A stretch of 51,727 nt of DNA, from contig ONIY01000014.1 in assembly GCA_900318065.1 (NCBI GenBank), positions 1 through 51,727 on the forward strand, read 5' to 3'. Made by a program: the position numbers and the translations under genes. How positions within the stretch are numbered: position 1 is the first letter of the stretch; every line of letters starts with the position of its first letter. The stretch is from an uncultured Prevotellaceae bacterium. Lineage in GTDB: Bacteria > Bacteroidota > Bacteroidia > Bacteroidales > Muribaculaceae. Below, in pieces: positions 1-51,727 of this stretch. The notes below the pieces were generated by a model that was not told where the DNA came from, did no database searches, and saw only the letters and a list, made by a program, of their open reading frames with translations.

Positions 1-560
1 GGGTGCTCGTCGCGGGCGGTGTTGATGCACTTGTTCAGCTCAACGCTTTGCATGGGCAGGTCCCATGCCGCCATGTGCCAGCGAATGGCAAGTAGCTCAT
101 CGTCATAGATCTCCAGTCCACTCATCAGTGCCAGCATTGCCGATTTCTCGCCGTGGCCCATGGGGAAGTTGCTGTAGTTCACGTCATAGCTTGCCACCTC
201 ACGCCAAATGCCGTCGTCGCCTTTGCGCTTCTTGATGGCAGGGTGGTAGATGTCGGCCTTGCAGATGTCGTGCAGCAGGGTGGCTATTATCACGCTGTCG
301 CGCTTGAGCATGGGTTCGAGCTCGGGCTTCATGGCGATTGCCATCTCCCGCAGTTTCAGACCCGCCTTGCAGGTGTTGAGCGAGTGCACCAGCAGCCCGC
401 CATCGCTGTTGAGGTGATGGTTCACACTTGCTGGGGCAGTGAAGAAGTGCATCTTGCCCTCGTCGAGCATCTCCACAAGTTCGTCAACTCCCTCACGTCC
501 TGTAGACTTGAGCAGTTCAATAAACTCGGCTTTGCGTGTTTCAATTTCTTGTTTGTTCAT
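1..560 (-). CDS. HD-domain hydrolase, C-terminus outside window
   Basis: Partial gene: it starts at ATG 558-560 (protein begins MNKQEIETRKAEF) and runs off the left edge after about 186 codons without a stop. The middle holds an HD-type metal-binding pattern: NHHL followed by LLVHSLN, then LLHDICKAD (the His-Asp pair), then GHGEKS. HD proteins of this size are usually phosphohydrolases acting on nucleotides or nucleic acids, but the substrate cannot be read from sequence. The gene upstream on the same strand (600-971) ends 39 nt before this start, so the two may be co-transcribed. The HD family call is fairly safe; the specific function is unknown. Confidence 0.72.
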   Translation of the reverse strand, partial: MNKQEIETRKAEFIELLKSTGREGVDELVEMLDEGKMHFFTAPASVNHHLNSDGGLLVHSLNTCKAGLKLREMAIAMKPELEPMLKRDSVIIATLLHDICKADIYHPAIKKRKGDDGIWREVASYDVNYSNFPMGHGEKSAMLALMSGLEIYDDELLAIRWHMAAWDLPMQSVELNKCINTARDEH

Positions 561-599
561 CGTGTATGGATTGTTATAAATTTCTTGATGTGTAGTGAA

Positions 600-971
600 T
601 TAGTCGCGGTTTTTTCTTTTCCTTTTTCTCTTTCGTTGGCGTTTGTTCTTCTTGCGCAGGTATTTCACCCATGCGTAGTGCTTGCGGTGCTCCAGGTAGC
701 TGGGGTCGTCCTCGTGGCGATAGGCCTCGCGCTCAAAGCCAATGCTCAGGTAGGCATTGTCCTTCATCACAAGCCGGAGCAGCCACTCAATGAGATAGAT
801 GAGGTAGAACGGGATATAGAGCAGTTCACGCATTTGTGCAGTGTGGATGCGCTCGTGGTTGATCAGTCGCTCGTTGACGTGCACGTTGGGGTGGACAAAA
901 AATATCCCGAACAAATTAATCGCCGCATGCCTGCGTGATGGGGGTAAATATTTGCTGCGAACTATCTTCAT
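600..971 (-). CDS. Small membrane-associated protein with HExxH motif
   Basis: A 123-residue protein of a type common in Bacteroidales but without an assigned function. It carries NHERIHTAQ, in which HERIH fits the zinc-binding HExxH pattern of metallopeptidases, followed by a hydrophobic stretch (LLYIPFYLIYLIEWLLRLV, residues about 51-69) that could sit in or on the membrane, and a later FEREAY whose Glu might be a third ligand. The C-terminus is a highly basic tail of Lys and Arg. It is far shorter than true membrane metalloproteases, so it may be a minimal or non-catalytic relative. A -7 box lies at 992-999 upstream of its start. Confidence 0.7.
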   Translation of the reverse strand: MKIVRSKYLPPSRRHAAINLFGIFFVHPNVHVNERLINHERIHTAQMRELLYIPFYLIYLIEWLLRLVMKDNAYLSIGFEREAYRHEDDPSYLEHRKHYAWVKYLRKKNKRQRKRKRKRKNRD

Positions 972-991
972 CTTCTCTTCCTATCAACTTG

Positions 992-999
992 CAAAGATA
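992..999 (-). promoter_or_regulatory. -7 promoter box for the small HExxH protein gene
   Basis: TATCTTTG on the minus strand fits the Bacteroidetes -7 consensus TAnnTTTG and lies 20 nt upstream of the start at 971. No clear TTTG -33 box is seen at 19-21 nt. It is followed by CAAGTTGA, as at 27083-27090. Confidence 0.5.
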
Positions 1000-1090
1000 G
1001 TTAATAGTTTTCAGTTATAGGTTATTAGTCGCGAGAAATTTTAGTTGTTGCAGTTTTTTAGGGAGGTTGCGGGATGTTCCCGGGCTTTCT

Positions 1091-1125
1091 GTCCTTCGTC
1101 CTTTGTCCTTCGTCCTTTGTCCTTT
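1091..1125. repeat. Heptamer tandem tract GTCCTTY x5
   Basis: Five consecutive 7-nt units (GTCCTTC, GTCCTTT, GTCCTTC, GTCCTTT, GTCCTTT) between the HExxH gene and the terminator of the secreted-protein operon. The complement (RAAGGAC) recurs in the tract at 40469-40548. No coding role is apparent; the rest of 972-1213 holds only the promoter box and the terminator. Confidence 0.85.
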
Positions 1126-1132
1126 TAAAGTA

Positions 1133-1164
1133 GAGGCTGGAATCTTGGTGTGGATTCCAGCCTC
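1133..1164 (-). terminator. Hairpin terminator of the 1214-5172 operon
   Basis: Perfect 12-bp inverted repeat (GAGGCTGGAATC / GATTCCAGCCTC, 8-nt loop) 50 nt beyond the stop of the minus-strand gene 1214-3235. No long U-run follows (TACTTTAAAAGG), so termination strength is uncertain. Confidence 0.7.
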
Positions 1165-1213
1165 AATGGTGTTAGCCCTGTTCTTGTGTGGGCGTTATGG
1201 ATGTAGCGATTAC

Positions 1214-3235
1214 TTATTTCACTGCTTTAGTCGTCTCACGTGAGCCATCGCTGTAGGTCTTGACAATGATGTTCATGCCGCTGAATGGCACGTTGCTCTC
1301 CACGCCAGCCACGTTGTAGTAACGCACGGTCTTGACGGCCTTGGCGGAGTTGACAGTGCCTATGGCAGTCACGTTGGTGACATTTACCTTCACGCTGGCT
1401 TTCACGCTTGGGTTGCTTGCCGAGGTGGCAGTGATGATGGCATTGTCGCCACCTGCTTTCTGGTCGTTGACAGCAGTGATTTTGCCGTTCTCGTCGACGG
1501 TGACTGCCTCTTCGTTGCTCGACGACCAAATGATTTCGCTATTAGCTGGATCCTCAGGAATGAGAGAGGCCACAAGGTCAATGCTCTTGCCCTTCTCAAG
1601 GTTAATCTCACTGTTGCCCTCGATGGTGAGGCTTTGAACAGCTCCCACGGGAACTTCATAGGCACTCTGCCCCCACACAAATGACAGGCTGCTAAAGGTG
1701 ATCTCGCTGTTGTAGAACGAGATGGCCTCATTCTTGTTGCCAAAGCGGTTCATCACATACACCTTTGTGCCATCGGTAACGAGCGACTGTCCGTCGCATG
1801 AGCCCTGTGCCAGTTGCACGTTGTCATCAATCTCAAGTGTTTCCTGGTTGAATTTGTAGAGAATCATCTCAGAGCCAAAGCTTGCCGATGGAGTGAGGCC
1901 GCGCTCAATGGCATAGAAGTTGCCGTCGGTGCCTTCATAACCGCCAAAGAAGCCATGCTGCATCTGCATATTGCCAGTGGCAAGCACTGTAGCGGCAGTG
2001 GCATTGCCATTACTGCGGTCAAACTGCATGAGCCATGACTGGCGAGCCTTGTTGGCAGGAGTGTTGGTGTAATTGGTCTCACCTATTGTGTAGCCATATT
2101 TTGCTGTTCCCATCAGGTAGATGTGGTCGCCGGCAATGGTCATAGTGGGCATTTGCCATGCCGAACCGCTGATGGTCGACTCATAGAACTGCAGCCAGTT
2201 CACGTTGAGGTTGGTGTCGAGCTCGGCAAGTGCCCAGCTGCCGTTGACGGTTGCTGGAATGACACTCTTGCCGCCAATCGAGAACTCGGTGCCAGCCACG
2301 CCGGCAATCCAGGTTGCCATGTAGAGCTTGTTGCCCACTACCTTGAGTGCGCGCACGTTCTCTTGAGTTGCCTCACCCTCGCTCACGAGGTGCTTAACGT
2401 AGTTGCCATCCTGGTCAAACTTGATGACAAACATGTTGCCCACGGTGGTTTGAGCATTGCCGTTCCAGCTTGCCACATTGTGGACGGGAATGGTCACGCC
2501 ATCGGTGGTGAGAGTGGCACACATGAGACCACCCACATAGATGTTGCCCTCGTTGTCGATGTCGAGAGCATAGGTCTTGATGCCCTGACCAATGTTGCGG
2601 CTGGTCTGGCTCCAAGCGGGATAGGTGGCCTCGTCGGCAGTGGCATTGGCCTCAATCTCGCGCGTCCACTCGATGCCGCCATCGGCATCAATTTTAATGA
2701 TGAAGCTGCGGAAACTGCGCGCCTCCACGGTCCATTCGTAGTCGAAGTTGTTGCCCTTCGCATCCTTGATGGTGATATTGTCGCCCAGGTGACCCTCGGT
2801 GTGACGCAGGTTGACAAGCGCCACGAGTCCGCCATCGGCAGTTGCAGCCACCCAGTTCTCGTTAACGGCAGCCTCACCGTTGGTTTGAGCCACAGTCCAT
2901 ACGAGTTCGCCGTCGGCACTGAGTTTCATGATCAAGAGACCTTGATTGGCACCATTGCCGCTGTAGTCGATTCCTTGTGCAAGATTGGTAGCGTTGGTGC
3001 CATCGGTGAGCACTGTCATTTGCTCGGCAGTGGTAGAGCCAATGTTGCCAATGCAATAGAGGCCACCATCCTGTGCAAGCACCATCTGGTTGCCCTGTGA
3101 CGTGAGAGCCTGTTCGTTTTGGGTGTTCTTCACAAACTTTGCCCATAGCGTCTGTGTGCCGCCAAGAGATTGTGCGCTTGCCAGCATCGATGCCGATGCC
3201 AGCACAGCGACTGCTAAAAGTGTAATTTTTTTCAT
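1214..3235 (-). CDS. Secreted propeller-like protein with BIG2-type Ig domain and sorting tail
   Basis: 673 residues. Signal peptide at residues 1-21 (ends ...LASAQS). The bulk (about 25-530) contains recurring blocks like LLIMKLSADGELVWTV, FIIKIDADGGIEWTRE and MFVIKFDQDGNYVKHL, typical of beta-propeller proteins that repeat a 'K-x-D-x-D/N-G' turn. Residues about 535-625 resemble a bacterial Ig-like group 2 domain (IIWSSSNEEAVTVDENGKI). The end (YYNVAGVESNVPF ... YSDGSRETTKAVK) resembles the C-terminal tails of type IX-secreted proteins. It lies 35 nt after a paralogue (3271-5172) and is probably the second gene of that operon. Ligand or substrate unknown; an adhesin or surface-binding role is only a guess. 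Confidence 0.75.
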   Translation of the reverse strand: MKKITLLAVAVLASASMLASAQSLGGTQTLWAKFVKNTQNEQALTSQGNQMVLAQDGGLYCIGNIGSTTAEQMTVLTDGTNATNLAQGIDYSGNGANQGLLIMKLSADGELVWTVAQTNGEAAVNENWVAATADGGLVALVNLRHTEGHLGDNITIKDAKGNNFDYEWTVEARSFRSFIIKIDADGGIEWTREIEANATADEATYPAWSQTSRNIGQGIKTYALDIDNEGNIYVGGLMCATLTTDGVTIPVHNVASWNGNAQTTVGNMFVIKFDQDGNYVKHLVSEGEATQENVRALKVVGNKLYMATWIAGVAGTEFSIGGKSVIPATVNGSWALAELDTNLNVNWLQFYESTISGSAWQMPTMTIAGDHIYLMGTAKYGYTIGETNYTNTPANKARQSWLMQFDRSNGNATAATVLATGNMQMQHGFFGGYEGTDGNFYAIERGLTPSASFGSEMILYKFNQETLEIDDNVQLAQGSCDGQSLVTDGTKVYVMNRFGNKNEAISFYNSEITFSSLSFVWGQSAYEVPVGAVQSLTIEGNSEINLEKGKSIDLVASLIPEDPANSEIIWSSSNEEAVTVDENGKITAVNDQKAGGDNAIITATSASNPSVKASVKVNVTNVTAIGTVNSAKAVKTVRYYNVAGVESNVPFSGMNIIVKTYSDGSRETTKAVK

Positions 3236-3270
3236 AAAAAACTTGTTTTAAATTATTGATTATTATGAGT

Positions 3271-5172
3271 TTAGTTTGTTCCTAAAAGGATGTTGTAAAC
3301 AGCGGTGATGTCGGCGCTGGTGATGTTGCCGTCGTTGTTGACATCGGCATTGAATGACTGCGAAGATGGAGTGCCCAGGATGATGTCGTAGATTGCAGTG
3401 ACATCGGCACTGGTCACTGAGCCGTCGCCATTCACGTCGCCAGTGATGGCGGTGGTGAACTGCTTTACTTCAAACGGCAGTTCAAAGGCCGCCAGCGGCA
3501 TGGCAAACGATGAGAAATAGCCTTGCTCGTTCTTGGGAATGGGCGACGTGTGGATGTCGCTGTTAATGTACTGGAAATCCTGGTAATAACCACTCACGTT
3601 GCCGTCGTCGTCATAGTCTTCAAGCACCTTGCCGCGGCTCATGGTGTAGAGCATGTTGCCAGTGGCGCGACATGTGACAGCGGTGGGCTGTGAGCCACCT
3701 TTTATGAGATGATAGACGGTGCCTGGCTGCAGGTCGTCGCTGCTGAGTGATGCCATATAGATGGTCTGCTGGCCCTGGTTGTAGCCGTAGACGTAGAGGC
3801 TGTCGTTCTGTGCCTCGAAGCAGCCTGGCCAGCCGTTGATGGCTGTGTTAGGCACGGCAGTGCCGCTTGGTGAGATGGTGGGAAACGCTTCCATGCTGGT
3901 GGTGCCGGCTTGCCAAGCACCCGTTGAAGCGTCAAGTTTTATCACAAATCCCTCTCTCGAAGCGTTTTGCGTGGCAAGTGAGCCCCCCATGCCGTTATCG
4001 AGGTTAAAGTTTCCCATACCGTTAAGGATTATGCTGCCGCCTGCCACCTGCAGGTCGTTCCATTGCATGATGCTGGTTTTGTTCTTGTTGGTGAGCATTC
4101 CCTTGTAGAAGCGCGACCACAGGGGTTGCAGTTGCTTGTCGAGGCATGATAGCAGGATGCTCTGGTTGCCGTCGGGGGTGCTGTAGGTGTCGTTCCCCAC
4201 GGTGATGTAGTCGCTCGCCGAGGTGCCTTTGACAAAACTCGACAGGACGATATTGTCGCCATTCCATGCCAGGCGGGTCATTGCCTCGGCAGCACAATGT
4301 CCTTGAGTGGTAAATGTGTTGGTGACGAAACCGTTGGAGTCAAATATTGCCACAAAGAGGTCGCCACGAGTCTCTTGTGTGTCGCCATTCCACCCCTGGG
4401 TGTTGTGAGGGGTGAGCACCAGGGCAGTGCCATCGGCACGATAAAAGCTCATGGGATTGGAGTAACGTCCTGCCACATAGCAGTTGCCGCTGGCATCGGC
4501 GATGATGTCCTCAATAGCGAGGGCGTCGAAGGTGCCGTTAGTATAGTTGCCTGTGGCGGCAGGCTGGGCAGCGGTGCTCAAGTCGATGGTGTGCGTCCAC
4601 TGCAGCGCGCCGTTGCCGTCTATCTTCATCAACAAGCCGCGGTAGTAGCGGCTCGCTTCGTCGCTCTCGAGTTGCCAGGCAAGCGTGGTGGTGACGCCAG
4701 TGGCATCGGTGATGAGGATGTCGCTGGTGCGCATGTTGTCGGTGTGGCGCACCTTGGTGGCAACATAGATGCCGCCATCGGGGGCTGTTGCCACGTGGCC
4801 ATCGCTGAACTCGCCGCTGGTGGAGTAGACCACCCACTGGAAATTGCCGTCACTGCCGGTCTTGATGATGTTGAGGTTGTTGTTATAGCTGGCTCCCTCA
4901 TAGGGTGCTCCGGTGCATATCGTCTCGCCGCCGTAGTAGACCGAGAGCGTTGGGTCGTTATATTCCTTGGGCCAGCCACTGTCGCCCACGCCCTGAGTGG
5001 TGCCCGAGAGCATCACGTAGTAGATGTTGTCGCCGTCGAGCACCATGTCGCTACCCATGGTGGGAGGACACGCTTCAAAGAGATGTGCCCAGCTTGTGGT
5101 TATGTTCTCGTTTTGAGCAGCGGTAGTAATCACTGCAAGCATCGAAATAAGTGTTATGTATAATTTGCGCAT
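3271..5172 (-). CDS. Secreted propeller-like protein with C-terminal type I dockerin
   Basis: 633 residues with an N-terminal signal peptide (cleavage near TTAAQNEN). The body has the same repeated style as its downstream paralogue (NIIKTGSDGNFQWVVY, LLMKIDGNGALQWTHT, LFVAIFDSNGFVTNTF). The last ~60 residues are two dockerin-type calcium repeats, DVNGDGSVTSADVTAIYDII and DVNNDGNITSADITAVYNIL, each with the DxNxDGxxxxxD loop. Dockerins pair with cohesins in cellulosomes; in Bacteroidales they often occur without a known partner, and no cohesin is visible here. First gene of a minus-strand operon, with a promoter at 5207-5238. Confidence 0.78.
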   Translation of the reverse strand: MRKLYITLISMLAVITTAAQNENITTSWAHLFEACPPTMGSDMVLDGDNIYYVMLSGTTQGVGDSGWPKEYNDPTLSVYYGGETICTGAPYEGASYNNNLNIIKTGSDGNFQWVVYSTSGEFSDGHVATAPDGGIYVATKVRHTDNMRTSDILITDATGVTTTLAWQLESDEASRYYRGLLMKIDGNGALQWTHTIDLSTAAQPAATGNYTNGTFDALAIEDIIADASGNCYVAGRYSNPMSFYRADGTALVLTPHNTQGWNGDTQETRGDLFVAIFDSNGFVTNTFTTQGHCAAEAMTRLAWNGDNIVLSSFVKGTSASDYITVGNDTYSTPDGNQSILLSCLDKQLQPLWSRFYKGMLTNKNKTSIMQWNDLQVAGGSIILNGMGNFNLDNGMGGSLATQNASREGFVIKLDASTGAWQAGTTSMEAFPTISPSGTAVPNTAINGWPGCFEAQNDSLYVYGYNQGQQTIYMASLSSDDLQPGTVYHLIKGGSQPTAVTCRATGNMLYTMSRGKVLEDYDDDGNVSGYYQDFQYINSDIHTSPIPKNEQGYFSSFAMPLAAFELPFEVKQFTTAITGDVNGDGSVTSADVTAIYDIILGTPSSQSFNADVNNDGNITSADITAVYNILLGTN

Positions 5173-5206
5173 ATTTCTAAAATGAAAATCTAATTTTTAT
5201 CGACTG

Positions 5207-5238
5207 CAAAATTACATCCTCTGAAGTCTCTGGACAAT
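5207..5238 (-). promoter_or_regulatory. Promoter of the 5172-1214 operon
   Basis: Minus strand: ATTG (-33, 5235-5238), 20 nt, TAATTTTG (-7, 5207-5214), about 35 nt before the ATG at 5172. It is divergent from the promoter at 5285-5316. Confidence 0.65.
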
Positions 5239-5284
5239 CGCTATAATTTGTGTATTTTATGCTTAAAAGTAGTGATATTTGGGT

Positions 5285-5316
5285 ATTGTGCACGGGAGTG
5301 AATAGTGGTAATTTTG
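5285..5316 (+). promoter_or_regulatory. Promoter of the TonB-receptor operon
   Basis: ATTG (5285-5288), 20 nt, TAATTTTG (5309-5316), 22 nt before the ATG at 5339. It has the same two boxes and spacing as the divergent promoter at 5207-5238, so the two transcripts may be co-controlled. Confidence 0.65.
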
Positions 5317-5338
5317 CATGCTCAAAGTATAAATAATA

Positions 5339-8119
5339 ATGAGGAAGACAATTGTCATATATCTGCTCATGGTGCTCTTGGCATTGCCTGCGTGGGGATA
5401 CACCCTGCGTGGCACTGTGCGCGACAAGGCCACCGGCGTGGCCGTGGAGTTTGCTCTGGTAGAACTCTCGCCGGGACAGCGCACTGTCTTGACCGACGCC
5501 CAGGGCCATTACACCACGAGCATTGCGGCAGGAAACTTCACGGTGACGGTGTCGTTTATTGGCTACAAGACTGTGACCCAAAAGATTACCGTCAACCAAA
5601 ATCGCACTCTTGACTTTTACCTTGAAGAAGATGCGCAACTGCTCGACGAGGTGGTGGTTACTGCCAAGGAGCAAACGGGACTCACAAGCACCTCACGCAT
5701 CGACCGCGATGCCATGGCACACCTGCAGCCAACCAGCTTTACCGACCTGCTCGAACTGCTGCCAGGCAACATTTCCCAAACCCCCGAGATGGGTAGCGTG
5801 AACTCCATTCAGCTGCGCGAGACAGGAAACCTCACCGCCAGCGGGGCAACGAGCAACAGCGAGAACTATGCCATCAGTGCCCTGGGCACTCTCTTTGTGG
5901 TGGACGGCGCACCCATCAATGGCGACGCCAATATGCAGAACGTGCCTGGAACAGGCAGCGACATGTCAACCCCCGAGGGCAAGCGCGACATGACCAACCG
6001 AGGCGTGGACATGCGCACCATCTCAACCGACAACATCGAGAGTGTGGAAATCGTGCGCGGCATCCCCAGTGTAGAATATGGCAACCTCACCAGTGGAATG
6101 GTCAACATCAAGCGATTGCGCCGCGCAACACCTCTCACTGCACGCTTCAAGGCCGACGAATACAGCAAACTCGTGAGTGTGGGAAAAGGCTTTCATTTGG
6201 GAAAAAGCGACCACATCATGAATGTTGACGGCAGTTACCTTGACTCGAAAATCGACCCACGCAACAACCTTGAGAACTACAAGCGCGTGACAGTGTCGGG
6301 GCGACTGAACATGCGCTTCAATCGCCCCAGCCTGGAGACATCGTGGATTACGGGAGTGGATTATACGGGTTCCTTCGACAACTCCAAGACCGACCCCGAC
6401 TTGAGCGCACTCAAGATTAACGAATATAAGTCGAGTTACAACCGCTTGAGCTACACCAGCGACATAACCTTTAGTTTCACCAAGCTCTCATGGATCAAGC
6501 GAGTGAACGTCAACACCTCGGCAAGCTATCAGGCCGACAGGCTGGAACGCCACAAGCAGGTGGCTCCACAACGTGCGTCGATAGCGCCCACGTCGATGGA
6601 GGAAGGTGTGCACGACGGTCAATACCTGCTCAACGACTACACAGCCCATTACATAAGCGATGGCAAGCCGGTGAACCTTTTTGTGAAGTTTAAGGCCGAG
6701 GGAAACCTCAACTACAAGGCGATGACCAATGCCTACAAACTGGGTGGAGAGTGGACTCTGTCGAAGAACTATGGCGACGGGCAAATCTATGACTTGACGC
6801 AACCTCTCTCGGCTTCGTGGGTGACACGTCCACGCGCCTATAAGGACATTCCTGCGTTGAAGGTTCTCTCTTTCTACGTTGAGGACAACCTGCAAGTGCC
6901 AGTGGGCAAGCATCGGGTGGAACTGCAGGCAGGAGTGCGCAGCATCCAGCTCGTGGGGCTCGACAGCCGTTATACACTTAGCGGTAAGATGTATTTTGAT
7001 CCGCGCATCAATGCCAAGTGGGAATTCCCTGCTGTCAAGATTGGTAAGCGCCAGTTAAAGCTCTCATTGGCTGGAGGATATGGTGTCACTACTAAGATGC
7101 CCACAGTGAGCCACCTGTTTCCTCAAGCGCATTACAACGACTTTATACAGCTCAATTACTACGACGTGCTTAATCCTCAAGAGCACAGCCATGTGAGCCT
7201 GCGCACCTACATCGATGATGTCACCAACTATGGCATCAAGCCAGCCGTCAATCACAAGTGGGAAGTGCGACTCAGTGGCGAGATAGGCAAGAATCGTTTC
7301 TCTATAACCTATTTCAAGGAGAAGATGAACTCAGGTTTCCGCAGCATGAGCCACTATCAGCCCTATGGCTACCGAAAATATGACGCCAACGGCATACAAG
7401 CCGAATATGTCACTGGCCCACCGTTGCTTGACACCATCCCCTATACCGACGTGATGGTCCTGGACGGATACACCATGACAACCAATGGCAGCCGTCTCGA
7501 CAAGGAGGGAATAGAGTTTACCATCAACACTGCCCGCTGGCACAAAATCGCCACAGCACTCACCGTCACTGGCGCATGGTTCAGGTCGACATATACTAAC
7601 TCGATGATGCTCTACGACCCAGTGAGCGATGTGGTCGACGGTGTGCCAGTGAACAACCGTTACATAGGGTATTACAATTACAATGAAGGACGTGTGAACA
7701 ACCGCTTCAACACCAATTTCATGTTTGACACGCAGATAACACGCTGGGGACTCATCTTCACAACTACCGTGCAATGCATGTGGTGGGTGAGCACGCGCAA
7801 ACTGTGGCAGAATGGTGTGCCCGAGAGCTATCTCGATGTGGCCGACGGGCAGTTACATCCTTACACCGAAGCCCATAAGAGCGACCCAATACTGCAATTT
7901 CTCACCAAGTATTACAACGACAACCTATATAATCGTTTAACAACTCCCATTGCACTATATGTCAACCTCAAGGCCACAAAGCAGGTGGGAAAGCACCTGA
8001 AAATCGCCGTCTTTGCCAATCGCTTGATAGACTACCTCCCCGACTACAAGAGCAATGGACTGATGGTGCGCCGAACCAGCGACCCTTATTTTGGTATGGA
8101 ACTTATTTTCTCATTATAG
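5339..8119 (+). CDS. TonB-dependent outer-membrane receptor
   Basis: 926 residues. A signal peptide (ends ...PAWGY) is followed by a carboxypeptidase-regulatory-like domain at about 21-105 (LRGTVRDKATGVAVEFALVE ... VSFIGYKTVTQKI), then a plug domain from about 110 (LLDEVVVTAKEQ, LLPGNISQTPE, VDGAPINGD, IESVEIVRGIPSVEYGNLT) and a long beta-barrel ending in YFGMELIFSL, with the usual terminal aromatic/hydrophobic strand. Such receptors bring substrates across the outer membrane using TonB-ExbBD energy. No SusD partner follows; instead a DUF4876 lipoprotein and a DUF6850 barrel do, so it is not a classical glycan-uptake pair. The substrate is not evident. Confidence 0.93.
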   Translation: MRKTIVIYLLMVLLALPAWGYTLRGTVRDKATGVAVEFALVELSPGQRTVLTDAQGHYTTSIAAGNFTVTVSFIGYKTVTQKITVNQNRTLDFYLEEDAQLLDEVVVTAKEQTGLTSTSRIDRDAMAHLQPTSFTDLLELLPGNISQTPEMGSVNSIQLRETGNLTASGATSNSENYAISALGTLFVVDGAPINGDANMQNVPGTGSDMSTPEGKRDMTNRGVDMRTISTDNIESVEIVRGIPSVEYGNLTSGMVNIKRLRRATPLTARFKADEYSKLVSVGKGFHLGKSDHIMNVDGSYLDSKIDPRNNLENYKRVTVSGRLNMRFNRPSLETSWITGVDYTGSFDNSKTDPDLSALKINEYKSSYNRLSYTSDITFSFTKLSWIKRVNVNTSASYQADRLERHKQVAPQRASIAPTSMEEGVHDGQYLLNDYTAHYISDGKPVNLFVKFKAEGNLNYKAMTNAYKLGGEWTLSKNYGDGQIYDLTQPLSASWVTRPRAYKDIPALKVLSFYVEDNLQVPVGKHRVELQAGVRSIQLVGLDSRYTLSGKMYFDPRINAKWEFPAVKIGKRQLKLSLAGGYGVTTKMPTVSHLFPQAHYNDFIQLNYYDVLNPQEHSHVSLRTYIDDVTNYGIKPAVNHKWEVRLSGEIGKNRFSITYFKEKMNSGFRSMSHYQPYGYRKYDANGIQAEYVTGPPLLDTIPYTDVMVLDGYTMTTNGSRLDKEGIEFTINTARWHKIATALTVTGAWFRSTYTNSMMLYDPVSDVVDGVPVNNRYIGYYNYNEGRVNNRFNTNFMFDTQITRWGLIFTTTVQCMWWVSTRKLWQNGVPESYLDVADGQLHPYTEAHKSDPILQFLTKYYNDNLYNRLTTPIALYVNLKATKQVGKHLKIAVFANRLIDYLPDYKSNGLMVRRTSDPYFGMELIFSL

Positions 8120-8123
8120 AGGA

Positions 8124-8142
8124 GTTATCAGTTATCAGTTGT
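8124..8142. repeat. Short CAGTNNN heptamer tract
   Basis: About 2.5 heptamer units (GTTAT CAGTTAT CAGTTGT) between the receptor and lipoprotein genes; same word family as 36556-36604 and, inverted, 19553-19601. Confidence 0.6.
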
Positions 8143-8161
8143 AAAATAGTAAGTTAAAGCA

Positions 8162-9466
8162 ATGATAAAGAAGTTTTATATATTAGCATTAATGAGCGTG
8201 GCTCTGATATTGTGGTCCTGCGATGACAAGTTGAGTGATGTTGCCTCATCAACATCGCTGCCAGTTCATCTCAACATCACCATGCCTGCCGATCTCGAAA
8301 GTGCAGTTGGAGGAGAGATAAGCGACGAAGTCTTCGAGATTAAAAATGTTACTACTGGCCGCGTGACTACCTACACTTCACGCAACGACATCAATCTCAA
8401 GCCAGGACTCTATGATGTGAGCTACGAAGCACTATTAGAAATTACCGACGAGAATGGCAACGTCAGCAGCAAAAACATCCAGGCTTTCACGCAAGGTGTG
8501 GAAATCAGTGCCGACAACAGCACCATCAATCTTGTGACCTATGTATTTGTTCCAACCGACGACTTCATCATCAGCGAGGTGTTCTTTGCTGGCACACTGC
8601 GTCCCACTGGCAACCAGTACTATGGCGATGACTATGTGAAAATCTACAACAACACCGACCATGTGCTCTATGCCGATGGGCTAACCTTCCTTGAGTCGAA
8701 GTTCACCACAACGCAGAAGTATAACTACCGCCCTAACGTGATGGCAAGCGCTTTTACCGTGCAAGCAATATACACCATTCCAGGTAGTGGCACCGATTAT
8801 CCTGTGCAGCCTGGTGAAGAGTTGTTGATATGCGATACTGGAATCGACCACCGCGTGGCCAACGAGAACTCCTTTGACCTGAGCCATGCCCACTTTGAGT
8901 GGTTTGACGTGTCTACTTCGCCATCGCACCTTGATATAGACAGCCCCACAGTCCCCAACCTCGACAAGTGGTACTGCTACACGCTCTCGTTCTTCCTGCT
9001 CCACAACCGTGGCTTCAAGGCATGGGCGCTGGCGCGAATTCCTGTCGACAAGGAAGAATACCTTGCCAATTATCTCTATCGCTATAACTATGAGATAATT
9101 GTCGAGGCGGGAACCTATCCAATGTCTCAGCAGGCCTATAAAATGCCCAACGAGTGGATTGTCGATGCAGTGAATTGCAGTGTTGAGGCCGAGTATGCCT
9201 GGAACGTGACACACTCGTCGCTCGATCGTGGCTATGCCTATTGCGGCACTATGGACCATGACAAGACACGTTATTTTCACAGTGTGCGTCGCAAGATGCT
9301 TTATCTCAAAGACGGCAGGCCAGTGCTCAAGGACACCAACAACTCCAGCGACGATTTCAACAGCCACGTCATTGCCAGCGAGATTGAACGCCAGGGCACA
9401 GCAATTGATTATTTAGGCAGCAAGTGCACTCAGCTAACATGGGATGGAGTTGCACCAATTAATTAA
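8162..9466 (+). CDS. DUF4876 lipoprotein
   Basis: 434 residues. The N-terminus is a lipoprotein signal with lipobox LILWSC and the lipidated Cys at residue 20, followed by DDK. The rest matches what I recall of the DUF4876 family, secreted Bacteroidales proteins encoded beside TonB receptors; recognisable parts are ISEVFFAGTLRPTGNQYYGD and VKIYNNTDHVLYADGLTF (reminiscent of lamin-tail-like repeats). It is the second gene of the operon and probably works at the cell surface with the receptor. Molecular role unknown. Confidence 0.75.
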   Translation: MIKKFYILALMSVALILWSCDDKLSDVASSTSLPVHLNITMPADLESAVGGEISDEVFEIKNVTTGRVTTYTSRNDINLKPGLYDVSYEALLEITDENGNVSSKNIQAFTQGVEISADNSTINLVTYVFVPTDDFIISEVFFAGTLRPTGNQYYGDDYVKIYNNTDHVLYADGLTFLESKFTTTQKYNYRPNVMASAFTVQAIYTIPGSGTDYPVQPGEELLICDTGIDHRVANENSFDLSHAHFEWFDVSTSPSHLDIDSPTVPNLDKWYCYTLSFFLLHNRGFKAWALARIPVDKEEYLANYLYRYNYEIIVEAGTYPMSQQAYKMPNEWIVDAVNCSVEAEYAWNVTHSSLDRGYAYCGTMDHDKTRYFHSVRRKMLYLKDGRPVLKDTNNSSDDFNSHVIASEIERQGTAIDYLGSKCTQLTWDGVAPIN

Positions 9467-9477
9467 TGCAGTACATA

Positions 9478-11004
9478 ATGCACAATTATTTTAAACATAT
9501 TATAATTATAGCAGCGATGATGGTTGCTGGTCAGTCGATGGCGCAGGAAGCTGTTGACACGGCTGGAGTGATGCAACGTGTGGCACGCAGCAATAGTGAA
9601 AGTGAGCGCTTGTTGCAACTCGCGTGGAACAATCCTGCTATTATGCAATTCAAGCGCAACTACTCACTCAGCGAGGTGAGAGTTGGTTACAACAGCCGCA
9701 GCGAGAATCGTGCTGTCGACGTGCAACAAGGCGACAAGGACCACACACTGGTCTTTGATGCCAACACTTATATGAAGCACCGCAACAGCACCCTGTGGGG
9801 CGAGGCCTACTATAATAATGGCCGAATAAAAGGCATTAACTGGAACGAGACCAGCGAGCCACAAGTGGTGCAACCCTACATGCTCGCCGACAGCGTGGGT
9901 GGCAACATGAACGTGGAGCGTTACAGTTTCATGGGAGGATGGGCTAACTATAATGGCAAATGGGCTATAGGAGCATCGATAGGCTACACAGCAGGTCTTT
10001 ATTATCGCAATGTGGACCCACGTCCACGCAATGTGACCGCCAATCTCGATGTCCAAGCGGGAATAGGCTACAATGTGTGGCGTGACTATGTGCTCGCCGC
10101 AAGCTTTAACTACAAGAAATATAAGCAGACTAACAATGTAGCGTTCTATAGCGAGCTGGGTAATGACAAGATATTCCACCTGTTGGGATTTGCCAATGAC
10201 TACAGTCGCTTTGCAGGAACTGGCATTCAGACCTATTACAACGGCAACCGATTAGCGGCGACGCTCAATTTTCATCCCACCGATGGCAGTGGATTCAGTG
10301 CCAGTGCAGAGGCGTCACGATTCTCGTTCAACAACATCATAACTCAGCTCAACAAACTGCCCATGGCGCATGTCACCCACAACGAGCTTCAAGCCGATGC
10401 GGGATGGATTGACACCAACTGGGGAGTGAAGGCACATGTAGAGGCAACGCGTCGTGTGGGCACCGAGAACATCTTTGGCGATCCCGCTGGCTCGGTCTAC
10501 ACACAGATAGGAGCGCTCGATATGTCGTTCCAGAACACCTTTGCCGCAGTGGTCGACGCCGTGTGGCAGCACTCATTTGCCGCCTTCACGCTGGCGGCTC
10601 ATCCATCAATAGGGTATCATCACTACAACGAGATATATGTAGATCCCGCCAGCGTCAAGCAAGTCAATGAGATGGCCTACGGGCTCAGGATGAAAGGCTC
10701 GGCACTGGTGGGACACCGCACTCACATGGTTCTCACCCTTGGCATGGAACACCGCAGCCCCACATCGAGTCGCATCGAGCTTAGCGACGACGTGAAGCCC
10801 GAGTTGGCAGGCTTGCGGCGCGCCGTAGCTACCACTTTCAACTACTTGAGCAGCAAGCGCACCTCGATGCTCGCGGCACTCGACGCCACGGTGGCTCTCA
10901 ATGCCCGTTATGCCATTCGTGCCACTGCGCAGTGGCAGCGCTGCATTTTTGTCCACTCCACCCACCGCAACGAGTTTGACATCTCGCTCGGTTTTGTGTT
11001 TTGA
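9478..11004 (+). CDS. DUF6850-type outer-membrane beta-barrel protein
   Basis: 508 residues from the chosen start at 9478 (MHNYFKHIIIIAAMM, a good signal peptide ending ...SMAQ). An in-frame ATG at 9466 overlaps the previous stop by one base and would add four residues. The protein is rich in alternating aromatic strands (YSFMGGWANYNGKWAIGASI, LNARYAIRATAQWQ) and ends HRNEFDISLGFVF, a typical barrel closing strand. Gene order receptor-DUF4876-DUF6850 is a recurring Bacteroidales cluster as far as I recall. It probably forms a dedicated outer-membrane component with the two upstream products; no transport substrate can be inferred. Confidence 0.75.
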   Translation: MHNYFKHIIIIAAMMVAGQSMAQEAVDTAGVMQRVARSNSESERLLQLAWNNPAIMQFKRNYSLSEVRVGYNSRSENRAVDVQQGDKDHTLVFDANTYMKHRNSTLWGEAYYNNGRIKGINWNETSEPQVVQPYMLADSVGGNMNVERYSFMGGWANYNGKWAIGASIGYTAGLYYRNVDPRPRNVTANLDVQAGIGYNVWRDYVLAASFNYKKYKQTNNVAFYSELGNDKIFHLLGFANDYSRFAGTGIQTYYNGNRLAATLNFHPTDGSGFSASAEASRFSFNNIITQLNKLPMAHVTHNELQADAGWIDTNWGVKAHVEATRRVGTENIFGDPAGSVYTQIGALDMSFQNTFAAVVDAVWQHSFAAFTLAAHPSIGYHHYNEIYVDPASVKQVNEMAYGLRMKGSALVGHRTHMVLTLGMEHRSPTSSRIELSDDVKPELAGLRRAVATTFNYLSSKRTSMLAALDATVALNARYAIRATAQWQRCIFVHSTHRNEFDISLGFVF

Positions 11005-11029
11005 AAACTTATTAAAAAACTATATAATA

Positions 11030-13846
11030 ATGAAACGAATTATTTTACTCATTGCAGCAAGCGTGGGATTTACGCTGGGAAGCATCGCACAAGAGGTGGT
11101 TCCAGCCGACCCCACCGTGCGCACCGGCATTCTGCCCAATGGATTGACCTATTATGTAAAGCACAACAATTATCCCGAGCAACGCGCCGACTTCTTTATC
11201 GCTCAGCGAGTGGGCTCGCTCCAGGAACTGGAAAGTCAGCGAGGACTGGCGCATTTCCTTGAACACATGTGCTTTAACGGTACTAAGCATTTCCCAGGGA
11301 ACTCGCTGATAACCTATATGGAATCGGTGGGAGTGAAATTCGGGGCTAATCTTAACGCCTACACCTCGACCGACGAGACGGTCTACAACATCAGCAACGT
11401 GCCCACCGAGCGACGCACTGTCCTGGACTCCTGCTTCCTCGTGCTCGCCGACTGGGGACACGACCTCACTCTCGACGGCAAGGAAATTGACAAGGAGCGT
11501 GGGGTGATAGAGGGGGAGTGGCGTTATCGCACGGGGGCCAACTACCGCCTGCTCGAGAAGAGTGCGCCACTGCTGTATCAGGGCAGCCTATACGGTGAGC
11601 GCATGCCCATAGGACTAATGAGCGTGGTCAAAAACTTCAAGCACAAAGAGCTGCGCAACTACTACAAGCAATGGTATCATCCCAGCAATCAGTGCATCAT
11701 CGTGGTGGGCGACATCGACCCCGACTATGCTGTGGGGAAAATAGTTGAACTCTTTGGCAACGTGAAGAATCCCAAGAACGCCAAGCCAGTGGAGAAGGTC
11801 ACCGTGCCCGATAATGAGCAGATTATCTCCTGTGTGGAGACCGACCGGGAGCAGGGAACCATAAGCGTGCGGCTGATGTACAAGCATGATGGCCTTGACG
11901 AGGCACTCAAGGGAACAACAGCCTATTTTAAGGATGAATACCTCAAGCGCATGGTTTCATCGATGCTGAATTCACGATTCAGTGATATAGTCCAGCAGCC
12001 CGACGCGCCATTCACTACCGTTCATGCCGCCGACCGCAGCTTCATGCTCGCCAAGAGCCGCGATGCCTTCCAAGTCATTGCCATGGCAAAGGGCGGCAAG
12101 GCTGCTCAGGCAATGCAATGGATGGCGCGTGAGGTGAAACGAGCACAAGAGCACGGCTTCACCCAAAGCGAACTGCGTCGCGCGCGCCTCAACTATGAGA
12201 GCTCAGTAGAGAAGATGTATCGCGAGCGCGATAAGTACAGCAACACCAGCCTGTGCCGCGACTTTGTGCGAGCCTTCCTCGAGGGAGAGCCCATCCCATC
12301 GTTTGAGACACAATACAGCATCATGCGCAAGGTGATGGAGGAGACAACACTTGAGCAGGTGAATGACTATGTGCACCACATTACAAGCGACACCGAGCGC
12401 AACGTGGTGCTGCTGACTTTTGCGCCCGAAAGCGAAGTTGCCGAGTTGCCCACCCAGCAGGGGTTAATCGATGCCTATCGCCAAGGCCGCGCGCAGCAGG
12501 TGGAGGCCTATGTCGACAAGATTAACACCGAGCGCTTGCTGCCAGCCGAGCCACAAGCAGGCAAGATTGTCTCGCAACAGGTTGTGCCAGAGTTTGATGC
12601 CGAGCAATGGACGCTGAGCAATGGCATTAAGATGCTGGTGAAACCCACCACCATCAAGGCAGGAGAAGTGGTGATAGCCGGCGCCGCGCCCGGAGGTCTC
12701 TCGCAGAACTATCGTGCCCAGGATGCCGCCTCATTAAAGGCTATAAATGCAGTGATGGCGCTGAGCGGATATGGTGAATTCTTGAGCAACGACCTCAAGA
12801 AAGCGCTTGCAGGAAAGGATGTGAAGATGCGCACCTTCGTGAGCAAGACCGAGGAAGGATTTCAGGGGGCATCGGCCCGTGGCGACCTTGAGACCGCCAT
12901 GCAGCTGCTCTATCTCAAACTCACCAGCCCACAGCAAGACGTGAATGCATTTAATGCCTATCTTGAACAGAACCGCACTCGCATCGCCAACCAGAACGAC
13001 CCTAAGTTTGAGTTTGCCGACTCCATTTTCGCCAATGTCTTCTGCCATCACCCCTTGGGAGCCGAGAAACTCACGCTCGACGAGATCGACAAGGTGGACT
13101 ACAGCCGCATCATCGACGTGTACCGCGACCGCTTTGCCGACCTGAGCGACATGACGGTGTATGTGATAGGCGACTTCGACCGCGACTCGCTCATGATGCT
13201 CAGCGAGCGATACATCGCAGCACTGCCTGGCAATGGACGCATCGAGCGAGCCAAGGACATAGGATATCACCTCTTTAGTGGCAATGTGAAGAACTATTGG
13301 ACTCGCAAGATGGAGACAGCGCAGGACAAGGTGTACTTCTTTTGGACTGGCGATTGTCCCTACACCGCGCGCAACGTGCTGCTGGCAAAGATTGCAGGGC
13401 AGGTGTTTACTGGAATATTCCGTGACGAGCTTCGCGAGAACCGGGGCTGGACCTATCATGTCGACACTCACTGCAGCGTGGTCACCGACCAAAACGGCGA
13501 CGACGGCCCCGTAACCTTCATGCCGCTAAACGTAACAGTCACCGCCGGCAAGGGTGCCGAGGCTCGTGATATTATCGAGCAGACCATCAAAGACGTGGCA
13601 GCAAGGGGCATTACCACCGAGCAGCTCGACAAGGTTAAGAAGTACTACCGCAAGGTGTATAACGAGGACATCGAGGACAACACCTACTGGATGGCTATGA
13701 TGCGCAACTGGGTGAAGAACGGCGTGAATCTCGACCGTGACTACCTGCAGCTGCTCGACAGCATCACAGTGAGCGATGTTCAGCAGTTTGTGGCAAAATA
13801 CATCAACACAGGAAACCGCCTGATCCTTCTCATGGAGGCAGAGTGA
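11030..13846 (+). CDS. M16 family zinc metallopeptidase (insulinase/pitrilysin type)
   Basis: 938 residues from ATG 11030; the preceding frame overlaps the upstream gene and lacks a signal, while this start gives a signal peptide ending SIAQ. The inverted zinc motif HxxEH is present as HFLEH (residues 75-79) inside RGLAHFLEHMCFNGTKHF, with a downstream Glu in KERGVIEGEW. The C-terminal half is a second, catalytically silent M16 unit (SRIIDVYRDRFADLSDMTVY, RENRGWTYHV), as usual for the family. Exported, so it probably degrades peptides in the periplasm or at the surface. It is the last gene of the receptor operon, 25 nt after the DUF6850 gene, suggesting peptide or protein processing linked to that system. 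Confidence 0.93.
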   Translation: MKRIILLIAASVGFTLGSIAQEVVPADPTVRTGILPNGLTYYVKHNNYPEQRADFFIAQRVGSLQELESQRGLAHFLEHMCFNGTKHFPGNSLITYMESVGVKFGANLNAYTSTDETVYNISNVPTERRTVLDSCFLVLADWGHDLTLDGKEIDKERGVIEGEWRYRTGANYRLLEKSAPLLYQGSLYGERMPIGLMSVVKNFKHKELRNYYKQWYHPSNQCIIVVGDIDPDYAVGKIVELFGNVKNPKNAKPVEKVTVPDNEQIISCVETDREQGTISVRLMYKHDGLDEALKGTTAYFKDEYLKRMVSSMLNSRFSDIVQQPDAPFTTVHAADRSFMLAKSRDAFQVIAMAKGGKAAQAMQWMAREVKRAQEHGFTQSELRRARLNYESSVEKMYRERDKYSNTSLCRDFVRAFLEGEPIPSFETQYSIMRKVMEETTLEQVNDYVHHITSDTERNVVLLTFAPESEVAELPTQQGLIDAYRQGRAQQVEAYVDKINTERLLPAEPQAGKIVSQQVVPEFDAEQWTLSNGIKMLVKPTTIKAGEVVIAGAAPGGLSQNYRAQDAASLKAINAVMALSGYGEFLSNDLKKALAGKDVKMRTFVSKTEEGFQGASARGDLETAMQLLYLKLTSPQQDVNAFNAYLEQNRTRIANQNDPKFEFADSIFANVFCHHPLGAEKLTLDEIDKVDYSRIIDVYRDRFADLSDMTVYVIGDFDRDSLMMLSERYIAALPGNGRIERAKDIGYHLFSGNVKNYWTRKMETAQDKVYFFWTGDCPYTARNVLLAKIAGQVFTGIFRDELRENRGWTYHVDTHCSVVTDQNGDDGPVTFMPLNVTVTAGKGAEARDIIEQTIKDVAARGITTEQLDKVKKYYRKVYNEDIEDNTYWMAMMRNWVKNGVNLDRDYLQLLDSITVSDVQQFVAKYINTGNRLILLMEAE

Positions 13847-13903
13847 TTTTATGCTCTCTCACACACACACTCTCTCTCTTCGCAGAGAGGTGGGAAAACA
13901 ACA

Positions 13904-13932
13904 ATGCCAAGCCACTACAAGTGACTTGGCAT
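13904..13932. terminator. Shared hairpin terminator between convergent M16 and rpsA
   Basis: 13-bp inverted repeat (13904-13916 / 13920-13932, loop ACA) with one position that is an A/C mismatch read from plus but a G-U wobble read from minus, so it folds best in the rpsA transcript. It lies between two convergent genes and could serve both. Confidence 0.7.
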
Positions 13933-13963
13933 GTTTTGGTTGCTAAAAATAGCACTTTAAGGA

Positions 13964-15757
13964 TTACTCACCTTTCTCGAGTTTCTGCTTGAGCTCGGCA
14001 AGAGCATCGATGTCGCCCAGAGTGGTCTTCTCGATGTTGCTCGACTGAGCTACGGGCTGCTCCTCGGCCTGCTGCTTGCCAGCGGCCTTGCGAGCCTTGC
14101 GAGCCTCGGCCTTCTGCTCATCCTCGAAGATGCGGCTGTGGCTCAAGATGATGCGCTTAGCATCCTTGTTGAACTCGATAACCTTGAACTGGAGTTTCTC
14201 GTCCTGCTTAGCGGGAGTACCGTCTTCCTTAACAAGGTGCTTGGGAGTTGCGAAGCCCTCAACACCGTAAGGCAGGCTGATAACAGCACCCTTGTCGAGG
14301 AGCTCGGTGATAGTACCCTCGTGGATACTTCCCACGGTGTAAATTGTCTCGAAGTTGTCCCAAGGATTGTCCTCGAGCTGCTTGTGACCAAGGCTCAGGC
14401 GACGGTTGTCCTTGTCAATCTCAAGAACTACAACGTCGATGTCGGCACCAATCTGAGTGAACTCACTTGGGTGCTTGATCTTCTTGGTCCATGACAGGTC
14501 GCTGATGTGGATAAGACCGTCAACGCCTTCCTCAAGCTCTACAAAGACACCAAAGTTGGTGAAGTTGCGAACCTTAGCAGCGTGCTTAGAGCCAACGGGA
14601 TACTTCTCCTCGATCTTGTCCCAAGGATTCTCCTTGAGCTGCTTGATGCCAAGCGACATCTTGCGCTCGTCGCGGTCGAGAGTGAGGATAACGGCCTCTA
14701 CCTCGTCGCCCACCTTGAGGAAGTCCTGAGCGCTGCGCAGGTGCTGCGACCAGCTCATCTCGCTCACGTGGATAAGACCCTCAACACCGGGAGCCACCTC
14801 AACAAATGCACCATAGTCGGTCATGACAACTACCTTGCCGGTAACCTTGTCGCCAACCTTCAGGTTCTCGTCGAGCTTGTCCCATGGATGTGGCTGCAAC
14901 TGCTTCAAACCCAGGGCAATGCGCTTCTTCTCCTCGTCAAAGTCGAGGATTACAACGTTGAGCTTCTGGTCGGGCTCTACGATGTCGGCGGGGTTGTTCA
15001 CGCGGCCCCAAGAGAGGTCGGTAATGTGAATAAGACCGTCAACGCCACCCAGGTCGATGAATACACCGTAGCTGGTGATGTTCTTAACAGTACCCTCAAG
15101 CACTTGACCCTTCTCGAGCTTAGCGATGATTTCCTTGCGTTGCTGCTCAAGCTCGGCCTCGATGAGTGCCTTGTGAGAAACAACTACATTCTTGTACTCC
15201 TGGTTGATTTTCACAACCTTGAACTCCATTGTCTTGTCGACAAACATGTCGTAGTCGCGGATGGGCTTCACGTCGATTTGGCTGCCTGGCAAGAATGCCT
15301 CGATGCCAAATACGTCAACAATCATACCGCCCTTAGTGCGACACTTGATGTAACCCTTAATGATTTCATCATTCTCAAGCGCTTGGTTAACGCGTTCCCA
15401 GCTCTTGGCAGTGCGAGCCTTCTTGTGAGAAAGCACCAGCTGACCCTTGCTGTCCTCCTGATTCTCAACAAACACCTCCACGGTGTCGCCTACCTTCAGG
15501 TCGGGGTTGTAACGGAACTCGTTGAATGGAATGATACCGTCTGACTTATAGCCAATGTTAACTACTACCTCGCGCTTGTTGATTGAGATAACAGTACCTT
15601 CGGTTACTTCTTTGTCCTTGATTGCGCCCAGGGACTTGTCATAGGCGGCTTCCAGAGTCTCATAAGACTCATTTTTTTTAGTCTCACCTTTCTCAAAGGC
15701 ATCCCAATCGAAGTCTTCAAGGGGTGAAATAGCAGAATTTTTTAATTCTTCGCTCAT
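13964..15757 (-). CDS. rpsA: 30S ribosomal protein S1
   Basis: 597 residues with six S1 (OB-fold) RNA-binding repeats. Examples: EGTVISINKREVVVNIGYKS (first), KGGMIVDVFGIEAFLPGSQI (second), SYGVFIDLGGVDGLIHITDL (third), TDYGAFVEVAPGVEGLIHVS (fourth), NFGVFVELEEGVDGLIHISD (fifth) and a sixth near 480-545 (GAVISLPYGVEGFATPKHL). Length and repeat number fit Bacteroidetes S1. It helps load mRNA on the ribosome; these bacteria mostly lack Shine-Dalgarno leaders. The tail is Ala/Glu/Lys-rich and probably flexible. Its promoter is at 15824-15854. Confidence 0.97.
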   Translation of the reverse strand: MSEELKNSAISPLEDFDWDAFEKGETKKNESYETLEAAYDKSLGAIKDKEVTEGTVISINKREVVVNIGYKSDGIIPFNEFRYNPDLKVGDTVEVFVENQEDSKGQLVLSHKKARTAKSWERVNQALENDEIIKGYIKCRTKGGMIVDVFGIEAFLPGSQIDVKPIRDYDMFVDKTMEFKVVKINQEYKNVVVSHKALIEAELEQQRKEIIAKLEKGQVLEGTVKNITSYGVFIDLGGVDGLIHITDLSWGRVNNPADIVEPDQKLNVVILDFDEEKKRIALGLKQLQPHPWDKLDENLKVGDKVTGKVVVMTDYGAFVEVAPGVEGLIHVSEMSWSQHLRSAQDFLKVGDEVEAVILTLDRDERKMSLGIKQLKENPWDKIEEKYPVGSKHAAKVRNFTNFGVFVELEEGVDGLIHISDLSWTKKIKHPSEFTQIGADIDVVVLEIDKDNRRLSLGHKQLEDNPWDNFETIYTVGSIHEGTITELLDKGAVISLPYGVEGFATPKHLVKEDGTPAKQDEKLQFKVIEFNKDAKRIILSHSRIFEDEQKAEARKARKAAGKQQAEEQPVAQSSNIEKTTLGDIDALAELKQKLEKGE

Positions 15758-15823
15758 TTAAATAGTTAGTAAAATAGTTAATAATCACAGGTCTCTCAGA
15801 TTCGTTCCCGAGAAACGCGACTG

Positions 15824-15854
15824 CAAAGGTAGGCATAATTTTCTAATCTACAAG
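15824..15854 (-). promoter_or_regulatory. rpsA promoter
   Basis: Minus strand: CTTG (15851-15854), 19 nt from the TTG, TACCTTTG (-7, 15824-15831). The 5' leader to the ATG at 15757 is about 60 nt. Confidence 0.65.
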
Positions 15855-15908
15855 CGATAGGAGTGGTTTTTTTGAAAAAAAAGTGGAACGTGGAACGTTG
15901 ACAAAAAA

Positions 15909-15934
15909 GTGGTCCCAATAAATATTGAGACCAC
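15909..15934 (-). terminator. Rho-independent terminator of gene 15962-16819
   Basis: 12-nt arms (GTGGTCTCAATA / TATTGGGACCAC read on minus, one G-U wobble) followed on the minus strand by six T (15903-15908), 27 nt after the stop codon. Confidence 0.85.
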
Positions 15935-15961
15935 ATCATTGTTGTTATTAAGCCGTAGTGA

Positions 15962-16819
15962 TTACTTCACAATCTTCTCGGTCTTGGTTGTTCCGTCGGT
16001 GAAAGTGGTTACGGCGATGGTCACGCCTTGTGGCTGGCTCAACTGCTTGCCGTCGATGCCATAGTACTTCACACCAGCAACGGTCTTGCCTTGGGCAATG
16101 TCGTTGACGCCGCTAGGCTGCTCGTCATCATAGGAGTACTCAATCTCGGTAACGGGCAGGTTAACGTTGCTGCCGCAGCCCAGTACTGAAGTGGCATCGG
16201 GGAAGTCGTCGCCTTGAGCATACTCAATGAAGCTTGTGGTGTTGTGGGTGTAGGTCATTGCCTGGCCTGAGATGTTGGTGGTGTAGAATGGCGCATAGTC
16301 GCTGCCCATGGTGCAGTTGTCGTCGTCAAGGGCGTCGAAGACGATGGTCACGAGCAGGCCCTTGCCAGGAGTGAAGGCAAAGTCGACGGGGAACTCGATC
16401 TTGCAGTCGTCGCCATAGTAATCCAGCATTGAAAGCTCAAAGGGAATCTCGGCATTGACTTCGCTGAAAGGATAGAATTGCTTAACGCCTTCAATCGCTT
16501 GGAACTCGGTGGCATCGGTCTCTTCGAGATAGATTTTCACGTTGCGTGAAATGTCCTCCCACGACTGTGCGCTGAACCAGAAGCTCAGGTTGGTGATTTT
16601 CACGTTGTGCTTGCCCTGCAGGTCGCCCAGCAAGTCGGGGGTGTAGATCATCTGTGCTCCGGTGTGGGCAAGATAGAAATTGGTGGGTGCCATGTCAAAG
16701 AACGAACCGTTGTAGATGGTTCCCAGTTCGCCCACTTCGATGGTCTCATAGTTGGTTTCCGCTTGTGCGGTAAATGTCATTGCAGCGATGGCTGCGAGAA
16801 TCATGTAGAATTTCTTCAT
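15962..16819 (-). CDS. Secreted protein with C-terminal sorting-like tail
   Basis: 285 residues, function not recognised. Signal peptide MKKFYMILAAIAAMTFTAQA. The middle looks like an all-beta domain (ITNLSFWFSAQSWEDI, VKIYLEETDATEF, GLLVTIVFDALDDDNCTMGS). The last ~50 residues (VKYYGIDGKQLSQPQGVTIA ... TDGTTKTEKIVK) have the pattern of the tails on 1214-3235 and on the product ending at 34936, suggesting export by the same route (probably type IX). A -7-like box TAATTTTG lies at 16873-16880. It stands alone, with its own terminator. Confidence 0.7.
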   Translation of the reverse strand: MKKFYMILAAIAAMTFTAQAETNYETIEVGELGTIYNGSFFDMAPTNFYLAHTGAQMIYTPDLLGDLQGKHNVKITNLSFWFSAQSWEDISRNVKIYLEETDATEFQAIEGVKQFYPFSEVNAEIPFELSMLDYYGDDCKIEFPVDFAFTPGKGLLVTIVFDALDDDNCTMGSDYAPFYTTNISGQAMTYTHNTTSFIEYAQGDDFPDATSVLGCGSNVNLPVTEIEYSYDDEQPSGVNDIAQGKTVAGVKYYGIDGKQLSQPQGVTIAVTTFTDGTTKTEKIVK

Positions 16820-16946
16820 AATGAAATGTTTAAAGATTAATAATTATTTTTTTTTGCCGTGTTATTTTCTTGCAAAATTACTGAATATTTTATGCATATA
16901 TTGTCGTGTCGCTGTTAATTTGTCTTAAAAATAGTAGTGCCTGGTG

Positions 16947-18215
16947 TCATTCTTCGATTTGGCTGGTCTTGAGCCCGGCAAGTTCTTTTATGGTGTTTCC
17001 CTTAGCCACGATGCCGCCCTTGCCAGTAAGTTTGGTCATGGCGTTGTTGTAGTTCTTCTGCATCGCGTCGATGCCGTTCTGAATCTTGTCAAGGTCGGCA
17101 GTGAAGCCGTTGAGTTTGTCCATGAGTTTCATCACTTCCTTGGCGATGGCCTCGGCGTTCTTGTTCTGCTTGTCGCGTGACCACAGCTGCATGAGCAGTT
17201 GCGCCACACTGAGCAGGTGGGTGGGGCTCACGATGACCACATGCTTGTGGTAGGCATACTCCCACAGCTGCTGGTTGCCCTGCATGGCGGTGAGATAGGC
17301 GGGCTCGTTGGGGATGAACATGAGGGCGAAGTCGGCTGTGTTCTTCACTTGGGTGGTGTACTCCTTCTTTGCCAGCAGGTCGACTTGTGCCCTGACCGAT
17401 GCCACATGGTCCTTGAGTGCCTGCTGCTGTGCCTCGGGAGTGGTGGCGTTGACATAGTCGACAAAAGCGGTGAGCGAGACCTTGCTGTCGATGATGAGGT
17501 TCTTGCCGTCGGGCATGAAGAGGGTGACGTCGGGGCGTAGCATTCCTCCCTCGTCGTTGCGAATCACGTTGCCCTGGCTGTCGCGAGTGACCTGCACCTG
17601 GTAATGCACGTCTTGCTTCAGGCCCGAGAGGTCGAGGATGCGCTTGAGCACGCCTTCTCCCCAGTCGCCCTGGATCTTGTTGTTGCTCACGAGGGCGTTC
17701 GACAGTCGCGATGCCTCTTGTGTGATTTCGTTGTTGGCGGCAATCATTTTGTCGAGTTCCCTGCCAAAATACTTGGTGTTGAGGTCTTGCTTCTCCTGGT
17801 ATTGCTTGAGCTCCTTGTTGAGGCCGTCGATTTGCTCCTTTAGGGGTGTGAGCAGTTGACCAAGGCTTGTCTTGCCTTCCTCGTTCATGGTCTTGCGGCT
17901 GTGGTTGAGCAGTTCGCTGGCGATGAGCTTGAAGGTGCCTCGTGCCTCCTCCTCGAGTTGCTCGCGCGTGCGTGTCACGGCTTCGAGCCTGGTGGTGAGT
18001 GCTGTCTTGTCGCGGTCGAGCGAGTCCTTGAGGTCGTCGAGCTCGCGCAGCTCATTGGTGAGTTTTTTCACTGTCGACTTGAGTTCGTCGATGCGCAGTT
18101 GCTGCATGCGCACTTTCTCGGTGGCTGCAGTGCTGGTGCGCAGTAGCCATGCAGCAGCCACTGCCAGGGCAAGCAGTATCAAGATGGTGATGATGAAGAT
18201 GGTGATATCGATCAT
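16947..18215 (-). CDS. rmuC: DNA recombination protein RmuC
   Basis: 422 residues. One N-terminal membrane anchor (IFIITILILLALAVAAAWLL), a coiled coil at about 30-125 (rich in Glu, Lys, Leu), then the RmuC nuclease-like domain: LSNALVSNNKIQGDWGEGVL, LRPDVTLFMPDGKNLIIDSK, FALMFIPNEPAYLTAM, YAYHKHVVIVSPTHLLSVAQ. The order and the D-x-K-like 'DSKVSL' agree with the PD-(D/E)XK-related fold. RmuC proteins limit inversion or rearrangement at short repeats, which may matter in a genome so rich in small repeats (inference). A -7 box TACCTTTG lies at 18247-18254. Confidence 0.93.
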   Translation of the reverse strand: MIDITIFIITILILLALAVAAAWLLRTSTAATEKVRMQQLRIDELKSTVKKLTNELRELDDLKDSLDRDKTALTTRLEAVTRTREQLEEEARGTFKLIASELLNHSRKTMNEEGKTSLGQLLTPLKEQIDGLNKELKQYQEKQDLNTKYFGRELDKMIAANNEITQEASRLSNALVSNNKIQGDWGEGVLKRILDLSGLKQDVHYQVQVTRDSQGNVIRNDEGGMLRPDVTLFMPDGKNLIIDSKVSLTAFVDYVNATTPEAQQQALKDHVASVRAQVDLLAKKEYTTQVKNTADFALMFIPNEPAYLTAMQGNQQLWEYAYHKHVVIVSPTHLLSVAQLLMQLWSRDKQNKNAEAIAKEVMKLMDKLNGFTADLDKIQNGIDAMQKNYNNAMTKLTGKGGIVAKGNTIKELAGLKTSQIEE

Positions 18216-18347
18216 GATTCCTTTTTTTAGTGTGTTTTATGATTTGCAAAGGTAGTAAAATTTATCAAACTATGAGTGCAAAAATGACGATAAACGTAAG
18301 GTTTTCGTAAATATTGTGTTGAAAAACGATTTTTTTGGCGATTTTTC

Positions 18348-18378
18348 TTTGAGATTATAGAAAAAATGTGTAATTTAG
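18348..18378 (+). promoter_or_regulatory. Promoter of the DUF695-like gene
   Basis: TTTG (18348-18351), 19 nt, TAATTTAG (18371-18378, seven of eight consensus positions), 31 nt before ATG 18410. Confidence 0.55.
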
Positions 18379-18409
18379 GGCGGTTTTTAAAGAAGTCATC
18401 ATTTGGACT

Positions 18410-18859
18410 ATGGCAAAATTGAACATTAGCGAAGACTGGTGGACTGCTCCCAGCGAGGACAGCGAGGGAAGAACGGTGCTCGTGACCGGGCGACGCTCGC
18501 TCGACAACGTGATAGCAAGCGGCCGATACATCTATCGCATTGAGATGACTTGGCTTTATGAACCCGATGAAGGCGGAATGCCCAATTATGCCACCTCGCG
18601 AACCATGGAGGCGGTGACCGATGCCATGCATGAGGCTGCGCGTCGCGACCCCGTGGTGGTGAACACAGGCATCTACACTGGTGCCGGCGAGCGCAACTGG
18701 GTGTTCTATGCCGTGAGCCTGAAGGCTTTCCAAAGCTTTCTCAACACTGCTCTGAGTGATATCGACGAGCAGCTTCCACTGTCGTTTCACGCCGAGGAAG
18801 ACCCCGAGTGGGAAGAATATCGTGAAATGTGCCAGTGCGAAATCGCGAGGGAAGAATGA
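18410..18859 (+). CDS. DUF695 domain protein
   Basis: 149 residues, cytosolic, no signal peptide or membrane segment. The pattern fits DUF695 proteins as I remember them from Bacteroidales: WWTAPSEDSEGRTVLVTGRR near the start, IEMTWLYEPDEGGMPNYATS, TGIYTGAGERNWVFYAVSLK and a DPEWEEYREM end. The family has no established biochemical role. It is transcribed from its own promoter, divergent from rmuC. Downstream lies a gene-free stretch made of 7- and 8-nt tandem words. Confidence 0.65.
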   Translation: MAKLNISEDWWTAPSEDSEGRTVLVTGRRSLDNVIASGRYIYRIEMTWLYEPDEGGMPNYATSRTMEAVTDAMHEAARRDPVVVNTGIYTGAGERNWVFYAVSLKAFQSFLNTALSDIDEQLPLSFHAEEDPEWEEYREMCQCEIAREE

Positions 18860-18863
18860 GAAC

Positions 18864-19042
18864 ATAAGTTTTAAGTTTTAAGTGTAAAGTGTTAAGTTGC
18901 GCCTGCGGCGCTGGGATTGAGGATCGTGGATCGTGGATCGAGGATTGAGGATCGTGGATTGTGGATTGGAAACTGCTCAACTACTTAACTATTCAACTAC
19001 TTAACTATTCAACTACTCAACTATTCAACTGCTCAACTTCTC
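18864..19042. repeat. Composite 7- and 8-nt tandem tracts
   Basis: Three consecutive blocks: TTAAGTK-like heptamers (18864-18898), the palindromic 15-mer TTGCGCCTGCGGCGC (18897-18911), eight GNGGATY heptamers (18912-18967) and nine octamers of AACTRYTC type (18971-19042). The first block is the complement of the CTTAANN words at 36715-36756; the 15-mer and GNGGATN words recur inside the coding sequence at 38755-38819. No open reading frame is supported here. Confidence 0.85.
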
Positions 19043-19079
19043 TCTGTTCATTTATTTATTTTAAACCCCAATTTGAGAT

Positions 19080-19316
19080 ATGGAATCGATTGGTATTTAC
19101 GCATTGATGGCTCTAGGCATTGGGCTGGCGTGTGGCATTATCACTAATGTCATCATCAAGATTGTGCGCCGGCGTCGTGCCACTGCCAACTCGCCCGACG
19201 ACTTTGACGAGGATGACTACAGCAACAATTTCCTCATGTTCAGTCTGGGATTTACTGTGGTAGCGTTCATTGTCATCTGCTTTGCAACAGGGCTTTTCGA
19301 AAAAATTGGTTATTAA
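19080..19316 (+). CDS. Small two-helix membrane protein
   Basis: 78 residues, not recognised. Two predicted membrane helices (about 5-27, IGIYALMALGIGLACGIITN; and about 51-72, FLMFSLGFTVVAFIVICFAT) are joined by a loop that is basic (KIVRRRR) then acidic (DDFDEDDY). ATG 19080 follows AT-rich sequence after the repeat tract. The frame, codon use and helix pattern support a real small gene, but no function can be given. Confidence 0.6.
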   Translation: MESIGIYALMALGIGLACGIITNVIIKIVRRRRATANSPDDFDEDDYSNNFLMFSLGFTVVAFIVICFATGLFEKIGY

Positions 19317-19380
19317 TCATCTAAACATTATTGCCTATTAAGCATTATTACTCCTTTTTGAAATTTTGAAATAGTAAAGT

Positions 19381-19493
19381 CGGGCGGCAAGAGACCGTCG
19401 GCACAACCAGGCAAGGACGCAAGAAATCCTTGCAAGTGTCTCATGCGGCTATTTGTCGATAACAAATTAGGATGGTAAGCCCCAAGGCGTGCC
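19381..19493 (+). ncRNA. Candidate structured RNA, unassigned
   Basis: Gene-free stretch with more pairing than its surroundings. Hairpin GCAAGGA/TCCTTGC (19411-19417 / 19427-19433) is enclosed by GAGAC/GTCTC (19391-19395 / 19438-19442); a second hairpin ATTTGT/ACAAAT (19451-19456 / 19462-19467) may be extended by GGCT/AGCC (19447-19450 / 19478-19481); GGCAC/GTGCC (19400-19404 / 19489-19493) crosses the enclosing stem, giving a pseudoknot. Strand is assumed from the flanking genes. No known family was recognised. Confidence 0.35.
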
Positions 19494-19515
19494 ACTTAAC
19501 TTTGTGTCCCCCCCC

Positions 19516-19601
19516 CCGGAACTTCCGGAAATCCCGGAACCTCCGGAAAAAAACTGAAAGCTGAAAACTGAAAACTGGCAACTGAAAACTGGCAACTGAA
19601 A
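19516..19601. repeat. CCGGAANNN nonamers followed by ACTGNNN heptamers
   Basis: Four nonamers (19516-19551) then seven heptamers (19553-19601), directly after a run of ten C (19508-19517). The last heptamer ends on the A of the downstream ATG, so the translation start region of the flavin-reductase-like gene is made of repeat words. Inverted, the same pair of word families occurs at 36556-36662. Confidence 0.88.
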
Positions 19602-20170
19602 TGAAGCAAAACTGGAGACCTGGAACGATGATTTATCCGCTGCCAGCGGTGCTGGTGTCGTGTGGGGCTACTCCCAGCGAGTACAACCTTTTTACTGCAG
19701 CGTGGACGGGCACGATATGCAGCGACCCTGCCATGTGTTATGTGTCGATAAGGCGGGAGCGTTACAGCCACGACATCATTGAGCGAAACATGGCGTTTAC
19801 CATCAACCTCACCAATGAGGAACTGGCTCGCGCTACCGACTGGTGCGGTGTGCGCTCGGGACGCGACTTCAACAAGTGGAAGGAAATGAACCTCACCCCC
19901 GTGAAGGGAGTGAAAGTGGCTGCGCCCTACATCGAGGAGGCTCCCGTGAGCATTGAGTGCGTGGTCAAGGACATCATGCGGCTGGGCACTCACGACATGT
20001 TTATTGCCCAGGTGCTTAACGTGATTGCCGACGACCGCTTTATCGACCCCACCACTGGTGCCCTCGACCTCAAGGAGGCAGGCCTTATCACCTACTGCCA
20101 CGGCCACTACTACCGCCTGGGCGAGGAGATAGGCCACTTTGGGTGGACAGTGCGCAAGAAGTCGAAGTAA
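19601..20170 (+). CDS. Flavin reductase-like FMN-binding protein
   Basis: 189 residues, cytosolic. Features of the flavin reductase-like (flavoredoxin) split-barrel family: early YPLPAVLVSCGATPSEYNLF, then WTGTICSDPAMCYVSIRRER, YSHDIIERNMAFTINLTNEE, a Cys in TDWCGVRSGRDFNKW, and VVKDIMRLGTHDMFIAQVLN. Such proteins bind FMN and either reduce free flavin or act as redox partners. Start at ATG 19601 because sequence upstream is tandem repeat. Electron donor and substrate cannot be inferred. It is followed after 37 nt by the LOG-family gene, possibly one transcript. Confidence 0.82.
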   Translation: MKQNWRPGTMIYPLPAVLVSCGATPSEYNLFTAAWTGTICSDPAMCYVSIRRERYSHDIIERNMAFTINLTNEELARATDWCGVRSGRDFNKWKEMNLTPVKGVKVAAPYIEEAPVSIECVVKDIMRLGTHDMFIAQVLNVIADDRFIDPTTGALDLKEAGLITYCHGHYYRLGEEIGHFGWTVRKKSK

Positions 20171-20207
20171 TGGCATTTTCCCTCTAATTGATAAAACACC
20201 TGTATAT

Positions 20208-21192
20208 ATGATATCTAAAGTCGATTTAATCAGCGCTGACAATCTGGTAGAGTATGTTAAGTCGGTGCCATTTGATGTGAGCCACTCAAGTCTGTATAAT
20301 GCCGCCGAACTCTATGAAGGCTATGATCCCCGATAAGCCAGAGACGTTTTGCGATTGTTTTGACTCGATAATCTATCGCCATTATCTCGCTACGGGTAAG
20401 CAAACCAGCGACATCAGGGAATCGATGGCGCGCACGCTGCACGATCATGCAATCTATGTGGCTCTGGGCGAGTTCTTCCGTGTCCATGGCTATCTGCATT
20501 GTGTGGGAGTCATGGGTGGGCACGCTTTGCTCAGGACCGACGACATGTACAGGCATGTTGCCTTCTTGGCTAAACGCCTCACCGAGCATGGCTTCTTCAT
20601 GCTCAGCGGCGGCGGGCCAGGGGCAATGGAGGCCACTCACCTGGGAGCATGGATGGCAGGACGCACCCACGGCGAGTTGGACGACGCTCTGCGAATATTG
20701 GCTGTGGCACCCCTGTTCAGTGACCCAGGATGGCTCCCTACGGCATTTGAGGTGATGAACCGCTATCCTCAAGAGAAATACCAGAGTCTGGGCCTACCCA
20801 CTTGGCTCTACGGGCACGAGCCTTCCACGCCCTTTGCCACTCACATTGCCAAGTTCTTTGAAAACAGCATCCGCGAGAACTATATTCTCACATTGCCTTT
20901 TGGAGGTGTCATTTACACCCCTGGCAGTGCTGGAACCATTCAGGAGGTTTTCCAGGATGCAGTGCAGAATCATTATCTCTCGTTTGGATTCTCCAGCCCA
21001 ATGATATTTCTCGGCTCCAAGTTCTGGACCGAGGAAGTGCCGCTGTATCAGTTAATCGTGAAGATGATGGAAAAAGGAAAATACAAGAACCTGAACCTCA
21101 CACTCACCGACGACTTTGATGAAGTCATGCAACGGCTGCTCGATTTCCAGGAACTCACCAAAGCCCATCCCGAGGATTTCTGCCTGAAATGA
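20208..21192 (+). pseudogene. LOG-family (lysine decarboxylase-like) gene with one-base frameshift
   Basis: Two frames together make one normal protein. Frame 1 (20208-20336) encodes MISKVDLISADNLVEYVKSV ... LYEGYDPR and stops; frame 2 (in phase from about 20332 to 21192) continues DKPETFCDCFDSIIYRHYLA. Dropping one C from CCCC at 20328-20331 joins them as EGYDPDKPETF. The body has LOG Rossmann-fold marks: VGVMGGHALLRTD, MLSGGGPGAMEATHLGAWMA and PGSAGTIQEVFQDA (the PGGxGTxxE region, altered here). Relatives hydrolyse nucleoside 5'-monophosphates (cytokinin-type activity). It may be a true mutation, a sequencing error or +1 recoding at CCC-CGA. If only frame 2 is translated, the protein lacks its N-terminal ~40 residues. 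Confidence 0.75.
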
Positions 21193-21346
21193 AATGGAGG
21201 CGGCTGGAAACTCGTGCAGAATAAAAACCACTAATTAAACAGATTAATAGGATTACTTAATCGTCTGAAATACAGAATGATAAAGATGTGTATAGTCTGT
21301 TTGATTTGAAAATTCTGTGGTTCATTTACTTTTGCATCACCTTCAA

Positions 21347-23812
21347 CTATGACGGGTCTACGTCGAAGTAGAGCCGTGTTGAGCGCATGCGGCTGTCGGC
21401 GGCGAGGAGTTGCTCATAGATGTCACGCAAGATTTTCTTTACTTTTACCATCGAGGCAGTGAGTTCCATCTTGAGGACTATCTGGCGGATGTACATGGTC
21501 TGCACTCTTGCCACCAGGGGCGCCTCGGGTCCCAGCACGCGCTGCCCAAAGACTTGCCTGAGCATGTTGCTGTAGCGCAGTGCCATCTCGAGCACCACGT
21601 CGTCCTGCTTGTGCTTGAGATAGATGTTTATAATCTTGGTGAATGGCGGGTAGCCAAACTTCTCACGGTCGGCAATCTCCTGGTTGTAGAATCCCTTGTA
21701 ATCGTGCTTGACAACGCGCTCTATCACTGGATGGTTGGGGTCGCTGGTCTGGATGAGCACCTTGCCTTGCTTGTGGGCTCGGCCGGCACGTCCTGCCACT
21801 TGCTCCATCATGTTGAAGGCGCGCTCGCTGCTGCGAAAGTCGGGGAAGTGTATCATGGTGTCGGCATTGAGGATGCCCACGATGCTCACCGCGTCGAAGT
21901 CAAGGCCTTTGGTAACCATCTGCGTGCCAACGAGGATGCTTGTCTTGTGCTGCGAGAACTCGTTGATGATGCGGTCGTAGCTGGCTTTGTTGCGTGTGGT
22001 GTCGAGATCCATGCGTGAGATTTTCTCGCCAGGGAACACCTTGTCGATTTCGTCCTCGATGCGCTCGGTGCCGTAGCCCACCACCTCAATCGACGCGCTG
22101 CCGCATGCCGGGCACACGGTGGGCAGCGTGATGGTGTGGCCGCAATAATGGCATGTGAGGGTCTCGACGCGGCGGTGATAGGTGAGTGACACGTCGCAGT
22201 TAATACAGGTGGGCACCCAGGCGCATTGTTTGCATCGCACCATGGGGGCATAGCCGCGACGGTTCTGGAAGAGTATCACTTGTTCATTGCCCTTGAGTGC
22301 CTTGCGACTCTCGTCGACGAGTTCTTGCGAGAACATCCCGTTCATCTCGTGTTTTTTCCATGCCTTCTTCAGGTCGATGAGCTGCACCTGTGGCATCTTG
22401 ATGTCGCCATAGCGTGTGGTGAGTTCCACCAGTCCATAGCGGCCGGTGAGGGCCTTGTGATAGGTGTCGATGGCGGGTGTGGCCGAGCCCAGCACGGTCT
22501 TTGCCCCGTGCATGTGGGCGAGCAGGATTGCTGTGTCGCGCCCGTTGTAGCGCGGTGCGGGGTCTTGCTGCTTGTAGCTGCTGTCGTGCTCTTCGTCGAC
22601 GATAACAAGGCCTAGCTTGCTGTAGGGCAGGAACACGCTCGAGCGCACACCTATTATCACGCAAGGCTCGCTGGTGGTGAGCAGTTTCTTCCAGATGTCG
22701 ACGCGCTCGTTGTCGCTGAACTTGCTGTGGTAGATGAGCAACCGCTCGCCAAAGACTCGCTGCAGGCGCTGGGTGAGCTGGGTGGTGAGGGCAATCTCGG
22801 GCACGAGGTACAGCACCTGCTTGCCCAGCTGGAGGGCGTCGTTGATAAGGTGCATGTAGATTGATGTCTTGCCGCTTGAGGTGACGCCGTGCAGCAAGGT
22901 CACGGCCTTGTCGTTGAGGCTGTTGTGCAGCTGCTTGTAGGCAGTATCTTGTGCTGGCGACAGGGTGGGGAGGTCGACGAGCCCAGTGCCAAGCATCTCA
23001 AAGCGGTTGATCTCGCGCTTGTAGATTTCAAAGATGCCGTTTTTGCGTGCTGCGGCGAGCACTGGTTGGGTGCATCCCGAGCGCTTGAGCAGTTCTTCTT
23101 GGGTTACTTCTATCACCGGCTTGCTTCGTTGCAGCCAGTGTGAGAGGTCGAGGTAGGCGAGCAGCAGTTGCTCTTGTTTCTTGGCACGATGCACTTTGTC
23201 GAAGAAGGCGTGCAGTGCCTGTTCGTCGTCGCGCTCGATGGTGAGTCGCACGCAGGTCTCGGTCTTGGGGCGATAGTTGTCCATCACCTTTTCGGCAACA
23301 TGCACAGCGCCCTTGTCGAGCAGCCGGCTCACGATGCTCTCCACATTCTTGAAACCGGTGGCGCTGGAGAGTTCGGTGATCTGCACTTTGCCGCGCTGGT
23401 TGGTGAAGTCGAGGATTACTTTCTCGCGGTCGCTGAGCGAGCCGGGAGTTTCCTCTTCAAAGTCGGGGTTAGGGCTGATAAACGTCTCGCTCTCAACCTT
23501 CAGCCCGCTGGGAACAGCCGCCTTGTAAACTTCGCCCACGGTGCACAGGTAGTAATCGGCAATCCATTGCCAGAACTTGAGCTGGGGGTGGCGAAGCACT
23601 GGACCCTCGTCGAGCAAAGCGAGGATTTCCTTCACCTTATAGCCCTGTGGCTCAATGTCGTGGGTCATCACCACGATGGCAGTGTAGTACTTCTTGCGAC
23701 CAAATGGCACAAGCACACGATAACCCACCCCCACACTCAACGACGCGGGGATGCGGTAGGTGTAAGTGCCCTGAACCGCCAGGGGCAAAATTACTTCGGC
23801 AAACTGTGGCAT
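21347..23812 (-). CDS. priA: Primosomal protein N' (replication restart helicase PriA)
   Basis: 821 residues from ATG 23812 (MPQFAEVILPLAVQGTYTYR). A Met 12 codons upstream is rejected because it would lie inside the -33 region of the promoter. N-terminal DNA-binding domain, then Walker A GVTSSGKTS (about 307-315), DEEH box VIVDEEHDSSYKQQDPAPRY (about 400), and a zinc-binding cluster with paired cysteines (CKQCAWVPTCINC, CHYCG, CPACG; about 525-570), followed by the second helicase lobe (GTQMVTKGLDFDAVSIVGIL, QVAGRAGRAHKQG). Restarts stalled replication forks. It is convergent with the LOG-family gene; the nearly leaderless promoter is at 23818-23849. Confidence 0.97.
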   Translation of the reverse strand: MPQFAEVILPLAVQGTYTYRIPASLSVGVGYRVLVPFGRKKYYTAIVVMTHDIEPQGYKVKEILALLDEGPVLRHPQLKFWQWIADYYLCTVGEVYKAAVPSGLKVESETFISPNPDFEEETPGSLSDREKVILDFTNQRGKVQITELSSATGFKNVESIVSRLLDKGAVHVAEKVMDNYRPKTETCVRLTIERDDEQALHAFFDKVHRAKKQEQLLLAYLDLSHWLQRSKPVIEVTQEELLKRSGCTQPVLAAARKNGIFEIYKREINRFEMLGTGLVDLPTLSPAQDTAYKQLHNSLNDKAVTLLHGVTSSGKTSIYMHLINDALQLGKQVLYLVPEIALTTQLTQRLQRVFGERLLIYHSKFSDNERVDIWKKLLTTSEPCVIIGVRSSVFLPYSKLGLVIVDEEHDSSYKQQDPAPRYNGRDTAILLAHMHGAKTVLGSATPAIDTYHKALTGRYGLVELTTRYGDIKMPQVQLIDLKKAWKKHEMNGMFSQELVDESRKALKGNEQVILFQNRRGYAPMVRCKQCAWVPTCINCDVSLTYHRRVETLTCHYCGHTITLPTVCPACGSASIEVVGYGTERIEDEIDKVFPGEKISRMDLDTTRNKASYDRIINEFSQHKTSILVGTQMVTKGLDFDAVSIVGILNADTMIHFPDFRSSERAFNMMEQVAGRAGRAHKQGKVLIQTSDPNHPVIERVVKHDYKGFYNQEIADREKFGYPPFTKIINIYLKHKQDDVVLEMALRYSNMLRQVFGQRVLGPEAPLVARVQTMYIRQIVLKMELTASMVKVKKILRDIYEQLLAADSRMRSTRLYFDVDPS

Positions 23813-23817
23813 AGGTG

Positions 23818-23849
23818 CAAAGATACAATATTTTTCGCTAGCTGGCAAA
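23818..23849 (-). promoter_or_regulatory. priA promoter, almost abutting the start codon
   Basis: Minus strand: TTTG (23846-23849), 20 nt, TATCTTTG (23818-23825), a perfect match to the Bacteroidetes consensus. Only 5 nt separate the -7 box from the ATG at 23812, so the transcript should begin at or within a few bases of the start codon. Confidence 0.8.
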
Positions 23850-23857
23850 AAAAAGTT

Positions 23858-24664
23858 TTACTCGTCTTTGGGCAGTTCGGGTGGAAGGTCGGGAGGCAGC
23901 TCCTCGTAGCCTATCTCGATGGTGGGGGTGTGGGCGCTCGAGTGCTGCGGCAGCAGCATGGTGCGCTTGAGGCAGGCTCCCAGCCGCTTGGCCTGGGGCT
24001 TGAAGGTCTTGTAGGTGAGTATCCCTGAGATGGCGCCACCCAGCAGTGGCATAGCCTTGGTGAAGCCTTTCGACAGACTTCCCTTGGTGATTTTCAGCCC
24101 TATGTACTTGCCTATGCGACGCACGGCAGGGTAGAGCACACCATTGGTGAGGGCATACTCTGGCAGCTTCTTGATGAGTTGTTTTTTCAGTATCTCACCC
24201 AGTTCTTGCAGGGCTTTTACTGCCACGCCCACTCCTGTCATCACTCCCACAAAGATGGTGAGCATGTTCACCGCGCTTTGCGAGAGGCGGCCCTTGTCGT
24301 CGAGCAGGGTGGGGAAGCCGTAGACGTAGGCAAGTTTCTGGCCCAGCACGAGCACGTGGTAGTAGAACTGGGCAATGTCGGTGGGCACTGTTCCCAGCGC
24401 TGCCCATCCGCCGGGCATGCCCATGGCGGTAGAGAACAGGGTCACTTTCTTGGTGTGCGACTTGATACAGTCGGCAGCGATGCGGTCGAGGATTGGCTCA
24501 GGGATAACGCCCACTGTGCCACGCTCGATGGCTGCCTGAACTTGCTGCTCGGGGTAATATTTCTTGAGTTCTTCTTTGAGGAACTTCTGTCGGTCGACTG
24601 TTATTCCTGGCAGTTTGAGCGCAGCTGCCACCACCTTGTTCCATGCGTTGGTTTCCTTTGACAT
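23858..24664 (-). CDS. EcsC-like protein
   Basis: 268 residues. Resembles the EcsC family as I recall it: a conserved MGMPGGWAALGTVPTDIAQF followed by YYHVLVLGQKLAYVYGFPTL, with Gly-rich hydrophobic segments (MLTIFVGVMTGVGVAVKA, AMPLLGGAISGILTYKTF) that may be membrane-associated. It ends in a Pro/Glu tail (YEELPPDLPPELPKDE). EcsC proteins have no settled biochemical role. The gene ends about 45 nt upstream of the priA start, but priA has its own promoter inside that gap. A -7-like box TAGATTTG is at 24691-24698. Confidence 0.6.
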   Translation of the reverse strand: MSKETNAWNKVVAAALKLPGITVDRQKFLKEELKKYYPEQQVQAAIERGTVGVIPEPILDRIAADCIKSHTKKVTLFSTAMGMPGGWAALGTVPTDIAQFYYHVLVLGQKLAYVYGFPTLLDDKGRLSQSAVNMLTIFVGVMTGVGVAVKALQELGEILKKQLIKKLPEYALTNGVLYPAVRRIGKYIGLKITKGSLSKGFTKAMPLLGGAISGILTYKTFKPQAKRLGACLKRTMLLPQHSSAHTPTIEIGYEELPPDLPPELPKDE

Positions 24665-24812
24665 AATTCTATGGCATTGATATTGCGGTGCAAATCTAAT
24701 ACAAAACTTTTAATCCTGGCACTTATTTTCATTAATTTCACTAAAAGATGTCTTTACTCCTAAATAATGGTAAAGAATTTTAAACGTGATGTGCTATATT
24801 ATATAATGTGTG

Positions 24813-24820
24813 TAACTTTG
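24813..24820 (+). promoter_or_regulatory. -7 box of the SGNH hydrolase gene, nearly leaderless
   Basis: TAACTTTG followed by CGGC and then the ATG at 24825. No convincing -33 TTTG is present at the usual distance. The predicted transcription start falls on the start codon. Confidence 0.55.
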
Positions 24821-24824
24821 CGGC

Positions 24825-26078
24825 ATGAAAATCAGGACTACACTTGTGACAGTGATGCTGGCGTTGAGTGCACTTGCTGCGCTGGCACAGCCCCAGGGGG
24901 TTGACTCGGTGAACAATCGCATCATGCTCAATGGCGACGATTGGAGCATGATCTATGAGCAGCTGGAGCGCGGCAATGGCAAGTTCACGGTGGTGCACAT
25001 TGGCGACTCGCATGTGCAGCCGGGAATCATCAGCGACGAGGTTAGCAAGGCGATGCAACAGCACTATGGCAATGGCGGCAGGGGACTGATTTGTCCTCTG
25101 GCGCTTGCGGGAACTAATGCTCCAAGCGACTATGTGTTGAAGTCGAGCGCGGCAATCTCGGCGTCGAGCAGGCTCATCTCGCGCAACAAGCCCGCGGGAA
25201 TGGGAATGACGGGGGTGGCGGTGAAGTTTGCCGGTGGCAGCACCACGCTCACCATTGGCACCAAGCAGGAGGGCGATGACTTCGACCGAATCACTGTGTT
25301 TCATGCTGCTGGTCAGCCGTTTGAGGTGTCGCAGGATGGCTCGTCGCTCAAGGGCCGCCATGTGAGTGCTACGGCAAGCAGTTTCGACCTTAATGGCCTT
25401 ACCGATAGTGCTGCGTTGCGCTTGCGCGGCGATGGCGCGCTCTATGGCATCCGCCTTCTCAACAGGCGGCCGGGCGTGGTGGTCGACTGCATTGGCAACA
25501 ACGGTGCCACTTTTTCTAGCTACCTGCACATCGATGGCTTTGCGCAGCAACTCAAAGACCTTGACCCTCAGTTGGTAATCATCTCGCTGGGCACCAACGA
25601 GGCCTATGGCAACTACTCCTCGCTCGAGAGCAATATCGACAGGCTCATAACCTCCATCAAGCGAGAGTGCCCCGGTGCTAAGTTCCTGCTCACCACTCCG
25701 CTGGAGACGCACAAGAAAGGCGCTCGTGGATATGTGGTGCAAGGCGGCATTGCTGGCGTGAGGGACATTATCATGCGCTATGCACTCAAGCACAAGATTG
25801 CCGTGTGGGATTTCTATAGCGTGGCAGGAGGAAAGGGCGCGGCAGCATGGTGGCTCAAGGTGAAATACATGAGCAGCGACCATCTGCACCTGCTCAACAG
25901 GGGCTACCACTACATGGGCAGCCTCCTCGCCCAGGCACTGCTCAAAACCATCTCTACCAATGACTCAGGCGAGATGATCCCCTCCAATGATGCCGAGGAG
26001 ATGCACCCAGCGAAAGATAAAGACGACATAATTCCCGTCAGTGATGATGAAGAGGCGCATCCCGCGAGCAACGAGTAA
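24825..26078 (+). CDS. Secreted SGNH/GDSL-type hydrolase
   Basis: 417 residues with a signal peptide ending ALAALAQ. Catalytic blocks of the SGNH fold: VVHIGDSHVQPG (nucleophile Ser in GDS, about residue 59), NNGATF (Asn/Gly block), IISLGTNEAYG (oxyanion Asn) and SSDHLHLLNRGYHYMG (the Asp-His pair). A beta-rich insert of about 100 residues lies between the first blocks, as in two-domain acyl esterases acting on polysaccharides or peptidoglycan. The last ~45 residues are a repetitive acidic tail (variations on 'DAEEMHPA' and 'DDEEAHPA'), unusual for the family. Probably an exported carbohydrate or peptidoglycan acylesterase; substrate unknown. Confidence 0.85.
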   Translation: MKIRTTLVTVMLALSALAALAQPQGVDSVNNRIMLNGDDWSMIYEQLERGNGKFTVVHIGDSHVQPGIISDEVSKAMQQHYGNGGRGLICPLALAGTNAPSDYVLKSSAAISASSRLISRNKPAGMGMTGVAVKFAGGSTTLTIGTKQEGDDFDRITVFHAAGQPFEVSQDGSSLKGRHVSATASSFDLNGLTDSAALRLRGDGALYGIRLLNRRPGVVVDCIGNNGATFSSYLHIDGFAQQLKDLDPQLVIISLGTNEAYGNYSSLESNIDRLITSIKRECPGAKFLLTTPLETHKKGARGYVVQGGIAGVRDIIMRYALKHKIAVWDFYSVAGGKGAAAWWLKVKYMSSDHLHLLNRGYHYMGSLLAQALLKTISTNDSGEMIPSNDAEEMHPAKDKDDIIPVSDDEEAHPASNE

Positions 26079-26121
26079 AGCATCAAAGCAAGAAATAGCG
26101 TAAAAGAATGTAATTTTTTCG

Positions 26122-26146
26122 GACAAAAGGGACGGTTCTTTTTGTC
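26122..26146 (+). repeat. REP-like hairpin copy 1
   Basis: GACAAAA / TTTTTGTC stem around a loop containing GGGACGGTTC; same loop and orientation as the copies at 26221-26263 and 26632-26668, but with a shorter stem (one arm has diverged to GTCAGA). It also lies 44 nt after the SGNH gene, so may act as a terminator. Confidence 0.75.
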
Positions 26147-26220
26147 AGATTTTTGTCCTTTTTTCGACTTTTCAACCAGAAAACTGGGGGTTTAGTTCTC
26201 TTTTTGACCAATTAAGGCTT

Positions 26221-26263
26221 AAAAATTCGGACAAAAGGGACGGTTCTTTTTGTCCGAATTTTT
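26221..26263 (+). repeat. REP-like hairpin copy 2
   Basis: Perfect 16-bp stem (26221-26236 / 26248-26263, core TTCGGACAAAA / TTTTGTCCGAA) with an 11-nt loop GGGACGGTTCT. Such GGGACGGTT hairpins are reminiscent of REP sequences moved by Y1 (RAYT) transposases; no transposase gene is in the window. Confidence 0.85.
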
Positions 26264-26277
26264 GGGGGGAGGGAAGG

Positions 26278-26402
26278 CAGCCTGGCCGTAGGCCAGAACG
26301 TCCCCAGAGGGGACGAAGTGACTTAACCTCACGGCGCGTACCCCAGAGGGGTGCGTGGCGTGAGGATTGAGCACACCAACTCACAAATGGACCCCGAAGG
26401 GG
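26278..26402 (-). repeat. Multi-hairpin repeat element, copy A (inverted)
   Basis: Read on the minus strand it matches copy B (26451-26600) and copy C (51361-51500): CACGCCACGCACCCCT, GGGGTACGCGCCG, TTCG then CCCC hairpin, TGGCCTACGGCCA. It consists of consecutive small stems (CCCC-GGGG, GTCCCC-GGGGAC, TGGCC-GGCCA). Apparent reading frames across it are by-products of this structure. Confidence 0.75.
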
Positions 26403-26450
26403 GCCAACACTTGCTGGCAGCGAATGGTATGAGAACAAACTCACACGACT

Positions 26451-26600
26451 GATGTTGTTGACCCTCTACGAGGCTCATAATAAGGAAGTGGACACACAAT
26501 GCCCCACGCCACGCACCCCTTCGGGGTACGCGCCGCGGGGTTGTTTCATTTCGCCCCCTTCTGGGACGCTGTGGCCTGCGGCCACTTCGCCACTCATGGT
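26451..26600 (+). repeat. Multi-hairpin repeat element, copy B
   Basis: Begins GATGTTGTTGACCCTCTAC, shared almost exactly with copy C at 51361, and continues with ATGCCCCACGCC, ACCCCTTCGGGGTACGCGCC, a CCCCCTTCTGGG hairpin and TGGCCTGCGGCCA. With copy A it forms a large imperfect inverted repeat about 320 bp across, bracketed by REP-like hairpins 2 and 3. Confidence 0.78.
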
Positions 26601-26631
26601 GTTGATGAGTTTTTTTCCTGCATGCCGCCTC

Positions 26632-26668
26632 AATTCGGACAAAAGGGACGGTTCTTTTTGTCCGAATT
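26632..26668 (+). repeat. REP-like hairpin copy 3
   Basis: 13-bp perfect stem (26632-26644 / 26656-26668) with the same GGGACGGTTCT loop as copy 2. The following 26669-27051 contains no gene; small stem-loops are visible at 26817-26835 (GGGCTT / GAAGCCC) and around 26840-26855 (AGTCC / GGACT followed by TTT). Confidence 0.85.
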
Positions 26669-27051
26669 TTTAGGTTTATTTGCACTATTGGGAATTATTC
26701 TTTCCCACTCTCTTGTTTTCCGTTGTCTTGAATAGTTTTATTGGTGTCAGATAAAAATCTGTCAAATCCTCATAATTAACTGACAATAAGCTTATAACTG
26801 TTGTTTGTCGTTATTGGGGCTTACTTTGAAGCCCGTATCAGTCCTAACGGACTTTTATCGGACATTAATAGAATAGTTTAAACTTTTGCGGGTTTATGGA
26901 GTCATAGAGTTAAAGCAGGCGGCATGCTGTTTTCCTCAAGGGTGGTGCTCTTTTGAGGACATTTTGCCGGCATCCAGTCGAGGCTCGGGAGGCAAAGGCT
27001 CGGGCTTCTCGGAAAGCAAAGGCGAAAAAATATTAAAAATTGCGTTGCCAG

Positions 27052-27082
27052 TTTGCTTTTTCAATAAATTGAAGTAACTTTG
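27052..27082 (+). promoter_or_regulatory. Promoter of the mini-CTD / sulfatase operon
   Basis: TTTG (27052-27055), 19 nt, TAACTTTG (27075-27082), followed by CAAGTTGA; ATG at 27092. Confidence 0.78.
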
Positions 27083-27091
27083 CAAGTTGAA

Positions 27092-27403
27092 ATGAGACGT
27101 GCGCTTTACATATTGACCCTCAGCGTGGCGCTTGCCGTTGGCTCGGTGAGTGTTACGATGGTTGCTTCGCCCACTCGCGTTGAGCAGGTGTCGAGCGACG
27201 AGACCACTGTAGTGGGGGGCAAGGGCACCATTGCGATGGTTGCCGGCGATGGCGACACCACGTTCAACATCTATTCTATTACAGGCCAGCTCATCAAGAC
27301 CGTGAGGGTTAATGCAGGCACCCGCGTGACCATCGACATGCCCAAGGGTTTCTACATCGTGAAGTGTGCTGGTCGCTGGTCGCGCAAGGTTGTTGTCAAG
27401 TAA
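27092..27403 (+). CDS. Small exported protein consisting mainly of a sorting-type C-terminal domain
   Basis: 103 residues from ATG 27092. Signal peptide about 1-24 (LYILTLSVALAVGSVSVTMV), then a short linker, then a complete C-terminal sorting-like module: FNIYSITGQLIKTVRVNAGT, RVTIDMPKGFYIVKCAGRWS, KVVVK. In normal type IX cargo this module follows a large functional domain; here nothing else is present. It is followed after one base by the sulfatase gene, so the two are translated as a pair. It may be a small surface or periplasmic factor for the neighbour, or a decoy-like remnant; function unknown. Confidence 0.68.
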   Translation: MRRALYILTLSVALAVGSVSVTMVASPTRVEQVSSDETTVVGGKGTIAMVAGDGDTTFNIYSITGQLIKTVRVNAGTRVTIDMPKGFYIVKCAGRWSRKVVVK

Positions 27404-27404
27404 C

Positions 27405-29216
27405 ATGAAACCGCTCAAGAGGCGCCTTGCCGCAGCAATAAAATCTCCCTCTTTTTTGTTCTACGTTCTCGCTGTTGTGGTAATGACGGCGCAGATGGTT
27501 ATTACTACTAAAGCGATAAGCGGTGACCTCTTTGACGCCGCTATAACCTATGTGAGCTATAATCACGTGCTCGACGCCATTTTCCTCTCGGCGTTCTACT
27601 GGTTGCTGCCAGCGCGGCGCAAGGGGTGGATGTGGCTGCTCATTGCCGTGGTTACGGTGTGGTGCTTTGCCCACATTATCTACAACGAGACCTATCACGA
27701 CATGATGCCCTTCTCGTCGTGGCTCTACTGGAACAACCTGGGCACGGTGGTCTTCGACAGCGTACTGGGAACCATCACCCCGCAGGCAATAGCGGTGGTG
27801 GTGTTGCCACTGGTGCTGCTGGTGGTGTATCTGTTATTCTTGCGCAAGCGCGTGTCGCGCGACACGCATTTCATGCGACGCCGGTGGCTGCTGGCGCTCG
27901 TGGCGCTACTGCTACCCATGGCGGTTCATGGACTGCGGCTCACGGTGGGTGCGGTGCGCAACGGCGACACGCTCGAGAATCGTTTTGCCAACAAGTATTA
28001 CAACTTCGTCAACTTCAGGATAAAGCTCTACCCGTTGCTCAACGGCAATGTGCCCTTTGTGTTCTACAGCATCATCAAGTCATGCCAGGGCGTAACCAGC
28101 GAGCAGCGCAGCCAGGCTCAGCAGTTTCTCGACAAGGAGATACCTGTCTATACCGACAACAGCTACTGCGCCACCGTAGCCGAGCCACGCAACGTGGTGC
28201 TGCTGCTCGTGGAGTCGCTCAACGCCTGGGTCGTAGACCTCAAGATCGACGGCCGCGAGGTGTGCCCCGTGCTCAACAGCCTCGTTGCCGACACAAGCGC
28301 TATCGCCACCACCCAGATGATGGCGCAGGTGAAGAACGGCCGCTCGAGCGACGGAATGTTCATTTACAACACCGGACTGCTGCCGCTGCCAGTGCAGTCG
28401 GTGGCGATGGACTATGGTGAGAACGAATACCCGGCGCTTGCCTGGGCCCTCAAGAGCGTCAATCCCCGCTACCGCACCATGGAGATCACCGTGGACCGCA
28501 GTGGCATGTGGAATGTGGACCACACCGCCGCCAGCTATGGCTTCGACAGCCTTTACTTGCAAGACGTCTATCGCGACACCTTCATCAAGTCGCGCCAGTC
28601 GATCGACAAGTCGCTGCTCGAGTTTGCCAGTGCCAAGTTTGCCCAGCAGCGGCAGCCGTTCTATGCCATGGTGTTCACCGGCACCACCCATGTGCCCTAT
28701 GACAAACTCGAGGACAGGCTGCAGCCCACGTGGATCTCCGAGAGCAAGAGCTACACGCCCTATGTGCGCAACTACCTGGAGAAGGTGGCGTTCTTCGACC
28801 GCCAGCTCGGCGCGTTCATCGAGCGCATGAAGCGCGACGGCACTTACGACAACACAGTGTTCATCATCGCCAGCGACCACAGCGACTTCATCGACGACGA
28901 CCCGCAGGGCCGAGCCGCAATCTCCAAGCGCGGCATCGAGTGCGTCTTTGTCATCCTCAACTCGGGACTGCCAGGTCGCCGCATCGAGGGACCAGTGGGG
29001 CAAATCGACCTCTATCCCACGCTGCTCGACCTGCTGGGACTCAACACCTACTGGTGGAAAGGCCTGGGGCACAGCCTGCTGCGCAACGATGTGCACTCTG
29101 CCGTCCCCGCCCCCGGCGAGACCGCCGGCGACACCTCCTCACCCCTGCTGCACCACCAGCAACAAGCCTGGCCCGTCTCAGAAACCATCATCAAGAGCAA
29201 CTGGTGGAAGAAATGA
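27405..29216 (+). CDS. LtaS-like membrane sulfatase / phosphotransferase
   Basis: 603 residues from ATG 27405 (MKPLKRRLAAAI). About four or five membrane helices in residues 15-185 are followed by a periplasmic alkaline-phosphatase-fold domain. Active-site blocks: VVLLLVESLNAWVVD (first metal-binding Glu), KNGRSSDGMFIYNTGLLPL (nucleophile region, Ser where LtaS has Thr), FTGTTHVPYD, and IIASDHSDFIDDD (Asp-His metal ligands). Closest roles are transfer of phosphoglycerol or phosphoethanolamine to lipids or glycans in the envelope. Gram-negative relatives usually modify lipid A or capsule; which applies is not visible. Coupled to the small CTD gene just upstream. Confidence 0.85.
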   Translation: MKPLKRRLAAAIKSPSFLFYVLAVVVMTAQMVITTKAISGDLFDAAITYVSYNHVLDAIFLSAFYWLLPARRKGWMWLLIAVVTVWCFAHIIYNETYHDMMPFSSWLYWNNLGTVVFDSVLGTITPQAIAVVVLPLVLLVVYLLFLRKRVSRDTHFMRRRWLLALVALLLPMAVHGLRLTVGAVRNGDTLENRFANKYYNFVNFRIKLYPLLNGNVPFVFYSIIKSCQGVTSEQRSQAQQFLDKEIPVYTDNSYCATVAEPRNVVLLLVESLNAWVVDLKIDGREVCPVLNSLVADTSAIATTQMMAQVKNGRSSDGMFIYNTGLLPLPVQSVAMDYGENEYPALAWALKSVNPRYRTMEITVDRSGMWNVDHTAASYGFDSLYLQDVYRDTFIKSRQSIDKSLLEFASAKFAQQRQPFYAMVFTGTTHVPYDKLEDRLQPTWISESKSYTPYVRNYLEKVAFFDRQLGAFIERMKRDGTYDNTVFIIASDHSDFIDDDPQGRAAISKRGIECVFVILNSGLPGRRIEGPVGQIDLYPTLLDLLGLNTYWWKGLGHSLLRNDVHSAVPAPGETAGDTSSPLLHHQQQAWPVSETIIKSNWWKK

Positions 29217-29303
29217 AAAGTGCAAGGGAAGTGTGCTTTTATATTTTGTAGTGAAATTAACATCATTTAACTGCTTTGTGTTACTTATCAATGTTCTTTT
29301 TGA

Positions 29304-29311
29304 TAATTTTG
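29304..29311 (+). promoter_or_regulatory. -7 box of secreted-protein gene 29374
   Basis: TAATTTTG followed by CAAGCTGA; a TTTG at 29275-29278 is 25 nt upstream, longer than usual. ATG at 29374. Confidence 0.45.
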
Positions 29312-29373
29312 CAAGCTGATAAGTCTAGATCACAACCTATTAACTAAAACTACTCACCAAATACTTGTTTAAA

Positions 29374-31071
29374 ATGAAAAGGATTTATGCTATGATTCTT
29401 GCCGCTATTATTGCGGTGGGTGCAAGTGCCGTCACCCCTCTTCCCGATCAGGGCGTGTATCGCATTCAGAATGTATACTCAGGCACTTGGGTTAAACTAC
29501 AACACAACTACCTTGCCGACATTACCGCTACCACCTACGACGAAGCCAGCCCACTGCTGGTGTGGTATGGCGAGCGTGACGAGAACGGCGAGTCGCTGCT
29601 CACCAACCTGAGCGGCGATGGTGGTGACATGATTGAGACCTTGGAGTTCATCAAGGGCCTTATCAAGGAGACTCTTGAGTACAACAACCAGCCCACATGG
29701 TTCCTCAAGGAGATGTTCCAGTTGCACCTCGTGCCCACTGGCGATGCCGATGGCTCGGTGTACCTGTGCGTTGATGTCCCCGAGATTGAGAACTGGGAGG
29801 AGATTCGCAACATCATCCTTGAGGCTGCTGGCGGACAGACCGCAGTAACCTATTATATCAGCCACATGCATCCTGGCCACCGCCACTACATGGGCATTGA
29901 CTACGACGGCAGCTTCGGCTACCGCCTGGAGGCTGGCACCCCTGAGGGCACCGACATCAAGTTCCTCATGGTGCGCGAAGACCTCACGGGTGGTTACTGC
30001 TATGTGAAGACTGCTTTGAGCACTGCCGAGGCTCCCTACCTGCGCCGTGTGCACAGCCAGACCAGCACCGTCGACCTGGCTTCGCCTCATGGCGATGCCA
30101 GCGCAGTGTTTAACATCGCTGTCGATGGCATCAAGGTTAACCGCCTGGCTGTTCAGGGTCTCGACCTGGCACCTCTGGCACAGGCCATACAGGGGTCTTA
30201 TCTTGCCCTTTGCCCAACTAACACCACTGCTGGGAAATTCGTTTACGACGCCTATGCGCTCAAGCTGCAGCTCCCCGACGAGGTTGACGCCGATGCCGTG
30301 CTTGCCGCTGCTGCTCAAGCCCTGGGCGAGAATAGCGAGATCTATGCAGCGCTGAGCTCTCACAGCGAGTTCATCAAGGACCGCGCGGCCATCTACTTCG
30401 TGCACAGCAACAATGGTGGCGTGACTGTGGCTGGCGATGCCCGCTATGCCGACTATGGTGATGCCGCCAAGTGGAAGCTCGAGATGATCGACACCCAGGA
30501 CAACTACTTTGCCCCGCAGGCAACAGTGGCTGCCAGTGGCAAATACTACACCACATTCTACGCAGCATTCCCTTGCACTATCGTTAACCCAAGCAATGTG
30601 AAGGCCTACACGGTGGCCAATGTCATTGAGGACGGCACCCCCTATATCGAGCCTCTCGAGAGCAGCACTATTCCTGCCGGAATGCCAGTGCTGCTTGAGT
30701 ATGCTTCGCAAACTGATGCCGACAATTTGCTCATGCCAGTCCAGCCAAGCGAGCCCTCGGGAATAGCGCCTAAGGAGGATTCTAACCAGCCTAAGAGCAA
30801 ACTCAAAGGCACTTATTTCGATGATGACACCCCTAATGAGAAAGACAACACCATGCTCACTCTGCAAGAGGGGTTGAAGTTTGCCATCGACACCGAGGCC
30901 GATTACATGCCAGCCAACAAGGCTTGGGTCGACAATTCTATCACCACCGCTATCACCGCTATCAACAGGGATGCTCAGGCCGATGACACCATCTACGACC
31001 TCATGGGCCGCAAAGTGGTCAACCCAACCCACGGCATCTACATCCAGAACGGAAAGAAAGTGGTTTATTAA
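29374..31071 (+). CDS. Secreted multidomain protein with sorting-like tail
   Basis: 565 residues from ATG 29374 (MKRIYAMILAAIIAVGASAV, signal peptide). The segment after the signal, GVYRIQNVYSGTWVKLQ, resembles the first strand of ricin-type beta-trefoil domains; a similar line (FYRVINKSTKRVING) occurs in the broken gene 32466-34936. The middle is unrecognised. Near residues 390-470 is YYTTFYAAFPCTIVNPSNVK and IPAGMPVLLEYAS, also paralleled in that gene (YYTTLRTSWD, IIPKGTPVIIKTK). The tail TIYDLMGRKVVNPTHGIYIQ fits a type IX sorting-like module. Probably a surface carbohydrate-binding protein (inference). Confidence 0.68.
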   Translation: MKRIYAMILAAIIAVGASAVTPLPDQGVYRIQNVYSGTWVKLQHNYLADITATTYDEASPLLVWYGERDENGESLLTNLSGDGGDMIETLEFIKGLIKETLEYNNQPTWFLKEMFQLHLVPTGDADGSVYLCVDVPEIENWEEIRNIILEAAGGQTAVTYYISHMHPGHRHYMGIDYDGSFGYRLEAGTPEGTDIKFLMVREDLTGGYCYVKTALSTAEAPYLRRVHSQTSTVDLASPHGDASAVFNIAVDGIKVNRLAVQGLDLAPLAQAIQGSYLALCPTNTTAGKFVYDAYALKLQLPDEVDADAVLAAAAQALGENSEIYAALSSHSEFIKDRAAIYFVHSNNGGVTVAGDARYADYGDAAKWKLEMIDTQDNYFAPQATVAASGKYYTTFYAAFPCTIVNPSNVKAYTVANVIEDGTPYIEPLESSTIPAGMPVLLEYASQTDADNLLMPVQPSEPSGIAPKEDSNQPKSKLKGTYFDDDTPNEKDNTMLTLQEGLKFAIDTEADYMPANKAWVDNSITTAITAINRDAQADDTIYDLMGRKVVNPTHGIYIQNGKKVVY

Positions 31072-31194
31072 TGCATTATAATGCACAATTAGGCTTACGC
31101 CATTGCGCTTGATTGAAAGGCGAATTCAGTGATGAGCAAAAGCTGTAATATTCCCCTCAACACCCCCTCTAAGATAGAGCGGGCAGGGGGGAGT

Positions 31195-32466
31195 ATGACA
31201 ACCCGCATCAAGGGAATCCTCTGTGCCTTGGCAATCTTTTTGTCATTCGCCACAAGTGCCGCACCACGCGACTCAGTGGCAGTGACCTGGACCCACCCAG
31301 GCCCCTTGCTCCCCGACAGCAGTAACTTTGTCACTGCAAGCGTGCTGGTGGCATCGCCAGGTGAGGCAATCTACTCGCAGCTGGGGCATGCCGCATTGCG
31401 CATGGAATGTCCTGTCCACAATCTTGACTATTGCTTCAGTTTTGAAGAAGAAGCTGGAATGGGTGGCATCCTCAAGTTCTTTGTAGGTAAGACCGATGCT
31501 CACATGATGGCGGTGCCAACAGCACAGTTCTTGAGCAATTTCAAGAAAGAAGGCAGGCAGGTGAAGCAGTACACACTCAACCTCACTTTGCATGAGGAGC
31601 AAGAACTGTGGCGGCTGCTCGACAACGACTACGTTGACGAGAACCTGCGGCATTTCAACTTCCTGCAGAACAACTGCTCGTCGGTGTCGCTCATGGCGAT
31701 TGAGAATGTGGTGGTGGATGAGACAATTGACTTCAACGGCTGGCCCGAGCCTTTCAAATTGATTAATGGGGCAATAATGAAGCATCAAACTCGCGAATGG
31801 CCTTGGCTGCAATTCTTGTGCCTTACATTCTTAGGTACTGAGGGCGACTTGTTTTGGGAGCAAGAACAACGCACAGGACCTGAATTGCTGCCGCTAGTGC
31901 TCAAGAAAGCCTCAATAGTCGCAGCCGATGGCTCTAGTCGCCCAATGGTCACAGGTGAAAAGGAGATTCTGCCACTTGTCAATCGCTTTGAGGCGTCACG
32001 GTTAACACCAACTGTGGCGTTTGGCGCATTGCTGCTTGTGGTGGTCCTTTTCACATTGGCACAACTCAAGTGGAAATTGTGCCGTGCAGGGCGAGTGCTC
32101 GATATCATGCTGATGGTGCTGGTAACGGCAATGGGTTTGTTCCTGATTTACACCAGCTTTGTGTCAGGGCTCTTTGGTAAGCATTGGAACTGGTATCTTA
32201 TACCATTCAATCCACTACCATTGATCATTTGGCTCATCTGGCGCAAGCGCAAGGGATTCTACAAGGTCTATTTGCTCTACACAGTGGTTCTGGTGTTGTT
32301 TATCCTCGCCACCCCACTGAGCCAGCAACTCGACCTTCCACATCAGCTAATCACTGCAACACTCGCAGTGCGATGCTTATTTAACTACTATGACAGCAAG
32401 CGAAATGCCGCAACAGCCGTAATAATGACAAAAACAAAAAATAAAAATATTAAAAATAAAAAGTGA
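31195..32466 (+). CDS. DUF4105 (Lnb-type) membrane protein
   Basis: 423 residues from ATG 31195, which gives a signal peptide (IKGILCALAIFLSFATSAAP); a frame extension upstream has no such signal. The N-terminal periplasmic part shows DUF4105/Lnb-like sequence: SPGEAIYSQLGHAALRMECP, DYCFSFEEEAG and FLQNNCSSVSLMAIE (the conserved His of SQLGHAALR and Cys of NNCSS would be the putative catalytic pair). Four hydrophobic segments follow at about 280-400, then a Lys-rich tail. Lnb homologues in other phyla act in lipoprotein N-acylation (lyso form); whether this Bacteroidales family does so is not established. Its stop overlaps the start of the next gene (TGATG). Confidence 0.75.
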   Translation: MTTRIKGILCALAIFLSFATSAAPRDSVAVTWTHPGPLLPDSSNFVTASVLVASPGEAIYSQLGHAALRMECPVHNLDYCFSFEEEAGMGGILKFFVGKTDAHMMAVPTAQFLSNFKKEGRQVKQYTLNLTLHEEQELWRLLDNDYVDENLRHFNFLQNNCSSVSLMAIENVVVDETIDFNGWPEPFKLINGAIMKHQTREWPWLQFLCLTFLGTEGDLFWEQEQRTGPELLPLVLKKASIVAADGSSRPMVTGEKEILPLVNRFEASRLTPTVAFGALLLVVVLFTLAQLKWKLCRAGRVLDIMLMVLVTAMGLFLIYTSFVSGLFGKHWNWYLIPFNPLPLIIWLIWRKRKGFYKVYLLYTVVLVLFILATPLSQQLDLPHQLITATLAVRCLFNYYDSKRNAATAVIMTKTKNKNIKNKK

Positions 32467-34936
32467 TGTTTAGATATAAGAATTTTAAAATACTGATAAT
32501 GCTGATGCTTTTTGCCTTTGCTGGGCAGAATGCTTGGGCAGACGAGGACTACTGGATGTATGTACATTTGAAACAAAAATGTGAACCAACAGGAGTTGGT
32601 AAAGTTTATGCATCAACCGACCCATTAAGTGCTGACAATCCAAATAATTGTGTTGTTGTCCCAGAAGGTGGTAAAGAATACGAAAGTTCAACACATGAGT
32701 CAAATATAACTAATAATTGGGTAACAGGTACACAATGGTTTGTTAATACAATTCCTGTTGATGTTTGGAGTTATGGATTTGTGGGTTGGAAGAATGGAGA
32801 TGGAGTAATTGTTAGTACAGAACCCAGTCCTCTACAAAGTTTTTATGATCCTGGGGTTTATGCTGTTGATAAGAACGGAAAGAAAACATCAAAATCAGGT
32901 TATCTTAAGCCAAGTCCATTTCCTGTAACTCTCGAGCTAACAGCAGTTTATGAGGAAATTGACCCAATTGTTGTTGCTGTTCCAGAGAATTATAGTATTG
33001 GCAACACAATAATTAGCAAAGCAAATAATAAAGTGGCAGACAATGTAGAAATTTTTGCCTATCCTATACGGCCAAGTTCAAAATTTATAGGTTGGTATAA
33101 AGATGGGGTGTTTGAAACTACAGAAAATCCATATTCGTTTACCATAGAAGATGAAACTAAGCATACCTATACAGCAAAATTTAGGACAGGACACTCTTTT
33201 ACAGAGTAATTAATAAGTCTACTAAAAGGGTTATAAATGGAGAAAAAGATCAAGGTAGTATGACTGATTTATCAGCATTACAATTAGTGGATTATCAAAC
33301 GGCTCAAGTATCTGCGGGTTCAGTATTTGAAATAAAATATGATAATTCTAAACCTGAGTGTGTTGATTTTATAGTTCAAAATTTTGATCCAGGAGCCAAG
33401 TATTATAATAAAGATAAAGGTGTTTTTATGTGTATGCGACATAAAATAGTTGATAATACATGGAAAATACACCCAAACAGAAACACCCCATTCTTGGCAG
33501 ACAAGGGTTCTGGGAATGTGGTTGCTGAAGAATATATAGTAGATAATTATAATTCAAAAGAATATGTGGATTGGTATTTAGAGCCATTTGATTTGGACCT
33601 TGAGACTAAGGAGAATTATTTCTCCCTTGATCCTGCGAAGTTGATTCAATTGGGTGAAGATGAGTATTACACCACGTTGCGTACTTCTTGGGACATTTTG
33701 TTCAATCCTGAGCAGATGACTCCTTATGTTGTCACTTCGGTGGTGGATGAGACGAATGGCACGTTTGAGATGGAGCCATTGGATGGCAATATCATTCCAA
33801 AGGGTACCCCTGTGATTATAAAGACAAAAAGCACCGATATTGAAGAAAACCGCATGGTGCCAATTATCTCCAATGCCACAAAACCTACAGTCAATGAGTT
33901 GAAGTCTAGCGAGAAATACTTCCCTAACCAGAGTGTGTCGACTGGCAGTAACTATAAGAAACTTATGGTAAAAGACGGCCAACTCGCCTTTGGCGGTGAT
34001 GCGTTGAATAAAGTCAATGGAAACGAGGCTTACCTGTGTGTTGCTAATGACGTGATACTTCCAGGTCTTCCTAACATCACCCTTGCCGACTTGCTTGAAA
34101 GTCGTGATACCGAGAAAACTTATAGCGTTACCGACTTGACTTGCGTGTATGCCCGTGATAATGTGCTGTACTGCAAGGATGATGACGGTGCAAGAAACCG
34201 TAGCGAAATGAAGGAAGGCGAAATAGATTATTTGGTGACAGTTGCAGGTCTGCAAACGAAACCTTGGGACCAAAGTAACTGGATAGCAGTGAAGTTGCCT
34301 GGCGAGGCCAATCCTAATTATTTAGACCATCGCTTGACGAAAGTTGTTGGTAGGTTAACAAATACGGTGAATCCTGAGTTTGAGGTTACAGTTGCTCCTA
34401 GCATTGGCGACGAGAATCCATATGACGAGAATAATTATATAACTTGCAACTTTTCGGGTTCACATCAGGCGAATGTCACTATCAATAACGTGGAGCACAA
34501 CTACTATTTTGTGGAGCCCAAGCCCATGGAGATTGCCAATGTGAAATGGGCATTGTGGAATGGCGAGACTTTCTCAAAGCCCTCCAACGCCAGCAGCGAC
34601 CTGAAGGGTGAGTTTGCTGCCAATTTCTCTTTCTCGGGAGAGCCTAGTAGCGCTGGGGTGTACAATTTCCCGGCATTGATAAAGATTGCCCCAACAGCTC
34701 AAGGCATCATGCCACGCGCTCAGGATGAGGCTACAAAGAGTTGGGTAGTTTTCCCACTTGAACTTACTAACCAGCCAGTTACCGCCATCGACAGCTTGCA
34801 AAGTGGCAAGACGACTGTCAAGGTGGTCTACTACAACCTCATGGGAGTAGAGAGTGCGGTGCCTCATAATGGTGTCAACATTGTAGAGACTCGCTATAGC
34901 GATGGTACACGCACAACAACTAAGATAATTAGATAA
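32466..34936 (+). pseudogene. Large secreted protein gene interrupted by a frameshift
   Basis: Part 1 (32466-33209) encodes a signal peptide (LIMLMLFAFAGQNAWA) and two beta-rich repeat modules with FVGWKNGDGVI and FIGWYKDGVFETTENPYSFT, like Listeria-Bacteroides (InlB B-type) repeats; it stops after RTGHSFTE. Part 2 is open from 33185 and continues FYRVINKSTKRVINGEKDQG ... to a sorting-like tail (VVYYNLMGVESAVPHNGVNI ... DGTRTTTKIIR). Adding one T to TTTT at 33197-33200 joins them as RTGHSFYRVINKSTK. An ATG at 33260 might start part 2 alone, without a signal peptide. The first ~1.1 kb is clearly more AT-rich than the rest. Real mutation, phase variation or sequencing error cannot be told apart here. 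Confidence 0.75.
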
Positions 34937-34956
34937 GGATTTCTGTTATCAGCATT

Positions 34957-34997
34957 ACAACAACGGTGAGCGATGGATAATCGCTTGCCGTTGTTGT
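34957..34997 (+). terminator. Strong hairpin after gene ending 34936
   Basis: 18-bp stem (34957-34974 / 34980-34997, loop GGATA) with two U-G wobbles that pair only in the plus-strand transcript. It starts 21 nt after the stop; no U-run follows. Confidence 0.75.
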
Positions 34998-35096
34998 GCT
35001 ATGGAGGGAATGCACTATTCTTAAAAAATGTTATAAATCCGCTTGGTTTGCCATAAAATCATTATCTTAGCAGTCTATATTCATGAAAGCTATAAA

Positions 35097-36548
35097 ATGA
35101 TACTTGCCGAGTTGTTTCCTTATTCCAGACTGGTGTTTACCATTTTGTATGGTATCACGGCGGTAGCGATTATTGGCGTTGTGGTTAGCGAGAACCGCAA
35201 TCCAGTAAAGACGCTGGCGTGGATCACTGTGCTGGTGCTGCTGCCGGTGGTGGGTATCGTGCTTTACATCTTCTTTGGCCGCAGCCTGCGGCATGTGCGC
35301 ATGATATCTCGCAAGAAGCGGTTGCGATTGACTGGCCGCGACGACATCAAGCACCTGATGCGCGGTGGGCAGGTGGTGCGCTACGACACGTCGCTGAGCG
35401 AGCGCCAGCAGATGATAAACCTGGTGAACAGTATCCAGGGCTCGCCCTACTTGCCCAACAACGAGGTGGAGATCTTCACCAACGGCAAGGACAAGTTTGC
35501 TGCCTACAAGCGCGACCTGCTCGCTGCCAAGCGCTATATCCACATCCAGTACTACATCATCGAGAACGACAAGCTGGGCAATGAGATAGCCGAGATACTC
35601 AAGCAGAAGGTGGGCGAGGGCGTGAAGGTGCGCGTGCTCTACGACCACGTGGGGTCGTTCCACTTCGACATGTCCTATTTCAAGAAGCTGCGCAAGGCGG
35701 GAGTAGATGTGTATCCGTTCATGAAGATCACCTTCCCTGAGTTTGCCAACCGCATCAACTGGCGCAACCACCGCAAGATAACGGTCATCGACGGCGAGAT
35801 AGGCTACATAGGTGGCATGAACATCGCCGACCGCTACATCGACGGCGGCAAGATGGGGCACTGGCGCGACACTCACCTGCGCGTGCGGGGCGACGTCGTG
35901 GCAGCGCTGCAGGTGTCGTTTGCCATCGATTGGAACTTCATGAAGCGTGAGCTCATCGAGGAGCCGGTGGCAGTGGTGGAGCCAGGCAGCATCGTCCGCC
36001 CTGTGGGCATGCAGCTCGTCACTGGCGGTCCCACGAGCCAGTGGGTGAACATGGCGTTTGTGTTCCAGAAGGCCATCGATGGCGCCAGCAAGTGCGTCTA
36101 CATTCAGACGCCCTATTTCCTGCCCAGCGACAGCCTGCTCAAGTCGCTGCAGGTGGCGGCGATGAGCAAGGTGGACGTGCGCCTGATGATTCCCCGCAAG
36201 CCCGACAGCATCTTGCTGCGCTATGCCTCCTATTCCTATGTGCGGCAGTGCCTCGACGCGGGCATTAAGATCTACTTCTACGAGCCTGGAATGCTGCATT
36301 CTAAGGTGGTGGTGGTTGACGACGACTTCGTGACCACGGGGTCGACCAACTTCGACTTCCGCAGTTTTGAGCACAACTTTGAGGGCAATGTGCTGGTCTA
36401 CAGCAACGATTTCAACCAGCGCATGAAAGACGTCATGCTCATGGACATGCATCAGTGCAGCCGCATCAGCCTGCGCGCATGGCGCAAGCGCCCCATGTGG
36501 CAAAAGGCAGTGGAGTCGATTGTGCGCCTCTTCGGCCCCCTGCTGTAG
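35097..36548 (+). CDS. cls: Cardiolipin synthase (PLD superfamily)
   Basis: 483 residues from ATG 35097 (MILAELFPYSRLVFTILYGI). Two N-terminal membrane helices (about 9-29 and 38-58) are followed by two phospholipase D motifs: NHRKITVIDGEIGYIGGMN and LHSKVVVVDDDFVTTGSTNF, each HxKxxxxD. Bacterial Cls joins two phosphatidylglycerols (or a related pair) into cardiolipin at the inner membrane. Length and layout are standard. Downstream is a 216-bp gap made of tandem repeat words and then the GHL10 gene. Confidence 0.95.
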   Translation: MILAELFPYSRLVFTILYGITAVAIIGVVVSENRNPVKTLAWITVLVLLPVVGIVLYIFFGRSLRHVRMISRKKRLRLTGRDDIKHLMRGGQVVRYDTSLSERQQMINLVNSIQGSPYLPNNEVEIFTNGKDKFAAYKRDLLAAKRYIHIQYYIIENDKLGNEIAEILKQKVGEGVKVRVLYDHVGSFHFDMSYFKKLRKAGVDVYPFMKITFPEFANRINWRNHRKITVIDGEIGYIGGMNIADRYIDGGKMGHWRDTHLRVRGDVVAALQVSFAIDWNFMKRELIEEPVAVVEPGSIVRPVGMQLVTGGPTSQWVNMAFVFQKAIDGASKCVYIQTPYFLPSDSLLKSLQVAAMSKVDVRLMIPRKPDSILLRYASYSYVRQCLDAGIKIYFYEPGMLHSKVVVVDDDFVTTGSTNFDFRSFEHNFEGNVLVYSNDFNQRMKDVMLMDMHQCSRISLRAWRKRPMWQKAVESIVRLFGPLL

Positions 36549-36555
36549 AAGTAGT

Positions 36556-36756
36556 CAGTAATCAGTGGTCAGTAGTCAGTTTTCAGTAGGCAGTATTCAG
36601 TTATCTGGGTTTTCCGGGCCTTCCGGGCCTTCCGGATGTTCCGGGTTTTCCGGATGTTCCGGGCCACTTAAAACTTTCCACTTTCCACTTTCCACTTTCC
36701 ACTTTCCACTTAATACTTAACCCTTAACCCTTAACCCTTAACCCTTAACCCTTAAC
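36556..36756. repeat. Composite CAGTNNN / NNNTTCCGG / CTTTCCA-CTTAACC tracts
   Basis: Seven CAGTNNN heptamers (36556-36604), six nonamers ending TTCCGG (36609-36662), then heptamers CTTTCCA and CTTAACC (from about 36674 to 36756), ending 8 nt before ATG 36765. The first two blocks repeat, inverted, the arrangement at 19516-19601; the third shares words with 18864-18898 (inverted). Confidence 0.88.
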
Positions 36757-36764
36757 ACTTATCA

Positions 36765-38297
36765 ATGAAATCTTTAAGAAGTATATCAATTGCTCTCGCC
36801 GTGCTTGTTGCAGTGGTGGCGGGTGCTCAGGATGCCCCCAAGCGTGAGTTCCGCGGAGCGTGGATGCACATCATTGGCCAGGGGCAGTATGCCCGCATGA
36901 CTCCCGGCGAGACGCAGGACTACCTGCGCGATCAGCTCGACAAACTTGATAAGGCGGGAGTGAATGCCATCATATGGCAGGTGCGGCCGCAGGCCGATGC
37001 CGCCTATGTGAGCGACCTCGAACCCTGGTCGCGATGGCTCACTGGCGAGGCAGGCAAGGCGCCCAATCCCGTGTGGGACCCACTTCAGTTCATGATTGAC
37101 GAGTGCCACAGCCGTGGCATGGAGCTGCACGCCTGGATAAATCCCTATCGCGTGACCAGCGGCGAGAGCGACAAGCCCGCCCCTGGACACATCTACTACC
37201 AGCATCCGGAGTGGTTCCTGCGGTATGCCGACGGCAAAATCTATTTCGACCCCGCATTGCCCGAGAGCCGCGACTTCATCAACCTGGTGGTACGCGACAT
37301 GATTACGCGCTACGACGTTGATGCCATCCACATGGACGACTATTTCTATCCCTATCCCGTGAAGGGTGTGGACTTCCCCGACACTGCCTCGTTTGCCCGC
37401 TACGGCAAGGGCTGGGGCGACAAGGGCGACTGGCGCCGCCACAACGTGGACATGCTCATTGAGCAGCTGCACGCCACCATCCAGGCCACGAAGCCCTGGG
37501 TGAGGCTGGGCATCAGTCCGTTTGGAATCTGGCGCAACAAGCGCAGCGACCGCAACGGCAGCGAGACCAGCGGGCTGGAGTGCTACGATGCGCTCTATGC
37601 CGACTGCCCCAAGTGGACGGCAATGGGCTGGGTCGACTACATGGTGCCGCAGCTGTACTGGGAACTCGAGCACAAGGCGGCGAGCGACCTCGTGCTGAGC
37701 TACTGGTGGAACGACCACGCCAACGGTCGCCACATGTACTATGGCCAGGCGGTGCGCAACGTGATGGACCACCGCGACATCCCCGACACGCTGAATCCCA
37801 CCCAGCTCAACCACAAGATTGAGCTCATGCGCTCGTTGCCCAACGTGCACGGCGTGACCTGGTGGCCAGGCTACTCGGTTACCGAGAACTACAAGGGAGT
37901 GCTCGACTCGCTCAAGAATAACCAGATGAGGACCAGGGCGTTGTGCCCTGCGGTGACGTGGATCGACAGCATTGCGCCTGCGCCAGTGAGCAATCTGCGA
38001 TTTGACAAGCAAAAGCTCGAGACGGTGCTCTCGTGGGACGCTCCCGCCACTGCCGACCCCATGCAGCAAGCGGTGCGCTATGTAGTGTATGCCTTCCGTG
38101 AGGGCGACCCAATCGACACAAGTAAGGCGAGGGCGATAATCAGGGTGACCAATAGCACCTCGATAACCGTTTCCACACTAAATATTCCCAAGAAACAGAA
38201 GATGGCGCGGCCACCAGGCACCACCTATGTGGTCACTGCCCTAGACCGCTGCAACAACGAGAGCGAGGTTAGCAACCCAGTGACCGTGAGGTTCTAA
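36765..38297 (+). CDS. GHL10-family glycoside hydrolase-like protein (DigH type)
   Basis: 510 residues with a signal peptide ending VVAGAQDA. The glycosyl hydrolase-like 10 barrel covers about 25-345: REFRGAWMHIIGQGQYARMT, AGVNAIIWQVRPQADAAYVS, GMELHAWINPYRVTSG, YDVDAIHMDDYFYPYP (the DD pair is the likely acid region), RLGISPFGIWRNKRSD and VDYMVPQLYWELEHKAAS. A fibronectin type III-like C-terminal domain follows (about 405-510: VSNLRFDKQKLETVLSWDAP). E. coli DigH cleaves denuded peptidoglycan glycan strands, so a similar periplasmic or lipoprotein role is plausible. Its 3' end overlaps the convergent pseudouridine synthase gene by 29 bp. Confidence 0.88.
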   Translation: MKSLRSISIALAVLVAVVAGAQDAPKREFRGAWMHIIGQGQYARMTPGETQDYLRDQLDKLDKAGVNAIIWQVRPQADAAYVSDLEPWSRWLTGEAGKAPNPVWDPLQFMIDECHSRGMELHAWINPYRVTSGESDKPAPGHIYYQHPEWFLRYADGKIYFDPALPESRDFINLVVRDMITRYDVDAIHMDDYFYPYPVKGVDFPDTASFARYGKGWGDKGDWRRHNVDMLIEQLHATIQATKPWVRLGISPFGIWRNKRSDRNGSETSGLECYDALYADCPKWTAMGWVDYMVPQLYWELEHKAASDLVLSYWWNDHANGRHMYYGQAVRNVMDHRDIPDTLNPTQLNHKIELMRSLPNVHGVTWWPGYSVTENYKGVLDSLKNNQMRTRALCPAVTWIDSIAPAPVSNLRFDKQKLETVLSWDAPATADPMQQAVRYVVYAFREGDPIDTSKARAIIRVTNSTSITVSTLNIPKKQKMARPPGTTYVVTALDRCNNESEVSNPVTVRF

Positions 38298-39954
38298 GGT
38301 GCATTCGCTCGCCTGTGATGGGGTGGGTGAAGTTTATTGACTGTGCATGGAGGCACAGGCGCGGAGCGGCGGTGCCGTAGAGCATGTCGCCCACGATGGG
38401 GCAATGCAGGCCCTGGGGGTGTGAGGCATGCACGCGCAACTGGTGGGTGCGGCCCGTGAGGGGCTTGAATTCTACCAGCGTGCGGTTGCCACGATGCTCA
38501 AGCACACGATATTGAGTGACTGCCCGCTTGCCGTGCTCGTAATCGACCACCTGGCGCGGACGGTCGTCGAGGTCGGGGCGCAATGGCAGGTCGATAATTC
38601 CTTTTTCTTTCAGTGGTTTGCCATCGAGCAGGGCGATGTAGGTCTTGCTTACGGTGCGCTGCTCAAACTGCTGTCGCAGAGCACTTTGTGCCTCTTTGCT
38701 TTTGGCAAAGACCACCAGTCCGCTCGTCGCCTGGTCAAGACGGTGGACCTCTAAGGCGCTTGCGGCGCGGGGCGCGGGGATGGGGGATTGGGGATCGGGG
38801 TCTTTTGCGCCTGCGGCGCGGAGCATTTTGCTCACAATCTCCAGTGCCGAGGTGGCGTTCTTGTCCTTGCCGGGCACGGTGAGCATCCCTGCTGGCTTGT
38901 CAACGACAATTAGCCACTGGTCCTCGTAGACAACTTTCAGTTGCTCGTTGCTGGCTGTGGCGAGCGGATTATCCTCAACGTCAAGGCCTTGCATCATGAA
39001 CTCGAGCAAAGGCAGGCACTTGCTGTGGCAGGCAGGGTAGTAGTGGCCGTGGTGGCGCACCTCGCCCTGTGGCGACTGTCCCACCCAGAACTCTGCCATG
39101 CACACGGGCGTGTAGCCATGCAGGAAGGTATATTGCAGCAGCTTGGGGGCGCAGCACTCGCCGGTGCCGCCTGGTGGCAATCGATGGAGGCGATGCTCGA
39201 AGATAGTTGCGACATCGCTGCTCTCGCCGCGCGCGTTGCGCACCACAAAGAGCTTGAACAGCTGACGTTGCAGCGTCTCGCTCATGGTGCGTCGCTTGGC
39301 TTTCAGAGCGTTGATTGTTGTCTGCAGGTCATTGAGCCGTTGTGTTATTCTCTCTATTTCCAAGCGGTGGCGCTTCTTGAGCCGGCGCAGCTCGGCTTTC
39401 ATGAACTGGCTCTCCTTGATGAGCGCGGCCTCTTGCTCGGCAGTGATTTCGCCATCACTGCGCCGCTTGTCGCGCTGTGATTTAGCGCTTTCCATGGCAT
39501 GGCGCATCGTCGTTTCCTCAAGTTCATGCCGCGCCATTGTCGTGTCGAGAAGATTGTCAAGTTCCTTCTTCGTGGGCGAACACTCAAGCGCCTCGATGCG
39601 GTGGTTGATCTCGGTGATCTGTGCCTCGCCAGTGCGGAAAAGACCCTGAGGCTCAAGCAGGTTGTAGATGTGCGGCACAAAATAGGGATTGTTGCCGTTG
39701 TGGGCAAGATTTCCCGAGTAGGCGGCGAGATATCCCAGCCTGCCGTCCTCATCCTTCACCACCAGCACGCCCAGCATCTTGCCGGCAAGGAGTTCGTCGC
39801 GCCACAGCTCCTGGCTCAGGGCATAGTCCATCACCTCGGCCGCCGCCACCTTGCACAGCTCATGCGGCACATAGTGGAACGGAAAAGTGAACCGCGCCGG
39901 CAGCTCCACGCCACCCACGTCATGCAAGAACCTATGTAACTTCTCATCGCCCAT
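38269..39954 (-). CDS. RluA-family pseudouridine synthase with long N-terminal extension
   Basis: 561 residues. The C-terminal ~220 are the RluA catalytic domain: VVYEDQWLIVVDKPAGMLTV, HRLDQATSGLVVFAKSKEAQ (catalytic Asp, about residue 405), SKTYIALLDG and PLTGRTHQLRVHASHPQGLH. The N-terminal half has a folded segment (LLAGKMLGVLVVKDEDGRLG) and a long charged coiled coil at about 135-225, a known arrangement in Bacteroidales enzymes that probably recognises the RNA substrate. Target rRNA or tRNA site unknown. Residues between LRAAGA and ASALEVHRLD are encoded by tandem-repeat-like sequence (38755-38819), an apparent in-frame insertion near the active site. Promoter 39966-39997. Confidence 0.88.
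   Translation of the reverse strand: MGDEKLHRFLHDVGGVELPARFTFPFHYVPHELCKVAAAEVMDYALSQELWRDELLAGKMLGVLVVKDEDGRLGYLAAYSGNLAHNGNNPYFVPHIYNLLEPQGLFRTGEAQITEINHRIEALECSPTKKELDNLLDTTMARHELEETTMRHAMESAKSQRDKRRSDGEITAEQEAALIKESQFMKAELRRLKKRHRLEIERITQRLNDLQTTINALKAKRRTMSETLQRQLFKLFVVRNARGESSDVATIFEHRLHRLPPGGTGECCAPKLLQYTFLHGYTPVCMAEFWVGQSPQGEVRHHGHYYPACHSKCLPLLEFMMQGLDVEDNPLATASNEQLKVVYEDQWLIVVDKPAGMLTVPGKDKNATSALEIVSKMLRAAGAKDPDPQSPIPAPRAASALEVHRLDQATSGLVVFAKSKEAQSALRQQFEQRTVSKTYIALLDGKPLKEKGIIDLPLRPDLDDRPRQVVDYEHGKRAVTQYRVLEHRGNRTLVEFKPLTGRTHQLRVHASHPQGLHCPIVGDMLYGTAAPRLCLHAQSINFTHPITGERMHLRTSRSLGC
38755..38819. repeat. GGGGATN heptamers and GCGCCTGCGGCGC palindrome inside coding sequence
   Basis: Three GGGGATN units plus GGGGTCT (38776-38803) lie between GCGCTTGCGGCGC (38756-38768) and TTGCGCCTGCGGCGC (38805-38819). 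The same 15-mer and the same heptamer family stand together in the non-coding tract 18897-18967. Confidence 0.82.
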
Positions 39955-39965
39955 AATCGCAAGCG

Positions 39966-39997
39966 CAAAAGTACAAAGAAAATCCTAGTGATGCAAG
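39966..39997 (-). promoter_or_regulatory. Promoter of the RluA-family gene
   Basis: Minus strand: CTTG (39994-39997), 20 nt, TACTTTTG (39966-39973), 11 nt before the ATG at 39954. Confidence 0.65.
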
Positions 39998-40005
39998 ATA
40001 GGTAA

Positions 40006-40548
40006 GTACAAAGTGCAGAGTGGAGAGTTAAGTACAAAGTGCAGAGTGGAGAGTGGAGAGTAGAGAGTGGAGAGTGCAGAGTGGAGAGTGCAGAGTGGAG
40101 AGTGCAGAGTAGAGAGTGCAGAGTAGAGAGGAGGTGGAACGGTTAGATTGACTCGCTTGACTCACTTGACTCACTGGATGGGTGGAAGGTGGAACGTGGA
40201 AGGTGGAACGGCGGTGAGAGAACGATACTCTCGCAAAGTTGCACCTATCGGTGTCGCAAAGCCTGCTTGCGCAGGAGTTTTTAATAGATTGAAGATAGAT
40301 GATAGGATTCACTTGATTCACTTGACTCACCTGACTCTCTGACTCCTGTGGGCAACGTGCCGCTTCCCAAAGTGAAGATTTGCTCTTATGTAATTTATAA
40401 TCTCGTCCCATCGGTAGCAAAAGTAAAGGAAACAAAACGACCGGCACAACATTAAAAGAATAGAGGGCGAAGGACTAAGGACAAAGGACTAAGTGTGAAG
40501 TACAAAGTACAAAGTACAAAGGAAGAAGTACAAGGGACGAAGGAGTAA
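40006..40548. repeat. 600-bp gene-free region filled with 7- and 9-nt tandem words
   Basis: Blocks: about 17 heptamers of GTRSARA type (40006-40129), nonamers CTTGACTCA (40147-40173), four GTGGAAS heptamers (40182-40209), nonamers GATTCACTT / GACTCACCT (40306-40332) and RAAGGAC / GTACAAA / GGASKAA heptamers (40469-40548). Between 40210 and 40305 and between 40349 and 40468 no further structure or gene is evident. The region separates the pseudouridine synthase gene from the CRISPR locus. Confidence 0.82.
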
Positions 40549-40557
40549 TACACCAAC

Positions 40558-40640
40558 AAAAAAGAACGAGGCCCAAAGGTCCCGCTCTTGATGTTTTCAC
40601 AACGGAAATAAATCCTTATTGTGAATTGCTTCAAATTTGT
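40558..40640 (-). ncRNA. tracrRNA
   Basis: Minus-strand RNA of about 83 nt, divergent from cas9. The 5' part (40619-40639) contains AAATTTGAAGCAATTCACAA, which pairs with the 5' end of the CRISPR repeat read from the minus strand (GTTGTGAATTGCTTTCAAAT); the duplex has one bulged U and one G-U wobble. Next come a small nexus-like stem (GGA/TCC, about 40605-40616), a TGT-GAAA-ACA hairpin, and a terminator (40564-40587) followed by six U. Start inferred from the promoter at 40645-40676. It pairs with pre-crRNA so RNase III can cut, and anchors the guide in Cas9. Confidence 0.9.
40564..40587 (-). terminator. tracrRNA terminator
   Basis: GAGCGGGACC / GGCCTCGTTC with loop TTTG on the minus strand, including two G-U wobbles that would be A-C mismatches on plus, then six T (40558-40563). 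This fixes the RNA strand. Confidence 0.88.
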
Positions 40641-40644
40641 TCTG

Positions 40645-40676
40645 CAAATTTAGTTCAAAATAATTAATTCAACAAA
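40645..40676 (-). promoter_or_regulatory. tracrRNA promoter
   Basis: Minus strand: TTTG (40673-40676), 20 nt, TAAATTTG (40645-40652), a perfect Bacteroidetes promoter; transcription should start about 5-8 nt downstream, right at the anti-repeat. Confidence 0.85.
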
Positions 40677-40715
40677 TTTATTAGGCAAAAAAATCCTATT
40701 TCCAATATTTTTGCT

Positions 40716-40723
40716 TAAATTTG
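40716..40723 (+). promoter_or_regulatory. -7 box for the cas9-cas1-cas2 operon
   Basis: TAAATTTG, 49 nt before the cas9 ATG; no clear TTTG at -33, so a weaker promoter than that of tracrRNA is likely. Confidence 0.45.
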
Positions 40724-40772
40724 CAGAAAATAGGAATTAATTAAATTGCAAATAATAAAAAGATATTACAAT

Positions 40773-43700
40773 ATGAAGAAAGTATTAGGTTTAGATTTAG
40801 GAACTAGCAGCATAGGTTGGGCTGTAGTTAATCAAGCAGAGAATACCGATGAAAAAAGCAGTATTGTCAAACTGGGAGTAAGGGTAAATCCTTTAACGGT
40901 AGACGAAAAAGGAAACTTCGAGAAGGGAAAAAGTATTACAACTACCGCCGACCGCACTCTCAAGCGTGGCATGCGTCGCAACCTGCAACGCTACAAGCAG
41001 CGTCGTGACAAATTAAAAGACCTTCTTATCAATAACAACATAATTTCAAAGACAACCAAGCTGAGTGAAGACGGCATGGGTTCAACTTATCAGACACTTG
41101 AGTTGCGTGCAAAAGCCGCAAAAGAGGAAATTTCTCTTGAAGAGCTGGGCCGAGTACTACTCATAATCAATAAAAAGCGTGGTTACAAGAGCAATCGCAA
41201 GGCAAGCAATGAAGAAGAAGGCGAGCTCATTGACGGCATGGCTGTTGCACGCGAGCTTTACAGAAAAGGCATCACACCAGGTGAATATGTTTATGAACTG
41301 CTAAAGTCTCAAAAGCGCTATAAGCCGTCATTCTATCGCTCTGATTTACAAGCCGAACTAGAAACCGTATGGAACAAGCAGGCTGAGTATTATCCCACCC
41401 TGCTTGATAGCGAGACAAGACGAAAAATAGAAGGCAAGGGCAAAACCGACACAAGGAAATTGTTCTATGCGGCCCACAATATAAGTGCTGCCGAAGAGAA
41501 AGACCGCAAGTTGCGTCAAATCACCTATTATCAATGGCGTGCATTGGCAGCTAAGTCGAGAATAGAACCTGAGCAACTCGTTACCGTCTTGAGCGAGATA
41601 AACGGCGATATTGCAGCCTCTAGTGGATATCTAGGTGCAATAGGTGACCATAGCAAGGAGCTTGAAATCAATCACCTTACCGTGGGCGAATACCTGTTTA
41701 ATATAATCAAGGAGAATCCCCACAATAGCCTGAAAAATATTGTCTTTTACCGCAATGATTACATTCACGAGTTCAACACGATATGGGAAACACAGTCAAG
41801 ATTCCATAAGGAACTCACGCCCGAGTTGAAGGAAAAGATAGCCAATGAGACGATATTCTTCCAGCGCAGGCTTAAATCGCAAAAGGGACTGATTTCTTTC
41901 TGCGAACTTGAGGGAAAAGAGATTACCGTTGGAGGTAAAAAAGTTATGACAGGTTCCAGAGTATGCCCCAAGAGTTCCCCTCTGTTTCAAGAATTCAAGA
42001 TATGGCAAGACCTGAACAACCTGTTGCTTGAGGACAAGACCACCAGGAATGGCGACAAGATACTATTGACTATAAAGCAGAAACAGCGGCTCTATAAAGA
42101 ATTGTATTGCACTAAGGAATTGTCGGCAAAAGATGCCATTAAAGTGCTGGGGCTCAATGATAAGGAATATGGTCTTAACTTCAAGAAGCTGCAAGGCAAT
42201 ATAACTCAAGTCACACTATTCAATGCCTACAAGAGCATAGTTGAGATGACAGGTCACGATGTCGAGAAATTTGACAAAATGGATGCCGAGAACAAGCTGC
42301 ATCTTGTTACCGCAGTCTTAGAAATGCTTGGAGCAAGAACCGATTTCTTGACATTTGACCCAGGCAAAAATGCCGATGAGATGCAACAGAATGCCATGTT
42401 CAAGTTGTGGCACTTGCTCTATTCCTATGAGGACGATAACACCCCCACAGGCAATGGCAAACTAGTAGATCATATCGCAGAGTTGACAGAATTGCCTCAT
42501 GAATATGCCTCGCTCTTAGCTCGAGTGACCTTTGTTCAAGACTTTGGCTCATTGAGCACCAAGGCAATGATGAAAATCTTGCCTTATATGAAAAATGAGG
42601 GCATGATATATTCTGATGCCTGTCAAGCTGCAGGATACAACCATTCCAAGCAATCGTTAACCAAGGAGGAGAAAGAACTCAGGGAACTTGAGAAGCACCT
42701 TGAAGTGCTCCCCAAGAACAGCCTAAGAAATCCCGTGGTAGAGAAGATTCTCAACCAGATGATTCATGTGGTGAATGGTTGCATTGATGAGTTTGGTGAT
42801 TTTGATGAAATTCACATTGAGATGGCTCGTGAGCTCAAGCAAAGCCAAAAGCAACGTGAAGCGACCACTAAGCATATCAATGACAAGAACCGCGAAGTTG
42901 AAAAGATCAAGCAAATATTGAAAGAATCCCCCTTCAACATTCCTAATCCGAGCCGTAATGATGTGCTTCGATATCAGCTCTATGAAGAGTTGGCACCTAA
43001 TGGCTTTAAGACCTTGTATTCCAATACCTACATCAGCAAGGAAAAACTATTTAGTCGTGAATTTGACATTGAGCACATTATTCCTCAGGCCAAAGTGTTT
43101 GACGACTCTTATTCCAACAAGACACTTGAGTCTCGTCAGGTGAACATTGAGAAGTCAAGCATGACAGCCATCGACTATGTGAAGATGAAAGGCGGTGATG
43201 CAGCAGTAGAAGATTACCTCAAGCGCATAGAGTTCCTAAAGAAAGATGGAACACGCAAGAAATATGACAATCTCACAACCACCGAAGACAAGATTAAGAA
43301 TGACTTCTTGAATCGTGACTTGAGCGACTCTCAATACATTGCTCGCAAGGCCAAGGAGTTGTTGCTGAAAGTGTCACGTGATGTTATTGCGACAACTGGC
43401 TCAATCACCGCTCGCCTGCGTGAAGACTGGCAACTTGTTGATGTGATGAAAGAGTTGAACTGGGAAAAATATGACAAGCTGGGTATGACTACCGTGGAGC
43501 GCAACCGTGATGGCCATGAAGTGCGTCGCATCACAGGATGGACAAAGCGTAACGACCATCGCCACCATGCCATGGATGCACTAACTATAGCATTTACTCG
43601 ACATTCCCACATCCAGTATCTCAACAACCTGAATGCCAAAGACGATGGCGAGAAAAAAGACTCCAATATCTATGGCATCGAAAAGAAAGAGCTACTTCAA

Positions 43701-44879
43701 AACCGTCGTTTTGTGCCACCCATCCCTTTAGATGAATTTAGAGCCCAGGCGTTAAATAGCCTTGAAAACATTCTGGTTTCGATGAAAGCCAAGAACAAAG
43801 TTGTCACCAAGAATGTGAACAAGCCCAAAGGCGCAAAACCACAAAACACATTAACGCCACGCGGACAACTGCACAATGAGACCGTCTATGGACAGCGTCA
43901 TCGCTATTCCACCCGTGAAGAGAAAGTGGGCGCTTCATTCACTGCCGAGAAGATCAACAGCGTGTGCCGCAAGGCCTATCGTGATGCTCTCATGCGTAGG
44001 CTTCAAGAAAACGGTGGAGATCCCAAGAAAGCTTTTACTGGCAAAAACTCATTGTCAAAGAATCCATTATATGTTGACGAGCACCACATGGTAAAAGTTC
44101 CTGAAAGAGTGAAGACCGTAGTTCTTGAAACCTACTATACAATAAGAAAACCTATCAATAAAGACTTGAAGATTGACAAGGTAGTTGATGAGGGAATCAA
44201 GCGCATCTTGCAAGCAAGACTGGCTGAAATGGGCGATGCAACCAAGGCCTTCTCCAATCTTGACGAGAATCCCATATGGCTCAACAAGGAGAAAGGTATT
44301 GCAATAAAAAGTGTCACAATAAAGGGAGTGAATGTGGCAACTCCACTACGCCCCAAGCGCGACAAGAATGGCGACATTATAGTTGGCGATGATGGAAATA
44401 TTATCCTCACCAACTTTGTGAGCACATCCAACAACCATCACATAGCAATCTTCGAAGACAGTGATGGTAACTTGCAAGAGCATGTGGTATCGCTTTATGA
44501 AGCAACGGCAAGGAAAAACCGCGACTTGCCTGTGGTTGACCGAGATTATAACAAGGAGCTGGGATGGAAATTCCTCTTCACAATGAAGCAGAATGAGTAC
44601 TTTGTTTTCCCTGACGAGGAAACAGGTTTTGATCCCAGCGACATGGATTTAACTAACCCAGTGAACTTTAGCCTAATAAGTCCACATCTTTTCAGGGTGC
44701 AGAAACTTTCTACATGCAACTATGTGTTCAGGCATCATCTAGAAACAAATGTGGAGGAAGAAAAAGTTCTTAGAAATACTACATGGAAAAGAATTCAAAC
44801 CACTAATTATTTACGGGGTATCGTTAAAGTCCGTGTAAATCACATTGGTCAAATCGTTAAGGTGGGTGAGTACTTATGA
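40773..44879 (+). CDS. cas9: Cas9 endonuclease, type II-C
   Basis: 1368 residues from ATG 40773 (MKKVLGLDLGTSSIGWAV), placing RuvC-I Asp at residue 8; a TTG 27 nt upstream is not needed. Arg-rich bridge helix TLKRGMRRNLQRYKQRRDKL follows. RuvC-II: EIHIEMARELKQSQKQR (Glu 683). HNH: FDIEHIIPQAKVFDDSYSNK (His 768). RuvC-III: RNDHRHHAMDALTIAF (His 932, Asp 935). All catalytic residues are intact, so it should cut both DNA strands. The size is large for type II-C in general but usual for Bacteroidetes members. No csn2 or cas4 accompanies it. It overlaps cas1 by 4 nt. PAM cannot be read from the window. Confidence 0.98.
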   Translation: MKKVLGLDLGTSSIGWAVVNQAENTDEKSSIVKLGVRVNPLTVDEKGNFEKGKSITTTADRTLKRGMRRNLQRYKQRRDKLKDLLINNNIISKTTKLSEDGMGSTYQTLELRAKAAKEEISLEELGRVLLIINKKRGYKSNRKASNEEEGELIDGMAVARELYRKGITPGEYVYELLKSQKRYKPSFYRSDLQAELETVWNKQAEYYPTLLDSETRRKIEGKGKTDTRKLFYAAHNISAAEEKDRKLRQITYYQWRALAAKSRIEPEQLVTVLSEINGDIAASSGYLGAIGDHSKELEINHLTVGEYLFNIIKENPHNSLKNIVFYRNDYIHEFNTIWETQSRFHKELTPELKEKIANETIFFQRRLKSQKGLISFCELEGKEITVGGKKVMTGSRVCPKSSPLFQEFKIWQDLNNLLLEDKTTRNGDKILLTIKQKQRLYKELYCTKELSAKDAIKVLGLNDKEYGLNFKKLQGNITQVTLFNAYKSIVEMTGHDVEKFDKMDAENKLHLVTAVLEMLGARTDFLTFDPGKNADEMQQNAMFKLWHLLYSYEDDNTPTGNGKLVDHIAELTELPHEYASLLARVTFVQDFGSLSTKAMMKILPYMKNEGMIYSDACQAAGYNHSKQSLTKEEKELRELEKHLEVLPKNSLRNPVVEKILNQMIHVVNGCIDEFGDFDEIHIEMARELKQSQKQREATTKHINDKNREVEKIKQILKESPFNIPNPSRNDVLRYQLYEELAPNGFKTLYSNTYISKEKLFSREFDIEHIIPQAKVFDDSYSNKTLESRQVNIEKSSMTAIDYVKMKGGDAAVEDYLKRIEFLKKDGTRKKYDNLTTTEDKIKNDFLNRDLSDSQYIARKAKELLLKVSRDVIATTGSITARLREDWQLVDVMKELNWEKYDKLGMTTVERNRDGHEVRRITGWTKRNDHRHHAMDALTIAFTRHSHIQYLNNLNAKDDGEKKDSNIYGIEKKELLQNRRFVPPIPLDEFRAQALNSLENILVSMKAKNKVVTKNVNKPKGAKPQNTLTPRGQLHNETVYGQRHRYSTREEKVGASFTAEKINSVCRKAYRDALMRRLQENGGDPKKAFTGKNSLSKNPLYVDEHHMVKVPERVKTVVLETYYTIRKPINKDLKIDKVVDEGIKRILQARLAEMGDATKAFSNLDENPIWLNKEKGIAIKSVTIKGVNVATPLRPKRDKNGDIIVGDDGNIILTNFVSTSNNHHIAIFEDSDGNLQEHVVSLYEATARKNRDLPVVDRDYNKELGWKFLFTMKQNEYFVFPDEETGFDPSDMDLTNPVNFSLISPHLFRVQKLSTCNYVFRHHLETNVEEEKVLRNTTWKRIQTTNYLRGIVKVRVNHIGQIVKVGEYL

Positions 44880-45787
44880 TTAAGCGCACGTTATACTTTG
44901 GCAATCCAGCCTATCTGAGCATGAAGAATGCTCAGATGGTGCTGCGCTTGCCTGGTAAAGATGGTGAGGAAGAACAAATTCGCACATTTCCCATCGAGGA
45001 CCTTGGCGTTGTGATTCTTGACCACAAGCAGATTACCATAACACAAGGACTGATGGAGCGGCTGCTTGAGAATAACTGTGCTGTAATTACTTGCGACTCT
45101 ACCCACATGCCCAGCGGTCTGCTTTTGCCTCTTGATGGTCACTCCCGCCAGAGCGAGCGTTTCAAGGCACAACTGGCATGCAGCAAGCCATTAAAAAAGA
45201 ACTTGTGGCAACAGACAGTGCAGGCCAAGATTGCCAATCAGGCATCGGCACTTGAAAAGTGTGTTCCTGGTTGCAAGACCGGAAACATGAGAGCGTGGGT
45301 CGAGGAAGTGCGCAGTGACGACAACATGAACCTTGAGGGCCGTGCGGCAGTCTACTACTGGAGCAACTTCTTTCCAGAGATAAAAGACTTCAAGCGTAAT
45401 CGTGAAGGTTTCTTCCCCAACAACTTGCTTAACTACGGCTACGCCATCTTGCGAGGGGTGATAGCACGCAACCTGGTGGGGTCGGGGTTGTTGCCAACCA
45501 TGGGAATTCATCACCGCAGCAATTATAATGCCTATTGCCTTGCCGATGATATTATGGAACCTTATCGCCCGTTTGTTGATGTGCATGTGAAGCATGTTAT
45601 GAAACACAGTGATGACCCATGGGAGTTGTCGCCAGCCGTTAAACGCGAGCTGCTAACAATTCCTACCCTTGACGTGAAGATTGATGGCAAGCGACGGCCA
45701 CTGATGATTGCTGCCGAGATGACAACTGCATCACTAGCACGATGTTTTACGGGTGAATCTCGAAAGATTTCTTACCCATATTTTTAA
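44876..45787 (+). CDS. cas1: Cas1 integrase, type II
   Basis: 303 residues. Starts at the ATG overlapping the cas9 stop (ATGA). N-terminal beta domain (RTLYFGNPAYLSMKNAQMVL, IEDLGVVILDHKQITITQGL), then the helical catalytic domain: NLEGRAAVYYW (metal-binding Glu 154), MGIHHRSNYNAYCLADDIME (His 212/213 and Asp 224/225) and PYRPFVDVHV. With Cas2 it inserts new spacers at the array end. All metal-binding positions appear present, so adaptation is probably competent. Confidence 0.97.
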   Translation: MIKRTLYFGNPAYLSMKNAQMVLRLPGKDGEEEQIRTFPIEDLGVVILDHKQITITQGLMERLLENNCAVITCDSTHMPSGLLLPLDGHSRQSERFKAQLACSKPLKKNLWQQTVQAKIANQASALEKCVPGCKTGNMRAWVEEVRSDDNMNLEGRAAVYYWSNFFPEIKDFKRNREGFFPNNLLNYGYAILRGVIARNLVGSGLLPTMGIHHRSNYNAYCLADDIMEPYRPFVDVHVKHVMKHSDDPWELSPAVKRELLTIPTLDVKIDGKRRPLMIAAEMTTASLARCFTGESRKISYPYF

Positions 45788-45802
45788 GAAAGTTTAACGG
45801 TG

Positions 45803-46144
45803 ATGGCATGTTGTCAGCGATTCAGTGAATATAGGATTATGTGGGTTCTTGTGTTTTTTGATTTGCCAACCGATAATCGAAAACATCGAAAAGCCTATGC
45901 TACATTCCGCAAGGGGTTGATGCAAGATGGGTTCACCATGATACAGTTCTCAATCTACGCAAGGCACTGTGCCAGTGCACAAAACGCCACTGTTCACGTT
46001 CAACGAGTGAAGAACATGTTGCCTGCCGATGGCAACATTTGCATCATGACCATTACCGACAAGCAGTTTGGCAATATGGAAATTTTCAACGGAAGGAGTC
46101 CAGATACTCCAAAATGTGGAGGACAGCAACTCGAACTCTTTTGA
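45803..46144 (+). CDS. cas2: Cas2 adaptation protein
   Basis: 113 residues from ATG 45803 (MACCQRFSEYRIMWVLVFFD). Homologues normally carry the RFSEYRIMW segment, so this start is preferred to the internal Met at 45839 or a GTG at 45800. Ferredoxin-like fold: WVLVFFDLPTDNRKHRKAY (Asp after the first strand), FRKGLMQDGFTMIQFSIYAR, VHVQRVKNMLP and NICIMTITDKQFGNM. It forms the complex with Cas1. Fifteen nt separate it from cas1. Followed by a hairpin at 46148-46177 and then the array. Confidence 0.96.
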   Translation: MACCQRFSEYRIMWVLVFFDLPTDNRKHRKAYATFRKGLMQDGFTMIQFSIYARHCASAQNATVHVQRVKNMLPADGNICIMTITDKQFGNMEIFNGRSPDTPKCGGQQLELF

Positions 46145-46147
46145 AAC

Positions 46148-46177
46148 AACAAATCCACCCTAAGAGGTGGATTTGTT
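46148..46177. terminator. 12-bp hairpin between cas2 and the CRISPR array
   Basis: Perfect stem AACAAATCCACC / GGTGGATTTGTT with 6-nt loop CTAAGA, 3 nt after the cas2 stop. It can fold in either transcript: end of the cas operon on plus, or end of the crRNA precursor on minus. Confidence 0.75.
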
Positions 46178-46253
46178 ATTGTAGTAATACAACTTTTTTG
46201 AAATCCTAATACAACATGTATATTCCTGTGATACAAAGAGTTGCGTACATCGT
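46178..46253. other. Array-flanking sequence at the cas2 side with decayed repeat half
   Basis: AT-rich 76 bp between the hairpin and the first repeat. GATACAAAGA (46230-46239) is identical to the middle of the repeat, with weaker resemblance on its left (TGTATATTCC versus TGTATTATCC), so this may be an eroded half repeat. TAATACAAC, the complement of the repeat start, also occurs twice (around 46195 and 46208). It could be a leader or a trailer. Confidence 0.5.
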
Positions 46254-49200
46254 GTTGTATTATCCGATACAAAGATACAAATTTGAAAGCAATTCACAAC
46301 GGTGATGCCGAGTGGGTTGTCACCGCTGCCGTTGTATTATCCGATACAAAGATACAAATTTGAAAGCAATTCACAACCCATGCAAGGTGCTTAGTGAGAA
46401 GACCAAGTTGTATTATCCGATACAAAGATACAAATTTGAAAGCAATTCACAACAAGCGGTGGCACTATCAGTTATGACAACACGTTGTATTATCCGATAC
46501 AAAGATACAAATTTGAAAGCAATTCACAACATCTCGCGCAGGGCATCAAGTTGAGCGTTAGTTGTATTATCCGATACAAAGATACAAATTTGAAAGCAAT
46601 TCACAACAAGCGGCGTGTCGTGCAGGCACCGCCCGTGTTGTATTATCCGATACAAAGATACAAATTTGAAAGCAATTCACAACCACTTGCCAGGTGTGCC
46701 TTTGTAATGGCCAGTTGTATTATCCGATACAAAGATACAAATTTGAAAGCAATTCACAACTCGGGAACTGTTCTCAACAATTGACACAGGTTGTATTATC
46801 CGATACAAAGATACAAATTTGAAAGCAATTCACAACAGTACTACAACTAAATACATTATTGAAAGGGTTGTATTATCCGATACAAAGATACAAATTTGAA
46901 AGCAATTCACAACAGTCTTATCTCACTTAACGTCTTTTCAGTTGTTGTATTATCCGATACAAAGATACAAATTTGAAAGCAATTCACAACTAAGACATTC
47001 CCCATTGTCAACGACCTCACGTTGTATTATCCGATACAAAGATACAAATTTGAAAGCAATTCACAACAGGAGATTGTGAACACCTATAACGACATTAGTT
47101 GTATTATCCGATACAAAGATACAAATTTGAAAGCAATTCACAACTGACTTTATCAATCGCTATGACCGCTGGAGTTGTATTATCCGATACAAAGATACAA
47201 ATTTGAAAGCAATTCACAACGCAAGTATTAATTCGATTGTGTCCAGTCCTGTTGTATTATCCGATACAAAGATACAAATTTGAAAGCAATTCACAACAGG
47301 CACGCAATGAAAACGAGGCAAGCGAAAGTTGTATTATCCGATACAAAGATACAAATTTGAAAGCAATTCACAACACCAGGGCAGTTGCCGATTTCCTGCG
47401 TGCCGTTGTATTATCCGATACAAAGATACAAATTTGAAAGCAATTCACAACCGGCACGAAGACGGGGACACGCTTGGAGCGGTTGTATTATCCGATACAA
47501 AGATACAAATTTGAAAGCAATTCACAACTCTTATTGTAGTTGACACTTTAATCATAAGTTGTATTATCCGATACAAAGATACAAATTTGAAAGCAATTCA
47601 CAACCATCTTTCGTTGACATCGTGCCATCAAGTGGTTGTATTATCCGATACAAAGATACAAATTTGAAAGCAATTCACAACAAAGGATTGGCTTTAATCG
47701 CAGCACTAAAAGTTGTATTATCCGATACAAAGATACAAATTTGAAAGCAATTCACAACTAACACAGGCTTTGTTCTCACTGTTGGTGCGTTGTATTATCC
47801 GATACAAAGATACAAATTTGAAAGCAATTCACAACATTTCCTCCGTATGTTAAGTTATATCCGTTGTTGTATTATCCGATACAAAGATACAAATTTGAAA
47901 GCAATTCACAACGGTCGAGTATCGACTTCATTTCTTCAGATGGTTGTATTATCCGATACAAAGATACAAATTTGAAAGCAATTCACAACTGAAAGCAATT
48001 CACAACTCAATCTGCTCGCATTGCTTGTGAATGCGGTTGTATTATCCGATACAAAGATACAAATTTGAAAGCAATTCACAACTTAGCGCGTCGTCGCCCT
48101 CGTCACCATCGGGTTGTATTATCCGATACAAAGATACAAATTTGAAAGCAATTCACAACGTTGTAGCTCTTAATCCAAAACTCTTTGCGTTGTATTATCC
48201 GATACAAAGATACAAATTTGAAAGCAATTCACAACAATTTAATCGGGCTTGCCTGCTTTGCCCTGGTTGTATTATCCGATACAAAGATACAAATTTGAAA
48301 GCAATTCACAACAATCTTTTGGTAGTCGATGCTGTTCTTATGTTGTATTATCCGATACAAAGATACAAATTTGAAAGCAATTCACAACTGAACGCCAAGC
48401 CGACCGACGCCCTCGACGTTGTATTATCCGATACAAAGATACAAATTTGAAAGCAATTCACAACTGTTCATCGGCTGCAAAAGCATTGGGCATCGTTGTA
48501 TTATCCGATACAAAGATACAAATTTGAAAGCAATTCACAACATCGAAGCAAGTAACAGTCTTGCCGATGCGTTGTATTATCCGATACAAAGATACAAATT
48601 TGAAAGCAATTCACAACTTATCAGGACCAACTCAGTAGAATGTGGCGTTGTATTATCCGATACAAAGATACAAATTTGAAAGCAATTCACAACGCGCTGC
48701 CGTGCTTGCCATTCTCTCACCGGGTTGTATTATCCGATACAAAGATACAAATTTGAAAGCAATTCACAACGCTCGACACCACGCTCTACGTTTATGTAGG
48801 TTGTATTATCCGATACAAAGATACAAATTTGAAAGCAATTCACAACACGCACCATTTGTTTCTGTTCTTTTCGTGGTTGTATTATCCGATACAAAGATAC
48901 AAATTTGAAAGCAATTCACAACATATGATGCAAATCTTGGTTATGGCGGAGGTTGTATTATCCGATACAAAGATACAAATTTGAAAGCAATTCACAACCT
49001 GTTTGCCTATTTCCTCGATTGTCCTTACGTTGTATTATCCGATACAAAGATACAAATTTGAAAGCAATTCACAACTGTGGCGAAGAAATTGCAAAACGTA
49101 TTTCGTTGTATTATCCGATACAAAGATACAAATTTGAAAGCAATTCACAACAGTAATAGATTTATGCATATTAGACGGAGTGTTGTATTATCCGATACAA

Positions 49201-51180
49201 AGATACAAATTTGAAAGCAATTCACAACACACAGTTTGGACTTAATAAATATGGCAAGTTGTATTATCCGATACAAAGATACAAATTTGAAAGCAATTCA
49301 CAACTTTTGCCTGTCTTTTTAGAAATAAGGCACGGTTGTATTATCCGATACAAAGATACAAATTTGAAAGCAATTCACAACATCTTTGCCCTCATGAATG
49401 GCGATTTTGTGGTTGTATTATCCGATACAAAGATACAAATTTGAAAGCAATTCACAACTTTGCAGAAGATATTATAAATCTTGCAGGGTTGTATTATCCG
49501 ATACAAAGATACAAATTTGAAAGCAATTCACAACGACTCCCAGCAAGCGGTGAAAGGCTTGATGGTTGTATTATCCGATACAAAGATACAAATTTGAAAG
49601 CAATTCACAACGCAAAGCACGTGCGAAATAAATTTATTAAGTTGTATTATCCGATACAAAGATACAAATTTGAAAGCAATTCACAACACCGCCAAATGTC
49701 GAGCGCATAGGCTTGCGTTGTATTATCCGATACAAAGATACAAATTTGAAAGCAATTCACAACGCCACTCCTGATGTAACCCCCTCGGCTTTGGTTGTAT
49801 TATCCGATACAAAGATACAAATTTGAAAGCAATTCACAACGCTCATTCAGACATTCCTAAATGCATATAGGTTGTATTATCCGATACAAAGATACAAATT
49901 TGAAAGCAATTCACAACTTTTAGTTTTGCATATTATTTTGTTTTTAGTTGTATTATCCGATACAAAGATACAAATTTGAAAGCAATTCACAACCAAAAGT
50001 GGCTGATAATTCTCCTCAATACCGTTGTATTATCCGATACAAAGATACAAATTTGAAAGCAATTCACAACGGAAATTTACCTCTAAATTTCCCCGTTTGG
50101 TTGTATTATCCGATACAAAGATACAAATTTGAAAGCAATTCACAACGACGAAGAAGAGGATAACTCATAGTAAAAGTTGTATTATCCGATACAAAGATAC
50201 AAATTTGAAAGCAATTCACAACTGCCCGATAGGCGCAAAGTGGATGATGCGAGTTGTATTATCCGATACAAAGATACAAATTTGAAAGCAATTCACAACG
50301 TCGCTGTCGTTGAATACTAAAAAACACCGTTGTATTATCCGATACAAAGATACAAATTTGAAAGCAATTCACAACACGGCTATGAGAACGTGCTGACAAC
50401 TGCATGTTGTATTATCCGATACAAAGATACAAATTTGAAAGCAATTCACAACCGCCACGATGGCAGCCTTCATCTGCTCGTTGTTGTATTATCCGATACA
50501 AAGATACAAATTTGAAAGCAATTCACAACGCCCTGCTCATGGTCAATCTTGGCACACTGGTTGTATTATCCGATACAAAGATACAAATTTGAAAGCAATT
50601 CACAACAGTGCGATGTTGATGATAGTCTTTAAAGTCGTTGTATTATCCGATACAAAGATACAAATTTGAAAGCAATTCACAACATCCTCATATTCGTGGA
50701 TGCTGTCAGTTAGTTGTATTATCCGATACAAAGATACAAATTTGAAAGCAATTCACAACGCCACGATATGATTGCGAATAACGTGTTGCGTTGTATTATC
50801 CGATACAAAGATACAAATTTGAAAGCAATTCACAACCATTATTTGCAAAGAATGCTACGATGTAGGTTGTATTATCCGATACAAAGATACAAATTTGAAA
50901 GCAATTCACAACTCGTTGCACGTCGTGACCATTCCGAGGGCTGTTGTATTATCCGATACAAAGATACAAATTTGAAAGCAATTCACAACAGTGATAAATT
51001 GCTAAATATAGCAATAGCGGTTGTATTATCCGATACAAAGATACAAATTTGAAAGCAATTCACAACCTGCATGGGCTACCAGTGAGCAGCGCAAATGTTG
51101 TATTATCCGATACAAAGATACAAATTTGAAAGCAATTCACAATTCTCTAACAGGGTGGTTTTCTGCGGAGTTAGTTGTAT
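46254..51180 (-). CRISPR. Type II-C CRISPR array, 64 full repeats
   Basis: The 47-nt repeat begins GTTGTATTATCCGATACAAA and ends AAAGCAATTCACAAC on plus; in crRNA sense it starts GTTGTGAATTGCTTTC. Full copies run from 46254-46300 to 51097-51143; all look identical except the last, which ends AAT. Of the 63 spacers between them, 38 are 30 nt, 24 are 29 nt and one is 46 nt (47990-48035, containing a 17-nt copy of the repeat end). After the last repeat come another 30 nt and a 7-nt repeat start (GTTGTAT, 51174-51180). Strand is taken from the tracrRNA anti-repeat. Apparent proteins across the array are only translations of the repeat. Confidence 0.99.
46270..46299 (-). promoter_or_regulatory. 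Repeat-embedded promoter (first of 64 identical sites)
   Basis: In crRNA sense, repeat positions 2-4 are TTG and 24-31 are TATCTTTG (46270-46277 in this copy), 19 nt apart, matching the promoters of tracrRNA, priA and others in this window. The same -7 octamer TATCTTTG stands before priA. The expected start lies near repeat position 37-41, just before each spacer. Confidence 0.6.
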
Positions 51181-51360
51181 CAATAATGCCGTTTCATCCT
51201 TGTGCTTGTGGTTCCACATGACCATTTGGCCGTAGACCTTGCGCTTAAAATAGTTATCTTATTCACAATAAGCGTTTTAGTGCTGTAATTATAAGAATTT
51301 TGTCAAAATCCGTAAAATTTTTGGCTTGTGGTGTGCCCCTATGAGTGGTCTCGCATGATG
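51181..51360. other. Sequence beyond the distal array end, no gene assigned
   Basis: A minus-strand open frame at about 51098-51240 would encode DNYFKRKVYGQMVMWN and continue into the last repeat; it could be a decayed gene fragment but has no recognised relatives. The rest is AT-rich with no clear feature. Confidence 0.3.
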
Positions 51361-51500
51361 GATGTTGTTGACCCTCTACCGAGGCTCGGGATAAGGAAAA
51401 ACTCACGGATGCCCCACACCCTTCGGGGTGCGCGCCGTGGGGTTGCATCATTTCGCCCCCTCGGGGGCGCCTTGGCCTATGGCCAACTCGCAATGGTCCA
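51361..51500 (+). repeat. Multi-hairpin repeat element, copy C
   Basis: Matches copy B (26451-26600): GATGTTGTTGACCCTCTAC, GAGGCTC, ATAAGGAA, ATGCCCCAC, CCTTCGGGGTGCGCGCCG, TCATTTCGCCCCC, TTGGCCTATGGCCAA. No REP-like GGGACGGTT hairpin accompanies this copy. Confidence 0.78.
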
Positions 51501-51564
51501 TGTCGTGCGTATTAATAAACTATAAAAAGAATATATAGAAATTATTAATTTGGAAACTATTTCG

Positions 51565-51572
51565 TAACTTTG
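51565..51572 (+). promoter_or_regulatory. -7 box of the right-edge gene
   Basis: TAACTTTG followed by CAAGTTGA, identical over 17 nt (GTAACTTTGCAAGTTGA) to 27074-27090. A GGACAAGGC / GCCTTGTCC hairpin (51619-51638) lies in the leader before the ATG at 51684. Confidence 0.5.
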
Positions 51573-51683
51573 CAAGTTGAGGGAAAAGTGAGTGTTATAC
51601 TCCCCCCTGACCCCAGCGGACAAGGCGTGCCTTGTCCCTGCATTGAGGGAACTTTCTTTCGATATTTAATAGAGAATTTTTTA

Positions 51684-51727
51684 ATGGCTGAAGAATTAGA
51701 ACTACAAGATAACACGCAACAGCAGCA
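51684..51727 (+). CDS. 5' end of an unidentified gene
   Basis: Only 14 codons are inside the window (MAEELELQDNTQQQ). The promoter at 51565-51572 and a leader of about 100 nt support a real start. Too short to identify. Confidence 0.5.
   Translation, partial: MAEELELQDNTQQQ

What the first reader, a model, noticed from the sequence alone, without database searches (positions are those of the whole stretch)
46254..51143. Every CRISPR repeat appears to carry its own Bacteroidetes-type promoter
In crRNA sense the repeat has TTG at positions 2-4 and TATCTTTG at 24-31, 19 nt apart. This equals the spacing of the clear promoters here (tracrRNA TTTG-N20-TAAATTTG, priA TTTG-N20-TATCTTTG, 27052 TTTG-N19-TAACTTTG). 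Transcripts would start in the last ~10 nt of the repeat, so each spacer is made without a leader promoter and perhaps without 5' processing. Repeat-embedded promoters are established for Neisseria and Campylobacter type II-C arrays with other sigma-factor boxes; I do not know of a description for the Bacteroidetes sigma factor. The array would thus hold 64 promoters in series.
Basis: partly seen in the sequence, partly recalled or inferred. Interest (0 to 1): 0.8.

Follow-up and report, generated by a model that had tools for sequence, protein, structure and literature searches.

The report
CRISPR repeats carrying Bacteroidota promoter boxes
Each of the 64 repeats of a CRISPR-Cas9 immune array in this bacterium contains what looks like a complete promoter of the kind its own phylum uses, so each stored virus memory could be transcribed separately; close relatives keep the promoter letters while the sequence just after them changes.

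Summary
Observation confirmed. The array has 64 repeats of 47 nt; in crRNA sense (minus strand) each has TTG at 2-4, N19, then TATCTTTG at 24-31. TTG at N19/N20 is the spacing that I derived from Bacteroidia gene promoters. No box, even with one mismatch, lies in the 584 nt upstream.

It is not chance: TAnnTTTG is in 60 of 103 distinct long II-C repeats of Bacteroidia (shuffles: mean 2.05, max 8), and in 0 of 31 non-type-II repeats. In the window's genus 17 of 20 repeats have it; in the 16 of these placed on a Cas9 tree the six consensus letters never change, against 3-8 changes per column just downstream. tracrRNA pairing fades before TTTG.

Best reading: repeat-embedded promoters like those of Neisseria and Campylobacter II-C arrays, but with the Bacteroidota box, placed mid-repeat. 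The start should fall inside the repeat, so 5' trimming is probably still needed. Transcription is untested. Strict boxes are mainly Bacteroidales; some relatives lack them. A repeat promoter had been proposed for Flavobacterium from TTG alone (PMC8092290).

The parts
46254..51143 (-). type II-C CRISPR array, 64 repeats of 47 nt; crRNA sense is the minus strand
   Evidence: orientation from the anti-repeat of the tracrRNA
51113..51120 (-). -7 box TATCTTTG of the first repeat in crRNA sense (repeat 51097-51143); the same box stands in all 64 repeats
   Evidence: 64 intact boxes
51140..51142 (-). TTG at repeat positions 2-4, the putative -33 element, N19 upstream of the box
   Evidence: spacing peak N19/N20
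46270..46277 (-). -7 box of the last repeat in crRNA sense (46254-46300, cas2 side); it would transcribe into the leader
40619..40643 (-). tracrRNA anti-repeat; pairs with repeat positions 2 to about 24-28
40645..40675 (-). tracrRNA promoter TTG-N20-TAAATTTG
40773..44879 (+). cas9 (TIGR01865)
44876..45787 (+). cas1 (TIGR03639, type II)
45839..46144 (+). cas2 (TIGR01573); the ORF is open from 45800, start inferred
46148..46177 (.). perfect 12-bp inverted repeat between cas2 and array; possible terminator for both directions, but it fails the T-run scan
   Evidence: (no terminator found)
51174..51182 (-). 9-nt remnant matching the 3' end of a further repeat beyond the array, box lost

Best explanation
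Every repeat carries a promoter for the main sigma factor of Bacteroidota (TTG-N19-TATCTTTG) in crRNA sense, opposite to the cas genes. RNA polymerase can start at each repeat, about 4-8 nt after the box (near repeat position 35-39), copy the rest of that repeat, the next spacer and the following repeat. The first ~24 nt of that following repeat then pair with the tracrRNA, which has its own promoter of the same type, and RNase III cuts there; the 5' end, still carrying repeat tail and full spacer, is probably trimmed. New spacers, taken to enter at the cas2 end, are thus expressed although they lie last in crRNA sense. Shown: boxes, strand, spacing, conservation, limited pairing, lack of an upstream box. 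Inferred: transcription start, RNase III step, trimming, polarity of acquisition.
For: (1) 64 of 64 repeats have the box. (2) Enrichment: TAnnTTTG in 60 of 103 distinct long repeats of Bacteroidia against shuffles mean 2.05, max 8, and 1 of 103 antisense (the first count was 63 of 106 because one array, L156, entered four times); 0 of 31 non-type-II repeats of the same class on either strand. (3) Motif-blind EM finds TAtCTTTG in the repeat 3' parts (63 clusters, LLR 197 against at most 29.5 in 6 shuffled sets) and TA..TTTG upstream of 55 tracrRNAs (146 against at most 22.7). (4) In 495 intergenic TAnnTTTG sites upstream of ORFs, TTG peaks only at N19 (9.1%) and N20 (9.7%), against 1.0-3.4% at the other gaps from 10 to 29; no such peak in 1,941 coding sites. 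In the genus 10 of 16 boxed repeats have N19 and 6 have N20. (5) On a Cas9 tree of 16 same-genus repeats the six fixed columns take 0 steps, the two 'n' columns 2 and 1, the nine columns after the box 3-8 each. (6) Pairing does not explain it: the tracrRNA locus matches octamer positions 1-8 in .95 .58 .42 .29 .25 .05 .02 .05 of 55 loci. (7) No box with at most 1 mismatch in 51144-51727 minus. (8) In the same genus the three II-C loci with boxless 36-nt repeats (L021-L023) each have TAATTTTG 90-91 nt upstream of the array; boxless L120 and L125 have a TAnnTTTG 51 and 30 nt upstream: 5 of 5 against 4 of 39 boxed arrays, and 3 of those 4 are repeat remnants.
Against: No transcript data. TTTG is kept in lineages that lost TA (GATCTTTG in L041, L148, L232, L241, L243; TTCTTTGA in other classes), and box position 4 (C) and the G before the box change less often than the tail (position 4 has IC 1.31 against 0.28 in tracrRNA promoters), so another constraint may act too. 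Strict boxes are mainly Bacteroidales (21 of 25 named repeats); Flavobacteriales are mostly TAnnTTTA/TTAG-like (10 relaxed, 1 none, 2 loci strict). The gap to TTG is 18 in 12 and 21-22 in 8 of 60. Evidence item 8 is post hoc: over all boxless Bacteroidia arrays it is 5 of 22 against 4 of 40, p = 0.26. Outermost-repeat remnants keep the box in 12 of 19, no more than random truncation would give (about 0.575, my estimate). Array orientation follows repeat length rather than the box: boxless long repeats are also opposite to cas9, 15 of 15. Authors on R. anatipestifer reported no promoter in its 47-bp repeats (PMC5006608, passages).
Confidence: 0.77

Rival explanations
1. The box is held by another job of the repeat DNA or RNA, such as recognition by Cas1-Cas2 during spacer insertion or processing of the duplex; its likeness to a promoter is incidental and the array is read from elsewhere.
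For: TTTG survives where TA is lost, also in other classes of the phylum; C at box position 4 and G before the box are more conserved than a promoter needs.
Against: In the genus the changes inside the octamer fall only on the two positions that the promoter consensus leaves free; the motif equals that of the tracrRNA promoters; N19/N20 spacing to TTG in 16 of 16 same-genus repeats measured; the box moves relative to the repeat start in some lineages (starts 17-32); pairing with tracrRNA does not reach TTTG.
Confidence: 0.13
2. The array is transcribed from one external promoter at its far end or by read-through, and the repeat boxes are weak or silent.
For: Type II-A and II-B arrays are read from a promoter upstream of the array (PMC3656092, passages); boxless Bacteroidales arrays here have such a promoter.
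Against: No box with at most one mismatch in the 584 nt upstream of this array on its strand; 64 consensus boxes within it. The window ends there and other promoter types were not excluded.
Confidence: 0.07
3. Shared ancestry alone: the repeats descend from one repeat that happened to hold the octamer.
For: All compared repeats are homologous in the tracrRNA-pairing half.
Against: 0 steps in six columns while nine adjacent columns took 3-8 steps on the same tree; 32 of 63 clusters keep the strict box and 25 more are one letter off, against 1.2 and 17.3 in shuffles.
Confidence: 0.03

Closest known systems
Campylobacter jejuni type II-C array (PMC3656092, passages seen)
   Same: cas9-cas1-cas2 with tracrRNA; a promoter element in every repeat; one transcript per spacer
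   Different: There the -10 (GGTAAAAT) ends the repeat and transcription starts at spacer position 5, so only the 3' end needs cutting; here the box is the Bacteroidota -7 element in mid-repeat and the expected start is inside the repeat
Neisseria meningitidis type II-C array (Zhang 2013: not read; recalled and as cited in PMC5006608 and PMC7038990)
   Same: repeat-embedded promoters, no external promoter needed, RNase III dispensable there
   Different: extended -10 at the repeat end for an ordinary sigma-70; 36-nt repeat (recalled)
Flavobacterium columnare and F. psychrophilum II-C (PMC8092290, PMC10309648; passages seen)
   Same: same phylum; authors propose repeat-encoded promoters and transcription toward the leader
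   Different: They point only to TTG 33-35 bp upstream of each spacer; RNA support in F. columnare was eight reads. In the passages seen, TAnnTTTG is named in PMC10309648 only for the cas9 promoter. The Flavobacterium-type 36-nt repeats seen here (L034, L040, L052, L056) lack the box
Riemerella anatipestifer CRISPR1 (PMC5006608, passages seen)
   Same: 46-47 nt II-C repeat; the strain here (L164) has TATCTTTG in its repeat
   Different: Authors report that no promoter was found in the repeats and place promoters in the 107-bp leader, using the BDGP neural network tool
sigma-ABfr promoters of Bacteroides (PMC7366714, passages and section 8)
   Same: TAnnTTTG at -7 and TTTG at about -33
   Different: Known for genes and small RNAs; that strain has no annotated CRISPR array

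Membership tests
type II-C CRISPR-Cas | Cas9, type II Cas1, Cas2 | tested here: met
   TIGR01865 514.6 bits, TIGR03639 298.6 bits, TIGR01573 75.3 bits
type II-C CRISPR-Cas | tracrRNA with anti-repeat | tested here: met
   anti-repeat at 40619-40643 with a promoter just upstream
type II-C CRISPR-Cas | no csn2 or cas4 in the locus | not tested
   cas2 is followed directly by the array; the wider locus was not searched for these genes
arrays with repeat-embedded promoters (Neisseria/Campylobacter kind) | promoter element in every repeat on the crRNA strand | tested here: met
   64 of 64, by sequence only
arrays with repeat-embedded promoters (Neisseria/Campylobacter kind) | transcription start mapped at each repeat-spacer unit | not testable with these tools
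   no RNA data
arrays with repeat-embedded promoters (Neisseria/Campylobacter kind) | no external promoter in front of the array | tested here: met
   no TAnnTTTG with at most 1 mismatch in 584 nt; other promoter types not excluded
arrays with repeat-embedded promoters (Neisseria/Campylobacter kind) | start within the spacer so that no 5' trimming is needed | tested here: not met
   by position only: the box ends 16 nt before the spacer, so the expected start is in the repeat
sigma-ABfr promoter | TAnnTTTG -7 box | tested here: met
   TATCTTTG
sigma-ABfr promoter | -33 element at N19-N20 | tested here: met
   TTG at N19 in the window; derived optimum N19/N20. TTG here is also the fixed GTTG repeat start, and it is lost in 24 of 29 variant outermost repeats
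sigma-ABfr promoter | start a few nt after the box | not testable with these tools
   needs 5'-end RNA sequencing

The most novel reading that the evidence does not exclude
The 3' half of II-C repeats is an exchangeable promoter module whose box follows the host's sigma factor: TAnnTTTG in mid-repeat in Bacteroidales, weaker relatives of it in Flavobacteriales, other -10-like ends elsewhere. Within one genus two II-C subfamilies solve the same problem differently: boxed repeats with no upstream box, or boxless repeats with a conserved promoter about 90 nt upstream of an array that runs with cas9.
Probability: 0.35. Interest if true: 0.62.

Novelty: new variant of a known kind. Interest (0 to 1): 0.5.

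Why it matters
It would extend repeat-embedded CRISPR promoters to the sigma factor of Bacteroidota and explain how very long arrays in gut and rumen Bacteroidales express all spacers, the newest included. It also questions a printed statement about 47-bp repeats (PMC5006608), gives a motif for orienting such arrays, and warns that an array cloned into E. coli may stay silent because its promoters need the Bacteroidota sigma factor.

Tried and rejected
Considered and rejected or left open. (a) Chance and composition: rejected by shuffles, the antisense strand and non-type-II repeats. (b) tracrRNA pairing as the cause of conservation: rejected for TTTG, possible for the first letters of the box. 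(c) A decay test on outermost repeats: mismatch rates 0.34 in positions 1-16, 0.043 in the box, 0.010 after it (39 ends) looked like proof, but remnant lengths fit outside-in truncation just as well; counted as inconclusive. (d) Sigma preference of other classes from upstream regions: too little sequence, inconclusive. (e) Box against array orientation: orientation follows repeat length, not the box. (f) Type I-C (TIGR01863, 2 of 296 genomes) and Cas6 (PF10040, 3 of 376) as control markers were too rare; Cas1 (PF01867) was used instead. (g) Rfam: the repeats match CRISPR-DR49 at 33.4 bits, below its gathering score of 41. (h) The Fisher test on upstream promoters was made after seeing the data. 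(i) A MAFFT column profile of long repeats blurred the box because of indels and was not used. (j) Literature searches that brought up no paper naming TAnnTTTG in CRISPR repeats: (open-licence PMC full text only; several term sets were narrow; one search listed 20 of 46, 10 of 877, 10 of 17).

Rows dropped or changed before counting: one search lists them (short or non-II-C-like consensus, six non-II rows by length or copy number, repeats re-oriented by their GTTGTG start when the anti-repeat search hit array debris or picked the other half); L018 (truncated) and L134 were put back by hand. In some searches the loci L100, L101, L102 and L139 (named copies of other loci) and L018 were left out of the end analyses. 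In one search the outermost 'repeat' of L034 and L052 is doubtful.
Full report
WHAT IS THERE. The window (contig C26 of a 2.99-Mb draft genome) holds a type II-C locus: cas9 40773-44879, cas1 44876-45787, cas2 to 46144, a tracrRNA on the minus strand near 40640, and an array of 64 repeats at 46254-51143. A relative placed in the same genus (G030) appears among the named contigs as a Muribaculaceae MAG (L100, Cas9 82% identical). The anti-repeat sets the crRNA sense on the minus strand, opposite to the cas genes.

IS IT MORE THAN CHANCE. I collected 247 loci: 87 from the genus and phylum by Cas9, 80 named by a Cas9 alignment (capped at 80 of 568) and 80 by Cas1 (40 of them not type II by Cas1 score). 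Repeats were oriented by the anti-repeat without regard to the motif, or by the GTTGTG start where that search failed. Of 103 distinct long (40 nt or more) II-C repeats of class Bacteroidia, 60 contain TAnnTTTG in the 3' part; 500 shuffles gave a mean of 2.05 and a maximum of 8; the antisense strand has 1 (which collapses four entries of one array that one search had counted apart). The looser TAnnTT[TAC][GA] fits 87 of 103 (shuffles about 17). Repeats of 36-37 nt: 1 of 14 strict. Other classes of the phylum: 2 of 11 long, 4 of 17 short. Non-type-II repeats in Bacteroidia: 0 of 31 strict, 2 relaxed. A motif-blind search finds TAtCTTTG in the repeats and TA..TTTG upstream of tracrRNAs.

PROMOTER GRAMMAR. 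In 495 intergenic TAnnTTTG sites upstream of ORFs, TTG is enriched only at gaps 19 and 20. The window's gap is 19. In the genus 17 of 20 repeats carry the box; gaps were measured in 16, with 10 at N19 and 6 at N20. Across all boxed long repeats the gap is 19-20 in 37 of 60, 18 in 12, 21-22 in 8, others 3. Inside the window the full pattern occurs 64 times in the array and 7 times elsewhere, one of them at the tracrRNA, against 0.85 expected.

SELECTION. On a Cas9 tree the six fixed letters of the box took no step among 16 same-genus repeats, the two free letters took 2 and 1, and the nine columns after the box 3 to 8 each. The two free positions of the promoter consensus are thus the ones that vary. 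The tracrRNA locus is complementary to the first T of TTTG in 25% and to the other three letters in 2-5% of 55 loci, so duplex pairing cannot hold those letters.

WHERE DOES TRANSCRIPTION START. The -7 element is centred near -7 (PMC7366714, section 8), so the start should lie about 4-8 nt after the box, in the last 9-13 nt of the repeat. That differs from C. jejuni, where it lies at spacer position 5 (PMC3656092, passages). Fp2Cas9 works best in vitro with 24-26-nt guides (PMC12609912, passages). I therefore expect 5' trimming here; this is inference.

NATURAL EXPERIMENT. Three same-genus loci (L021-L023) have a different II-C with 36-nt boxless repeats. All three carry TAATTTTG 90-91 nt upstream of the first repeat, and their arrays run with cas9. 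Boxless Bacteroidales L120 and L125 also have an upstream box. Of 39 boxed long arrays with a visible end, 4 have one, and 3 of these 4 are truncated repeats. Outside Bacteroidales this does not hold (all boxless Bacteroidia arrays: 5 of 22), so it is a post hoc lead.

AGAINST. TTTG persists where TA is lost. Flavobacteriales mostly have TTTA or TTAG at the place of TTTG. TTG 2-4 is lost in 24 of 29 variant outermost repeats while the box is intact in 23 of 29, so the box may matter more than the -33 element; but truncation from outside explains that pattern too. Position 4 of the box and the G before it are conserved beyond promoter need.

KNOWN WORK. Repeat promoters are established in C. 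jejuni (PMC3656092), reported for Neisseria (recalled; cited in PMC5006608 and PMC7038990), suggested for C. cellulolyticum (PMC7038990), and proposed for F. columnare and F. psychrophilum from TTG alone (PMC8092290, PMC10309648). PMC5006608 says that the 47-bp repeats of R. anatipestifer lack promoters; the R. anatipestifer repeat here has TATCTTTG (L164). In these papers I saw passages, plus one section of PMC7366714. In PMC5704556 (B. fragilis) 12 of 60 matching places were shown; they report no obvious promoter in the type I-B leader and none of those shown names a promoter in repeats. No paper naming TAnnTTTG in repeats came up.

VERDICT. A new variant of a known kind: II-C arrays with a promoter in every repeat, here of the Bacteroidota type, strongly supported by sequence and not yet by RNA.

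Noticed in passing
window 47990-48035: One spacer is 46 nt long because it starts with a second copy of the last 17 nt of the repeat (plus strand TGAAAGCAATTCACAAC), as after slippage or a faulty insertion.
   Followed up: partly
window 51144-51182: Beyond the outermost repeat there is a spacer-sized stretch and then a 9-nt match to the repeat end (GTTGTATCA, one mismatch), a relic of an older, longer array.
   Followed up: partly
L021, L022, L023 (same genus as the window): A second II-C type with a Cas9 of about 1,200 aa and 36-nt repeats, array on the cas9 strand, and a conserved TTTGGTAATTTTG element about 90 nt upstream of the array.
   Followed up: partly
L041, L148, L232, L241, L243: Repeats with GATCTTTGAC at the place of the box; the tracrRNA promoters of L041 and L232 read TACATTCG and that of L243 TATCTTCG, so the -7 consensus may differ in these lineages.
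   Followed up: no
L084, L085, L090, L097 and other non-Bacteroidia classes: 46-nt repeats share TTCTTTGA and often GATATT at about 32-37, about 17 nt after TTGCTT or TTGATT, which resembles a sigma-70 promoter; not tested statistically.
   Followed up: no
L141: A contig labelled Candidatus Fibrimonadaceae carries a Cas9 52% identical to the alignment's first sequence (the window's) and a 45-nt repeat with TAAATTTA; transfer or misbinning.
   Followed up: no
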